Assembly: GCA_037178675.1 (NCBI GenBank)
Contig: JAYMGJ010000016.1
Coordinates: 26,588-90,587, forward strand
Direction of reading: 5' to 3'
Length of the DNA stretch: 64,000 bases
Source of the DNA: Scleroderma bovista
Taxonomy: Eukaryota > Basidiomycota > Agaricomycetes > Boletales > Sclerodermataceae
The notes under the pieces were generated by a model that made no database searches, had not been told where the DNA came from, and saw only the letters and a list, made by a program, of their open reading frames with translations. A program made the translations under genes and the position numbers. Positions 1 through 64,000 of the stretch are shown here, piece after piece; position 1 is the first letter of the stretch; every line of letters begins with the position of its first letter.

Positions 1-1593
1 TACGTACGTGTATAGCTTGTCTTGATATAGATTACCGAGCAACCCAAGAATGGCACCTACGCTAATCAGTGCAGAGCATTAGCTAAGAGGTGACCTTGGG
101 TACTAGCAAGGCACATCTTACCTCAAGGCACCATACACGAATCCGGTCTGTCTGACGGAGAATCCATAAACCGTTTGAAACATCGGTGATACGGCCCTGC
201 GTCCATTCCCAATCAAGCGACTAATAAGGTTTCAGAAATGAAAACTGCTCACGCCAACAAACAGAACATGACCCCCCATGTAAAGCCGCTCCATAACTAG
301 AGTATGAAAAAATGAGACCTCGCTGGTCAAAGAGCGTGAACCTTACGCTAAAGCTCTGAACGAGTGGCTCTGTGCAAAGGAAGTCTGCACAACGAACTTA
401 TTAGAATAAGGGTACGTAGCCGTAGAGGTCACACGTACAAAGTGGTCGGGTGCATGCGATCTTGATGAGATTGAGAAAAGACTCTCTCTCGACCTCCATA
501 CGCGCCTTCAGTCTATTGTCGCCAGTGACCCGGCGCGCATCGCGGGCCAAACGGGTGAGAATGACAGAACTGCGTGTTTCGCTCATAATCACCAGTACAA
601 GGACAGCGTACAGTGCCGAGACCCTAAAGGACTGTGTAAGTCGACGCTGGGATAATTTACACCGCAGCAATGATGGAAAAAAAAAGACTTGCATTGCATG
701 GATCCACTGCACCCAGCGCCAGCCCATGTGTGGCTGAGATGCTATAAGTCCTCCAATGACGGCTCCCATACCGAACGAAAAAAGGCATGCGAACGCAAAC
801 AGTGCCATGGGTAAGCCCCGCCTAAGGTAGCAAAAAAAGTGAATAAGTGAGCTGTACTTCTTGCAATGCCTTACTCGTGAGGAAGCCAAATGTCTGCAAT
901 GCTTCCTCCAACAAGTGAAGCGCCGGTGGACCCAAATATACCGCCCAGCACGCGACCCACGATAACGGTCTGGATGTTTGGTGCGCTATAATGAACATCA
1001 TGTTTGGCTTTAGTATGAGATATAGAGCGTTTGCATGCTTACAGAGCTACCATTACTTGGGACAGAGTGTACATAATGCTCGACACAATGTAAGCTGGTC
1101 GCCTTCCAATCTCCTACATTGCGCGTCAGATCCGGACACGAAAAATATGGACAAGGAACTCACTTCACTGAGTGAAGAGGTGATAAGTGGCGTCAAGGCA
1201 AAACCTGCAGCATAGAGACCAAGCCCGAGCGCCACCTCGATGTCAGAACACTTTAGCTCCTTGGTCATTGACAATACGCCGATCGTGTACGACGAAGCAG
1301 CAGAACCTATGAAGCTCCAGTAAGTACCAAAGTCACCAGGAACATGTAGTGTGGATCACTGGTTGTCGCTGAAAAGATGCAGGCAGTAAATGTAATCGCC
1401 CACTTCTTCAGACGCGAGTAGTTGATGGGATTTCGAACATCGCCTTCAATGAACTCGACCTAACGGTATAGTTTCTATCAGCAAGTCTGGACAGCGATTA
1501 CGCAGAGATACGCACATAAATGATGTTCTCATTTGAATCTTGAACGGTAGAGGGAGATGTGGATGCGAGAGTACTGACTGTGTCCTTTCTCAT
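1..1593 (-). CDS. MFS transporter, DHA1 drug/polyamine type (3' part missing)
   Basis: Multi-exon major facilitator gene read leftwards; its C-terminal half lies beyond the left edge. I start it at the ATG complementary to 1591-1593 (MRKDTVSTLAS). Spliced exons give in order: a short polar N-terminus; VRNPINYSRLKKWAITF; TM1 with SSYTIGVLSMTKE; TM2 with GLGLYAAGFALTPLI; the loop motif IGRRPAYIVSS, equivalent to the MFS A-motif; GRVLGGIFGSTGASLVGG and IADIWLP of TM4-5; then GAVIGGLIASQPHMGWRWV, a charged central loop, and the first helices of the second half (GFTWGVMFCLL, FQTVYGFSVRQTGFVYGAL). These are hallmarks of the 12-TM DHA1 proton antiporters such as Tpo1/Flu1-like proteins, which export drugs or polyamines at the plasma membrane. 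Introns are about 40-60 nt with GT-AG ends. The substrate cannot be told from sequence. An upstream in-frame ATG or extra 5' exon is possible. Confidence 0.85.
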
Positions 1594-2925
1594 GATATCG
1601 TCTACTTGCTGGGTAAACTCGAAAGAAAAGATGTGTGTTAAAATTCATGGGGGAGTCCCCAAGCTACATTAAATACTATTGAGATCCGGAGAAGGCCCGC
1701 CGACTCATCCGACATAAGCCCTGGAGAAGTCATTGGGTAGGATATATGTGTACGTGTGTGATACGATACCGTTGACGGCAGAAAACACGTCTGAGTGTGT
1801 TTTGCCAGAAGGACTAGCATAAGGTTATCTCCTCAAGAGCCCTTGAACCGAGATGGTCGCCGCAACCTGTATAGTGGTAAGACCTACCCCATCCGAACCA
1901 GCAACGGCAGAGCTGTCAAAGGCTTCAGCACGATATGCAATGACAGTTGCGTACCTGCAGTTATCGCAGTGCGCTGCTAAGTGATAAGTAGGGGTATGTG
2001 AACTGCATGATGTCAAGGGCAGAGAACTGGTCACGATCGTATATAAGAGGGTAAAGGTAAGTTCCGCTGTCAGGTGCCAAACCGTCATAGCGGATACATT
2101 CGAAATTGGGTCGCGAACCTCATTTCATAATTGTTTCCTCAGAAGATTGCCGGGGAGCGCAAATGCGCTGTCTTAAGATGCTGTTCCTTGTTTATCCGAG
2201 CACTTCAAATGGTCGTGTACCCAGAAATTGGGATGCTTGGATGTTAGTGTGATAGTTTGCTGAGTTGGGAAAAAGTACGAACTCACCAGCCATGGAGGGA
2301 CCGACTCGACGGGGGGCGGTATTACCTTTTAGAAGATCCGCCCGTCTTATTATATAATTATTCCCGCCCCTTCCGCCCCGTTGCGGTGGGTCTTACAGTA
2401 TGCCCCACCAGACCCATATCGATATCCCTCGGAAAGGGCTGCCTGGGAAGTTAACATAGCATCGGTAACTTATGACATAGTAGGGTCCTACCTTTTCCCC
2501 CTTGGCGTTGAAGGTTTCGGGTTTCTCTGGCGTTGCATGTCAAGCCTAGTTTCACCTGGACTTGATCTGGATTCCACTGATGACGAAGATTCTAAAATGA
2601 GTCATGTTCTCTGACTCTCACAGGATACATTTTGCAGCACCTGGAGATATGTCAATCGGATTGTAGTTGTGAATCAAGCGATTAGTCTGGTGAGCAGACC
2701 AGAGATGTGAGGGTCGAGGCGGCCTCGACCAGACTCAGAGCGATGTGGAAGTTGACCGGGAGTCGGGACCGGTGACCCTACTGTGGTGCTCTGGCGTTGA
2801 CAAGGGCAGGAGCTAGAACTCGGGAATGGCAGAATGGATGGGCAAAGTGGCATTACATACAAAGCTTGTTGACTCTGACACGACGGTGGCTATCCAGTCT
2901 ACGAACTTGTTGAAGACGTATTGGC
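1594..2925. other. Intergenic region between divergent MFS and ZIP genes
   Basis: No gene is supported here. It holds the 5' flanks of the MFS gene (left, -) and the ZIP gene (right, +). Several open frames of 60-90 codons exist, but none has recognisable motifs or sensible splice continuity. The stretch around 2340-2440 is pyrimidine/GC rich without evident structure. Confidence 0.5.
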
Positions 2926-4045
2926 ATGTTTTCCAATGGCTTCCAGAGCATCGGCTTCATGACGGCAGTCATGGGCCTCACGTCGTATGCTGTTGGTCTT
3001 GTTCCGTTGTCGGTCACACTGTCCAGTGCGTGGCATGACCGCCAGAATCCTCCCGACTAGCAGTCCTGACTCCTGAGTCCCATCCCTAGGAGCACATTTG
3101 TCCATACTGTCTGTTCTCAGTACTGGGCTCCTCATAGGCACCGCGTTGGGGGTTATCATACCAGAGTGAGTGGATGGCTGCTCCATGTCTTTGCAACACT
3201 TACGGCCGTAGGGGAATCGAGGAAACTGTATCCAGTGATCCACATCCGGATTCAATCTCTCGCAAGGTCGCTACTCCTGTCCTGCTCGGATTTGCCTTTA
3301 TGCTCCTTGTCGAAGAATATTTCTCCTCTGGCACAATATTGCCAGCTCCCCGTGACAACTACCGAGTCTTCCAGATCGATCTCGAGGAACTCGAACGCGA
3401 GGAGGGCGTGATTCCCGATAGGTCTTCTCACATAACCAGCTCTCATACAACTGCCGATGTCAACCGCGCATACCCATTGTCGCTTGGCTTGGTTGTGCAT
3501 GCTTTGGTCGATGGATACGCTTTGGGCGTTGCTGCATCTGACGACCGTTCTCCCTCCTTGTCACTCATCGTCTTTCTTGCCATCATCATCCACAAAGGTT
3601 ATATGTTACCAGACTAATTGACCCGTGTACTCATTTTCGTTTCATAGCGCCTACTGCACTTGCCCTCACAACGTCTCTTCTTTCAAAATCGCTGTCTATT
3701 GCAGAATGCAAAAGACACTTGCTGATGTTCAGTCTCGCTACACCGACGAGCGCCATACTCACTTATCTGCTGTATTCGCTTCCATTTATGAATCAGAGAC
3801 TTAGTTCTGGAGTCCCATTATTGTTCAGCGTGCGTCCTAAGTTCATTGCATAGTGCCGCAGCCAGCTGAGATTCCTGCTACGCCAGGGGGGAACATTCTT
3901 GTACGTAGCTACCGTGTTGCAGAACACACCGGACCATGTGACAGAGGTCCCATCCATACCCAGTAGAGTGCGTCGTACCGTCCTCCTTGTAGCGGGAATA
4001 TTCTTTCCCCTCCTCGTTAGTCAGTTATTGGGGCATGAGCATTAG
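2926..4045 (+). CDS. ZIP-family metal transporter (Atx2/ZIP9-like)
   Basis: Five exons (2926-3025, 3090-3165, 3212-3597, 3648-3829, 3887-4045) join in phase to a 300-residue protein, a normal length for fungal Atx2/ZIP9-type transporters. Visible features: TM1 GLTSYAVGLVPLSVTLS; TM2-3 LSTGLLIGTALGVIIPEGIE, with the conserved glycines and the acidic PEGIE motif; a variable loop; LGFAFMLLVEEYF; and the metal-site helices HALVDGYALGVAA and VFLAIIIHKAPTALAL, where the ZIP signature histidines lie (H in VVHALVDG and IIIHK). The last helix ends LLVSQLLGHEH. Family members move Zn or Mn into the cytosol from outside or from the Golgi. The MTAVMG methionine 11 codons downstream could be the true start. 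The metal and membrane are inferred from the family only. Confidence 0.9.
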
Positions 4046-4179
4046 TTAGTAAATGAATATTTTACACTGACTTAGTTCGAGAAATTGGCGCTGTCCGTGG
4101 GCCTTGGTTTAATGCATCAGCAGTTCGAGCTACTGTTTATGGGCGCTAAATCTCGCCATTGACGCCATTTACTACCAAC

Positions 4180-5344
4180 ATGTCGAGTCGTGAAAGAGAG
4201 GCTGGAAACAGTGCAGCCCCTTTACTACCAGCCAAAAACACAAACACGGCCGAGGCGAACATGAACAACCCAACCAATCTACCCCCGCTTTCCGTCTCGA
4301 TCCTTGGCGTCGAGCCTCTGGATGAGTTCATACGCGAGATCGCCGACTTCGTGCACCATATGATCATGACCAGGCCTACTAACGCTCCAAATGCGAGGGT
4401 TGAGGTAGAGGCCAAGATCGGCATCCTGAAATACAGGAATTCTAATAACCGATTCGCCCTGCCGGTGCTGGTGGAAACAAGTACGTGAACGCGCTGTTAT
4501 CGCCCACTTCCCGTCACTCGCCAACCACACATACGTGCAGTTTTGGCCCCAGATATACCTGATGTGCGATTCGAAACGAACATGTCGGCGGTCAGTCCGT
4601 GTATAAGCGGCCGTCAGCATGAGGCAGTAGACTCATCACTGGACTGCTAGGCACAACACAAGCACTACAATACGATGCTGAACACCCTGCAGGGTATGCC
4701 GCGCCCGCCATCCAACCCGGGCTCGCCCATCGAGTACGCGCACCTCAAACTGGTGGATTCATTTTACGTGTCAGACAACTCGCACGACCGCGATAGGATA
4801 CGTGTCACACGAGACGAGAAGACCGGGATCGTTCAAGAGATCACCAAGAAGATGCGGCTGGGTGACCTGAATATCTACTGTCCGAAGCGTTCTGCGGACT
4901 GGAGAGTCAGTGTCAATCTGGAAGTGCCGGGTATGCACGCATATATATATCTGGCATGGCAGGCGGTGAACTGAGAGCATGCCATCATAGTTCAGCATCC
5001 TATCGGGTCACCCTCATATTCAAGACGGAAGGACAGGATGTGCTACTCCCATGAAGAATTCAAGATCGACTTGACGCAAGTCACGACCACCACTGGTCCT
5101 AACGCATCGGTATGCCACCAAACCACCCCAGTGCTAACATTCATCGTTCGTATATTTTTAGCCCGAGATATCGCATGAGCTGGAGGTAGAGATCGCCAGA
5201 CCTCCCTTGTTGCTGTATGTCGCATCCAAAAGGGGGGACATGAATGCATCAGAACACGAGCGCAACGCATTCGATGAATTGATCAGGTCCTTTGTCAACA
5301 ATGCCAGAATCCTTGTTAAAAATTCCTGCGACGGATGGCATTGA
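4180..5344 (+). CDS. CET1: mRNA-capping enzyme RNA 5'-triphosphatase (Cet1-like)
   Basis: Five exons (4180-4480, 4541-4590, 4651-4930, 4991-5109, 5162-5344) sum to 933 nt and join in phase to 310 residues. The protein carries the tunnel-family RNA triphosphatase motifs in order: RVEVEAKIGIL (metal-binding glutamates of motif A), FETNMSAAQHKHYN, DSFY, RIRVTRDEKTG, DWRVSVNLE, RRKDRMCYSH, FKIDLTQV, and HELEVEIARP (motif C glutamates). This metal-dependent enzyme removes the gamma phosphate from nascent pre-mRNA, the first step of capping, and in fungi it acts with a separate guanylyltransferase on RNA polymerase II. The N-terminus is short compared with S. cerevisiae Cet1, nearer to S. pombe Pct1. 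The start is the only ATG preceding the motif region in frame. The gene converges with the Rad60-like gene; an AATAAA lies 64 bp past the stop. Confidence 0.92.
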
Positions 5345-5407
5345 ATGTAGTTGTAGACATGTATTCTTTATAATTGTACAAGGATATCCTACAATCTTGT
5401 GCATTCC

Positions 5408-5413
5408 AATAAA
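5408..5413 (+). terminator. Candidate polyadenylation signal AATAAA
   Basis: AATAAA begins 64 bp downstream of the capping-enzyme stop codon and before the converging gene. Fungal poly(A) signals are loose, so this is only suggestive. Confidence 0.4.
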
Positions 5414-5505
5414 GATTAATGCAGAGCAGAGCATAGAGAACGAAAACGAGAAGCTACACTAAGAGAAATAATGCGGTCGTAGAGTAATCCCAGGTCGTAA
5501 TGGTT

Positions 5506-7131
5506 TCATATACCAACGACTTCCACCAGGTCCCCGTCGTCTAAGTCAGCGTTCCCGATTTCTGCGTCTGGGGCCTGCTTCTCTCCGTCGATCTTGAGTC
5601 GAGGATAGGGCTTAGACTGCTTTCCCTTTCCCTTGGACTGGACGTCGCTGTAGACATCAGGCAGATCCGCAGCCTTGAGAAATGCCTTCACGATCGCACT
5701 GCACGTCGTCGTCGATCGAACGGTGAGAGTGATGTCCTTGGTTGTCGCAGACCGGAGAACTAGCTTGAACTTGTCATCACTTGTCGACTCGGCTTCCGAC
5801 TCTTCATCACTGGATTGCATTTCTGTGTCGTGCGGTTCGTCGTCATCACTTTCGTCAGCTAAAAGTGTGGGCGATACGGGACGTTGATGGCGACGAGTGC
5901 GGATATACTCATAGGTGTGCTTGTCGTATGCCTCTGTGGGAATGTCTTCAAGGGTCATCAGGACACATCAAGCAGTGATGTACTAACCAAGCTCTCCCTC
6001 CGTCCATATGCCAAGACTAGAGGGTGATCCGGATGAAAAGACACGCTTTGCCTCATAGGTGACGACGAGTTGGCTGACCATTATGCTTGCAAGGTCTGCC
6101 AATTCCTCAAAGAGGTCCTGGAACGTGTTATGCTAATGGGCCGCATTACGGCGGATGAATGCGACGATACAGCATATACATACGCGTTTCATTTTGAACA
6201 TCCAATTATGCTTTTGTGCGGAGTCATTGAGAGGATGAGGAATCCACTTGACATTGACTTGGACAACTTCCGGTCCACCTGCTTGTTCTCCCTCGACCTT
6301 GCGTTGTACTGTCTGTTTCTTGACTGCTTCTGCGATTTTGGCTAGCTCCGGATCTAGAACGATGGTATCTGTGGAATCATCTGGAAGAAAAGTCGGAGAA
6401 GGTGCGCGTTGGGGTACTGCTAACGCTTGTCTGGTGACGGATGAGTTACTCAGGACGTATGCAAAGGGACTACGAACCGCACGAGGTTTCTTGTGTTGTA
6501 AAGCAGGTGCGCCGGAAGCTCCGGTGGGGGTGTGATCGACCTTGAACGACTCCTCTCCCGTTTCCGCTTCCTGGGTGTGCTATTCACAGGATTGTCGGTC
6601 CCTCCTAGGAGCACTATGTCGTCGTCGTCGTCGTCATCCTCCTCATCCGAGGAAAGCCTATATCACGAATCGTCAGAGTATGTGTGAAGATAGCTTATTA
6701 CGCGTGACCACCAAGTGGCTCATAATCTCGTCATTCACGTACAGTTTGCCAACACCAAGCGTCTGCCACCGAGGTATATTCTGCTTGGTTTGCTTCTGCC
6801 TCTTTATTAGGCGCGGTGGAGGAGAGGAATCGTCCTGCGAGTGGTCGTCATCCTCCGACGAATCAAGCGACACGACATGGGTTGTGCTGTCTGCTAAGCG
6901 ATGAGAGAGGTGTACACAGTTCTCACTCGTTCCCTTACTGGTCCGCGCGAGTTGCTGTAGTTGCATCCACTGCTGGGCGGTTCTCCCGCGACTGCGCATG
7001 AACAAGGCATCCTCATCGTCTGTCTTGTTGTTAGTCGTCGCTGTCGTCGTCGTCGTCGTCGTCGTCGCGTCTGCTGCACTCACACGCGTCTTCGCGACTG
7101 GCCGTGGCCGAGGACGCGGACGGGCCACCAT
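5506..7131 (-). CDS. Rad60/Esc2/NIP45-like protein with SUMO-like domains
   Basis: Multi-exon gene on the reverse strand starting at MVARPRPRPRP. The N-terminal half is disordered and charged: Thr/Ala-rich run, acidic serine patches (DSSEDDDHSQDDSS), and a basic RKRKRERSRSRS tract followed by ITPPPELP. Next comes a first ubiquitin-like region (VNVKWIPHPL, then HNTFQDLFEELADLAS and QLVVTYEAKRVF, ending in SSLGIWTEGEL), then an acidic linker and a C-terminal SLD2-type Rad60-SLD domain (FKLVLRSATTKDITLTVRST, IVKAFLKAADLP, YPRLKIDGEKQAPDAEIGNA, DLDDGDLVEVVGI). Proteins of this family bind the SUMO E2 Ubc9, act in recombination repair and stalled-fork handling, and are nuclear. Both SUMO-like folds and a terminal hydrophobic GI are visible. 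One or two exon ends in the middle (about 6390-6480) are uncertain. Confidence 0.82.
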
Positions 7132-7221
7132 GACAGAACAGCGGAAAGAGCCACGCGTGGGAAAATCCACATTCGCGGAAACGACTTTCCTGTCACGGAC
7201 ATGTCACGTCACGCACTTTCC
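7132..7221. promoter_or_regulatory. 90-bp shared divergent promoter with MCB and E2F-like motifs
   Basis: Only about 90 bp separate the start codons of the Rad60-like gene and the GCFC gene. In it lie ACGCGT (7153-7158, the MluI cell-cycle box, inside the palindrome CCACGCGTGG), TTCGCGGAAA (7172-7181, an E2F/SBF-like site) and a CRE-like CACGTCA near 7207. MCB and E2F-type elements drive G1/S expression of replication and repair genes in fungi. Function here is inferred. Confidence 0.5.
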
Positions 7222-10000
7222 ATGGCAGAGCTCCTCTTCAAGAAGTCGAAGCCAAGAGCGGGGCAGCGGGCGAGAGAAAGAGACACGGAGGAAACGGACG
7301 AGACCCACAGCGAATCACCCACAGCCATTGCTTCGAAGGTCAGGAGCAAGGCAAAACGGTCGAAGGCCAAGTCGAAGCTCAGTTTCGGGGTGGACGAGGT
7401 TGGTGCGATGCGGTTCAAGCATTGTACATGGCTCACATTCATCCTTACCTAGGACGATGAAGGAGAGACATTTCAGTTGAAGAAGTCGAGTCTGAGTCGC
7501 ACGCTCACCCTCAATACGTATGTTTCTGTCTTGTCCGTTGCAGAACCCGTTTTGATCATTCAGAGCAGCAATACTCCCCCCGAGAATTTGGATCAGGCAA
7601 CTATCAGTACTCGCACGAATGGACAGCCCGTCTATGACGCTGCATACATCTCACAACTGAAGGCTAATATGCAATCAACGCGACCCCCTATGCCGGACCT
7701 CGACGTGTCCGATGCAGATGTTTCAATGAGTGCGGAAGTTAGCGTCATCGACGTGCTTGATATTTCAAGTGAGTTGCTTTCTCATCTGTACTTCTCGTGC
7801 TAAACAGCGCAGTTGTGAGCGATGTCCCAATACCATCGCAGTCATCGATCCAGGCTGCGAAAGAGAAACGAGAACGGCTACGGCTCGTGGGACAGGAAGA
7901 TGACTATATATCCCTCACTGTCGCGACTCGCAACGATGTTTATCAAGGACCTCACCCAGAAAGCCGGTTGATGCGAGAAGAAGACGATCTCGGTGAAGGT
8001 GACGACGGTAGGTAAGGTTGCTTTCCACCTTTCCCATCACCTTGACACCTGATCATCGTAGAGTATGCTGAGTACACGAGCGCTCAAGAAAGAATCGCCC
8101 TCGGCAAAAAATCTCGAAAAATAGAGGCAACAAAGCGCAAGGATGCCATGCAAGAAATGATCACTGATGCGTTGGTACAATGGCTGCTTTCTTTTGGCGC
8201 CGCTGATTGCCTGGCAGGAATGAGGAGGACGAAGAAAGTATGGCATGGGAAAGAGAACAGTTGAGAAGAGGTGGCTCGGATTTTTATGCAAAGACCGATG
8301 CAGCTCCCGTGAAGCAAGTTTACAAGCCAGCACCAAGTATGTGGACACATTCATGAACTTTCTCTTATTCATTGCTTTTTTAGTTCCTCTGCCTGCGGAC
8401 GTACCTGCCCTTCGTCCAGCCATTGAGCGGCTCGTTCAATCCATGGCTACTCTAAAAGCATCCCATGCCACTAATACTAACGCAGCGGGGTCACTCGTCG
8501 CCGAGCAAGAACAATTGGATGCCCGTGAAATGGAGTTGCGAGAGATGATTGCAAAGGCGGAAACCAAAAGAAGTTGGTTCGCCGAGTTCAAGGACTGGAT
8601 GGAGAGCGTAGCCACGTTTCTCGATGAAAAGGTCCGTATATGCGGTGGATCTTATTGCTTGTTGTTGTTGTTGTTGACTCTATTTGCTAGTATCCTGAAC
8701 TTGAAAAATTGGAGGACGAACACTTGTCTATTCTGAAACAGCGCGCAGAAGCGATTTCGCAGCGCCGCAGAGATGACAACGAGAGCGACCTTTCCCTGGT
8801 GTATGGCTCACCGCCGGAACCTCCTGTGGAGGAAGAATTCGACGAACTGGGTCGTATCGTGCCTCGAGCCAACCCCATCTCGCTCAGGAAGGAAAGGCGT
8901 GCAACATGTGTTGCACGTCGCCATCGTCGCCAGCTTCGCAAAGGAGTGACCGAGGTTGATGATAGAGAAGAGGGTTATTCTACCGATTCTTCTCTTCCTC
9001 CGTCCGACGATCAAGACTACCGAACTGCGGTAGAGCGAATTGCCACTGGCGGAGAGGACATCCTCTCCGATGTGCAGGCAGTCGAGTTCACGGACCCAAG
9101 TCTGGGACTTGGTAAGTGGTTTGGTCAATGGCGAAACCGGTACGGCGATAGCTACACTGGTGCCTGGGGCGGCCTTGGGCTTGTTGGCGCATGGGAGTTT
9201 TGGGTGCGTCTCGAGCTACTAGGTTGGAACCCATTAGAAGTGAGTTGTACGATCTTTTCATCTGATAGCTACTCATTTTTTATTGCAGTCGTCTGAGGCC
9301 CTCGATGAGTTCACTTGGTATTCGTCACTTCATGAATACTCCCGACCAAAAGATGAAGACGAAGAGGGGGATGAGGAGCCATCTCCAGATGGTGATCTAG
9401 TTTCAGCCATGATTTCCACGACGGTTGTTCCCCGCATTTGCAAATTATTGGAGGCTGGTGCATTTGATCCTCATTCTATCCCTAATATCAGAAAGATGAT
9501 CGACACTGCGGAACAAGTGGAAGCATCCATCGGTTCGGACCACCACAAATTTTTGGTCAGTTCTCTTCTGATCGTGCTTATGTTGGTAGTTTCTGATATC
9601 TGCTTCAGATGGTCCTCAAATCTGTGTACACTACATTTGAGAATGTTGTTATTGCCGCGGAATCGCTTCTGTCTCCTTTCATTCGGTATAACAACCCACA
9701 GTTCGATCCAGAGGGAATTGCTGCTCGAAGACGACTCCTCACTCGCGCATCAAAACTCATTGATATGATGCTACGATGGCGAAAATACACAGGGGAAAAA
9801 CTTGGTCTTGGACAGCTCTGTGTGCGATTTGTGAATAACTATGTCCTCCCAATCTCAAGAAGTGGGTGGGAAGTCGGAGGCGAGGAGAAGGCTCGACAGG
9901 TGATCCCATACATTGGCCGTCATAACGAACCTCACTAACGCATCCCTTTCAGATAATAGCCAGGCTGCCCCAGGATTTAGCAGCATCAGTGAACCTTTGA
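7222..10000 (+). CDS. GCFC-domain splicing factor (PAXBP1/GCFC2/Ntr2-like)
   Basis: About ten exons. The N-terminus MAELLFKKSKPRAGQR is typical of the NTR2/GCFC2 family; an ATG seven codons upstream (7201) is an alternative start. Then follow a Lys/Arg-rich stretch, YDAAYISQLKANMQ, VSDVPIPSQSSIQAAKEKRE, EDDYISL, a region AWEREQLRRGG, a coiled-coil centred on 8500-8620 (AEQEQLDAREMELREMIAKA), and the GCFC core: VEFTDPSLGLGKWFGQWRN, SYTGAWGGLGLVGAWEFWVR, LELLGWNPLE, followed by helical repeats to RLPQDLAASVNL and the stop at 9998-10000. GCFC proteins work with Prp43/Ntr1-type complexes in spliceosome disassembly and intron-lariat release in the nucleus. Intronic GTRAG donors of about 50 nt separate the blocks. 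Assignment to the PAXBP1 branch rather than TFIP11 rests on the N-terminal motif and absence of a G-patch. Confidence 0.88.
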
Positions 10001-10667
10001 CGACCATGACTGTGCCCTGTATTCTGTATCCTGTAGACTTACCACTATTCAGAGGTACACTGAGTGCGTGCTTCCACTTCAGTCATCAACGTACGGACTC
10101 CGAGCTTGCAGCCACGTCGTGTGCAAGGTAACGGTGATAATGCGAATGGATTGTCCGTTCCCTTCCACATTGTCACCGTTTGGCATCCTCGGAACATCGA
10201 TTCGAAGCCCTCATGACTCTCGTGCGGTGTAAGTCCATACTTGTGTGGTGGCCCCCAGGTGTGCGTGTGGTTCGTTCGGCTGTCGGACATCATCGAATCA
10301 TGGATACGCTACATGATACATTTGCGGAGCTGCTCTGGTTCATTTTTTTGTAGATAACGGTGACTCTTCGCAGCTACTTACGTCCCATGTGCAGATCAGT
10401 CTCTGCATCCCGCCTTGTATACAGGGTGCCAGTGTCCTAATAGGCCATACACGTACAGAGAATTTTCGCGTACATCTCCACGCGCGCCTTAACCTGCATA
10501 TTGAATATCTACGACATCGAGGGTTTACCTGCATCCCATGGTAGATACCATGTCACTGTCCAGACTCCAAATCATGTAAAGCCTACCCGAAAATATGACA
10601 AAATGTGGTGCCCATAATGGTTCGTTCTATGTACATAACCTGACCCAGCAGGACGCAAAAATGCATG
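10001..10667. other. Intergenic, convergent 3' ends
   Basis: Lies between the 3' ends of the GCFC gene (+) and the membrane-protein gene (-). I see no supported gene, repeat or structured RNA. Confidence 0.5.
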
Positions 10668-12426
10668 CTACCATTTCCGAGCTATGCGGCCAACAGTCCA
10701 CACCAAGGTGGACGCACATGCGGGAACAAGTAGCAGCCATATTCCAATGTCCCACATGAGACGCCTTCCCAATCGCCTGCGCTGGAGAGCCCGTTCCTTG
10801 CGGTGCAAGAGCGGGTCGAGGGATGGACGTGAGGATGACCCCGCCCCGCTCGAGCGTGGCGTGCCAGGCGCTGAGCGTGGAGCTTGGGGTATGATGATCG
10901 CAAGAGGGCGACGGAAGTAGTGGATAGTGATGTGTGCTAATGCTAATAAAACGGACACATAGTACTCAGACTCAAGCACGTGCAAAAAGAAGCGACACAC
11001 CTGGCAGCAGGAATGTCCCAGAGCAAGCCAAAAGTAGAGTAACGTCCCTGAGAGTGCATGTGACTGATGGTGACACCGAGCTTAGGGATACAACACAGAA
11101 AATAGTGAATAGTCTCGAAGGGTTTACATAGGAATATCGATATAAGATGTGTGGGAATCGCAGGGATGGCGTTGAAACAACGATACTTGGTATTGATAGC
11201 GCAAGAGCTCCTGCGCGAAAAATTGGGATCAGGATATTAGAGATAGATTTCGACGACCCCTGTTCAGCGTGGTCAGAAGCAAGGCCACTGTTTTGGTAGT
11301 AGCATTGGTAGATCGACTTACGAGATCCGTGTGGATTGAGGTAAAGATAACGAAGGGTAGAATCAGTAACATCCCCAGTGTCGTCGAGGACACATTCAAA
11401 AGCTTAAATAGTCGTTTTCTGTGCTCCTTCATGGGATGAGGCATAAGTGTGCTAGACAAAGATGCGGACAAAGGTACTGTCAGGGGAGTAGTACACGCAA
11501 AAACGATGCTGCCTGGACATTGATACTGATTCAGAAATCCGAATTGTGAATTATGGATGATACGCAACTGTATTCGTTCCAGAGAATACCCCGTTGAGGC
11601 AGGTTCGTACTTGGCTGAAGCATGCCAGTTGCGTAGGCATGTGAGACTGCAATCAACCATGCTACATATGATACCAGGGAGAGGCCGCTTGAATAAATCA
11701 CAGGTTTCGCTGCAAGGGTGTTTGAAAGGGATAAGGCGAGTACAACAAACCCCAGGAGTACTGAGATGTACAGGCGTGGATGGTATTGTATTTCTTCTGG
11801 GACCAAAGGCAGTAAAGAATACACCGAGTCTTGTTCGCAAATCAGATCATTGTGAATGACCGACAGATACAGCACGGCTTACCCCGCATATAAAATGCAG
11901 CCAGCAATATTCTAAATAGCGCAATGACGCCGCTTATGATGGAGCGAGAAAGGGAATGCTTGCACCCCCTACCTCGACCCCGGACAAAAGCTTCAATGAG
12001 GATATCGTCCAAGGTTACTTTGCGCAAATAGCGACCGAGCATGAACCACAGATGGCGACAGAACGCAGAGAGAGATGCTGCCAATATGAGTGTTATGAGA
12101 CCGTGCCATAGAGAGGCCGTTCCATCAGAGATATACAAGGCGCCCAGCTTGATATATGGAGACAAGAGATAAAGAAACACGACAGAAGCAGGAAGAGGGG
12201 GTATGCTGAGTCTTTGAATCTCAAGTTGTGGGTCTCGTTCGTCGTCGATGTCATCATCGCTGTCGAGGTCGTAAGGATTCTGGGCCTCTGTGTCTGGAAG
12301 TAAGACGAGTGTTGCAGCTGCGCCTTCAGGCAAACTGACAGGAGACTGGGGCGAGGTTGGGGAGTCTGAGTCCGAGTCCGAGTCTGACGATGAAGAATCA
12401 ACACTTGATCGAGGACTGGCGGGCAT
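10668..12426 (-). CDS. Multi-pass membrane protein, amino-acid-transporter-like
   Basis: Starts at MPASPRSSVDSSSSDSDSD, with an acidic, Ser-rich cytosolic N-terminus of about 75 residues. Hydrophobic segments follow through at least seven exons: ASVVFLYLLSPYIKLGALYI, LWHGLITLILAASLSAF, a basic loop (LRKVTLDDILIEAFVRGRG), ISGVIALFRILLAAFYM, RLYISVLLGFVVLALSL, LSLVSYVAWLIAVSHAYA, IVFACTTPLTVPLSASLSS, FKLLNVSSTTLGMLLILPF, GALALSIPSIVVSTPSL, and finally LLLACSGTFLLPA-HITIHYF. The tail LLHRKERALQRRRLGRR is followed by a last helix WDIGIWLLLVPACASTLVW. This layout resembles fungal proteins annotated as amino acid/auxin-permease-like, with the basic Arg-rich loop before the last helix. The substrate is unknown. 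Some splice joints in 11230-11580 are not resolved. Confidence 0.62.
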
Positions 12427-12977
12427 TGCAAGAAAAGGAGCGAAGAAGGTACAAGGAAAGAAGGGCGTGCCAGGGAAGGCTTGCTGGGTGCGTAATGCTA
12501 TTGTCCGTTGGTACAAGACTCGTGGGAACACAATTTTGAGGCCCTCCGACGGTACGACACGACCAAGGCTTTGCACACAGTCAACGCCCTCTACATAGGA
12601 ACGAATCCGTTATGGCCGTCACAATCAACGTCCTCGGAGATGATCCAATCGTTCTGCATTAGCCAACGCATTTGTTTGCCATCAACCGTTCAACGGTCCT
12701 GTCCGTGACGTGCGCACCACATCCCGAGTCTCTCAGATCTGCAGGCTTGGGCATCGACAGAAACGTGGAAGACTTGAGATTGAAACTGCAAAACGTTGGT
12801 CGGTACCAGAAGGTGGGAATGCGCACTTGGACCCTACAGAAACGACAAAGGGTTGTATAGTATTAATCTGTATACAGTCAAGGCAGAGCCATTCAGCTAC
12901 GGGGCGTACAGTCTGTAACAGTGAAAGTCTTTGAAGGCGATGCAATCATCTTGCGTCGTTCTCCGCATTGTTTCCCA
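12427..12977. other. Intergenic stretch upstream of the membrane-protein gene
   Basis: No credible gene. It may contain further decayed sequence of the neighbouring PSP1 fragment, but I could not align any conserved part of the PSP1 C-terminal domain to it with confidence. Confidence 0.4.
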
Positions 12978-13160
12978 TTAACGCTCCTCTACTTTCGCCA
13001 TCTCCACCTCCTTCAGGGTGATGGTGCCATTCACAACCGTACCCAGGTCCTTCCCTCGATTCGCCTCCACAATGACCAAGTCACCTACCCTGATGTCGAG
13101 GGTGAGGCCTGACAGCTTCGGATTTCCGGACACCACTGTTGTTCCTCCAAGCCCTTTCAA
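12978..13160 (-). pseudogene. Orphan fragment of a PSP1 C-terminal-domain gene
   Basis: A 60-codon open frame reads LDIRVGDLVIVEANRGKDLG followed by TVVNGTITLKEVE and then a stop. This is the diagnostic strand-turn of the PSP1 C-terminal domain (family consensus roughly GD-VIVEADRGKDLGKV). Normal fungal PSP1 proteins are several hundred residues with this domain near the C-terminus. Here neither the upstream FYVP-type strand nor the downstream QWDRRKLTF-type motif could be found on either side, and the ORF is closed by stops. I interpret it as a gene fragment left by duplication or deletion; an exon of an undetected gene is the alternative. Confidence 0.5.
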
Positions 13161-13744
13161 GGTAAATTTCGAACCACGTGTGAGCGAATGTTGACGATTA
13201 GGCTAATACAGCAGGGTTTATGTGGCATGTTACTGGTACATCGCACCATGAAGACACTTGAACTAACGACGGCGCTTAGCCGATGACTTTCATATATGTA
13301 TGTACGTTACACCTATACTTTTGTATTCTAACGTAGTCTTGTACAGCAGCGTTGCATTTTCTGCCCTTGCTGCCCTCAGACAGCCAATTACATCATCGGT
13401 GTCGGTGGCGTTCGCAGGTAAGTAATTTCGTTGTTTCCCGAATCTATTATCTCATTGGCACAAACCCTATGCACATCGGGGCCGGAGGTATAATACTAGT
13501 GCAGATGCCTTCCTAATGGAATACCTGAAGTGTGTGATGAAACCTCCGACGAAATGCACATAAAATCAACGAAATGGTTCAAAAATGGAATACAATGATC
13601 CATACCAACTCCATGTCATATGACATTCTATATGATAGTCAGTGTATCAACTTCGCCTTTCAGCACACCAGCAGAGTCCATGGGACGAGCGATAATATGA
13701 CAAAACGATGCAACTCTCCGATATTCGTTGTGAGGTAGTTCCAT
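13161..13744. other. Intergenic, no gene seen
   Basis: Frequent stops in all frames and no recognisable motif. AT-richer than the flanking genes. Confidence 0.45.
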
Positions 13745-14342
13745 TCATAGAAGTGCGCTGAACGGCTGTTCCAGCCGTGTGAGCCATTGGTGAGTCGAGG
13801 CATCATCAGTATCGACAGCAGGATGAAGTAAGTTGGGGTGCCATGGGCGGATCAGGACATATGGGACTCTTTTTGCCATACTTTCAAGCCTCTCCGACAG
13901 TGCAATATCAATTGGAGCCAGGCCCACTGCCTGAATGTGGTGGACATGAGTCAGGGTACTGGTATCCACTCGAGTCAGAGTTATAGCTTTGATACGGTGG
14001 ACGATACACGGGAGAGTTGGCGAATTTGGCGAGTGGCAGATTGGAGAGCGCCTGATGCATTTTACGCAAAGATCTGAGAGAGGAAATTCCATTGGTGGAA
14101 AGTGGCATTCTGAGATCTGGTGGCAGAAACAGAGGAAGTGTTTGGTATGGGGTGAGGGTGGCAGGGAAGCAGCTGTGAAATACCGATGATTGCCCAACCC
14201 AATCCAGGATTGATGTGTCGCCAGACTTTGAGATTACCTCTGCGAGCAGACGCCCAAGGGCATTCGTACGAGGGGTGTTCAACCTATCGTGACGACTGTC
14301 CACTGAGTACTCAAGGACTGGCTTCTCGTCCCATCCACCCAC
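13745..14342 (-). pseudogene. HET-type (vegetative incompatibility-like) protein C-terminal remnant, frameshifted
   Basis: Reverse-strand frame 14342-13908 encodes ALGRLLAEVISKSGDTSILD, then WVGQSSVFHSCFPA, YQTLP and ISSLRSLRKMHQALSNLPLA. This is the region that follows the HET domain in many agaricomycete heterokaryon-incompatibility-like proteins (DWVG.SS.FHSCFPA). The homologous continuation (PTLPCIVHRIKAITLTRV, then LESMAKRVPYVLIRPWH and the tail to LEQPFSALL) sits in a different frame, 14197-13745. The switch occurs near 14000-14020 without plausible splice sites, so it looks like an indel. No N-terminal HET domain was seen upstream to 14700. Thus this is a truncated, frameshifted copy. 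HET proteins mediate nonself recognition and cell death after hyphal fusion. A sequencing error at the switch would restore only the C-terminal part. Confidence 0.62.
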
Positions 14343-15202
14343 CCATCCGCCTCTTCCAAAACATGCGAAGTTGCGAACCCACTTTTGCAGGTCTCAAGTC
14401 ACCTCTCTGCTGCAGTCTGCCGAGTACTGACCTTCCGCGCTTGTCTGTATAGATAAGTTTCAGCCCCTGAATGCTTTCCGAAATTGAGGGTGGTCAGAGA
14501 TGGGGGCCTTGTACGGTCAATACATCGTGTGGTACCTCGTGCTAAGTCCACATTAGCTCGTCCGAGAGATAAACTCACCCAGACGAGACAAAGGCTCAGA
14601 GCACAGTACACCCTCAAATAATTACCGTCGAGAAAAACTGCACAACTTACCCCGTACTATCTACTATATCCCGAAAACGCAAGCGAAGCAGTGCAACTTC
14701 ATTGTCGTTACCATCCACTGACACCGAAACATCTAGCACGACATCGGACTCTTCAGAAGTATCCCACTCGGATGCTCTTCAGAATCGGACTCCAGCCCTA
14801 TCCTCCCCGTTCGAACCCATATTTCTCCAGAATCTCAAAGTAGACATGGGCCCAAGCCCCTGTACGCGCAATCGGTATTCATGCGTACTCTCTTATTATA
14901 TATTGCCCTTCTTCCTGCTCAGTCGCTCTACGTTCGCAAGAATCTCCGAATGTTCTCCTCGGGTTCGGTAAGCCCCAGACGCATGCACTCAATCGCAGGC
15001 GACGCATAAAGTGGCAACATGAGCGTGACGCCATGCGATAGGATCGGGCGCTAATGCTCTCGGGCCACTGCCCGAGGTAGCTACTTTTGCACTTCAATCA
15101 AAACCTCCCCTACCAGAGCTCATGGATCATGCGGAATAGCAAGAAACACCTAAGTGACCCCCTCCATTCCCTCCCATCATCTGGGAATCACTATATAGCC
15201 AC

Positions 15203-15237
15203 TATTTCTGCGAGTCCGAAGTCTACCCCCGTGTGCC
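15203..15237 (+). repeat. Direct repeat, copy 1 (35 bp)
   Basis: Begins TATTTCTGCGAGTCCG and is identical over 35 bp to 15360-15394; a weaker second match (CGAGCTAYYGTCACAG) follows each copy at about 15250 and 15417. Confidence 0.8.
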
Positions 15238-15359
15238 ATCTAACCTCTCCGAGCTACTGTCACAGCTTCCCCTCTGGAGGGGAGTATGTGGCGACCGCCC
15301 TGCGTCGTCAGAAGTCCGAATCGCCCAACGCCTCTGAGTGGCCATTATCGTCGATCTGG

Positions 15360-15394
15360 TATTTCTGCGAGTCCGAAGTCTACCCCCGTGTGCC
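15360..15394 (+). repeat. Direct repeat, copy 2 (35 bp)
   Basis: Second copy of the 35-bp unit, 157 bp downstream of copy 1, again followed by the CGAGCTAYYGTCACAG block. The pair marks an old local tandem duplication. Confidence 0.8.
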
Positions 15395-16409
15395 GTTAAC
15401 TCAAGACTACCCTCTTCGAGCTATCGTCACAGTTTGGTTGTGCCAACATTACCCACCCTTATCTGCTAAACCAGCCCTCTCAACTGCACCGTTATTACAC
15501 CAAACCGACTGGAGCGCCCCCGACGACCCAAGCCCACTTGTCACAGGGCATGTACGGTCATCAATTCCTCACGCTCCACTTATCGGGTCTCAGCCTCCGC
15601 ACAGACTCCATTCTCAGCATCTTGGCCGCATGTCCCCAGCTTCTTTCCGCGATTTGGTTGGTGGAACTTGATCATAGTGAGACGATCGTGGTTCTTGTAG
15701 CAAATGGGTCAACAATTACATATTTGTTGGAGTGGTTTTTGGAACGCAACCTCGAGGCACTGAATCCGGAATTTGTGGCCCTCCTTCGGGGGACCTCCAC
15801 CTTCTCCGCATTTTACCTCCGCCCCTCCGCCTGCTACGGGTATGGGGCTGGAAACAGGCACCGACGCAACAGAAGGCGCAGCACCTATCAACCCATTCGT
15901 CAAAGGCCTTTTCTCGGGAAAAGCTATCGCAACGCGAGCACATTCCAAGAGCGAAGATGCAATCGTAGCGGCGCAGCAATCTGTCAAACCTATGCATGCG
16001 CCCTCTACTCAGCGCAAGGGTACCGTGAGACGGATGCTTGTTGGACGCGACGCCCCCACAGCACAATTGCCGAGGAAGATCGGAACGATGAGAATGCAGC
16101 TCAACACTGCGACGCCGTTCCAATGGTGCAGGTGCGAGTGCAGCAGGGGCACCGTGTGTCGCAGGCGAGCTTCGCGCTGCATTGTTCGACACACTCTCCG
16201 AGACAAGCGTGGTATATAATCCCCAATGATGTATGTACGTCTGCTTAATCAGTTCAAGTGGCGTCTGTCTCAGGGCAACCGACCCCTTCTATAGCCACGA
16301 GCACATATCTGGTTGTATTATTACTGCCCAGAGGTACATACTACACGAATGACATGAATCACTCCTGTCGAACCGAATCGAAGGTGAATCGAAGGGGCAT
16401 GGCATAAGC

Positions 16410-16818
16410 TCACCAATGACTTACAATGCATACTTTCACCCCAGAGTCATTGGTACCACATATCTGGCTACAGCAGGTCCCAGGATCAGTAATGTCACAT
16501 GGATCACCTGTTGGCGTACACGGTGCCTGGTAAAGAAATGGGTATTGTAACATTTGATACAGAAGGTATGGGCAGCTGACGACTTACGACGCATTTCCCG
16601 AGTTCTACGTTGGGGAACTGCGGGACACTCACACCTATGCTTGAGCATTTACCAGAGCAGCAGACTTCAGGGAGTCCAACGACGCATGGATCATCCAATG
16701 GCATACATACGCAATCCTTCTTTTCAAGGTTACTGAGACCACCAGTATTCGGGCTGACAGTGCCCACTACGAAGGTGACGAGGGAAGCGGCGACTAAAGA
16801 AACCCAAGTGAAGTGCAT
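16410..16818 (-). CDS. Small secreted protein with two cysteine-knot-like modules
   Basis: Two exons (16588-16818 and 16410-16526) join to 115 residues. A signal peptide is clear: MHFTWVSLVAASLVTFVVG followed by TVSPN. The mature part has two copies of the same cysteine pattern, C-x-P-x-x-D-P-C-x4-P-x-x-C-C-S-x-x-C-xn-C: CMPLDDPCVVGLPEVCCSGK then C, and CTPTGDPCDITDPGTCCSQI then C. The intron falls between the modules, consistent with module duplication. This spacing resembles knottin-type disulfide scaffolds found among fungal small secreted proteins. Such proteins act outside the cell as effectors, antimicrobials or wall proteins; nothing here decides which. The 3' end assumes VCIVSHW then stop, but a GTAAGT donor at that point could lead to another exon. 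Confidence 0.72.
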
Positions 16819-17191
16819 CGTGGAAGTACTAAGGCTAGCCCTAAAATATCATGGTCACCAGACCGTATGTTAGCCTAGTACTATATGCGTACTGATTTGC
16901 AAGACGTAGCCAAGCAGAAGTGCACAGAATAGTCCCATCCAATCAGAGTGCTTCCTGACTACTGAGTACTCAGCAAGCATGTAGCATAATTCGACGATTT
17001 TGCAGATTTGAAGTACGGAGATCCGAACTCACCCTCAGTAATGATATACACCAGACTCGGTATATGTTACTTGCAAGTCATTACAAAATCGATTTAGTTT
17101 TTTTTGGGATCAAAACTGGGGAAAGGCATTTCAAGTTGTTACTCACTAAGTAATGCATGAAAAATAAATGTAACGAGTGAATCATACTCTG
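16819..17191. other. Intergenic, no gene seen
   Basis: AT-rich spacer carrying the promoter side of the secreted-protein gene and the 3' side of the WD40 gene. Contains a run of T near 17098-17105. No motif recognised. Confidence 0.45.
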
Positions 17192-19029
17192 CTAATCGGC
17201 CAGTGGATTTGTTGTCCGTTTCTCCCTCGGCAACTCGAGTAAACCTGATATCCGCTGGCCCAAACTATACCTGAACAATTCATAACCCGATGCAGCCCAG
17301 AGATTCGTGACATTCCCTTCTTCTGATATTTGCACTGATCGCACGGGTTGTTCGAACTGGTATTGCAGCAACTCTCTCCCGTAAGGTTTCGGGGCGGTAA
17401 TACTGGGACTTGGAGTGAGTGGAGGACCACCTGAGTGGAGAGACCACAGTCGGATACGGTTGTCTTGACCAGCGGCAAAGAGAAACTCTTCGGATGGATC
17501 CACGGCGATGGGCTACTACATATGTCAGCTCGGAGTTACCATGGTGGCGAATCTAGCATACCGCTTTGATGGAATAGGAGTTCACATTTCCTGTAAATAC
17601 TTTCAATGGTACTCGAGGAGAAATAAAGCGCAGATCAAAGGTCGAAATCTGGAGTAATCGTTCACTCGGGTCAGAATTTCAACCTAAAAAATCGTGCGAG
17701 TGACTTACCTTGCCATCGACATTGGTTACAAGAAGCTGTGAATCGCGTAGAAGCCTGAGATTCGTTATGGAGTTGGATGGCTGTGCGAACAATTGATTGA
17801 GGAGGGCATCCCCCTTTGGTTTCCATACCCGGCTGTCAAATCTCAGAATGCTCCCATTCCGAAGACCTGAGTAGATGATGTGCTGCCGTACGAGTTAGAA
17901 ACATACAATGATGGGGCAAGTTATGACATTGTGACCGACCTCTTGTTGTGCTACAGAAAAAACGTCACTGCCCGTAGGAAGATGCTGCACTGCAGCACGC
18001 TCTGAAATATCGTCAATGCAGACAGCTTGCTTATTGGCACCTTGTGAAATGTGAGCCAAACTAATGAGGTAAGTCAACACACGAGTCACCTAAAACTAGG
18101 CGAGACCCTTGAAGGTCTGCCGTCCATATGTCGCATGCTACACGACTATCGATTCTGGATATGCGGATACTAATTTGGGATAAGTCTCATGTATATGAAG
18201 TGGTTGTATAGCACTCACTCCTCCGCGGCAGAGTCCAACGGCAGATGGAGGATCCTGCAATCCGGACCGAAGGAGGTGGCACTACTTCAATGTTATCTCC
18301 GAGAGCTAGCAAGTATCAAGCGAAATATATACCAACATGCATTTGGAGTCGTCGACGCAAATGGACGATACCTGTGAATGGATCAATGCACACCCAGTCT
18401 AGTAGACCAGTCGCACGCGCCTCCGAGGACAGATTGAATTCGGTCCGCCAATTGCGAGAGGTACATAAACCTGCTACCTCGTTTTGTCTGTCAGCTGCAT
18501 ATGAATAGAACCACCCCATCGAGTCGCCTGCAAATTGCCATACACGACCACTGCGAGAAACCGACTTCATGCGGTAGGTCACTCAAACGAGTTACCAGAG
18601 AAAGAAAAATGCTGACCTGGAATGCAGTGATACAGCCTCGTGGAGATAGGCATGGAATCACTGAACGCTCTACTTTGTCAGTCAAAGCAAACTGCGAGCA
18701 CCGCAGACGGCTGTGAGGGAACGCGATGTCATATATCAAAATTTCACGGTTGTCAGGGGTGAGACAGGGACGCACTGTGTAAGCCTGTCCTTTTGTGCGG
18801 TACTGGATAACGAACGCAGGTGTGTGAATATATGGTGAGGTGTGTCTCTCGAGCATGACGTCGTGTTCTTTTCAGCAAGGCCAGGGGTGGCCAGCCGAGG
18901 CTGTTGTGCACGCGGAACGCGTGGGGGTTTGCAATCCGCTCGCTCCTTGTGACAGGGAGGGATAGAAGAGAGGGGAAAGTACCTGTTCCTCTCCTCGTCC
19001 CAGTACATGCCAGGTAGGTTGCGTGGCAT
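17192..19029 (-). CDS. WD40-repeat protein, DCAF4/WDR21-like
   Basis: Reverse-strand multi-exon gene. Chosen start MPRNLPGMYWDEERNRYFP matches the LPGFYFD-x-x-x-NRYF opening of DCAF4-type proteins. Middle exons carry beta-propeller blades: GWFYSYAADRQNEVAGLCTS, LLDWVCIDP, NGSILRFDSRVWKPKG, LLRDSQLLVTNVDGK, and the last exon (17192-17503) ends with a classic blade, FLFAAGQDNRIRLWSLHSG, and a tail. DCAF4 is a substrate receptor of the CUL4-DDB1 ubiquitin ligase in animals; the fungal role is unproven. At least six introns; several internal exon ends, for example around 18100 and 18600, are approximate. Divergently placed to the RA-PH gene with 332 bp between starts. Confidence 0.72.
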
Positions 19030-19361
19030 GGCAGAGTCTACTAGTAGTAAGTACGAGTTGAGACTGAGCAGAGATGAGTCACCGGTACGTAATGGATGCA
19101 TTAGGCAAATCCCTATCTGGTGCTAGTACCACTCTTAGACTCTACTTCGACTACACCGTCTTAAGTTAACCACAATCCATTCCTTCTTCCTCTCCCTCTT
19201 TTGACAATATCCCCATACAAGCCTTGAATAACGTTTTCCCGCGGAACAGGGAGCATCCGCGGCAAGCAACACTTTCCGACTCGATCCGAGGGACACCTAA
19301 TTGTCTACCGCCTGGTTGACTGTTACCACCACCACCACCACCACTCTGAACTCCTGTACCC

Positions 19362-22300
19362 ATGGTCCCCCAAATGCTCGAGCGGAATGCTGGCTGCGAT
19401 CAAGTCTCAAATCCGGAGCCTCCACGAGGCAGTGGCGTCAGCCAGCCGATGGGAGTGTCCGCGGAGATGTTCACAGTCGAACATACCCAGCAGTTGTCTC
19501 AGGTGCGTCGCTCTCGTCTATATGTGTACTGTGTCTTTGTCCAGTTGTGAGGTGGGACAGACCTGCGGATGCGCGTCAATGTCAATGGAGATCTCTTGTA
19601 CGTGGTCACGTGCTGTCGGCTAGTAACCTTGACGTTGCAAGTTGGTCGGGAACAAATCCTAAATTTATCCGTGATGTTTTTCCAGCCATGAAACAGTCGA
19701 CTCACTGCGTATCTTTTCCAGCCGCATATTCCCTCAAGTTCTCCTGAGTCCGTCGACTCGTCGAGCCAGCCCGAACAAATGACTTCATCGCCAAAGAAGT
19801 CTGGCTTACTACAGGGCGTTAGGTTACCAAGGAAGCCATCTCTGCCATCACTATTCGGCTCCTCCAGTTCATTTCATCAACCGTCCATTCTTTCAGACCT
19901 CTCGACTTCGGGCGTGCTTTCGAGTCCACGCAATGACATCGATACCGTGATCAGTAATACAGACTGCAACGTATTCGCACCTTCGCTATTTTTGGACAAT
20001 GATCCATTCGCTATGCTCGCTTCATCAAGTTCGGCGCCGTCTTCTACTCGCTCTTTCTTAGATATGGGCTGCCCCTCACTTTCTGAATCTGTGAAGCCTT
20101 CTGTTGTCGAACTCTCTCCTCAAGTGCCTGTACCTCAGGCGAGCTCTGCACGTCCTAAGTCATCAGGACCCAGCCGCCCTGCTCATACGAGGCCCGCATT
20201 CGTGCCACGTCCGTCGTTACCCTCGCTGCGCGCACTTTCAGAAATGAGTGTCGTCGTTCCTAGAAAGGTACGTACGTTTATGAACGGCAGATTTAAGAGA
20301 GAAGTAACCACTCATCTATCATAATTAGGTCCGAAAAGGAACGGTTGGGGCGCGTTTACCTCATGAACCTTGGAATTTGGATCTCAGTTCTGACTTCGGT
20401 CTTCATTCTCCAACTGAAACAGAACGTGCATCGGCGGTATCTCCATCCCCGACCTCGGAGGACGAGATTAGCGATCTTGGTTCATCCTGTAATGCCTCGG
20501 ATGAATCTCTGCTGCCTGGTGCATCCGAGTTAACTTGCGTCACCTGCGACGCCCAAGCTGAGGAAGCGGTTTCCTCACGTTCATTGTCCTTTCCAGGACA
20601 TGATGCAGATGTTGATTCGCTGCCCTCGCTTTCATATACAATTTCTGAGCCCTCTTCATCCGCACTCTCACGTGCTTCATCCCTACATTCCCCGTGGCCA
20701 GAGGTTGCGCCGAACCAAAATAGTTGTACAAACAACAGGGCTGTGGAGCAGGAATTCTCAGTTGACCCTGACGATAGGCCGCAACTCGAGGAAGTTGAAG
20801 AAGACCCACTAAGCTACCATTCGGACTTTGACTATTACACTCAGTCGCTCTCTGATTTGTCTGATTTTGAACCAGACGAACCCCAATCTCAGCAAGAACC
20901 ATTTCGGTCTCCGGGCATTGCTCAAATTTCGTGCGGTTCTATCAATCAAGAAGCCGACTTCAAGCCAGGAACTTCCGCCGATACGATGCGCAGTAGTCTC
21001 AGCGAACGTCTCCGGATGATTGGTCGCTCAACGCCCTCGCTCAGGAAGGAGACATTGCATGGTGGCCATGAGTGGCGTGCACAACGTGGTGCGCATGAAA
21101 GACATACCAGTGCAGCTGACCAGAAAGGGCTTGAAGAAAATGAGTACGGTCAAGGGAGCGGTTCGAGGAGCAGGAATAATGGGGGGCTCGACGACAGGGC
21201 CGGGGCTGAGGGCAGAGGAGATTATAGCCGCACATGTGGAGCGGGTCGTCCTTCGTTGAGCGCTGCCGCAGACTACAGTTCCTCCTCCGAAAGTGAGGAC
21301 GGCACCACAGTCTACCACAGCATTGACGGGACATCTGACCTACCTTCACCTATCCACTCTCGCACTCAGTCTGGTCTTTCTAGATCGGGTGGAGGATCAG
21401 ATGACGACGTGCCACTCGCCCAGCGAATGCCCACTGCTCTGAAGGCGCAGAAGTCGATCAGGCAGCAGCTCCGTGATGAACGGCAACAGAGGAAATTGGA
21501 ACGAGCTAAGAGCAGCCACTGTGTGCCACCGTCCCCCCTTCCCCCGTTACCATTGGCACAATCTTCGATAACTCCTACTCCAAGGCGCCCCACTCATGAA
21601 CCTCACAAATCTTCTACGTCAGGAGCGACTTCGTCTGGAACGGGGTCTCTTCGACAGGAGTCTAGCTCTACTGGGCATTCCCCACTCCCACCTGAAGATC
21701 TGTCGCGTAGGCTCTTACATCTGCATACTTCCATCCCTTCAACTTCTGCGGACCGTAATTTTGCTCCATCATTGTTAATGAAGGCGAGGCTTGCTCGTTC
21801 TGCCACGACAAGCCCCACTCAAGGACACCGCACGGACAATGCGACTTACGTGCCGTTCTCGACTGCGCGGGCCACCGAAGCCCCGCTGCAGGACCGGTCA
21901 TTAATGGCCGCTCGCTCATTCCGTAAGCCCGATCGCCGTCATGCAGAGCGACCATCGGTCGAGCTGCCCCCTGGCCATAGTCTGGGGCGTAGCAAGACCA
22001 TTGCTACTCGGCCGGCACCCGAAGATATCTGCGGGCGCTCCTCTATGGATGCATATGGCCGTTCCGTGCGGGACGGGCGGAGTAATCCTCCGACGGGCCA
22101 TGAGCACTCCGCCAAATCTCATGGTCGGATTAGCGAGGACAACAGGAGGCCATCTGGTAGCACTTCCCGGCCCTCCGTCGATCGGGAAAACAATACGTCC
22201 AATCAGTGCGGTGTGCAACGCCCGTCTCTCCCTGCGCCGGTTACCATGCCGCCGCATCAGCCTTCTACCAAGGTTCCAGTTGTTCAACAGAGGGTTTTCA

Positions 22301-23348
22301 TTGGCGATATGCAGCGGTTCAACACGGTGGAACTTACACCGGCCACCAACGCGGGGGACGTTATCAAACTCATGGCTGGCCAAGGGATTCTCGACAGATC
22401 CGGGTCGTGGATGCTGTTTGAGTTGGCTCAAGACTACGGCATGGGTGAGTAGCTGTTATTTATAGTAGCTCTACATGGTGATATCCATTTTTAGAGCGCC
22501 CAATTCGGGATTTCGAAGTGTTGTTGGATGTCTCGTCTTCATGGAACAAGGACAAACTCCTGAATGCGTTCGTTATCAAACCCACGCCTTTGGCGAAGCT
22601 GCTGCGCCCGTCCGTGAGTTTCATTTCCGCTTTTGCGCAGCTGTTACTTGATCTTGCTGGATGGTGGCAGGCAATGCCCAACTACTCACCGACCCACAGA
22701 GGCTGGGTTGAATGGGAGAGTAAACGGGGCAAATGGAGCAAACGGTGGATGGAACTTAGAGAGCATGGCTTGTGGCTGTCTAAACGGGACACGGTCCGAG
22801 TATCGCGTTTGTCCAATAGCGAACTTCGCTGACGCCTTTGCTTCACATAGGGCAAGGATGAAATCTTCCTGTGTTCTGTATCGAATTTCGATGCGTATTC
22901 CGTCACTCGGCGATACAAGTCACCCAGGCCCTTCGTGTTCGCCGTCAAATCAACCGATCATCTTTCACTATTCGAGAACGCCGCGGATTACCTACATATG
23001 TTTGCATGTAACCCCAAGGAGGGTGAGACGTGGATGGAAGCCATTTTAGTTGCTCGTGTACGTAGAGTTCTTTCTTGCAGTCTAACCTTGTCTAATCCCC
23101 GCTTATCTTCCATCCAGTCATATGTACTCCATCAAGAAAGGAATGTACTTTATACGAAGTCAACAAGCGAAACCCATTCCCAAGCGAAGCCACTTTCCCG
23201 CTCTCGAACCAGGAAACAGTCTGTGTCAGGCCGTCCCGCTCAACCATTGATTAGCGTGCCGCCCCCGTTCAGCGTTTCGGCGACAACCCATCTGGTTTTT
23301 GAGCCTGGATCCCTTTTGGCAAAGCGGAATGGCGATCTGTCGCCGTGA
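19362..23348 (+). CDS. RA- and PH-domain adaptor protein (MRL/Grb7-like architecture)
   Basis: Large protein of about 1,100 residues. Exon 1 (MVPQMLERNAGCDQVSNPE...) splices in phase at 19502 to exon 2, giving LSQ-PHIPSSSPESVDSSSQ. A long Ser/Pro-rich, low-complexity region follows, with acidic blocks near 20800 and basic helix RQQLRDERQQRKLERAKSS near 21460. After it comes a Ras-association domain (QQRVFIGDMQRFNTVELTPA, LMAGQGILD, GSWMLFELAQDYGM, then LLDVSSSWNKDKLLNAFVIK) and a PH domain (RGWVEWESKRGKWSKRWMEL, FLCSVSNFDAYSVTRRYKSP, FVFAVKSTDHLSLFE, ETWMEAILVAR). The C-terminus is basic and Pro-rich, ending at 23346-23348. RA followed by PH is the arrangement of RIAM/lamellipodin and Grb7 adaptors, which link small GTPases and phosphoinositides to actin or signalling. 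In a fungus a role in polarity is plausible but inferred. Confidence 0.85.
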
Positions 23349-23700
23349 TGAAACTATCGATCCTTGCGCGTTGTCACGACCTTGTTCACTTCATCCTACC
23401 TGTATAATTTCACTGTCTCATTTATCAGATATCCGATATTGGATGTACTTATACCAGAACATTAGTGCTGTCGTAGGCGGCAGGCACCTTATTTACGGAG
23501 CATGCATACGAAAAGTCCGATTTCTGAGAGATGTCGACGACAAATTGTAGTGCTACTTGCCTCGCGCTACGTAGTCCCGTAGGGTGTCGGAGTTGTTGAG
23601 GCATTTTTCATCCGAACTTTGTTGCAAACAGGGTGATTTCTTCAACCATTTACCGCCATCTGCCGCACATATTTCGCATCCATATACCTCAGCGTCAACC
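23349..23700. other. Intergenic spacer
   Basis: 3' flank of the RA-PH gene and promoter of the next gene; nothing else recognised. Confidence 0.45.
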
Positions 23701-24784
23701 ATGTCTGATTATTTCTGGCCCAGGTCTCCTATCACCGAGCTCCACAAGTCATACATTACACAGATCCAATATTCCATCCACCAGGACGACGGTGGCTGTT
23801 GCCCCATCAAATACATGAACTTACTGGATGAAAAACCCAGTCTAGAACATCACGCTTATGTTCCTGCGTTCTACAAGGACCAGATCAAACGGTTTTTTTG
23901 GCGGCACTACCTCGTCATCACGTTGTATGAACATTATGAGCAGAAGAAGCTCCCAAAGTACATGGGATCCAATTTCTTACCCTACCTCCTCAATGTAATT
24001 GTCCACATGGACAATGTCATCGAATCAATCATACGCCCTTGCCAGACCATAGGACGTAGTGAAGTGAAAAACTATCGATCCCAGGACTTCGAGGATTACC
24101 TCATCGCAGAATACATTATTGGGCGCCATGATCCTAACACGATGGATGACTATAGAGATGTTGCAATGTCCAACATCGAACAGCTTCCCCTACCCCACAA
24201 TTCTGGTGAGTAGTACTATCACATTTTCCAGAGGATATCATCATTCATTTGGTGGCATGTCAGTCTGGGACAATGAGTATGCACGACGCCTTCCGCCACT
24301 CCTAAGTGGGTTTCACTATGATTATGACATCAATAGAGTCCCAAAGAAGGACTACAAGATACTCTTAAAAAGTGTCTTCGAATGGTACACCAAGAAGCTC
24401 GATATGGAGTGGTGTAAGTACTGCCTGTATAGCTATTCATTCATTTCTTATCTTCATATGACAGTGAAATCCACTGGAACATTGAGGACTGAAGGAGAGG
24501 GCATTGGTGATAAGAACCAGCATGAGGGTGCAGATGTGGGCATTGATGACAAGGACGAGCATGAGGGTGAGGGTGAGGGAAATCCTGGAATGGAGATGGG
24601 TGGTGGTGCCTCCCCTCCACCAAATCAACTTGCGATGGATGTTCACCGGTCTGCAGGGCAAAAGCGGTCGTGCGAAAGCAACGCCCAGTCCAATAGACCG
24701 CTAAAGACCCCACGTGTCACCTCTTTCCCTGTACTAGTGGGATTCGATGAGGAGTACGGAGCCTATCCCTTTCATAGAGTGTAA
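23701..24784 (+). CDS. Hypothetical fungal protein with repetitive acidic tail
   Basis: I do not recognise the family. Exon 1 starts MSDYFWPRSPITELHKSYIT and encodes an aromatic, tyrosine-rich globular region (PAFYKDQIKRFFWRHYLVIT, LYEHYEQKKLPKYMGSNFLP). Two short introns near 24207 and 24415 lead to FHYDYDINRVPKKDYKILL and then a low-complexity tail with repeated His-Glu-Gly and Asp-Glu units (NQHEGADVGIDDKDEHEGEG) and a basic KRPSC-like patch before the stop at 24782-24784. The regular codon structure and clean splice joints argue it is a real gene. It lies directly upstream of retroelement debris and may belong to a lineage-specific family. Confidence 0.6.
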
Positions 24785-24929
24785 GCCTGCAGTTTGTATT
24801 TTTATTTCTTTTCCTGCTTCTTGTCATGCGCCCTTGTCTCCTGATGAAACCTAACGCGATACGATCTTATATTGTCTCCGAGTCTTCAATTCATTGCATC
24901 ATCTGACCCTGTTGATTCAGTGGACCCTA

Positions 24930-25480
24930 GGAGTCTCCATCGAGTCCTCAGCAACGCACAAGTTCTTGGGTGTCATGCTGGACAACGTTGCTGGCAACAT
25001 GTGCAATAGTCACTGAGGGTGCAGTAAACACAATCCTCTCCAGACGCCTCTCGCCCGTGTCGTGGGGCAACTTACGCGCCAGTTATACCAAGCCGTCGCC
25101 ATACCAAAGATAACCTACCCCGCAGCGGTCTGGTTACAAGCAGCATTACACGAGACTGCGAGGATAAGAGCATAGCAAAGAAAATCGAATCAGCTCAAAG
25201 GACGGCAGAACTAGAAATAACTGGGGAAATGAGAACAACGCCAACCCTCCCCGCGCCTACTACCTCACTGTACAATAGGCGCTCTTCATATCAGCACACC
25301 ATCTCTCGAGCCTCCTGGCTGCCCATCAAGAAGATAGGGAAGAGAGATTCAAATGACGCTGCTCCACGCTGCTTCCCGGCTCCATCAACAATATGTTCGC
25401 GTGGTCCGATTCCCATTCGACGGCTCCGCATCGACCACATCGCGCTATCGCGTCCAAGATAGGCCTCTTTGATCTTTGCC
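24930..25480 (+). mobile_element. Decayed non-LTR retrotransposon (reverse transcriptase 3' region) fragment
   Basis: Broken frames retain motifs typical of the RT thumb/connection region of fungal LINE-like elements: HKFLGVMLDN, VGQLTRQLYQAVAIPKITYP followed by AAVW, and, after a frame change, QRTAELEITGEMRTTPT. Multiple in-frame stops separate them. No RT catalytic YxDD part or 5' end is present, so this is a dead remnant. Confidence 0.65.
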
Positions 25481-27772
25481 GTTCGACTGACGTTTACAGT
25501 TGCGAATTCCATTCTTCCTCGTCGACCTTTAGGTCCAATGACCTCACAGGAGCAATTTCGAGGCTTTGCAGGAGGTCTGGACGACACGGTAAGTCTTGCG
25601 ATTGCTAGTCTCGTTGCACGCGCTGAGTATCAGGAGCTAGCCGCGCTTCTTCGACTCGCGTCGAGTCGATGTCGCCGCCGCTCGGAGTGCCGCCCTTGCC
25701 ATCTCGAACGCGTGACTCGCAGTTCCAAGGACCTCAACGGCGTGCCTCCGTGGTTGGATGACGAACGCTTGGACAGCTCGATTTCATTTGTTTGAGTTTT
25801 GCGTCCTGAGCTTCACTCGACGCGTTCTGACATTCTTGTCATCGTTTCTAGTCGTCTTCGTGGGGCTTCCCATACTTGGCACATCCGCGTATGCTTGAGC
25901 GGTTCGAGTGGTTTCCGACGGTGTTTGACTCGTTTTCAGTCCATCTTGGAGCGCTACTAGGTAAATTTGGTGGTTTCAACTTCGTTCGGTGCATTCTGAC
26001 GACTGGCGGCGTGGTTTTAGTTGTTGTCGTGACCTGCACAGTGCTTGGCACATCCATGTGTATACTCAATGCGTTTTCATAGCTCCTAGAGCTATCCGAC
26101 TTACTCATACGCACCCTCGTGCCCCCAACGTACGCACGCGCGCAGCAGCTTCACAGCCATCCGACTGATTTTCTCAACGCTTACGAGCTTCCGTCGCCCG
26201 TTCGAACCGTCCGTGTGCCAAATTGACGCGTTCGACGCGTTCTCGTGAACGTTCGAGCCCCTTGCACTGCCGCTCGCACATCATACCAGCTTCCCCTGGA
26301 GCGGCACGCTGTGCGCTTCAGGTACGTCTCTCCTTCCGCTTTCGTTATTCTGATCGCCTTTACAGTAAAATTTCACTTGCTTCAACGACGGTGGGCATGC
26401 CATCGCGTCGCCGTCGTCGACTGTTAACGCCCACGACTTCCTTCGGCATCTCGCCACCTTGGCCACCTCATTCGTGCCCTCTGCCGTTACGATGACGCTC
26501 CTTGCTCCCTGTTTGCGCTCGAATGTCTCGCCTGCTCTTGGCAGCCCCCTCGACGCCTTTCTCGCGTCTTGGACGACCAATTAGGCATATCAGGTATGTT
26601 TTTTTAAAAAAAAAAAAACATTGCTGCTGCGGCGTTAACGTATCCACAGCGTTCGCATACAATTGTCGTCACGTCCGTGTGGCTATCCCCATCACCTCCC
26701 TCTACTGACTAATCCGTCCGTGTCGTGTGCGGTGGTTGGGCTTCTACGCGTCCACATTCGACGTTCACGGTTCCTGGACCATCATGGTCGAGCTGTTTGA
26801 ATGGTAAGTCCTCTTCGACTTCTGACAGCCAACTTTTTTCTGGAGTCCCACTCTTCCTGGCTAGAGCCTCCCTGTGCAACCACCACCATCTTTGCAAGCT
26901 CAAACCATCTCATCATAGTCCAATTCTTGCCCGACCCACTGATGGGACAAGTTTGTTGCTTCGTCATCACCGAAGTCGAGGACTTTGGCTCGACGATCCA
27001 CTCGCTTTCCCTCTCCAACCAAACTCTCCTTCGCAAGAAAGGATTTATGTTGATCAAGCGTATGCTGCACCAGTGCGCATCAGACTCGACGGGATCATCA
27101 TTTGTGAATGGTATCATACCTCCTCTAACAGACTTGAAAGATCATTGGATTGGATTGGTAAACGTGTAGTTGTGGTGATACACTTAGGTTGGTTCTCTCC
27201 GGTCGGTCCACCCTTATATACGTGAGTCCGGGAGGTGATACAGTAACAACACTCACAGCGCCGCTTTTCGACCGTCGACACAGCGAACAAGGGTGGTGGT
27301 AAAAGCACAGGATAAGCGAAACCCTTCTCCATGACACAGCGAACCAATGGACGTCAAATACAGCCTTATTGATCTCCCATGCGATTAATGCATCAGACAA
27401 TAAATCGAGTAGGAACGACTACCTTCTTCCGAGTCTTTAATCTGCCTAGGGAGATTGATCACTCCTGGTCATTAGAATCAATGGCCGTGTTCCGAATGGC
27501 TTCAGCCCAGGCTCGAGCGGATATGTGATACCCAAAGGGAGAGATGGTACAATAGTTTAGTGTCTGGAGATGAACAGATGGATCTACTGCCGCATAGAGT
27601 GTGCCATTGCTGCCACAAGGTCCATTTTTCATGCGGACCTTCCACACTCCTTGAAACCATGATATACATGGATGACGAAAAAAAAGCGCAGATGCAGTGA
27701 CCTTGTAATGTAATATACCGCTACATACATGAAATGGATCTAAAGAAAACAGTGCTTGACGCAGCGAGAAGC
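25481..27772. other. 2.3-kb stretch without a recognised gene
   Basis: Short open frames on both strands (for example 25469-25795 + and 25876-26082 + with a hydrophobic GGVVLVVVVTCTVLG run) lack recognisable families or good splice continuity. A T7/A12 homopolymer palindrome lies at about 26597-26620. A reverse frame at 27459-27660 (QTLNYCTISPFGYHISARAW) looks protein-like but could not be placed. The region is probably decayed repeat and pseudogene sequence adjoining the LINE fragment. Confidence 0.35.
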
Positions 27773-30009
27773 TCATGCTGATGTCTTTTGTTTTTTCTTC
27801 GCTGGCCCATCGTCATCCTTTGAAGTGGACTTCGTTTTAGGCTTAGGTTTCGGTCTGGGCTTTTGTTTTTCCTCGTCATCGATGTCCATGGCATCGTCGT
27901 CTTTCTTTGCCTTGGCTGGTTTCGGCTTGGGCTTCGCAGGAGCCTTCTTGGGTTCTTCGTCCTCGCCATCACCACCTTCCTTTGCCTTTACCTTTTTCTT
28001 GGTAAGCTTCTTGGTCTTAGGGCCCTTTGCGAGCTCCCGGTCGCCGCTTGCATCGGATGCAGTGACACCACCATCAGAAGCATCGGATTCGCTCTCTGTT
28101 GGCGACCCCTCGTCAGAAGATGATGCCTCAAAATCTTCATCTGGTACACAGTGTTAGTGTGATTAGTAAAACGAAAAAAAAAAAAAAAACGCGTGCAATA
28201 ATTCACCTTCTTCGCTATCTTCATCATCACTGCCAGTTCTCGGTCTTGGCCTTTCATCTCCACTGCTCGCTACACTCTGCATCTCCTCGTCAGAGTCACC
28301 ACCAGCCGCAGCAAGCATGTCTACATCGGGAACCATCTCGTTCTTCAATTTAATCTTCTTGTCCTTAAGATAGCCCTCAACCGGTTCATGTTCTTCCTTG
28401 TTAATAGATGTAAACGTATACTCTGGCCCAGTCTTGGTGATGATCTTGAGATCAAAGGTACGTGCCGCTGTAGCGCCCATGCTCGCGCCGACGCGGGAGA
28501 AGACGCATTGGTGAATATCAGAGAGCTCGATTAGCGTAGGTTGTTTGGAGACAAAGAAGATATATTTTTCGAGCATGAAAAGGTCACCCTGAACTGCCTT
28601 GAGGTTAGCTTTAATACCTGGGTGGCCATCACGACTGTGAGGTGTAAATCATTGGACCACCACAGCAGACGTAAGATTATGAGAACACACCTTTGGAAGC
28701 TACCCGAGCCGATTATCTTCTTTTTCGAAAGGGCACGGAAGACACCAGACACGACCTCGAATGTAGGGTCCTCGTAGTTCTTCTTTAATCTGTCGTATTT
28801 AGCTATCTCTTCTCTGCAGACTTGTCTCAGATGATAACTCGGCAGCGGGATGAGCACTAACGCACTCCGACATGTTAAGCTCGGCTGTCGTCTCTTCTTC
28901 CCTGGCAAACTGCATGACAAGGTATTGATACCTGGTCTGGCCTTGTCTAATTGGGGTGCTCAAGCCGAGCTACGGCGTCCCATCAGTCTCCAGAACTGGA
29001 AAAAATGCGCTAAGAGACATACAATAAACAATACATGCTGGTCATCCTTTGGAAGAAGGAATAACCTTGAAATGCTCGAATAGAGTATCTTGTAGTCATA
29101 CGTCTTGCCGCGCAGCCGGAGGTATTCAAAGGACATATCCAAGTCGTAACGTCCACGGGGTGTCAACACAAGAACCTCTTCGAAACTCAATACAAGATCT
29201 CCAGCGACTTGTCCGATTTCGGCCTTCTCCTTGATGGCATCGTGGAAGGCTTGGGCCGCGCTCACCTCTTCCCCCTCTTCATCATCAGATTTTTGTGAAC
29301 CCTCATCCGAGCCGCGTGCTCGTGTGTGGGTACCGGGCACGTGGAAACGAATTTCGACCATTTCGTCGGCAGCATTTCGTGAAGGCTTCTTGCCCGCCCC
29401 TCCTAAAGGTGCGAATTCTAACGACACTTCTGTTTTACCAGCAATGTTGGAGTTGGCAACGTCGGAGAGAGGTAGTTCGAAAACTGTCTTGTTTGAGACT
29501 AAGAAAGCGAGGTCCTGGCCTTTTCTGTCCTTAACGAAATGCATGAACTAGTACGGATATGAACTGCACCTTGAATATCTGTAATACCCCAGTTCCATCC
29601 TTTGAAGGTGACATCCTTCACCTCCAATGTTACAGCAAAATGTTGCTTGAGCAAGCTGGCCAGTTTGTCATGGTCCTAGGATGGGATAAAGTGTGAATCC
29701 TTTCAGAACATGCATTTCCCTACCTCCCGCATGAATCCATCGAATGTTTCTCTCCGCCTGTCCTTTAGTCCTACTCTGAGTTGAAAGTTCCTCGCTACAC
29801 GAAACCACTGGGCCCATTTTATGTCGCCTGCGGGAAGCGCAATCACCTTCTCGTTTTCCTCGCCTTTCCATGCCATTCCGCTGCCTGCAACGCGGAATTC
29901 TGTGCACGACAGTTTCAGTGCCCCGTGTCGAAGAGCAAGTGAAAGCGGACTTACTGCCAGCTTCCGGTGACAAGCCGTAGTATATCTTGTCGAACTGGGT
30001 CGTCGCCAT
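27773..30009 (-). CDS. POB3: FACT histone chaperone subunit Pob3/SSRP1
   Basis: Reverse-strand gene of about eight exons starting MATTQFDKIYYGLSPEAG. In order: the N-terminal dimerisation/PH region (GSGMAWKGEENEKVIALPAG, DIKWAQWFRVARNFQLRV, FDGFMREDHDKL, VKDVTFKGWNWG), the SSRP1 PH1 region (LAFLVSNKTVFELPLSDVAN, EVSLEF, VEIRFHVPG), DLVLSFEEVLVLTPRGRYDL, MSFEYLRLRGKTYDYKILY, LFLLPKDDQHVLF, and the Rtt106-like PH2 (VFRALSKKKIIGSGSF, IKANLKAVQGDLFMLEKYIF, DIHQCVFSRVG). The C-terminus is acidic then Lys/Pro-rich and ends KKKQKTSA. FACT reorganises nucleosomes during transcription and replication with Spt16. As usual for fungi there is no HMG box; that part is supplied by Nhp6. The basic tail after the acidic patch is longer than in yeast Pob3. 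Confidence 0.95.
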
Positions 30010-30226
30010 CGCGTCCAGCGGTTGAAGGTAGCTGCGTGTTGATAGATAGTATGGTCGGACAGAGTCAAGCCAGTGCGCATGCCAATTCGCCACTCAAATT
30101 TGTCATGCGATTTGACCGACGCGTCTTCCGAATCTTATCCTGGCCCGCCAGTGACGCAGTACTTCTTCAAGTCGCCGGACACAACCACTGTAGTATATCC
30201 CCGTCATAGATCGCGTGGATCGACCG
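30010..30226. promoter_or_regulatory. Divergent promoter of POB3 and alpha-actinin genes
   Basis: 217 bp separate the two start codons. An MCB-type ACGCGT lies at 30119-30124. FACT is needed in S phase, so a G1/S element would fit, but a single hexamer is weak evidence. The actinin 5' exon is itself uncertain and could extend into this interval. Confidence 0.35.
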
Positions 30227-33014
<2,788 letters not shown>

Positions 33015-33898
33015 CGATTTGTACCTTACATACTTATGCACATGGCATCACCTCGAATGTCCGTATTTGTTATGCAGTGGATAGACTAGCCATGGTCACC
33101 GTCTGGCATTACATATCACCCTCACTCTGCAACCTTCAAACCATTCGGTGATGTAGAGCTCGCAGAGGAGGATGCATCGTCTCCTGATTGGCATCCCTGG
33201 CTTGTAGTTGTTTCTACATGCGATAGTTTGTCCGTATGTCCACGCACACCTAGGAACACAAAAGCCCTCACCTGCTTGAAAACCTTCATTCACAAGGCAG
33301 AACGAAGATGTTCAAAAAAGAGTACTTAGCGCCGCCGGCCGACACATGCGGGACTTACATGCACCGTTTGTAAAAACCATGGAATGTTACCATTCCCTTA
33401 TCATTGCAAACGGTGGCAGTAGCTGTTGTCGTCGCCATCATTCGCAGTTGTGGTGGTGGTGGTCAGGTGGTTGTGTGCGAGGATGAGGTGATGTTTAGAG
33501 GTCTTATTGTCGAGGTGGTGGAGGGGGACAGACTAAGTAAATATGAACTCACCAAGAGCACTGTCAATGAGAGAGCTCTCGAGACGGTGGTGGGGGTCCG
33601 TCGAGAGATGATCTTGCTAGAGGGCAACTAGACAGTTATGTAGAAATGGCCAAGAGGGACCTCGAGAAGTACAAATTCGCGATGTGATCGGCTAATCTAT
33701 TCTTAGGACACCCCTTATGGGTGGTATTAGGGGCACTGGTAGCTACTAGGTGGCACCCCCCTAACCCTCACTCTCCTTACCACGTCTGAAAGATGGCTGA
33801 ACTTTTACTACGCTATGCGCTTGCTGCAGAAGGCTTGGCAAGCACTGTTACTCAACTCGGCAAGTGGAACCCCCGGTTCTAGTTCTAGGCGTTGGCTG
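33015..33898. other. Intergenic stretch with possible small reverse-strand ORFs
   Basis: A reverse-strand frame around 33296-33130 can be read as a small protein ending SASSTSPNGLKVAE, but start, splice sites and homology are all unclear. A purine-rich, GTGGTGG-containing run lies at 33440-33600. Part of a dispersed repeat (see 33785-33865) lies at the right end. Confidence 0.3.
33785..33865 (+). repeat. Dispersed short repeat, copy A
   Basis: Shares GCGCTTGCTGC and AGCACTGTTACTCAACTCGG, in the same order and similar spacing, with 48030-48118. Upstream of the DUF7330-type gene. No coding conservation between copies. Confidence 0.55.
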
Positions 33899-34797
33899 AT
33901 GGATATCACAACAGTCACCACCATCATGCCTCCAATAGAGCGTGCTCTCGCTGGTGATGCACAAGATCTAACAGGTCCCATGAAGGGTGTAGGTCATCTA
34001 GTATCCAGCACATGCTAGTGATCCAGCTTATGGAAGACACGACAGATCCAGGTCGACACCAAAGATAAACCACCAGCCTATGGTGTCTACCCACAGGGCA
34101 CACACCTGCCCACCTCCACCTCAGGAGCAGTAAACCCACTCACCAAGTTACCTTTGAAACCCACAAATTTCTTCTACATGAATGGAAACTATCCCAGTGC
34201 AAAGGGCACACTCATCATCGACCCATCGCTACGCATCCAAGAACCATATTTGCCTCCACTCAAAAATGCCAATTTTTGGGGTGGAGTCGGGAAGAAGACT
34301 TTGAATATGTATATAAATACATATGGGGATTTGGATCTTGATCTGTGGATTGTGGGTCGTAAGGACTTGGGCGTTGCACTCGACCCGAGACGAACGAGGA
34401 TGCATGTGGGTTCGAAGAACGGATCTCTGAATGTTAAAGTTGTGCGTTGTGCTGCTTGTCGCTCACTCTTGAAAGTGAACAATAACATCTGAGCCAGAAC
34501 GCAATTGAAAATATCCACCCCTTCACCCTCGAACTTGTCTCTCAAAACAGACCTATAACTGTGCTCATACCACGTTCGTTCCATGGGACTATCGAGCTGT
34601 CCTCAAGAAGAGGGCATTGTATGGTCTCAGAGAAGGTACTTAAAAACAGTGCATTTTTGAGTGCAGTGGATAGGAAGAAGACGTACTTGGTTGGTGATTT
34701 TTTGCCGATTATGTCTGGAACCAGGTCGGTGAAGCAGGCTCTTGACAAGTTGAGGGTTAAGGCAGGAGACAAGGTACTGGTTGAGTATGTTGATTAA
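33899..34797 (+). CDS. DUF7330-type basidiomycete protein
   Basis: The body reads VDTKDKPPAYGVYPQGTHLP, KPTNFFYMNGNYPSAKGTLI then IDPSLRIQEPYLPPL, NLDLDLW-type strands, VGSKNGSLNVKV, and, after an intron (donor GTGCGT near 34443, acceptor GCCAG), TVLIPRSFHGTIELSSRRGH and VDRKKTYLVGDFLPIMSG, ending KVLVEYVD. The order KPTNFLYI-like opening, GTW-IDP, SK-GSL, LPRSF-G, SxxHG, VGD and a final valine-rich strand is that of DUF7330 proteins, predicted all-beta and much expanded in mushroom genomes; their function is unknown. The 5' exon is uncertain: MDITTV at 33899 is used as a nominal start, but the join to the main exon near 34050 is not resolved. Confidence 0.58.
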
Positions 34798-35599
34798 AAG
34801 TCAGTTTCAAAAGTGGAGGTTTTTCGTCAGTTATTTTGCACCCAGTCTTGAAGCTGAGAATTGTGCGGGGATCTGGAAAGGAATTGCCGACTACTGAAAA
34901 ATAGTTAATTAAGAGGTCATCTGTGCTATTCTCTGCCAAATAGAACTCCCATATGGATGCCGCCTAAGCTTCTATGTGTAATGGTGTCCCTTCCCTCGTC
35001 ACCTTGTCTAACAAGGTCACTCCCACCCGAAATGTGTCAATATTTTTTGAACATCTGCAATCTTGTGTATTTCAGTGTCTGTTATAATGTCAAGTACGCT
35101 GCATTTGTTGTCAAATACCAATCTTTCGTATTCATTCTATCTCTGATTCAATCAGGATTGGTGAGCTAACAGAGATACATCAATTCTTACTATGACTACT
35201 ATATCATGCTCGTGCGTAATGGCTAATTGGTAGATGGTAGAATGACGATGTGACTGTGGTGTGGGTCATACGTGTTAGACAAGGTGTTTGCCGTCTGCGA
35301 CGGCGCTGTTTATAACAAATCGATCGAGGCACGACTGCTTGAAACGGATCCATAGGGTCGCGCAAGTGAAAGGATCTCTTGGAGCTCTGTGTAAGGGACA
35401 GCAAAGCCTACCCCTGACGACTTCGACTTGACAACTTCGACTCGACCGGCCTCACACTGAGTGCGATCTCCCAAGCTCGTTTCTGTGCGCGTCTGGAACA
35501 ACCACCCCCACTCCACAGAGCACACATCAATCTGGATAGAGCCCACACTTCCTGAAAACATAAACAAGTTCAGTACAAACCTTTTTCTTTAAAGACTTA
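34798..35599. other. AT-rich intergenic stretch
   Basis: Low-complexity, stop-rich sequence following the DUF7330 gene; no gene or repeat recognised. A reverse frame at 35310-35567 has no identifiable motif. Confidence 0.4.
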
Positions 35600-35880
35600 C
35601 ATGGCGCACTCCGCATAGGCGACTTCTGGTCATACATCCCTCTACATGCCCACATCGGAGCTCATTGTGTCCATTGCGGTAGCTCGCCAGAGTCCTTAGA
35701 CCATATCCTACTAGGCTGAGAGAATCCTGCTGCATCCTCCATATGGTGCCTATTCCAGCGAGCATGGCCCTCCACTTTCGGCACATACACTGGGTCTTAT
35801 CCTGGGATGCGGAAGCATTGCCCCTAACAATGGATGCAAGCCAAACAAAAGGGGATCGAACCATCGATATGAGGCATCAT
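35600..35880 (+). mobile_element. Decayed retroelement RNase H/3' zinc-knuckle fragment
   Basis: Forward frame reads HGALRIGDFWSYIPLHAHIG then AHCVHCGSSPESLDHILLG before a stop, and continues in degraded form. The pattern (ALRIG-x-x-W-x-x-IP, C-x-x-CG, E-S-x-x-HILL-C) is the C-terminal region of basidiomycete LINE-like polyproteins. It abuts the 3' end of the Mit_KHE1 gene. Confidence 0.6.
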
Positions 35881-35926
35881 GGATTGTCGACCTTCACTCG
35901 AAGCATTGATAATCAAACAGAAAGTG

Positions 35927-37193
35927 CTATTCCCCTGTTCTAAACTTCGTAAACTCTTGTACGGCTCGGGTATGAACTTGCTGCATGGCACGATATATAT
36001 CACCTGCTGCGGATTCGGGAAGGTCAAAGAGTTCGAGGATTCGTGGCACAGCCTCGCGTGTGAGTAGCACCTGCTGCGCGACGCCTCTGTCGTTGTCACA
36101 CGCCGTTCCTGTTGTTGTAGAAGACGAGTGGTCGAGATGAGGGTCCCCTGTACTTTCGGAATTCTTTAATGATGTTGAGACAGGGACCGGCGGACCAATG
36201 CTGGATGCGGAATGGAAGAGCGACCGGTAGACCTCATCTAGTTCTTGACTTGGCTCGGGCCTGACTAGTCCTTGATCTATTAGGGAAGACAGGTATTGAG
36301 ATGACCTGTATGCTATAGGAAAGTTACGAATCAGCTCATCCCAGCGATATCAGATGGCTTAGATGCAAACCTCTATAGTGTGACCATGATCTCCACACAC
36401 AAAAAAAGAACGGTATGTTGGGTATTACCGCTAAGCCCACATCGAGTCACCATATGGCCTCTTTCTAGATAGGAGACTCACGTATGATGGTGAACGGGAA
36501 CGTCAGTGGTGCAATCAGCATCCACAAGTAAAACCCCCTACGATGTCGAGGTTTCCTGCTACTCAACAGACTCCGTAGCTGAGAAAGGGAGGGATGTAGA
36601 GTCGGATTTGATGTCGGTACGAATAACTCCGAATATGCAGATGGTGGATAAATGAGGGGTATCTTATTGCCACTGTCAGTCACTTATGGTAAGCAGAACC
36701 AAGGAAGTTGCGTACTTCTTGATCGCGGCGTTGTTGAACCCTGCCATCACTTTGTGAAACGCTGCTCAGCTGTTTGCCAGCTGTGCCTGGATTCCTTAGA
36801 GGCGGTGCTAAGGAAGGATCAATACCCTTGAGTGCCAGCTCCTCGAAATCCATCCGGTCCGCAAGACGTTCGCCATGTTCATACAGACGTAACTACTTTT
36901 GAATCATTAGCAAAGTGTCTTCGCACGGATGTCTCACGGACCTTCCAACTACCTTTTGGCGCTTTCCCAAAGCCAGCCCAGGTATCGGCTGCTTTCGTGG
37001 TCAATCTATTGAGCACCCCCGACTGCTTATTCTTGGCGACATCAGGTGGTGTGAGATTGAAATGATAGTAAATCATCATCTGGTCGACGAGCGGCTTGGA
37101 TAGCATCAAATCGTCCGGATGGAATTTTAACCGTTTGTACATGGGAAGCGCGATGATGCGTTGTGAGCGCATAACTTTTGGTACAAGGGACAT
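35927..37193 (-). CDS. Mitochondrial K+/H+ exchange-related protein (Mit_KHE1 family)
   Basis: Reverse-strand, at least five exons. The start MSLVPKVMRSQRIIALPMYK is followed by KAADTWAGFGKAPKGSWK, YEHGERLADRMDFEELALKG then IDPS, KIPLIYPPSAY, a basic loop RSLLSSRKPRHRRGFYLWML with a hydrophobic segment IAPLTFPFTIIR, and AVIPNIPFFFCVWRSWSHYR. It ends with EAVPRILELFDLPESAAGDI and a helical tail to KFRTGE. This is the signature of the Mit_KHE1 family (pfam name: mitochondrial K+-H+ exchange-related), inner-membrane-associated proteins implicated in matrix potassium homeostasis. The WGKAP-GSW and IPNIPFF-WR-WSHYRA motifs are essentially family consensus. Its 3' end is adjacent to a retroelement fragment. 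It starts 171 bp from the next gene on the opposite strand. Confidence 0.85.
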
Positions 37194-37364
37194 CGTTCTC
37201 AGAGCCTATCGGGAGTCAGCGCAAAGAATGACCTTGTGAGGTTAAAGGACTGTGAAGCCCGCGTTCAAAAGTTGGTGCATTCCGCGTCGGTGTCTGGCAA
37301 AGCACGTGCCATCATATGCAATCCTCCTCGTTGAACTGCTTGCGTCCCACACGATCGCAGCATT

Positions 37365-37872
37365 ATGAACTCTCCCGAGCCTGGCTCTCCTGTCTCCACT
37401 GATACATCTGGTTCGCCACAGCCGGATGACTTCCAACTTATGGCGAACAACCGCGACCCACAACACCCTCTAAATGCTCCAAGTGCTCAGCTGGTCAACA
37501 TCAACACCACGCAGAACCCATCTGGATCATCCAAGCGGCGGCTGCCCCTAGGATCATCTCATGAGGGCCCCTCACTTAGGGATGCGAAGTCCCGCAGACG
37601 GGAGGATGTTGCGAGCGGCTCAAGGAGAAATACTGTCGAGGGTCATGGACAACACGTAGTTTCATTGGCTGCGGGAGGGTCTTCAGGGGGAGTTTTTTTC
37701 AGAGGCGATTATATCTCTCGCAGGGACAAAGAAGAGCTTGTCGACGTGTCACTTGTAGAACAGCTTAGGAAAGGTAGGTGGGAAACACCATTTGAAGTTA
37801 TCGTTTCTCATCCTCCCTGACTGGCCAGAATTTGGGGATCCTCTGCTAGACACTTTGATCATGAAGTACTGA
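37365..37872 (+). CDS. Small hypothetical protein, divergent partner of Mit_KHE1
   Basis: Two exons (37365-37773 and 37829-37872) join in phase to 150 residues. The N-terminal two thirds are disordered (Pro/Ser-rich MNSPEPGSPVSTDTSGSPQP, then basic GSSKRRLPLGSSHEGPSLRD). The C-terminal part GDYISRRDKEELVDVSLVEQ, LRK-EFGDPLLDTLIMKY looks like a short conserved helix pair. I do not recognise it. Clean GTAGGT donor and CCAG acceptor support a real gene. Confidence 0.5.
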
Positions 37873-40151
37873 GGTGGTCGCTGTTTCTGGTGTAAAATAG
37901 ATATGGTGAGTAACGTAATTGGTGAAAATTCTTTCATTGCATTCATCATGGTATCAGACTGCTACTTTGTCATCCATATCAGCATAAGCTGTTGGGCGTA
38001 ACCAATAACTTGTTCAGACGGCGATGACGGATATTTTCCGCCCTTCTGCTTCCGATGTCTGGTAAGGTCCACTCTCAAGCCCGCAGACATGCCAAGCCCT
38101 GTCCAGAAGGTCGAAACCCCTGACTTCATCGGGCAGTGTGAAGTCTGCGCATACGTACTAGTGACACTTTGAGAATGATTGTTTCCGTGAGCGCTCTGTT
38201 CTATCTGTGCATAGCTCCCTGCAACGATTTCGGTGCTCGCGTACGGAGTATTAGCATCCCCTAAGAAACTTTAGGTCGCAATACTTGAGAGTCCATTTGG
38301 ACGACAATTGAGTCTCTCCAAGAAATGAGTCTCAATTCAAAGTTTCAAAGTTGCGTACCAACGTAACCAAGACAAACACACCATAGTGCTGATCTGCGAA
38401 ACTGCCCGAGGCCATCACCAAGGTATACCCACCTCGTTTGGAAGCGACTGGGGTAAGTCATGCTGTGTTACAGACCGTTTGCGCTTCCTTAGACCCTCGG
38501 GCTCGCTCAAGTGCAAGAGTACTTACTGTGACCCGCTTGTTGCTTGTGCAGATTGGCATGAAGAAGCAGCGAGCCCTTCGATGTTCACTCTTCGCCGCCA
38601 CTGTTTTTGCCTATTTCTTCGGCGCATTTACATATGTCCAGGCTGCCGCCCCTTGGGTTCGTGCTCCTTCTCTCGATCGCTTTGTTCCTTACAAAGAAAG
38701 GAACGGTTGCATTCCTCCAACTCCCTCCTGCGACATAGAGCACTGCGTCTATCGTACGTCTGTTATGCGGCGACCGCTCAAATTACTGTAGAAGTGTAAA
38801 GTCCGTCCATTGAACACTTATACGTCTCCATGGGCCAAGAGCGGGTTCAAGAGAATGTCCTCGGTCAATTGTCGAAGTCGTAATTGCTTGCAACGCCCGC
38901 ATCTATGTTCAGTTCAAACTGAATGATGGGATCGCAACTACCGTCACCAATTCTGAATGCGCGGGGGCCCCTTGCACGTGGGTTTCGGGCCCCTTCAGTC
39001 ACTGACAAAAGACATCGTGATCGACAGGTCTTCCCTGTTGAATTCGGTGATTTTGACTAGAAACAGTCGTTGAACCTCCGCCGTCCCTGGACCGTCCAGG
39101 TTTTCTGTTCAGGGGTTCACAAGGGATTTCTTGATGTAGAATACTGATTTCGTCCAGGTTGTTGCCAAGTGCTACTCGTCCTTGGAGACAAGCAAATATT
39201 GATATTGGAGTCCCGGTTCGGATAGCGTCGTCTTGACTCTGGAGAAGCAGCAGAGGGGCCTTATGTTGCACCGTTTATAGTTCCGTTGGCAAATTTTGGG
39301 GTCGAATGCCTCCATATTAATGCTTATGTACTTGGACCTGCTCAGTGAGTTTATAGGTACCTCGACCTGTACACGTCGCACGTCAAACTTCTGGAAGAGT
39401 GTGGTTTACAAAGGTCTATGTTTGACAAGTGTTACGCACAGCCCAATTGGACCAATCCTGTCAACTTACCGCGGACAACTGGTGTCGCAATGGCGATGGT
39501 AGGATGGTTTCACACCGTGTACACTCTCAACCATGACGTATACACTTCAAATGGCTATGCATTTTCAGTCAAACTGCCCCTTGTTGGGTGACATAGCGGA
39601 CCGGTACGTAATTGCACAGAACATCATCAATTGATTCATCAGAAGCAACCTGTGACCCCACAAACAGTCTAGAGAAATGACTATTTACGCTCCAGCAGCG
39701 CAGGGACGACCAGCGAGTACTAGCACAAGTATTTCTCACGGAGTGGCTCCACTGGGTTATCCTATCTTGACTAGTCCCACTGAGCAAGGACTTCTAATCC
39801 ACAACCAGTTGACAGTGATGACCGCCCATTATCGCCGCTAACCGCCTGGGAATGCGATACTGACGGCGCTCTTGCGACGGTTGGTTTGTCTGTCGCTTAT
39901 GCAATGTTGTAACGTGAACGAGGTCGGCGTTTTCGTAGCACTACACCTCCTAAAAATTCTAAACCGTGACTTGTTCGCAGGCTGAAGAGATTTTTCGACC
40001 GTTCGGCCTTCGAGAAAGACGCCTACTGTAGTATTACCGGTGTCAAGCTCAAAGCATCGTTGGTGAAGCCCCAATTCGCTCCATGATTGGCACTTGGATC
40101 GAGTTACATCATGTCCGGTCTTGCTCCGAGACAGCGAGAGCAGCTGACATG
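37873..40151. other. 2.3-kb stretch left of the transposon, no gene assigned
   Basis: One candidate is a forward frame near 38560-38790 beginning MKKQRALRCSLFAATVFAYF then FGAFTYVQAAA, which reads like a signal peptide followed by a short cysteine-containing segment; its upstream and downstream continuation is unclear. Reverse frames at 38999-39381 and 39838-40074 show no known motif. The interval looks like decayed sequence. Confidence 0.3.
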
Positions 40152-40158
40152 GATCATA
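40152..40158. repeat. Target-site duplication GATCATA, left
   Basis: Directly abuts the left inverted repeat; identical 7-mer abuts the right one at 47954-47960. Confidence 0.8.
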
Positions 40159-40209
40159 CCCAGTGAAAACTGGCTATTACCTGGTGTGACGTGGTATGAT
40201 GAGATATGA
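40159..40209 (+). repeat. Left terminal inverted repeat (51 bp)
   Basis: Starts CCCAGTGAAAACTGGC and ends GATGAGATATGA; identical to the reverse complement of 47903-47953. Confidence 0.95.
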
Positions 40210-40246
40210 CTTATGTAATGAAGAAAGTTAGATGTGGTTGTACTGA

Positions 40247-40267
40247 GTCACACTGGGTCGTACCATG
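40247..40267 (+). repeat. Subterminal repeat of transposon (copy 1)
   Basis: GTCACACTGGGTCGTACC matches the inner part of the terminal repeat read in reverse (GTCACACCAGGTAATAG, complement of 40174-40190) and the copy at 40424. Subterminal repeats are transposase-binding sites in CACTA elements. Confidence 0.55.
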
Positions 40268-40423
40268 AGACTGACGTAGTATACGGGGGCACGACTCTGT
40301 ATTACACTGTATTACATTTTTCCGTACAATCATACCCGCGCATATCTGGGAATATCCTGTTGCGCCGCTGTGTACATTGTACAATATGCCTACATATGCT
40401 CCCATATGATGTGATATTATGAA

Positions 40424-40444
40424 GTCACACCCGGTCATATATGG
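40424..40444 (+). repeat. Subterminal repeat of transposon (copy 2)
   Basis: GTCACACCCGGTCATATA, second interior copy of the same motif as 40247-40267. Confidence 0.5.
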
Positions 40445-40687
40445 TAATATTCAGTCACTAGCATTTGCACTGCGCGGATATGCTCCAAAATGACCATATA
40501 TTACATTCTAACACGTAGCGTATCTAGTGGGATGCGGGGTATGTGTACATGGGTGTATACAGCCAATAATAACACGTCCGTCCGTTGTCGTTCCAAGAAT
40601 GCATGCCAAGGGGAGTGGACAGAGACAGCACTGGGTGTCAGTATACTGATCAATAAAGTAAGAAACTGTCCTGTAATTGTATCAACT

Positions 40688-42858
40688 TCAATGCACGAAA
40701 AGGATGCCTAAAAGAATGCGGGTGCCGTTGAAAACGAGAGCGAGTTGTCTAGTAAAGCTTTCCGGTCTCGATAACGACCTTGGACCAGCCATTTGCGTCG
40801 ACCTGCTGACGAATGAGCGCGTCTCTTGTATCGCTTTGTTACCCACCAGTTCCTTGGCTTCTTTGTCGTAAGCCTGAGATTTTATCTCATTAGTACCTGG
40901 CCATAATAATAGATGCGACGTACCTCGCGTTGAGCTGGCGTCAGCGCCTTGTCATAGTAGGCCCGGAAGTCTTCTTTTTGTCCATTCGCGTTCACTTGTT
41001 TCAGCCATCGTCGCATACAGAGATTCCTAGAGAGCGTGTTAGCAAGCGCATCAGTTATAATAAACTGTATTTACTGTCCGTTTTTGGTGCCCGATGGCCG
41101 TAATTTCGCCTTGGCTTTGGCCATTGTATTATTCGTAGTTGTGTCCGAACCGCCGGATCCATTGCTTGGCGTGTTTGTTGAGCACTCACCAGACAGATGG
41201 GATGGCCCAGTAGGGCACGGCTTTGGGGGATCTGGGATGGGAGGGACAGCCGCTGTCTTCACTTTTGATGCAGCGCTAGCCAATAAAAGCCTGCGTTCCG
41301 ACGATCAGTGAAGTGACTGTCAATGAGCCAAATACTTACATGGGGTCGTATGACACCGAGCTATGGGTGGCGGGCACGTTGTTGACAACCGGCGAGTTTT
41401 CCTTGTTCGCCGAGCGCTCCAGTTGGCTCATGCTAGCTTGTGTAGGCAGCGCCCCAAGTGTGTTGCTTTCTGTTGGGCGGACGGCCGATTCTGTGCCGTG
41501 GATAGTGCGTGGTTCTAAGGAAGTGTTAGTAGCGCCAATAGGATAATTGAGTGCTTGCTGAGACCCTCTGAATCTCGTGATTGTTCCATGGCGTCTGCCT
41601 CTTCACTCGGTTGGAAATCGCAGACAGGCGTCTCTATGCGGGTGTGAGCGAGAAAATAAGAAGAAAAAAAAGCATTCAGACCTGGGTTCATCACCTCTAC
41701 AGTGTCGGAACGACTGGATGGGCTGGATGACTGTCCATACCCGCCAGCGATGCCTTCGTGAGTGCCTGACATGTTCTCCACTGTGGTGGCTCGACCGATC
41801 AGTAGACACTATCATATAGAACAACTCACCTTTTTGTTTCTTGCTCGATGGCCGTAAGGTATCTGCATGCCCCTTGCGCTTCACAGGCTTGTGGTCCTCG
41901 AGACCTTTGTCCTCGTCGGATGCTTCTTCCTTGACAACGTTGCGCGCATTCTTCTTCAAGTTCCCATCGGCATCTAAACGGCGAGAGCGCCAGGATGGGT
42001 ATAAATACGTGCAAAGGTGTTCGAGCTTCCATCCGTCCTCGGCAAGCTTGAAGAACGAGAATTGTTTCTCCATGGTCGACTGTATGAAATGCCGGGTGCT
42101 CGTGCTGGCCTTGCCCCAGGTGTCTGGAGCCATGTTGCGTTGGGCAAGTTCCGTCCATCCCGCTCGTAACGCCCTTCGAGCATTTTCGAGTTTGTTGGCC
42201 TCAGGGACTTCGCCGTTTTCCTTTTCTAGGTACCCGTACAGGCCGCGGTTGCTGCGTTGGGCTTCTGGGGAGTCCAACCAGTCATCGTAATCCTTTCTCG
42301 TCCAGAAGCGCACATCTTTATGCGCCTCGCGCGTCGGGGGCTTCTCATCTTTGTTTGTTTCCTGTAGAAAAGAGTCAACGTCTAAGATGGTCGGTGCAGA
42401 TGATGGCGATTTGACTGCGCCGGCAAGTTGGTCGAAAAGGTTCCTGTCATATGAGAGTTAGCTCTAGAAAATATAGACATTCATATACGTACTTGATTGT
42501 ATCGCGCTCGGCAGTGACTTGGACCAAATTGCGCTCGAGCGCATTGCACCTATCTTGCAAGAAACTAAGCCGGTGGTCGTGCATATATGCGCCCTAAAAA
42601 ACTGTTAGCTCGTCAGAGTGAACTAAATATACTTGGAATGACTTGATGGAATGCAGGTGGGTTGATCTGAGCCGAGTAGGAGAACCCAGTTGGGCCCTGC
42701 GTGCCGATCGGCCCTGGCGCTTTGTTTGGTAAAGGCGACGCGAACAAGTCGTTATCATTGCGCTCATTGCCTGATGGAAGAAGTGAGTTAGTTGTATGAG
42801 GAGAAAGGGGGGAGGTGGGGCTGAAATTGAACGAGTCGGCAGTATCGATGGGAAACAT
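40688..42858 (-). CDS. Transposon accessory gene 1, unknown function
   Basis: Starts MFPIDTADSFNFSPTSPLSP, Pro/Ser-rich, then a coiled coil (HDHRLSFLQDRCNALERNL, VQVTAERDTIKNLFDQLA). A conserved-looking globular core follows: VRFWTRKDYDDWLDSPEAQR, GLYGYLEKENGEVPEANKLE, NARRALRAGWTELAQRNMAP, DTWGKASTSTRHFIQSTMEK, AEDGWKLEHLCTYLYPSWRS. After that come basic/acidic linkers (nuclear-type KKQK) and C-terminal exons with MRRWLKQVNANG and FRAYYDKALTPAQREAYDKE. No known domain is recognised; similar core sequences accompany Tnp2 transposases in other mushroom fungi as far as I recall. The W-rich core and C-terminal helix could be DNA-binding or a transposition cofactor (compare TnpA of En/Spm), which is inference. 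The last exon is uncertain: an alternative splice would end VVIETGKLY near 40750. Confidence 0.68.
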
Positions 42859-42989
42859 GATGAGGATGGTGGGGGAGGAAGCGAGGATTTGGCTAAGGTA
42901 AAATTCCCATCCCTTTGATTACCTCACCATTAGTCTCGACTCTTAATTAAAAACACGCCCACTACCCTGTCATAACATAACAAACAAAC

Positions 42990-43861
42990 ATGTCATTGCC
43001 GCCGACTCATTTACTCTTTGCTCCCGCGCCGACCATTACTATGGTCCAGAATGATGTCTTCGTCGACATCGAAGCCCTTGTCTCTGATTGGGACGCGTAC
43101 ACGTTCTCTCTTGACATCCCTTCACCGGGAAAAAAGGTAAGCCTCATCCAACTTGTAATCGAGTTTACTAGTCTCATCAAATATATTAGAGGGTCGTCTT
43201 GCGTATCAAACACCCCGATTTGCACAAGTATAGTCGTCCTCGGGTCAGGGAACCCTACGCACAACCCATCCGACTCGAAAACATCACCCTAGAATACAGT
43301 CAAGACTCTGATTTTGCGCAAGAAGACCTCCCAATCAAGCTGGAGTCAGAGGCTTGCACGGTTCCCAACGTGGAAGAAGGCTCTGATTCCCTCAGCATCA
43401 AGTCTGAAGATCACGCTGATTCCTCGTAAGTCTTTTCTCTCAAAACTCAGTATATCTCACAACTCCACCAGCGCGTTGGGTACTGTATCCCCGTCGTGTC
43501 GCGTTTTCAAGGAAGAGGACTCCACACAAGGCAACGTCAAGCCAGGGCCCGACGTTAGCATCGAGTCAGATGCAGCTGATCGCGTTCATTCATTGTAAGT
43601 CATTCATTCATTAATCAAAGTATATTTGACTTGTCTACTACCAGGGTGTCTTCTACTATAGCCCCACTCCCCTGCCGCGTGCTCATCAGACGCACCAGTG
43701 ACCCGGCACGAGAGGGAGATGGACCCCCCAACTCGTTGAAGTATTACATTCGATCATTCGATCCTTCAATTCTCCCGTTCGAAATCACGCAAAGGAAAGC
43801 GGGAATTGCGGCGCATGAGGAAGAGCTAGAGCGGGAGAACAAACGTTGTAGACTACTTTGA
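42990..43861 (+). CDS. Transposon accessory gene 2, unknown function
   Basis: Four exons (42990-43136, 43190-43425, 43472-43594, 43645-43861) join in phase to 240 residues. The sequence is MSLPPTHLLFAPAPTITMVQ, NDVFVDIEALVSDWDAYTFS, RVVLRIKHPDLHKYSRPR, then a middle with three similar short segments rich in Val-Lys-Glu-Glu (DLPIKLESEACTVPNVEEGS, LSIKSEDHADSS, VKPGPDVSIESDAADRV), which resemble sumoylation-type psi-K-x-E sites (IKLE, IKSE, FKEE). The C-terminus is PCRVLIRRTSDPAREGDG and a helical ELERENKRCRLL. The family is not recognised. It is divergent from accessory gene 1 (131 bp between starts) and converges with the transposase gene 107 bp away. Confidence 0.68.
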
Positions 43862-43968
43862 TACCTGATCTTGTTGCATTGTAATTTTTCTTGGTGCTCA
43901 GTCTTTGTTACTGTGGCTTCAAACAAAGTGTTGTCGATTGTCCGTTAGATACTGTATGTTCTGTACAA

Positions 43969-46900
43969 CTATTCAACGTCTTGCCCCACGTCGTCATCGT
44001 CCCCCTCGCGGTATATACTGTAAGGTACTCCCCACTTGGAGATGTCGTACCCAGGACGCTCCATCATACAATACATTTCCTGCTCTGCGCCTGATGGCAA
44101 AGCCATTCGCTGAGGGATCATCGCAATCACGCCAGTGATTTGCTTGACGCGGATGACCAAGATCGTGTCCGTTAGTTGCGAGGCCAGCACAACGTGATTG
44201 GAGCGTTGAAGTAGTTCGGGGTCGGGTGCAGAATACATTCGAACAAGGGCCACGTCTGCAAACTCGGCGTTGTTGTCTGCATCCGAAATGGCAAGCCTTG
44301 TGAAGTACTGCACTTCTCCGCATCGGGTGACTTCTTCGTCAAGAAACTACAGCAGTTCCTTGTCAAGGCTGTGACTGGCTGTAGGAATTGTACTTACTTT
44401 GACATTGCGTGAGACGCGGATTTGCTCTGGAAGCCGAAGTGTCTCCCTCCAAGCGGAGCGGGCAATCTGGCCATTTGGTAGGCGCAGTCGGGCCCACTTC
44501 TTGATACGCGGTAAGACATGTTCAGGGCCGAGAAAGTGTGAGATGGCAGCGGCTTCGTCACCACGGGGAATGACTGCATTCTTGGCACGTTTGCGAAGTA
44601 AGATGTATCCATTGCCGATGTCGACCGACCCATACGGCGGTCCAGTATTTGAGTCGTCGAGTTCTGGCATGACGCTGAGGAGCGAGTTGACCTGGCACCG
44701 CCGGACGCCCTCGCGGGATAAATTGGCAAATGGTTTTGATGGCTGTCGAATTTGCTCGCCAAGATTGCCGATTGTGCGTTCCATGGTCCATTGGGCATAG
44801 CATATTGGTGGCCCTTTGTGGATAGCCTCTGAGACAAGGTGGACGACTTGGTGCACACATGGCCGGATGAAGTGGATGCGGGATTCGCGTAACTTGTAAT
44901 AGATGAGTTCGAACTCGTGCTCCCAGCTGCACAGCAGAGCATGGGCGTCGAGGAGCTCCTCCTTTGTTAACGAGCTTTGGCACATGATTTGGAATCCGCG
45001 CACAAGTTTGCAGTAGTTAGCCCAGTATTCCATTGGCAGAACGTTGTAGAGTAGGATGGGAGCAAGGCCGAAAATGTACAGCTGGAATTCCCAGGTCTTG
45101 TACTGGGTATTGATCTTCTCGGCGATGTTTCGAGGCTTGCGATCATACGAGCTGGGTAGAAAGTGGCCAGCATGCTCTACCGCGCTGCCATGCGCACGCC
45201 AGACTTCTTCGTTTGATAGAACGGCCCACGGCCAGTCGGCTGGGTCGTCATCGACAGAGTGATCGAGGGTGCCACGCCAAAGGGAAATGAGAAGATCGCT
45301 GATGTTGCCCGCGAGATGCATGATGTCTGTTGTCATGCATAAGGGCACGCCGAGGGATCGCGAGGGCGAGAGTGCAAGAATAAGCGGAGGTTTTGTGAGA
45401 CCCGTTTCTGTCTTCTTTTTGTCCCATTGAGTTTGATTAGGCACGGCGACGATGGTCTGAAGATGGGTAGCATACTCGGCACATCCGCCAAGCGCAAGCC
45501 TGAAGACGTCAATGTCGGCGTGATCGCTACCTCGGGGACAACGGTCGCGAGGCTTGAGCAATGCCGGATAGTAATGCTTGCCGTTGGTTTTCCGTCTGCT
45601 GATGGACCCACAATACATGCGACAGCCATTCTTGCCACTGTGACCAACCATTCCATTCCAGTAGACGAGACCGGGTCCGTCTGCAGTGGTAAATATAAGA
45701 TAGATGTCGGAGAGGTAACGGGAATCCGTACGCGCGTTCCAGATAGGGAGCCCTTCAGCTTGAAGCGCAGCAAGGTGGTGCAAACCTGGGAAAAGAAAAG
45801 AGTCGACATTCTTGGGCTTGTTGGGGCCAGGAATAAAGCCGCCCGGGCAAACGTGAAGTTTGCGATAACGTTTGTCTGGGGGTAGGTTGACGATGATCCA
45901 GATGTAAATCCAACAATCGGATTCCTTGCTGTCATATAGCTGGGCTCCGTCGAGTGAGACCATGACAACGATGTCATGAGATTTGATGTCACCGTCAAGG
46001 ACGGCCCCGAGATAGTCCCAGCCCATGGCAATATCGTCAACAACGGGGATGCCACCCGTCTCCCGTATCTGCTGTAAAACCTCTTCCGTCCGTTGATGTA
46101 GGTAGTCCATATCTATCGCGCTGTCTTTGTTCCGGTATAGAGCTTGGAGCTGGGGACCAATAGGGATGGTGGTGAATGTTTGCGCGGCGATCTTAGACCG
46201 TCCATGGGTTCCCTGCAGCCTTTCGTCCTTCCAGCGGGATGTGCCGCATGTCGGGCATGTATCGAGATGAGCGAATGGACCGGTATACGCGATGCATGTG
46301 TTGCGGCACATGTCATGTTCAATAGACACGACGCCGGTGTATGAAGCAATGAACTTCTCGACGTTGTGGAAGCTCAAGATATTGTCTGCACCGAGGGAGC
46401 CGGTAAAGGCGTCCCTCGCTGCCCGACAAACACGGTTGTACGCGACTTGAGATGTATTTTCGAGGGCAAGATATGCTGCGATGGAGAAGCGCGTGCCTGG
46501 ATCTTCAATGGGGGTGATTTCATTAGGGGGGTTCCGCAACTGCTGGAGAGTGTCTGTGCTGAGGTTGGCGACTGGATCGTCGAGCGAGGCATTCTTGAGG
46601 GCCATGATAAAGTCCATGGTGTGGCGCATGGAGGGAAGGGTGGCTGTGGCTGCTAAAGCTGCAATATCAACAATAGGGCGTTGCCTTCGTTGATACTCTA
46701 TGTTGATTCGCGGGATATTATCACGATTCCCTGGAGGCGTTGGGGGCGGCGGATGGTCGGGCGTGGGTGGTCGTTCCTGCAATAAACATGAGTATGAAAG
46801 CGAGAGGCGGCCAATAAACAACGTACCTCGTCATAGTGGACCTCTGGAGGCGTTGGGGGCAGCGGATGGTCGGGCGTGGGTGGTCGTTCCTGCAATAAAC

Positions 46901-47732
46901 ATGAGTATGAAAGCGAGAGGCGGCCAATAAACAACGTACCTCGTCATAGTGGACCTCTGGAGGCGTTGGGGGCAGCGGATGGTCGGGCGTGGGTGGTCGT
47001 TCCTGCAATAAACATGAGTATGAAAGCGAGAGGTGGTCAATAAACAACGTACCTCGTTATCACAATTCCCTGGAGGCGTTGGGGGCGGCAGATGGTCGGG
47101 CGTGGGTGGTCGTTCCTACGACAGACAGACGTCAGTGTGCGAGAGGCACTCAGTAAATAACTTACCTCGTCATAGTGGAACCCTGGGGGCGTTTGCGGCA
47201 GATGGTTAGGCATGCGTGGTAGTTCCTACAACAGAAATCAGTTCAAACAAGAAAATATATACTGATGGAGCGACGTACCTCAAAACAATCCTCTAAAAAC
47301 GTTTGCGAGGAACGGTCAGAAGTTCTTGGCGGTTCCTACAATAGATACAATGGTCTTGAAGTTAGTATCATAGTAAATGGAATGAAATGGACTCACGTTG
47401 TTCTGGATACGAGCCCGTTTCCGACGTCCCACACTGTGACGAGCGTCCTCGACTGTTTCAAGCCGCCTTTTGACCATGGCTTGGATGGTGGCTGCACGGC
47501 GACCCGTGGTGTTGACAGACGGGCGGTCTGCTCTGGAAGCTCGTAAATGTTGTTTCTCTTCTTCAGTATCGGCTTCTTCAATATGGCGGTACCAGGTTGC
47601 TTTCGAGACCGGATGGGGGCGTCCGAAGTTGTGCTTGCGACAGAGACATATGTATTCCGTTGACTGTCGGGCTGCACTCGAAGCCATGGGCGAAGAGCTG
47701 GTGGACGTGGAAAGGGACGGGGAAGAGGGCAA
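43969..47732 (-). CDS. Tnp2-family (Plavaka-type) transposase
   Basis: Eight exons, all phase 0: 47397-47732, 47279-47335, 47166-47225, 47053-47115, 46940-47002, 46827-46889, 44398-46776 and 43969-44346, giving 1,132 residues with no internal stop. The N-terminus MPSSPSLSTSTSSSPMASS leads to a C-x-C finger, ICLCRKHNFGRPHPVSKATW and YRHIEEA, typical of Plavaka proteins. A Pro-rich repeat region is encoded by six tandem exon units. The Tnp2 part has CRNTCIAYTGPFAHLDTCPT-C (zinc ribbon), VMVSLDGAQLYDSKESDCW, CPGGFIPGPNKPKNVDSFLF, MVGHSGKNGCRMYC, and CMTTDIMHLAGNISDLLISL with candidate catalytic Asp and Glu/His. Then come TMERTIGNLGEQIRQPSK and a final exon VQYFTRLA, MERPGYDISKWGVPY. Such enzymes cut and paste elements by a DDE mechanism. 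Catalytic residues were assigned by eye. Confidence 0.92.
46777..47335 (-). repeat. Tandem exon-intron units within transposase gene (113-bp period)
   Basis: Each unit is one 57-63-nt exon encoding a variant of ERPPTPDHPLPPTPP plus about five more residues, followed by a 50-53-nt intron. Exons at 46827-46889 and 46940-47002 are identical (63/63), and the 50-nt introns at 46777-46826 and 46890-46939 are identical. The next intron (47003-47052) differs at two positions, and units further 5' diverge increasingly. The 5' end of the large exon (46776 leftwards) is the sixth copy. Confidence 0.9.
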
Positions 47733-47902
47733 TGCGGAGTGTGTACCACTGTAGTGTGTCGTGCGTAGTCACTGTGTGTGTCCGCTGCGTACGCTGCGTA
47801 GTGTAAACGATGCTATCGATCTACGTATCGCAGCACACGGCGCAGCCCAAAAAGGAAGGTGTAATATTCAGGAGAGATCTCGTCATATTTTTCACGTCGA
47901 TT

Positions 47903-47953
47903 TCATATCTCATCATACCACGTCACACCAGGTAATAGCCAGTTTTCACTGGG
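47903..47953 (-). repeat. Right terminal inverted repeat (51 bp)
   Basis: Reverse complement is identical at all 51 positions to 40159-40209. Confidence 0.95.
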
Positions 47954-47960
47954 GATCATA
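47954..47960. repeat. Target-site duplication GATCATA, right
   Basis: Identical to 40152-40158. An eighth G can be counted if the right end is placed one base earlier. Confidence 0.8.
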
Positions 47961-48029
47961 TTTGGTTCGGTCGGAGCGCAAATGACATCTACGGCGTTCA
48001 CTTCTGAGGTGGGGGATAAAATCCATCAT

Positions 48030-48118
48030 ATCCGAAAGATAGTCGAGTTATGCTGTGCGCTTGCTGCCATTTTTGAATTCTTTGAGTGCTCGGAAAGCAC
48101 TGTTACTCAACTCGGAAA
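48030..48118 (+). repeat. Dispersed short repeat, copy B
   Basis: Shares GCGCTTGCTGC and AGCACTGTTACTCAACTCGG with copy A at 33785-33865. It lies outside the transposon, between it and the aquaglyceroporin gene; the rest of 47961-48712 holds no recognised gene. Confidence 0.55.
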
Positions 48119-48712
48119 GTGCTGAGGTTTTGCAGACATGATAGCACTCGGTGGCGCAACCCTTGGAGCTTCAAGTTGGGAGCTTCGAGATCCTCTTTCT
48201 CAGGATTAACTCGTCATACTTATCGGACCAATCATGTGCTTGTTACCTTTCATTTAGACAGGGACGAGCTCGAGGCAAGTTCAAGTTGACAAATCCGACA
48301 GCTTGCCGCAACATCATGAGGTTTGAACACCACGACTGATATTTGCTATTTTAGACTTGAATACATCCTATCCGTAGGGTCCAAATCGCTTGAAATGGTA
48401 AGATTAGATTATCATAGACCAAGTTTGGCAGCCCCGTGTTGGCCTCGTATCGGACTAGTTTACTGCCAGTGTGCGTCCCTTCTTGCCGTACGAGTGCCGG
48501 CCAAGCTCGAAGTTCAGCTGCATGGGAGAAAAATTAATCTCGTAAGTGTCTATTTACCCACAAATTGGGTGACGACATTCTATACGGCTCAGGGGATAAG
48601 AACCTTGCCCTGGCAAACATATAAGAACGGCGTCAGCCTTGGTTTGGTTCCCCCAGGTCCTCGGTCCGTGAGCTCATCCTACCCTTTCCTTCTTGACGGC
48701 GGTCTTGTCAAT

Positions 48713-50106
48713 ATGTCTGAACTCGCAGAGAAAGCTGAACAGCATAACTATGAGACATCGAGCACGTACAGTTCTCCAAACGAGGTAGTGTTCCATGCTG
48801 ATCAGACTAAAGGCCTACAGCATCCAAACAGATGGGCGGAGATCAGGTTTGTGTGGTGCCATCTATTTGTTAGTGGTGTACTGACGGTGTCGTCCACAGA
48901 GCATCCATCCGGGAACCTCTTGCAGAATTTCTGGGCTCTATGGTCCTCCTCATCCTTGGTTGTGGTGGCAACTGTCAAGTTGTCTTGTCAACGAATACCG
49001 CTGTGGCTTCCAGCCCCAAAGGAGTGAGTATACAGTTTGGACTCAAGTCTATGGTCCATTTGAACGCTATGATCAGACGTTCTTCACCCTTAACTTTGGC
49101 TGGGCTCTCGGTGAGAGGGAAATGACCACCTGGTTCAACTCAACGTACTGACTTGCTTCAAAGCCCTTGGAATCGGTATTTGGGTTTCTGGTGGGGTATC
49201 CGGTGGTCACCTAAACCCAGCAGTACGTTTGTGTTATTTGCATTCATGTTCGATCGCAGTTGACGATGAAGCAGGTAACCATTGCCTTGGCGTCGGTCCG
49301 TGACTTTCCATGGAAAAAAGTACCTTCCTATTGCATTGCCCAACTACTTGGTTGCTTCTGTGGCGCTGCCATTGTTTATGCAAACTATTATCGTCCGATA
49401 AACTTGTACGAGGGCGGATCTGGTATCCGTACCATCTCGGGCACCGGAGATCTCTTCGCTACCTATCCGGTGCGACTCCTACACCATTCTGGCAGGCTTG
49501 TTCTAATGGTACCTTCTAGGCTGACTACATGAGTTCTGTTGGCTGTTTCTTCTCGGAGGTGAGTAGATTGTGCAGGTCGAGCAAGGCGTTGTTAAATACA
49601 ACTATTTTTGGCAGTTTTTGGCCTCGGCCATGCTTATAATCGCCATTCTTGCTGCTACTGACAAGAAAAACATCGCCCCACCCACAGGGCTCGTCCCCTT
49701 CGTAATCTGCTTGGCCTTCCTTGCCATTGGTATGACGCTCGGCATGGAGACAGGATACGCGATCAACCCTGCACGTGATCTGGGACCCCGGATTTTCACT
49801 GCCATGGCCGGCTACGGAACAGAAGGTTCGTGGCATATCGAGGGCCAATAAGGTGAAGATGGGCCTGACTTTCCTTCAGTGTTCAACTTCAGGCACCAGT
49901 ACTGGCTGTGGTGCCCCATTCTTGGATCTATCATCGGTATGCAATGTGGGGCGCTCGCCTATGACCTTTTCATCTATACTGGCTCGGACAGTATTGTCAA
50001 CAGGCCGTGAGTCTCCACAGTCACAGGCATTTCTCGTTTGTCTGACAAGTACTTCCTTAGGCGCGGAACCCGCTCTTATGCTACAAGTGGTTCAGATGCG
50101 GTTTAA
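48713..50106 (+). CDS. Aquaglyceroporin (MIP family)
   Basis: Starts MSELAEKAEQHNYETSSTYS; a hydrophilic N-terminus of about 45 residues precedes IREPLAEFLGSMVLLILGCG (TM1). Further exons give FFTLNFGWALALGIGIWVSG, GVSGGHLNPAVTIALASVRD with the first NPA box, PWKKVPSYCIAQLLGCFCGA (TM3), TGDLFATYPADYMSSVGCFF SE, FLASAMLIIAILAATDKKN, TGLVPFVICLAFLAIGMTLG, and GYAINPARDLGPRIFTAMAG. The second box is NPARD; the Asp after the NPAR arginine is characteristic of glycerol-conducting GlpF-type channels. YWLWCPILGSIIGMQCGAL forms TM6, and a short tail ends at 50104-50106. About seven introns of around 55 nt. It should let glycerol and water cross the plasma membrane. A Plavaka-like transposon ends about 750 bp upstream. 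Confidence 0.92.
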
Positions 50107-51656
50107 CGAGATAATAACTTACTCCGTTGGCCGATTTGATTTCACTCTTTTTCGCTTTTACGATCTAGCTTCACTTCTTTTTTTTTCCTTCCATGATTCG
50201 TTATTATGACTTGCAATTAGGTAACTGGAGCTAAACTTCGCACACAACTCAGTGGGTTGTGATTCAATATGTACATATGGCTTGAAATGGCTGGACGACT
50301 GAGTCTGCCATTTCGGGATGCACCCCGATAAGTTTTAAATTTTGAAAACTTAACTTCGGTGGTAAGTACACCATCGGACACTTTGCAACCGATCATAATG
50401 CATGATGATCGAGAATGGTCCGAGTTCATCAGTCGTGTAATCCTCCAGGCAAGGCAGATCAGAAGTCAACATGACAAATGTTCGCAAATGGCGATAGCCT
50501 CGATCCAGTGCGATTTGATACATTCTCAATACAGCGGGCGTACCATAGCATACAACAGACGTAATTCAATAGAGGACCCTCTGAAAGATCCCCAGCGAGA
50601 TCTATGATATGTTTTGTCAGATCCTGTCACCCATAGAAGGACATTACCTTCGCAGCAAATTCATATCGGTGTCATCCGATAATCATTCGCCGATAGAATG
50701 ATTCGACCCGGGCTGTCGTGCAGGAACGTCATGGGCAGCGTTGAAGTTATATCGATTGCAACTGTGGTCCGTCGTACTAAATCGGTGAAGAAGGGAAAAT
50801 ACTATGTGCGACGTTCACAAGGATGCAGCCGAAGAACATTGTCCCGAAAACACAGATGCCTAAACCCCGAGGTGTCAGAGTCGCCCGTGATGGAGAAAAG
50901 GTATACTCCTGTTCACGGCTAGGAATAGGACCAAGCTGGAATCACAAAGCATTACATTCCGGAACGAAAACGTGGCTGCAGCGTGGTTACTTCGCAACCA
51001 AGAAAAAAAAAGTAGAACCATTGCTTATACTGATTCACCGCGCCAATACCTGAGAAAACTCGAGGGTAAAGTTGGACGCACATACAAGCGCAACACGCCG
51101 TATGTACCTGAAACAATAGGATTCAATGAACGAGGAGACAGCTCTAAGCTACATACGCCATTCCATTTTGTGTGTGCATGAACTTGATTCGGACCAGACC
51201 GAAACGGCATCCAGTCTCGTTAAATACTTGGCGGGCATGCATTTCTGTTTCAAATACGGAGTCGCAACTGAGCTTTGCCTGATCTGGGTAGCGAGAAAAT
51301 GAACAACACGAGCTCGACAGACTTCTAGGGTCCCAGATACAAGTATGAGGGCTTCTAGACTCAAGAAGGATCGCAGAATAAAGGGTGATTCACACAAGTT
51401 CACACACCGGTGTTAGATATTACGGCACTGGAGTGTTAAAAGAACAGAGGACTCGACGTTGCCTATCCCATGCTTTGATGAGGTGGCTAGCACCTGACCA
51501 AGTTCAATGGGTGGGCGTGTACTACTTACCTTACCGTTGACCAATCTCAGGTTCCAACTCGATGACTAAGCTGTTGAAGATTTCTGATTTGGAGGCCCAG
51601 ACTCCCAGTGCTAGATAATGAATTAGCTTTGCAATTCTTGTTCCTTCACCATCATC
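50107..51656. other. 1.5-kb stretch without a supported gene
   Basis: Several forward frames between 50700 and 51180 are Lys/Arg-rich (for example PKPRGVRVARDGEKVYSCSR) but shift frame repeatedly without good splice sites. Nothing identifiable on the reverse strand. Possibly a decayed gene. Confidence 0.35.
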
Positions 51657-52033
51657 ATGGGTAAAAGCGCTAAGCTGCACAAGCGAACGGTAAGTGGGCG
51701 ATCATGCATACGCTCCCTCCAGCTCAGCGCTGCCATTCTGGGTCTGGCAACCCTGCTCAGAAAAAGACAAAGACGATTTCATCCCAACATCATATTCCCT
51801 TACCTGAGCACAAGCCAAAGCCAAAGTCAAGCGCGCCAACGACGATGGAGACAGTCATCGAATCTGCCAAGAAGCGTGCTGATCTGCGATCCAAAGTGAA
51901 GAGTAAGGGCAAGTCTGGGTCGAAAGGCGCGGATGGGGGATACGTGCTCGGCGAGGCTGACTATGTGACGCTGATGATGGGCGGACGAAGAAGAGTGGCT
52001 GAGGAGGCTCTGAAGTTGCCCAAGGATTCATGA
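51657..52033 (+). CDS. Small basic conserved fungal protein
   Basis: Exons 51657-51689 and 51728-52033 join in phase to 112 residues. The protein opens MGKSAKLHKRT, continues Lys/Ser/Pro-rich (AQKKTKTISSQHHIPLPEHK), then ESAKKRADLRSKVKSKG and a conserved-looking C-terminus VLGEADYVTLMMGGRRRVAE then EALKLPKDS. The MGKSAKLHKR opening and GADYV-LMMGGRRKA-EEA-KLP ending recur in basidiomycete hypothetical proteins as far as I recall. The basic N-terminus suggests nucleic-acid or nucleolar association, which is inference. Lies just upstream of and co-oriented with the E1-alpha gene. Confidence 0.68.
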
Positions 52034-52172
52034 AGTGGACTGTAATACTGTCGTTTACGGTTGCACAAATTGACAAGCTCGATTATGTCAAGTTGCTATT
52101 TCGAGCTCCTCAAGATCCGGGGTAATTGCTGGACGAGCTGCACCTCGTCGACCACTCTTTTAACCAGCCTCC

Positions 52173-53932
52173 ATGCTACGCAGTTTACGCTCTCATCGTG
52201 TCTTCCGCAGCAGGCCGTTGTCCTCACGGCGTATGCTTTCAACCACTGCACCGTTCTTGGCTGCTGATAACCATGACTTTCTTCCCACATCCCGCTCGCC
52301 CATCGTCCCCGACCTCCAGTTCTTCAATTCCGTCACCGGTGGACAAGGGCAGATACCCACATATAGGGTTCTCGATGGTGTTGGCGTTCCGATCGAGGGA
52401 GCTCAGATCCCAGTGGTGGGTCTCACCAAGCTTCGTTAAGCACCTGTTTTGCTCATCATGGCGTAGATCAGCGAAGAGTTTGCTCATAAACTGTCCGTAT
52501 ACACTGATAGGCACATTCCTTTGAATCTGACATGGCACCAGATACGAGCACATGGTACTCCTGCCAACCGTAGACAACATTCTATACAACGTACAGCGTC
52601 AGGGAAAGATATCTTTCTACGTCAGCTTGCATCGTTTATGTCTTTCCTCCATTAATCATGTTTTGTGCAGATGACTTCTGTAAGGAACTAGACCATTCTC
52701 CTATTTTGGGCAAGTCCCTAAGCATGATTGCAGTATGGTGAAGAAGCGACCATCATTGGTTCTGCGGCTGCATTGTCACCAGATGACGAGTGAGTTTGCC
52801 TATCCTTTCGACGCCAGTATAGGTGTGACACTGTCCAGGGTTTTGGGTGAGCGTACACCTGTCGCCACAGCCTCCAATAGGAGCTTAACTATTCGAAATA
52901 GGACAGTACCGTGAAATGGGCGTGTTATTATGGCGGGGCTTTGGGATTGATGCTGTCATGGCACAATGTTTTGGGAACTACGAAGACAAGTCCGGAAAAG
53001 GTCGCCAAATGCCGATGGTACTTACTTCATGACCTCCATCTTCAGCACACCCACACACTAACCGCGTTTCACAGCATTTCGGATCTCCAGAGCTCCACTT
53101 CCACACCATCTCATCGCCACTAGCGACCCAGATTCCACAAGCTGCAGGAGTGGGTTATGCACTCAAACGTGATCCTGCACGACAGCACAAGAACATTGCC
53201 TGCGTCTACTTTGGCGAGGGTGCAGCCTCAGAGGGAGATTTCCACGCAGGAATGCTACTTGCATCAACAATCCCATCTCCTACATTGTTCCTGGCGCGCA
53301 ATAATGGATTCGCCATCTCGACACCCTCACACGAGCAGTACTACGGAGACGGTATCGCTGCCCGCGGACCAGGTTACGGCATAGATACAGTTCGAGTGGA
53401 CGGAAACGATGTGTTGGCGGTCATGAACGCTGTAGCAGCGGCCAGGAAACGGACCCTTGAGGGTGGACGCGCTGTGTTAGTGGAGGCAATGACGTACCGC
53501 ATAGGACATCATTCGACGTCGGACGACTCCTTCGCATACCGTGGAAGACAGGAAGTGGAGAACAAGAAGAAGATTGACAATCCAATCGTTCGGTTCAGAC
53601 TGTACATGGAATCAAAAGGATGGTGGAATGATCAAGAGGAGGAAGCACTGAAGACGCGACTCAGGAAGGATGCATTGACCGCACTAAAGCGGGCAGAGAG
53701 CTTAAAGCGGAGCGATTTGCGCGATCTGTTCACCGACGTATATGGCGGAGAGGAGCCATGGAATTTGGTACGTTGTTAAACTCATTGTAGACTGTTCTGT
53801 TCGTTCAAATCCTTGCAGAGAGAACAAAGAGAGGAGCTGGCGGCCCTGATCAAGAAGTACGGTGATGTATGGGAACCGTGGCGGGACGACCTGAAGTTGT
53901 TTAGGGACGGGGGAAAGAAGCTAGTTGAGTGA
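52173..53932 (+). CDS. BCKDHA: 2-oxoisovalerate dehydrogenase E1 subunit alpha (mitochondrial)
   Basis: Starts [20 protein letters not shown], an Arg/Ser-rich mitochondrial presequence. After several introns the catalytic core appears: [93 protein letters not shown], then [20 protein letters not shown] with the thiamine-pyrophosphate motif GEGAASEGD...NNGFAIST. The phospho-loop is [16 protein letters not shown], with the regulatory serines. The C-terminus runs [20 protein letters not shown] to KKLVE. The alpha2beta2 E1 decarboxylates the 2-oxo acids of Leu, Ile and Val and passes the acyl group to E2 in the matrix. The presence of this enzyme fits basidiomycetes, which can catabolise branched-chain amino acids. 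Confidence 0.95.
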
Positions 53933-54336
53933 ACCGTACTCTGCCAAGATTTCGTCTTAAACACCCACGAGCATATCAAGCAACTACCGTATGTACTTAT
54001 TGTATCCTTCGATGTAACCAGAACAATACCGTCATCAGCAGCAGGCAATATCTGCATTTAAAGGGATACTTAGTTGCGTTGAGGAAGTGGGTAATCTCCA
54101 ATTCAACCCGAACTAAAGATAACTCTGAGTGACATTAGCAAAATAGGTACCACAAACTGTCTCTAAATTTCTGTTGCAACTTGCGAAGCTTAGGCGGTTG
54201 TCAAAATTAAGACATATATGTTACGTTTTCTACCTTGTAAACAAGGTGACACTGCATGACATTATTCATCTGAGTCCATCGGTAAAACCAGAGGAATGAG
54301 CGTGAAAGTTAAAATGCACGCAGGGCACCACAAAAC
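53933..54336. other. Intergenic, convergent 3' ends
   Basis: Separates the 3' ends of the E1-alpha gene (+) and the Rad7-like gene (-). AT-rich; no gene seen. Confidence 0.5.
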
Positions 54337-56613
54337 TTACCGTCCCGCATTGGGCTCGATACCGTAAACCCTCAGTCCTTTCTGCTGAAATGTTATTCAT
54401 ATCGGACCACACGGAACAGAAAGAACACACCTTCCCTGCCCACCCCATCCCCTTGACACGGCTGCACCCCCACACTTTTAGTTCTTCCAATTTCGGCATA
54501 GATGCAACAACGTCCTTCAGCACGAAATCGTCCAATTCGCGACACCAGCTAAGGTCAAGACGTCTAAGCCCAGTCGCACATTTGAGTGACACAAGGGCAT
54601 CGGGGGAGAGAGAACGGAGGCCATTGAGATTGAGGGAGGTGAGTGCCGATCCGGAATGGTCGAGCAGTGCGGCGAGCGTGGCATCAGAAAGGATGTGGTT
54701 GCGTGCTAGCGAAAGAACATGCAGCGGAGGGTTTGGGGTAAACGTGTCCTTTGAAAGTGAAATGTCGTCGGCGGTATCCATGGAATCTTCCGCTGACTCT
54801 TCCTCGTCCGCCCAACTAGAGTTACTCCAGTTTCGGAAGAACTGAGAAACGGGCTCATTGGTCAAGTCTTCGCACCCCTCTAAAATAAGTTCAGACAGCG
54901 CGCGTGTATGCTTGGCAACCCCATGACGCAGCACTCTGTCTGTAAAACCGATATGCCACGATGGGTTGAATTTCTCAAGCGCCCTACCATGTCGTTCCAT
55001 CAATTTCAACCAGCCATCCTCCTCAATACCGATGCTAGGGTTCGAAAGGTCCAACAATTTAAGCGGTGGGAGAGCACAGAGTGGTTCCACAAACAAATCA
55101 TCAAGCAGCCCTACCTCCTTGAGCTGTAATTCCTCAAGCTTGGTGCAGCTCTCTGCAAGCTGCTGGGCACACGCGAGGTCAAACCGAGGACTCTGTGTGA
55201 TTTTGAACGAAACGAGGTCCGGCTTGGCACGAAAGAATTCGACCCAAGCCTCTGAACGAACCAAGAAGGGCCCGAGAAGGGTCAGTGAAATGAGGCGGGG
55301 TAGGGACTTGGCAAAGTCCTGCAGCACTGGTGATGTGAGACGACCGCAGAAGTCCAGGTGGAGGTGCGTCAGATTGGGATTGAGGCTAGCCAATGTTGAG
55401 AAAGCCGGAGGGTGGAGGCCTTTTAGGAAGATAAGTGGGATGTAGCGTAGAAAAGGGAATGCATTACGGGTAGTATCATACAATCGGAGGGCCTTGTTCC
55501 GCACGTCATAAAATAGGTGTGCATTTTCAGCCGTTCTTGAAGAAAAGTTTATCATCGAAAAACATCGAAAAGTACGTATTTACTTACAAGCCACGGTTCT
55601 TCGCAACGGCTTTGGCTATTTCATCCATATTGACCAGTCCAATATCACCAAGCGCTTCCACGTCACCAATATGTTTAGTAATAAACTGTTGCACCATGTA
55701 TACCTTGCAGTCAACGAGTGAAGATTGGGATCAACGATACTGACCTCAATACACAGTGCAGCTAGAGTTGGCAGGCGGCGTTGTTCAAAGTTGACGACCT
55801 CACGTTTCTCTGCAGCGGGCTTTCGCTTCCTAGGAGTAGAGGCTTTTTTAAATGGGTCGACACCTGATGCCTTTGTACACTGATGGCATAGGTACCCAGG
55901 AGGAGGGTTAGCAGCCATCGTGTACTTCGTCTGAAGGACCCTGTTAGTGCTTACTGAAAAGGGAGAGCATAGGCTACTGACTACAGTAAACTGTTGCTTG
56001 CATTTGGCACATAGCTCGAAACTGCCAATAGGAGGTTTCGGTCCCCCGCTTCCTCCTGTAGACCACATATTCTTCGCAAGAGCAGTGTACTCGTCTTCTG
56101 ATGTGCCTTCGTATTCCCCATCATCCTTTGCCTTTTTCTTGGCTCTTTTCTTGGCTGCACCGGTGGGTTTCCCCCCTGAGGTGCGACCTTTTTTGGCAGG
56201 GGATTGTTCCTCGGGTTCGTCGAGTTCATCAGACGCGTAACCAGAGGGCTAGGTAATCTCGACTTTGAGCGATGTACTGCCAGAGGTGCATTGGGAAGCT
56301 CACCCCGGCCTGACTCTGATTCTGTGCCTCTGCACTCGAAGATGCTTCAGCTGTGGTAACTGCTTGCCCGCCACTACCGTTGACAGCACTAGTACCCTCA
56401 CCGTTGCTGGTACTTGGACCCGCAGCCGCCTGGTTCTGGTGCTGTGTGGCTACCCGTCGCGCAATCGAAGCAGGGTTAATACCAGATTCCTGGGTAGTGC
56501 GTAAGATGTGGTCAGGACTGGCGTTAACTTTTGCTTTGATCTGGTCGCCTCACCCTCAGGAATTCGGAAAGGGCAGAGGCTGGGCCCCGCACATTGTTGT
56601 TTCGGCGACTCAT
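54337..56613 (-). CDS. Rad7-like LRR protein with zinc-finger motif
   Basis: First exon MSRRNNNVRGPASALSEFLR, then ESGINPASIARRVATQHQ, a Gln/Ser-rich linker and a basic tract (KKRAKKKAKDDGEYEGTSED). A C-x2-C / C-x2-C pair follows (FELCAKCKQQFTV, GYLCHQC), then FEQRRLPTLAALCIE, VQQFITKHIGDVEALGDIGL and NMDEIAKAVAKNRGL, all characteristic of Rad7. A leucine-rich-repeat domain follows in one 1.2-kb exon (LTHLHLDFCGRLTSPVLQDF, LEELQLKEVGLLDDLF, LSELILEGCEDLTNEPV, LRRLDLSWCRELDDFVLKDV), ending after a last small exon with KGLRVYGIEPNAGR. Rad7 with Rad16 recognises damage in silent chromatin during global-genome nucleotide excision repair and forms a cullin-type ubiquitin ligase in yeast. Acidic insert DEEESAEDSMDTADD lies between LRRs. 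Confidence 0.88.
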
Positions 56614-56703
56614 CTATTTTGCAAGAAGAGAACTATCGCGACATAAATGAGCGTGGCGCAGCAGAGTCACGTGAACCCCGCCCTTCGCGTCCTGACAGTG
56701 ACC
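56614..56703. promoter_or_regulatory. 90-bp divergent promoter of Rad7-like and VPS11 genes
   Basis: The two ATGs are 90 bp apart. A perfect palindrome TCACGTGA sits at 56667-56674, the E-box bound by bHLH factors (Cbf1 in yeast; the CLEAR motif bound by TFEB in animals), followed by a GC-rich CCCCGCCC. bHLH control of a vacuolar tethering gene would make sense but is inferred. Confidence 0.5.
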
Positions 56704-59700
56704 ATGGCATCCACTTCGGCGACGGCGGTAAGCTGAGCCATTATCCTATTTGTCTACACAACTCTCATATCAGTACAGCAGCGGCAGTTCACGTTCTTCG
56801 ACGTAGAAGCGGTCAAAGACATTCACGACCCCAACAGCCCACCTGAACTCTTCAAGGTACGGTTCACCTCTGCTCTACTTGCTTGCGGTGACGACCCCCT
56901 TGAAGAATGCACTCGAAATCTCTACTATGACATTCTCGAGCGCAGGCCTCGTGGTCGCTGACATACATGGTAGCATTCACATTCTCAATCAGAGCTTTGT
57001 CTCCGTGGCGAGTTGGGTTGCACACCTCGGTGGACGGGTCACACACATGATCGAGAGAAAGGGAATGTTGGTGACGATTGGTGTACGTGCATCTGGTATA
57101 TCTCGCTTCTGGCTGATTCTTGATGCACGATGTAGGAAGAAGATAATGTGCGCTCTGCGATTATGAAGATTTGGAATCTCTCCAAGGTAGATAAACGAAC
57201 TGGTGGCCCTGGCCTTCTTCGGTCCGTGAAGGTACAACCTAGTGGGAAACCGCATCCTGTGCGTCCACTCTTACTGCACTTCTAGTTGCTTCACTTACGA
57301 CTCTACACCAGGTATCATGCATCGCGCTTACGTCGAACGTTTCCTTCCTTGCAATTGGCCTCGGTGATGGGACAGTCTTACTCTATCGTCATCTTGACCA
57401 ATCCCTCGCCTCTACATCGGGCTCTCTTACCACCGTCCCCAAACCGCGCGTTATTCACGAAATCATGACCGAACCCGTCACTTTCCTTGGCTTCACGACA
57501 TCCAGTCCCACTTCTATCTCACCTACCTCCGACGCGAACCTGGAAAGTGATGCAAATGACCACACAGGCGCCTCCAACCCTACCCTCCACTTACTAATCA
57601 CAACGACATCGTCAACATACTCATACCCACTTCTACCCAAAGTATCCTCCCCATCCTCGGTGCTGGTTGATGAAACTGGTGCTGGCCTAAGGTGTGCCTG
57701 TATTGATTGGAAGGATCGTTGGGCTGTTGTAGGACGTGATGAGGCATTGTATGCGTGCGCTGTTGGAGGTCGTATTGGAACGTATGCGCTTGAAGGTAGC
57801 TCAGTGTTGCCATTGGTTGGTGGAGGCTGATTCGTAATGACTAGGCGACAAATTTTCTCTGCATACACATCTCAATTATGTGGTTGTGGTTCTTCCTGCC
57901 CGACATCCTCCTCCTCTCACCGCAACCCCTGCCGCCAAGCAGCGGAAGCTCGGTGCGGGGACAGCTGGGGTGACCACTTCTCCGGCCAGCGCAACCCCTA
58001 TATCGTTTGTAACTGGAGCAGGGTCTTCGAGCTCTCCCAATACCGAGATGACGCGTGTGGTGCTGGTTGACATGGAGAACAAACTAGTCGCATACACAGG
58101 AACTTTTGAGGGTGGTGTTCGAGATGCCATATCGGCGTGGGGACATGTCTACGTGCTCGGGAACGACGGGAATGTGGGTATCATGTTCTTCTCTAGCGGA
58201 CTTTTCGCTAAGCCGTATTTTGCCCATGCACGTCAAAACTTTTCGTCCATATGCGTTCTTTCCACATCTATAATATGTTACTTCTCAGATTACGCGCCTT
58301 CTTGAAAAGCCCACGCCTGAGAAACTCTCTTTGCTATACGAAAAGAACCTCTACACACTCGCGTTATCAGTTGCGCAGACGCAGGGACTCGATACCACCG
58401 ATGTCTACCGGCACCATGGTGATCATTTATATCAACGAGGTGACTACGATGGAGCTATGCGTGAGTACATCCACACGATTGGAGGCGTCCGAGCAAGTTA
58501 TGTCATTCGCAAGGTGAGTTCACATGTGTGTCTCAGCTGTTCTCGTGGGATGCACTGTACACTATACCGAAGAAGCGAATGTTGAACGGAACTAATAATC
58601 CCTTTCAAGTTCCTCACAGCGCACTTAACGCCGCTTCTTATGACGTACCTGCAAGAGCTACATGCACGCGGACTCGCCCATGCAGAGCATACCACGCTCT
58701 TGCTCAACGCGTATGCGAAGGCTGGTGATGTCGCACGGCTTGATGCCTTTGTACGGAGTGAGGGGCGTGTGTTCCGCGGAGAGGCACCTTCGTTGGTAAG
58801 CAGAGTAGACGAAATGAGTCCCGGTGATGGTCAGAGCAGAGAACCACCGTTCGAACTCGATACTGCGATCCGGGTGTGTCGACAAGCAGGATTCTTTGCG
58901 CATGCAGCGTACCTGGCACGGCGATGGGGTCGGCATGATGATTATTTGCGGGTTCTCGTCGAGGATGTTGGCAGGAGTAGCGTCGAGCTCAAGTTTGGAG
59001 TCAGTGGAGTGAGCGGAGGTGGCAAGGCAGACACAAATGGATATAAGGAAGCAGTATCTTACCTGCGGGAGGTTGGAGGTGCATGTGTGAGTAATCGCAC
59101 GTCCGTGAACACACCAGCTGATCCTTCACGGTTTCCTGTGTAGGCTGAATCTGGCCTCGCCCGCTACGGAAGAGCGCTGCTCGATCACCTTACGGAAGAA
59201 ACGACACAGCTGCTTATTGACCTTTGCACCATAGCAGGACACCTTCCGCCATCCTGTCTAGCCGAGCATACGCCCATATCTCATGTAAAGGCACCAGGTT
59301 ACCTTTCGTATCTGGCTTTGTCTCGCGCCCCTGCCGTACCACCAGCGCTCTCTGGAGGGGATGAGGTGACGTCTACAAAGCCTTCAGGGCCCGTAAAGGA
59401 GCCAGAGAATGAAAGCACTGAGGGACAAGGCGCCAACACTAGTAGCCACTTGAAAGCGGCGTCTGGTCCAACTGAGGACCAAGCACAACTGCACGGAGAA
59501 TCTCAGGTATCACGGCGTCCTTCGCCAACTCTCTTCTTTGCCCACTTTGTGGACCATCCAGTATATTTCGTGAGGTTCCTGGAGACCGTTGCACAGCGCC
59601 GATGGGGACAAAGCCTGGAAGGTACAGCAGCGATGGAGCCGACAGGTGCAGAAGAAGAGTCGGAGAGAAGGGATCAGGCTGCAGTATGGAACACATTGCT

Positions 59701-60766
59701 CGAGCTCTACCTCACAGAGAATGGCCAGAAGGATAAGGTGAAGGCGCTGCAGCTCCTTCGAAGTTCACACTTGCCGTACGACGCTACACATGCGCTCATA
59801 CTGTGTTCGAGTTGCTCGTATACTCCGGGTCTTGTGCTGCTATGGGAGAAGCTAGGGATGTACGAAGATGTACTGCGATTCTGGATGGAGCAACACCATT
59901 CTGGCGTGCGTTCTGTCTCAGAAGCGGGTGGTTCGTCCTCGCCCTCTACACAAGTGATTGTTGCACTGCGCCAGTATGGCCCAGCGCATCCATACCTCTA
60001 CCCGCTCGTGCTACGCTTCCTTACGTCGACCCCCGAGCTACTTTCCGCGAATCAAGCAGACTTGGAGGAAATTCTTGAGCATGTAGAACGCGAGCGCATT
60101 ATGGCGCCCTTGACTGTTGTGCAAGTTCTTTCGCGCAATGGTGTCGCAAGTGTGGGGCTTGTTAAAGGTTGGCTCATGCGGCGTATAGCTGAAGGACGGG
60201 AGGAGATCGCAACGGTAGGTTTTTGACTCCATTGTCACTCTTGATGAACTTATGCGAAGGTGTATATATTTCACAGGACAAACAACTTGTATCGTCTTAC
60301 CGATCTGAGACCCAAGCGAAGCTCAAGCAGGTCGAAGAGCTCAAGGACACTGGGCATGCACGAGTATTTCATGTCACCCGGTGCTCGCAGTGTAATGGGC
60401 AGCTCGACTTGCCAAGTGTGCATTTCATGTGTAACCACAGCTACCACCAACGGTGCGTATATTGTTTTTCCTGGTTCGTTGCATTCTGTTCCACACATTT
60501 GCCGCTGTGCCTACCATTTCTGTCTTGCTGAATAAAACTTCTGCAGCTGCCTTCTGGACAACGAGACAACGTGTCCGCTTTGCGCACGCCAACACGGTGT
60601 TATCCAGGAGATCCGGCGGAACAACGAGCGGCTTTCGGACCAACACGAGTTGTTCCTTTCGGAGGTCCGCGAGAATGGCTTTGGTGCCGTGGCGAGCGGG
60701 TTTGGACGAGGGTGGTTGAACATGGGGGGCACATCCTTGACAGCACTTGCAGGAGATATATCATAG
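56704..60766 (+). CDS. VPS11: Vps11/Pep5, HOPS/CORVET core subunit
   Basis: The first exon MASTSATA joins to QRQFTFFDVEAVKDIHDPNS and PPELFK, the typical Vps11 opening. The N-terminal half is a WD-like beta-propeller (MTFSSAGLVVADIHGSIHIL, VSCIALTSNVSFLAIGLGDG, TVLLYRHLDQS). Then come helical solenoid exons (ITRLLEKPTPEKLSLLYEKN, LYTLALSVAQTQGLDTTDVY, HGDHLYQRGDYDGAM, FLTAHLTPLLMTYLQELHAR, HTTLLLNAYAKAGDVARLDA, FFAHAAYLARRWGRHDDYLR) and, after a Pro/Ser-rich insert near 59330-59510, further solenoid. The C-terminal RING-H2 is CSQCNGQLDLPSVHFMCNHS-YHQR / CLLDNETTCPLC, and the tail ends WLNMGGTSLTALAGDIS. Vps11 holds together the HOPS and CORVET complexes that tether endosomes and vacuoles. The inserted Ser/Glu-rich loop in the second solenoid is longer than in yeast. 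Confidence 0.94.
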
Positions 60767-61310
60767 TCTGTAGATAGACTTGTCGCCTTGAATTATTTCT
60801 GTTACTTGCTTTTGGAGTAGCGTATATAGTTGCCTTAGTCAAGGCTTCATTCCCTGACTAGTCTGCTTTTTCTTTGCGAAGGATAACCAGATTGTGTCCG
60901 CAGACGAGTGCATTGGCCTTCAGGCTGAGGCAGTGTCGCCGAATCAGGAAGTTCACCTGGAATTGACTGGGTCATGGACAAAGAAGTCCTCTGGCTGATA
61001 CCATCGATCTCAGCCAAGTATATATGTTGGCCACTGCAGTCAAATGCGGCAGGTATTCAGACACTGCCTCGAGCGCTTGCTGTGGTTTTGGGTTCGACCG
61101 CCGACGCCGCCCCAGCGAGGTTCAGAGCCTTAACCTGTACTCGTTGACAGTTGTCGTCCCCGAGAGCAGCTTCACACTGTCGGGTATACAACTGTCCTCG
61201 TTTATGTTCTTCCTGGCTCTGCCGGTAGCCGTATAGTTGTTGCTTCTGTCGCCCCATCCACCGGTTTGGTTCTGGACTGACTCCCCTAATTGCCCGTAAC
61301 ACGGTAGGAG
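60767..61310. other. Intergenic spacer
   Basis: Between two forward genes. Frames at 61024-61236 (+) and 61057-61302 (-) have no motif. Serves as VPS11 3' flank and promoter of the next gene. Confidence 0.45.
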
Positions 61311-63078
61311 ATGCATTCTGAAGAGGAAATAAGCACAGTCAGGATAACTAGTATGTTTTATTGGTATTGCTGGTACGGGAGGTAGCTCGCTAATAGTCCG
61401 TGTGCTCAGTTCTTGGAGCAAATGCCCTTGTCAAGAACAAGCTGCCAAAGTTTGGCACACATGACCCCTTTGCGGTCGTATCGGTGGACGATGATCAGAA
61501 ATACAATACCAAAGCAGCAAAGAGTACGTTCAATCCGACCTGGAGTCAACACTTCGACATGTAAGTTGGCACTTCTGATTTACTATTGTGTAACTTGCCC
61601 TTCATATGTACCTTCATGTCACCCAGCACTATCAAACGGACATCAACCATCACTATCCAGGTCTGCCACCTGGGAAAAGTATCGAAAAAATTTCAATATT
61701 TTCGGGGTTTGGTGAAGATTACAGGAGGCGCGGCTCTCGAATACTCCAGAAACGACCATGGTACATTTTTTCTCTTGTATGCGGTGACGTTGCTCACTGC
61801 CACTCTCTAGGTTTGATTACCAAAGATTTAACAGAACCCTCGAATAGTTCACGGGGGTACGGAAGGCTACTATTCTCATTCTCAGTTCCGCCAGTTAGTA
61901 CAGTGGAAGGGGATCATTCACCCATAACATCCACTTCTTCGGGACAACCACAATCCAGGACATCATTTTCTTCTTCACAAAATCCACAGACATCGTCCTC
62001 ACCTCCGCAAATAAATGCGGTGCAACAGGATCACCGTAGCGTCGATCAGATACCCACATCCCAGGACCTGCAATCCTCACCTGCCCCGGGGCCCCAAATT
62101 TTCTCCTCTCTTCCTCAAGTTCAAAGCCAAGCAGTTGAGTCACCTGCACCCTCCATTCTCCTGGAATCATTATTGTCATCCTCCGCTTCCTCTCACGGGT
62201 CACCGACTTTGCCCCCACAAACCAGCGGAGTGCAACAGTTCGCTCCAAGTTCTCAGCGATCGGAATCTTCTGCGCATTCAGGTCTCGCTTTACAGGAGAC
62301 GCGTAATTCATTCCCAGCCACTACAACGCAGCAAGATTCGACATCTACACCCTCCACGATCTTGCAACAACTGCACTCCCATGACACTGTCAACCTTCCC
62401 ACCTTCCAACATCCACAGACCTCAGCACGAGCAAATACACAATATCAGGACCCCATAGATCAGGCTCCTGTACCTTGCAACCTAGTGTTGCACACTTCTG
62501 TACTTTTGTCGCCTTCTCCGCAGCAGCAGCCACAGTCCTCAGTGCTACTTCCACAAGCTATTGCAGTCCAGCACAACATATCGACGTCTCCCTCCTCTTT
62601 ACCGCAACGACAGCTTTCCCCGCATTCGCCCCGTACTCCACAGCAGCCACAGATTACCAGTCCGGACCGTACTACTGCCGAAGGCCCTCTGCCCCTAGGC
62701 TGGGAGAAGCGCTACACTGAGGAGGGCCTGTTGTACTTTGTGGATCATAGCAATCAAATTACGACGTGGAATGACCCACGTCCTACCATTCCCTCTATGA
62801 TCAACGGTCTCGGAGGTCTTCCCTTGGGATGGGAAATGCGTCGAACCGCAGAAGGACGTTGGTTCTTCGTGAATCACAGTGCTCGTACCACGACGTGGAA
62901 TCACCCACAATTTACCACGACTGCTGGCAATGGCTGTCTCGGACCTCTACCTTCTGGATGGGAAGTACATTTTTCTCCGACAGGCCGGAAGTACTTCGCG
63001 AATCGAAGCGACCGCACGACGACGTGGGATGATCCCCGTCCACCTAGGGAACGAGGGAACGAACAAACGGATGGATGA
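61311..63078 (+). CDS. C2-WW-WW-WW protein, Rsp5/Nedd4-like but lacking HECT
   Basis: Four exons (61311-61350, 61410-61560, 61627-61760, 61811-63078) join in phase to 530 residues. Residues 1-130 form a C2 domain very like that of Rsp5: [75 protein letters not shown], and [21 protein letters not shown] Ser/Pro/Gln-rich linker of about 270 residues follows, then three WW domains: [20 protein letters not shown] ([11 protein letters not shown]), [20 protein letters not shown] ([10 protein letters not shown]) and [20 protein letters not shown] ([11 protein letters not shown]). The frame stops 16 residues later; no HECT sequence occurs in the remaining 900 bp. WW domains bind PPxY motifs, so the protein could compete with or recruit partners of the true ligase. 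The third domain has all consensus Trp/Tyr positions except an F-to-Y change. Confidence 0.85.
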
Positions 63079-64000
63079 GTGAATGACCCTTCCCGGGGAA
63101 GGTTGATACAATCCTTTACTTGTCAGTATGCATGTAGAATTGTTTGACACGTTAAGCCTCTGTACAAATATATGTTAGTGTTTTACGCATAAGCAATGGG
63201 CCACGCCAAAGGAACTTGCCCATACTATGGTTGGAGAGCTAGGGTCAAGTCTACTGCCCCTTCGTCAATAACCTCGAGACACCTTCTCTTTACTAACAAT
63301 AAGTAGCCTGTTGGGTAAAGGAGATGTCCCGAACTCACTGCCGTGATGTTCGAGGGAGCGTAGGTGTCATTCCTGGCTCTGACACTGTGCTTACCAGTAT
63401 AAGTTATGACGGTATGCAGCCCATAGAATCTCCACCTGTTCTCATGGGCGTCCGAGGGTTGCCTCTACTCCTGTAGGAGACTAAGCTATTTTTTCTCCCA
63501 GGTCCCCGCACAATTACATAATTCTCCAACTTCGCCGACCGAAAAACACCTTAGGCACCAGTTTAAGGATGTTCCCACGGTCTTTCAGATGGGGTTTCTT
63601 TGTAGGGCGAAACCCATCTAAGAGATACCCACCCTCGGCGCTACTCCCACTCAAATCCCGAAATAGACAGAGTGGTTCCCATCCCTTTCTGGTGAGCCTC
63701 CCATGAGCCTCCCAGCATTCTCCGCTTAATCCCCACTCGATTTGTTTTTTATTTCTGCGCTTCCTGTAGGATTACATAATCACAAAAAGCGTTGCTACTC
63801 CCAAAACACGACCGCATTTGGTCAATACCAGAACTGCAATATTCCCACCCTCCTTGTGAGCCTCCTCTGCCTTCCTGTGCCCCATCCCTGGTCCCCATGT
63901 ACTGTACATAGTATCAGATATGTTATATAAGTATATAGGTCCATAAATGGAGCCTCAAATGAGTGTGCCAGAGGCTCTGGATGGTTGGAGAAATAGTTAG
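63079..64000. other. Window end, no gene seen
   Basis: 3' flank of the C2-WW gene followed by stop-rich sequence. Repeated GTGAGCCTCC (about 63692 and 63856) and GATTACATAATCAC-like pieces (about 63515 and 63770) hint at degenerate tandem or repeat-derived sequence. Confidence 0.35.

What the first reader, a model, noticed from the sequence alone, without database searches (positions are those of the whole stretch)
46777..47335. A minisatellite whose repeat unit is a complete exon plus intron, inside a transposase gene
The transposase gene holds six tandem copies of a unit of about 113 bp. Each unit is one exon of 57-63 nt (always divisible by three) plus one phase-0 intron of 50-53 nt, so every duplication adds both an intron and an in-frame Pro-rich block (ERPPTPDHPLPPTPP plus a short tail). 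The two units nearest the large exon are identical in exon and in intron. The next intron differs at two positions, and the 5'-most units are clearly diverged. That gradient shows stepwise amplification. This turns ordinary tandem slippage into intron gain and linker-length change without breaking the frame, and gives a dated series of duplicate introns in one gene. I know of exon duplication in general, but not of this arrangement described for Plavaka transposases.
Basis: seen in the sequence. Interest (0 to 1): 0.88.

Follow-up and report, generated by a model that had tools for sequence, protein, structure and literature searches.

The report
Repeating exon-intron blocks in jumping gene
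Inside the transposase gene of a fungal mobile element lies a tandem array whose repeated block is predicted to be one small exon plus one intron, and related copies in the same genome carry two to eight such blocks, so ordinary repeat slippage likely adds or removes introns and protein spacer length without breaking the reading frame.

Summary
Window 46777-47335 is five head-to-tail units (110, 110, 113, 113, 113 bp), each a mini-exon of 57-63 nt plus a 50-53-nt intron; a sixth exon copy is fused to the large exon. The gene is the transposase of a complete DNA transposon (40159-47953; 51-bp TIRs; 7-bp TSD). Fourteen copies in the genome hold 2 to 8 units. Two copies differing at 63 of 4842 sites differ by exactly one 113-bp unit (plus 10 bp in intron 1). 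A frame-blind intron caller gives 60 of 66 mini-exons divisible by three; units 2-3 show low dN/dS in the coding frame between subfamilies A, B and C (not D). In relatives outside this clade the same Pro-rich linker is a plain coding repeat with a 51-bp period, so the intron-bearing unit likely replaced it once. Corrections: by Pfam it is Transposase_21 (tnp2), not Plavaka; and the kind is known, as intron-containing repeat expansion is published for Cryptococcus CNN00420. New is the setting: a mobile, many-copy gene with intronless sister lineages. Splicing is untested.

The parts
40159..47953 (.). Complete DNA transposon holding the gene
   Evidence: 51-bp terminal inverted repeats, identical at both ends; copies at other loci end at the same places
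40152..40158 (+). Target-site duplication, left (GATCATA)
47954..47960 (+). Target-site duplication, right (GATCATA)
40159..40209 (+). Left terminal inverted repeat, 51 bp
47903..47953 (-). Right terminal inverted repeat, 51 bp
47397..47687 (-). Exon 1: CxC..WxRH region and basic GRRKRAR stretch
   Evidence: gene model; homologous N-termini in P0021, P0034, P0038
47336..47396 (-). Intron 1 (61 nt)
47226..47335 (-). Unit 2: mini-exon 47335-47279 (57 nt) + intron 47278-47226 (53 nt)
47116..47225 (-). Unit 3: mini-exon 47225-47166 (60 nt) + intron 47165-47116 (50 nt)
47003..47115 (-). Unit 4: mini-exon 47115-47053 (63 nt) + intron 47052-47003 (50 nt)
46890..47002 (-). Unit 5: mini-exon 47002-46940 (63 nt) + intron 46939-46890 (50 nt)
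   Evidence: identical to unit 6 over 113 nt
46777..46889 (-). Unit 6: mini-exon 46889-46827 (63 nt) + intron 46826-46777 (50 nt)
   Evidence: identical to unit 5 over 113 nt
44398..46776 (-). Exon 7: begins with an exon-only copy of the unit, then the catalytic part
   Evidence: PF02992 Transposase_21, E 3.1e-8, above cut-off
44347..44397 (-). Intron 7 (51 nt)
   Evidence: the join matches the course of P0002
43969..44346 (-). Exon 8, with the stop codon
   Evidence: total CDS 3354 nt, 1117 aa

Best explanation
The array is a tandem repeat whose unit is predicted to be one phase-0 mini-exon (51-63 nt) plus one intron of about 50 nt, so that gain or loss of a unit by slippage or unequal recombination would add or remove one intron and about 17-21 Pro-rich residues without shifting the reading frame. 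It lies in the linker between the N-terminal region and the catalytic part of a Transposase_21 (tnp2)-type transposase. Shown: the unit anatomy; 2 to 8 units among 14 copies in one genome; a pair of near-identical copies that differ by exactly one 113-bp unit; mini-exon lengths divisible by three; constraint in the mini-exon frame for units 2-3 between subfamilies A, B and C. Inferred: that every unit is spliced as read; that the intron-bearing unit arose once, before subfamilies A-D split, from a plain in-frame coding repeat of about 51 bp still seen in relatives; that the linker is a flexible spacer whose length is tolerated or tuned; and which recombination process changes the number.
For: Unit anatomy and open frame of 1117 aa. 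Unit numbers: A 5, 5, 4; B 6, 4, 3; C 3, 2 and 6 plus a broken stretch; D 8, 8, 7 and two decayed or truncated copies with 6 and 5 in series. C16 vs C53: 63 differences in 4842 sites, one 113-bp unit, 10 bp in intron 1. Frame-blind caller: 60 of 66 bounded exons divisible by three, 52 of 58 distinct ones. dN/dS of u2+u3: A-B 0.34 (p 0.014), A-C 0.19 (p 6.5e-5), B-C 0.38 (p 0.037), with no significant result in the two other frames. CTNAY in 58 of 72 introns against 27% of shuffles. Retention of any one of introns 1-6 gives an early stop. Predicted relatives P0034 and P0038 join an exon-1 homologue to the catalytic part through a Pro-rich linker. In L030, L034, L035 and L037 the linker is Pro-rich and read in the frame of the large exon without an intron, and TRF gives a period of 51 in 4 of 4 relatives run. 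The 11 A-D copies put into a catalytic tree form one clade (support 0.927).
Against: No transcript was seen. The p-values treat related sequences as independent, and the three subfamily pairs are not independent of each other. D1 vs D2 shows no constraint (8 differences; 0.84 over u2-u5), and the within-array pair A u4 vs u5 has dN/dS 1.67. Among predicted relatives, P0021 has the exon-1 homologue but no Pro-rich linker, and 8 of 16 fetched relatives show no Pro-rich stretch in their first 300 residues, some being partial models. L030 has a stop inside the linker and L032 has its repeat in another frame, so both are decayed copies. The 6 misses of the frame-blind caller are listed under Tried and rejected.
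Confidence: 0.8

Rival explanations
1. Mirage-type repeat: the duplicated splice sites are mostly silent, and the transcript uses the outer sites or skips a variable set of mini-exons, so most units act as intron.
For: All mini-exons are phase 0, so skipping any set keeps the frame; in amphioxus genes, repeats over splice sites do not disturb splicing (PMC3087553, PMC3902484, passages).
Against: Lengths stay divisible by three and u2-u3 show coding constraint in frame only; in the mirages I read about, the units hold an exon-intron border, here a complete exon and intron.
Confidence: 0.12
2. The array is untranslated or dead sequence, and the transposase starts at a codon inside the large exon.
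For: Some database gene models of relatives start there (P0001, P0003, P0006); a protein search with exon 1 + linker found nothing at E<=1e-5.
Against: Frame, constraint and stop evidence as above; exon-1 homologues in front of the catalytic part in P0021, P0034 and P0038.
Confidence: 0.05
3. The introns are separate insertions of an introner-like element into an exonic repeat.
For: Introns of neighbouring units are near-identical, and relatives have a plain exonic repeat.
Against: Exon and intron are duplicated together as one period (units 5 and 6: 113 of 113; B_C252 u4 and u6: 59 of 60 and 49 of 50), and two copies differ by exactly one whole unit.
Confidence: 0.02
4. Assembly artefact: repeat number is wrong or the array is collapsed or expanded.
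For: Units 5 and 6 are identical, and the assembly has 850 contigs.
Against: Most units differ from each other, and arrays with subfamily-specific units are found in 14 copies on 14 contigs. Counts of identical units could still be off by one.
Confidence: 0.03

Closest known systems
Cryptococcus neoformans CNN00420 intron-containing repeat (PMC2395259; abstract, passages and section 10 read)
   Same: Basidiomycete; [quoted passage not shown] introns 3-5 identical; number differs between strains; shorter exonic repeats (about 39 nt) in the same gene
   Different: Single-copy gene with EST support for splicing; here a transposase in many dispersed copies, no transcript evidence, and intronless sister lineages
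Coccidioides SOWgp and Schistosoma SmPoMuc (PMC2576457; passages read; SOWgp only as cited there)
   Same: Repeated exons with their introns, near-identical, evolving in concert; repeat number varies
   Different: SmPoMuc units are about 1 kb with a 27-bp exon; both are surface or secreted proteins, not mobile elements
Spider silk genes with repeated introns (PMC9779670; passages read)
   Same: Near-identical introns alternate with repeated coding blocks and may promote unequal crossing over
   Different: Structural proteins of animals, much larger arrays
Amphioxus mirages, including the domesticated piggyBac gene PGBD5 (PMC3087553, PMC3902484; passages read)
   Same: Minisatellite-like repeats over splice sites, 60-160 bp in these genes, variable number, one in a transposase-derived gene
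   Different: Units hold exon-intron borders and are described as not disturbing splicing; PGBD5 is a host gene, not a mobile element
Variable internal tandem repeats of human paralogs (PMC2812944; part 1 of the results and the discussion read)
   Same: Minisatellite expansion that changes the exon-intron structure of paralogs
   Different: Units of about 30 bp on average; new introns explained by cryptic splice sites, not by copies of a complete intron

Membership tests
   No row at E<=10 for the large-exon protein; the model itself works in this genome (148 matches)
   Ends CCCAGTG..CACTGGG and 7-bp TSDs in 3 of 3 copies read at both ends
Transposase_21 (tnp2) transposases | Match to PF02992 over its curated cut-off | tested here: met
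   33.5 bits against 28.6, E 3.1e-8
Transposase_21 (tnp2) transposases | Catalytic residues and their spacing | not tested
   No structure or site alignment was made for the catalytic part
Intron-containing repeat expansion (CNN00420 type) | A complete intron lies inside each repeat unit | tested here: met
   Five units in the window, 72 curated units in 14 copies
Intron-containing repeat expansion (CNN00420 type) | Unit number differs between close copies | tested here: met
   C16 against C53, one 113-bp unit; 2 to 8 units overall
Intron-containing repeat expansion (CNN00420 type) | Splicing shown by transcripts | not testable with these tools
   No transcript data are held
Amphioxus mirages | Repeat holds an exon-intron border, not a complete exon and intron | tested here: not met
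   Each unit holds a complete mini-exon and a complete intron by prediction

The most novel reading that the evidence does not exclude
A DNA transposon clade has turned a Pro-rich coding repeat of about 17 residues into an exon+intron repeat and so spreads a frame-proof generator of intron number and linker length through its host genome: every copy can change its intron count in one slippage step, and since all mini-exons are phase 0, splicing could also give many in-frame linker lengths from one copy.
Probability: 0.35. Interest if true: 0.68.

Novelty: new variant of a known kind. Interest (0 to 1): 0.5.

Why it matters
Recent intron gains and losses are rarely caught in the act. Here one genome holds 14 dispersed copies of one gene with 2 to 8 intron-bearing units, among them a pair 98.7% identical that differ by one unit, and relatives outside the clade with a plain coding repeat in the same linker. 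That is a natural series for asking how fast intron number changes, whether exon+intron units amplify differently from plain coding repeats, and whether freedom from the multiple-of-three rule helps. For annotators it is a warning: such mini-exon arrays are easily missed.

Tried and rejected
Plavaka membership: rejected.

Protein search with exon 1 + linker: 5108 candidates, none at E<=1e-5; this is a limit of that search, since P0021, P0034 and P0038, found through the catalytic part, do carry exon-1 homologues.

More copies: four further element ends (C145, C690, C125, C646) were read; 0 of 4 has an array, they are truncated or disrupted. Other listed ends (such as C247) and catalytic pieces without a 5' part (such as L029, L033) were not read for an array. 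L018 (C339) keeps exon 1 and one mini-exon remnant and was left out of the 14.

Origin of unit introns from intron 1: only a lead. Against dinucleotide shuffles, intron 1 of subfamily D reaches 1 of 500 (all units) and 0 of 500 (own subfamily), C 5, B 17, A (the window's own) 61 of 500. One of three relatives' first introns, meant as negative controls, also scored high (L030, 7 of 500; L035 314, L034 440), and one positive control failed (A u3, 157 of 500). A first version used 54 intron-like stretches of the window as null.

C577's two last units share a donor change GTACGT to GTACAT. Homogenisation was considered, but 13 of 16 differences between C16 and C577 are CpG-type, so two parallel changes fit as well. 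Whether the unit difference between C16 and C53 is a gain or a loss is unresolved.

Limits of my own calls: the unit tree (FastTree, supports not printed) held two mislabelled duplicate rows (C_C374_u4, u5), removed. The curated model requires exons divisible by three, so it is no evidence of frame; the frame-blind count is. Of its 6 misses, 5 are 65-nt exons for which the caller took an earlier AG by my reading, and 1 is a decayed merged stretch; its 60 hits include 4 merged stretches (150-168 nt) and one of 33 nt. The curated caller also rewards a YTNAN motif, which may raise the CTNAY count. The relatives' intronless linker was rechecked: L030 (1 stop), L034, L035 and L037 read in frame; L032 does not.

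AlphaFold2 of exon 1 (4-row alignment): mean pLDDT 62.5, pTM 0.39, too weak for a fold search.

Full report
OBSERVATION. The window lies in contig C16 of a 51.8-Mb genome in 850 contigs. The nearest named proteins to the transposase come from Pisolithus, Suillus and other Boletales (order from recall); the host itself is unnamed. On the - strand a gene model with eight exons is open to its stop (3354 nt, 1117 aa). Exon 1 (47687-47397) and intron 1 are followed by five exon+intron units (47335-46777; mini-exons 57, 60, 63, 63, 63 nt; introns 53, 50, 50, 50, 50 nt). The large exon begins again with mini-exon sequence, without an intron behind it. Units 5 and 6 are identical over 113 nt; intron 4 differs from theirs at 2 of 50 sites.

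THE ELEMENT. The gene sits in a complete DNA transposon, 40159-47953, with 51-bp terminal inverted repeats beginning CCCAGTG and a perfect 7-bp target-site duplication GATCATA. The copies in C577 and C588 have their own 7-bp duplications (TGTGAGC, GCTGATG), so 3 of 3 copies read at both ends. The catalytic part matches PF02992 Transposase_21 over its cut-off and not PF18759 Plavaka, a model with 148 matches elsewhere in this genome.

COPIES. The genome search gave 57 matched pieces of the large exon. Fourteen copies keep the array region. I sorted them into subfamilies A-D; their main large-exon pieces are about 79-100% identical to the window's, one short piece of B_C252 57%. Unit numbers: A 5, 5, 4; B 6, 4, 3; C 3, 2 and 6 intact plus a broken stretch; D 8, 8, 7 and two decayed or truncated copies with 6 and 5 units in series. 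The cleanest comparison is C16 with C53: 63 differences over 4842 aligned sites, 55 of them CpG-type transitions, one 113-bp unit, and 10 bp in intron 1 (the third gap of that output is the uneven end of the slices). D2_C815 seems to have lost a unit by a deletion with both ends in introns, which leaves an intron of 31 nt.

IS IT CODING AND SPLICED? No transcript is at hand. Indirect tests: (1) A caller that uses donor, branch-like and acceptor signals and is blind to frame gives 66 bounded exons, 60 of them divisible by three (52 of 58 distinct ones; one third expected; copies are related). (2) Between subfamilies, u2+u3 show dN/dS of 0.34 (A-B, p 0.014), 0.19 (A-C, p 6.5e-5) and 0.38 (B-C, p 0.037) in frame and nothing significant in the other two frames; the three pairs are not independent. 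D1 vs D2 shows nothing (8 differences), and the within-array pair A u4 vs u5 has 1.67. (3) CTNAY lies in the last 35 nt of 58 of 72 introns against 27% of shuffled ones. (4) Retention of any one of introns 1-6 leads to an early stop. (5) P0034 and P0038 join an exon-1 homologue, with a basic stretch like GRRKRAR, to the catalytic part through a Pro-rich linker; P0021 has the homologue but no such linker. A protein search with exon 1 + linker found nothing at E<=1e-5.

HISTORY. In a tree of units (supports not printed), u2 of A, B and C is one group, while units behind it cluster within A (u4-u6), within B (u3-u7) and within C. In D, u2-u5 pair by position between D1 and D2; behind them the correspondence is less clear, and u8 and u9 of D2 group together. 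So the 5' unit is old and amplification took place downstream, separately in the subfamilies (inference). The 11 A-D copies put into a catalytic tree of 30 sequences form one clade (support 0.927), with the Pisolithus protein P0002 next to it. Outside the clade I looked at five relatives in the genome: in L030 (with one stop), L034, L035 and L037 the linker is Pro-rich and read in the frame of the large exon without an intron; L032 is decayed and its repeat is in another frame. TRF gives a period of 51 in 4 of 4 run (L030, L032, L034, L035). Of 16 relatives' proteins fetched, 8 have a strongly Pro-rich stretch in the first 300 residues (15 or more Pro in 40; the other 8 have 8 or fewer), among them Suillus and Paxillus; their gene structures were not seen. 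As the mini-exons are 51-63 nt, a protein repeat of about 17-21 residues likely came first and the intron joined the unit later. Subfamily B also has an 18-bp in-frame exonic repeat in its last exon: both modes in one gene. The source of the intron is open.

MECHANISM. A tandem repeat can gain or lose one period with breakpoints anywhere. If the period is wholly coding it must be a multiple of three; if it is exon plus intron only the exon part must be, and here 110 and 113 are not multiples of three. Each step would add or remove one intron and 17-21 residues of a Pro-rich linker between the N-terminal region and the catalytic part. Whether slippage, unequal exchange or gap repair after excision does it is not known (inference). 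Because all mini-exons are phase 0, skipping any of them would keep the frame too, so variable splicing is not excluded.

PRIOR WORK. The closest case I found is Cryptococcus CNN00420: repeats of about 107 nt with a full intron, identical introns, EST support, differences between strains (PMC2395259). SOWgp, SmPoMuc and spider silk genes are of the same general kind; amphioxus mirages and human internal repeats are neighbours. None of my ten searches listed such an array in the transposase of a mobile element; the library lacks most subscription papers and I read passages of eight of the papers listed, not all.

VERDICT. Real, well supported by copies, and best filed as a new variant of intron-containing repeat expansion. 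The new parts are the mobile, many-copy setting and the intronless relatives. Interest 0.5.

Noticed in passing
40152-47960: A Transposase_21-type element with 7-bp target-site duplications and CCCAGTG..CACTGGG ends; the Plavaka ends I read about have 2-3-bp duplications, so the duplication length may be unusual for the wider group.
   Followed up: partly
41603-42313 (- strand) and 42990-43860 (+ strand): Further open frames inside the element beside the transposase; the first has only a sub-threshold Pfam hit (CheZ, E 0.047), the second was not searched.
   Followed up: partly
L013 1471-4209 (C588): Internally deleted derivative of the element with both inverted repeats, a 7-bp duplication and a four-unit array.
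   Followed up: partly
L048 (C815), fifth unit: A 31-nt intron-like remnant that looks like a hybrid of two introns after loss of one unit, shorter than the other introns of the array.
   Followed up: no
L012, L013, L015 (subfamily B), start of the large exon: A nested 18-bp in-frame repeat (RTPDHP) in the last exon, next to the 110-bp exon+intron repeat.
   Followed up: partly
L010 and L037 (contig C577): Two transposases of the wider family lie head to head within about 2.5 kb of each other, 45% identical in the catalytic part.
   Followed up: no
L009 vs L010 vs L011: Differences between near-identical copies are mostly CpG-type transitions (13 of 16; 55 of 63; 61 of 72), as expected of methylated or RIP-like targeted elements (interpretation from recall).
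   Followed up: no
47747-47791: A two-copy 23-bp repeat just upstream of exon 1.
   Followed up: no
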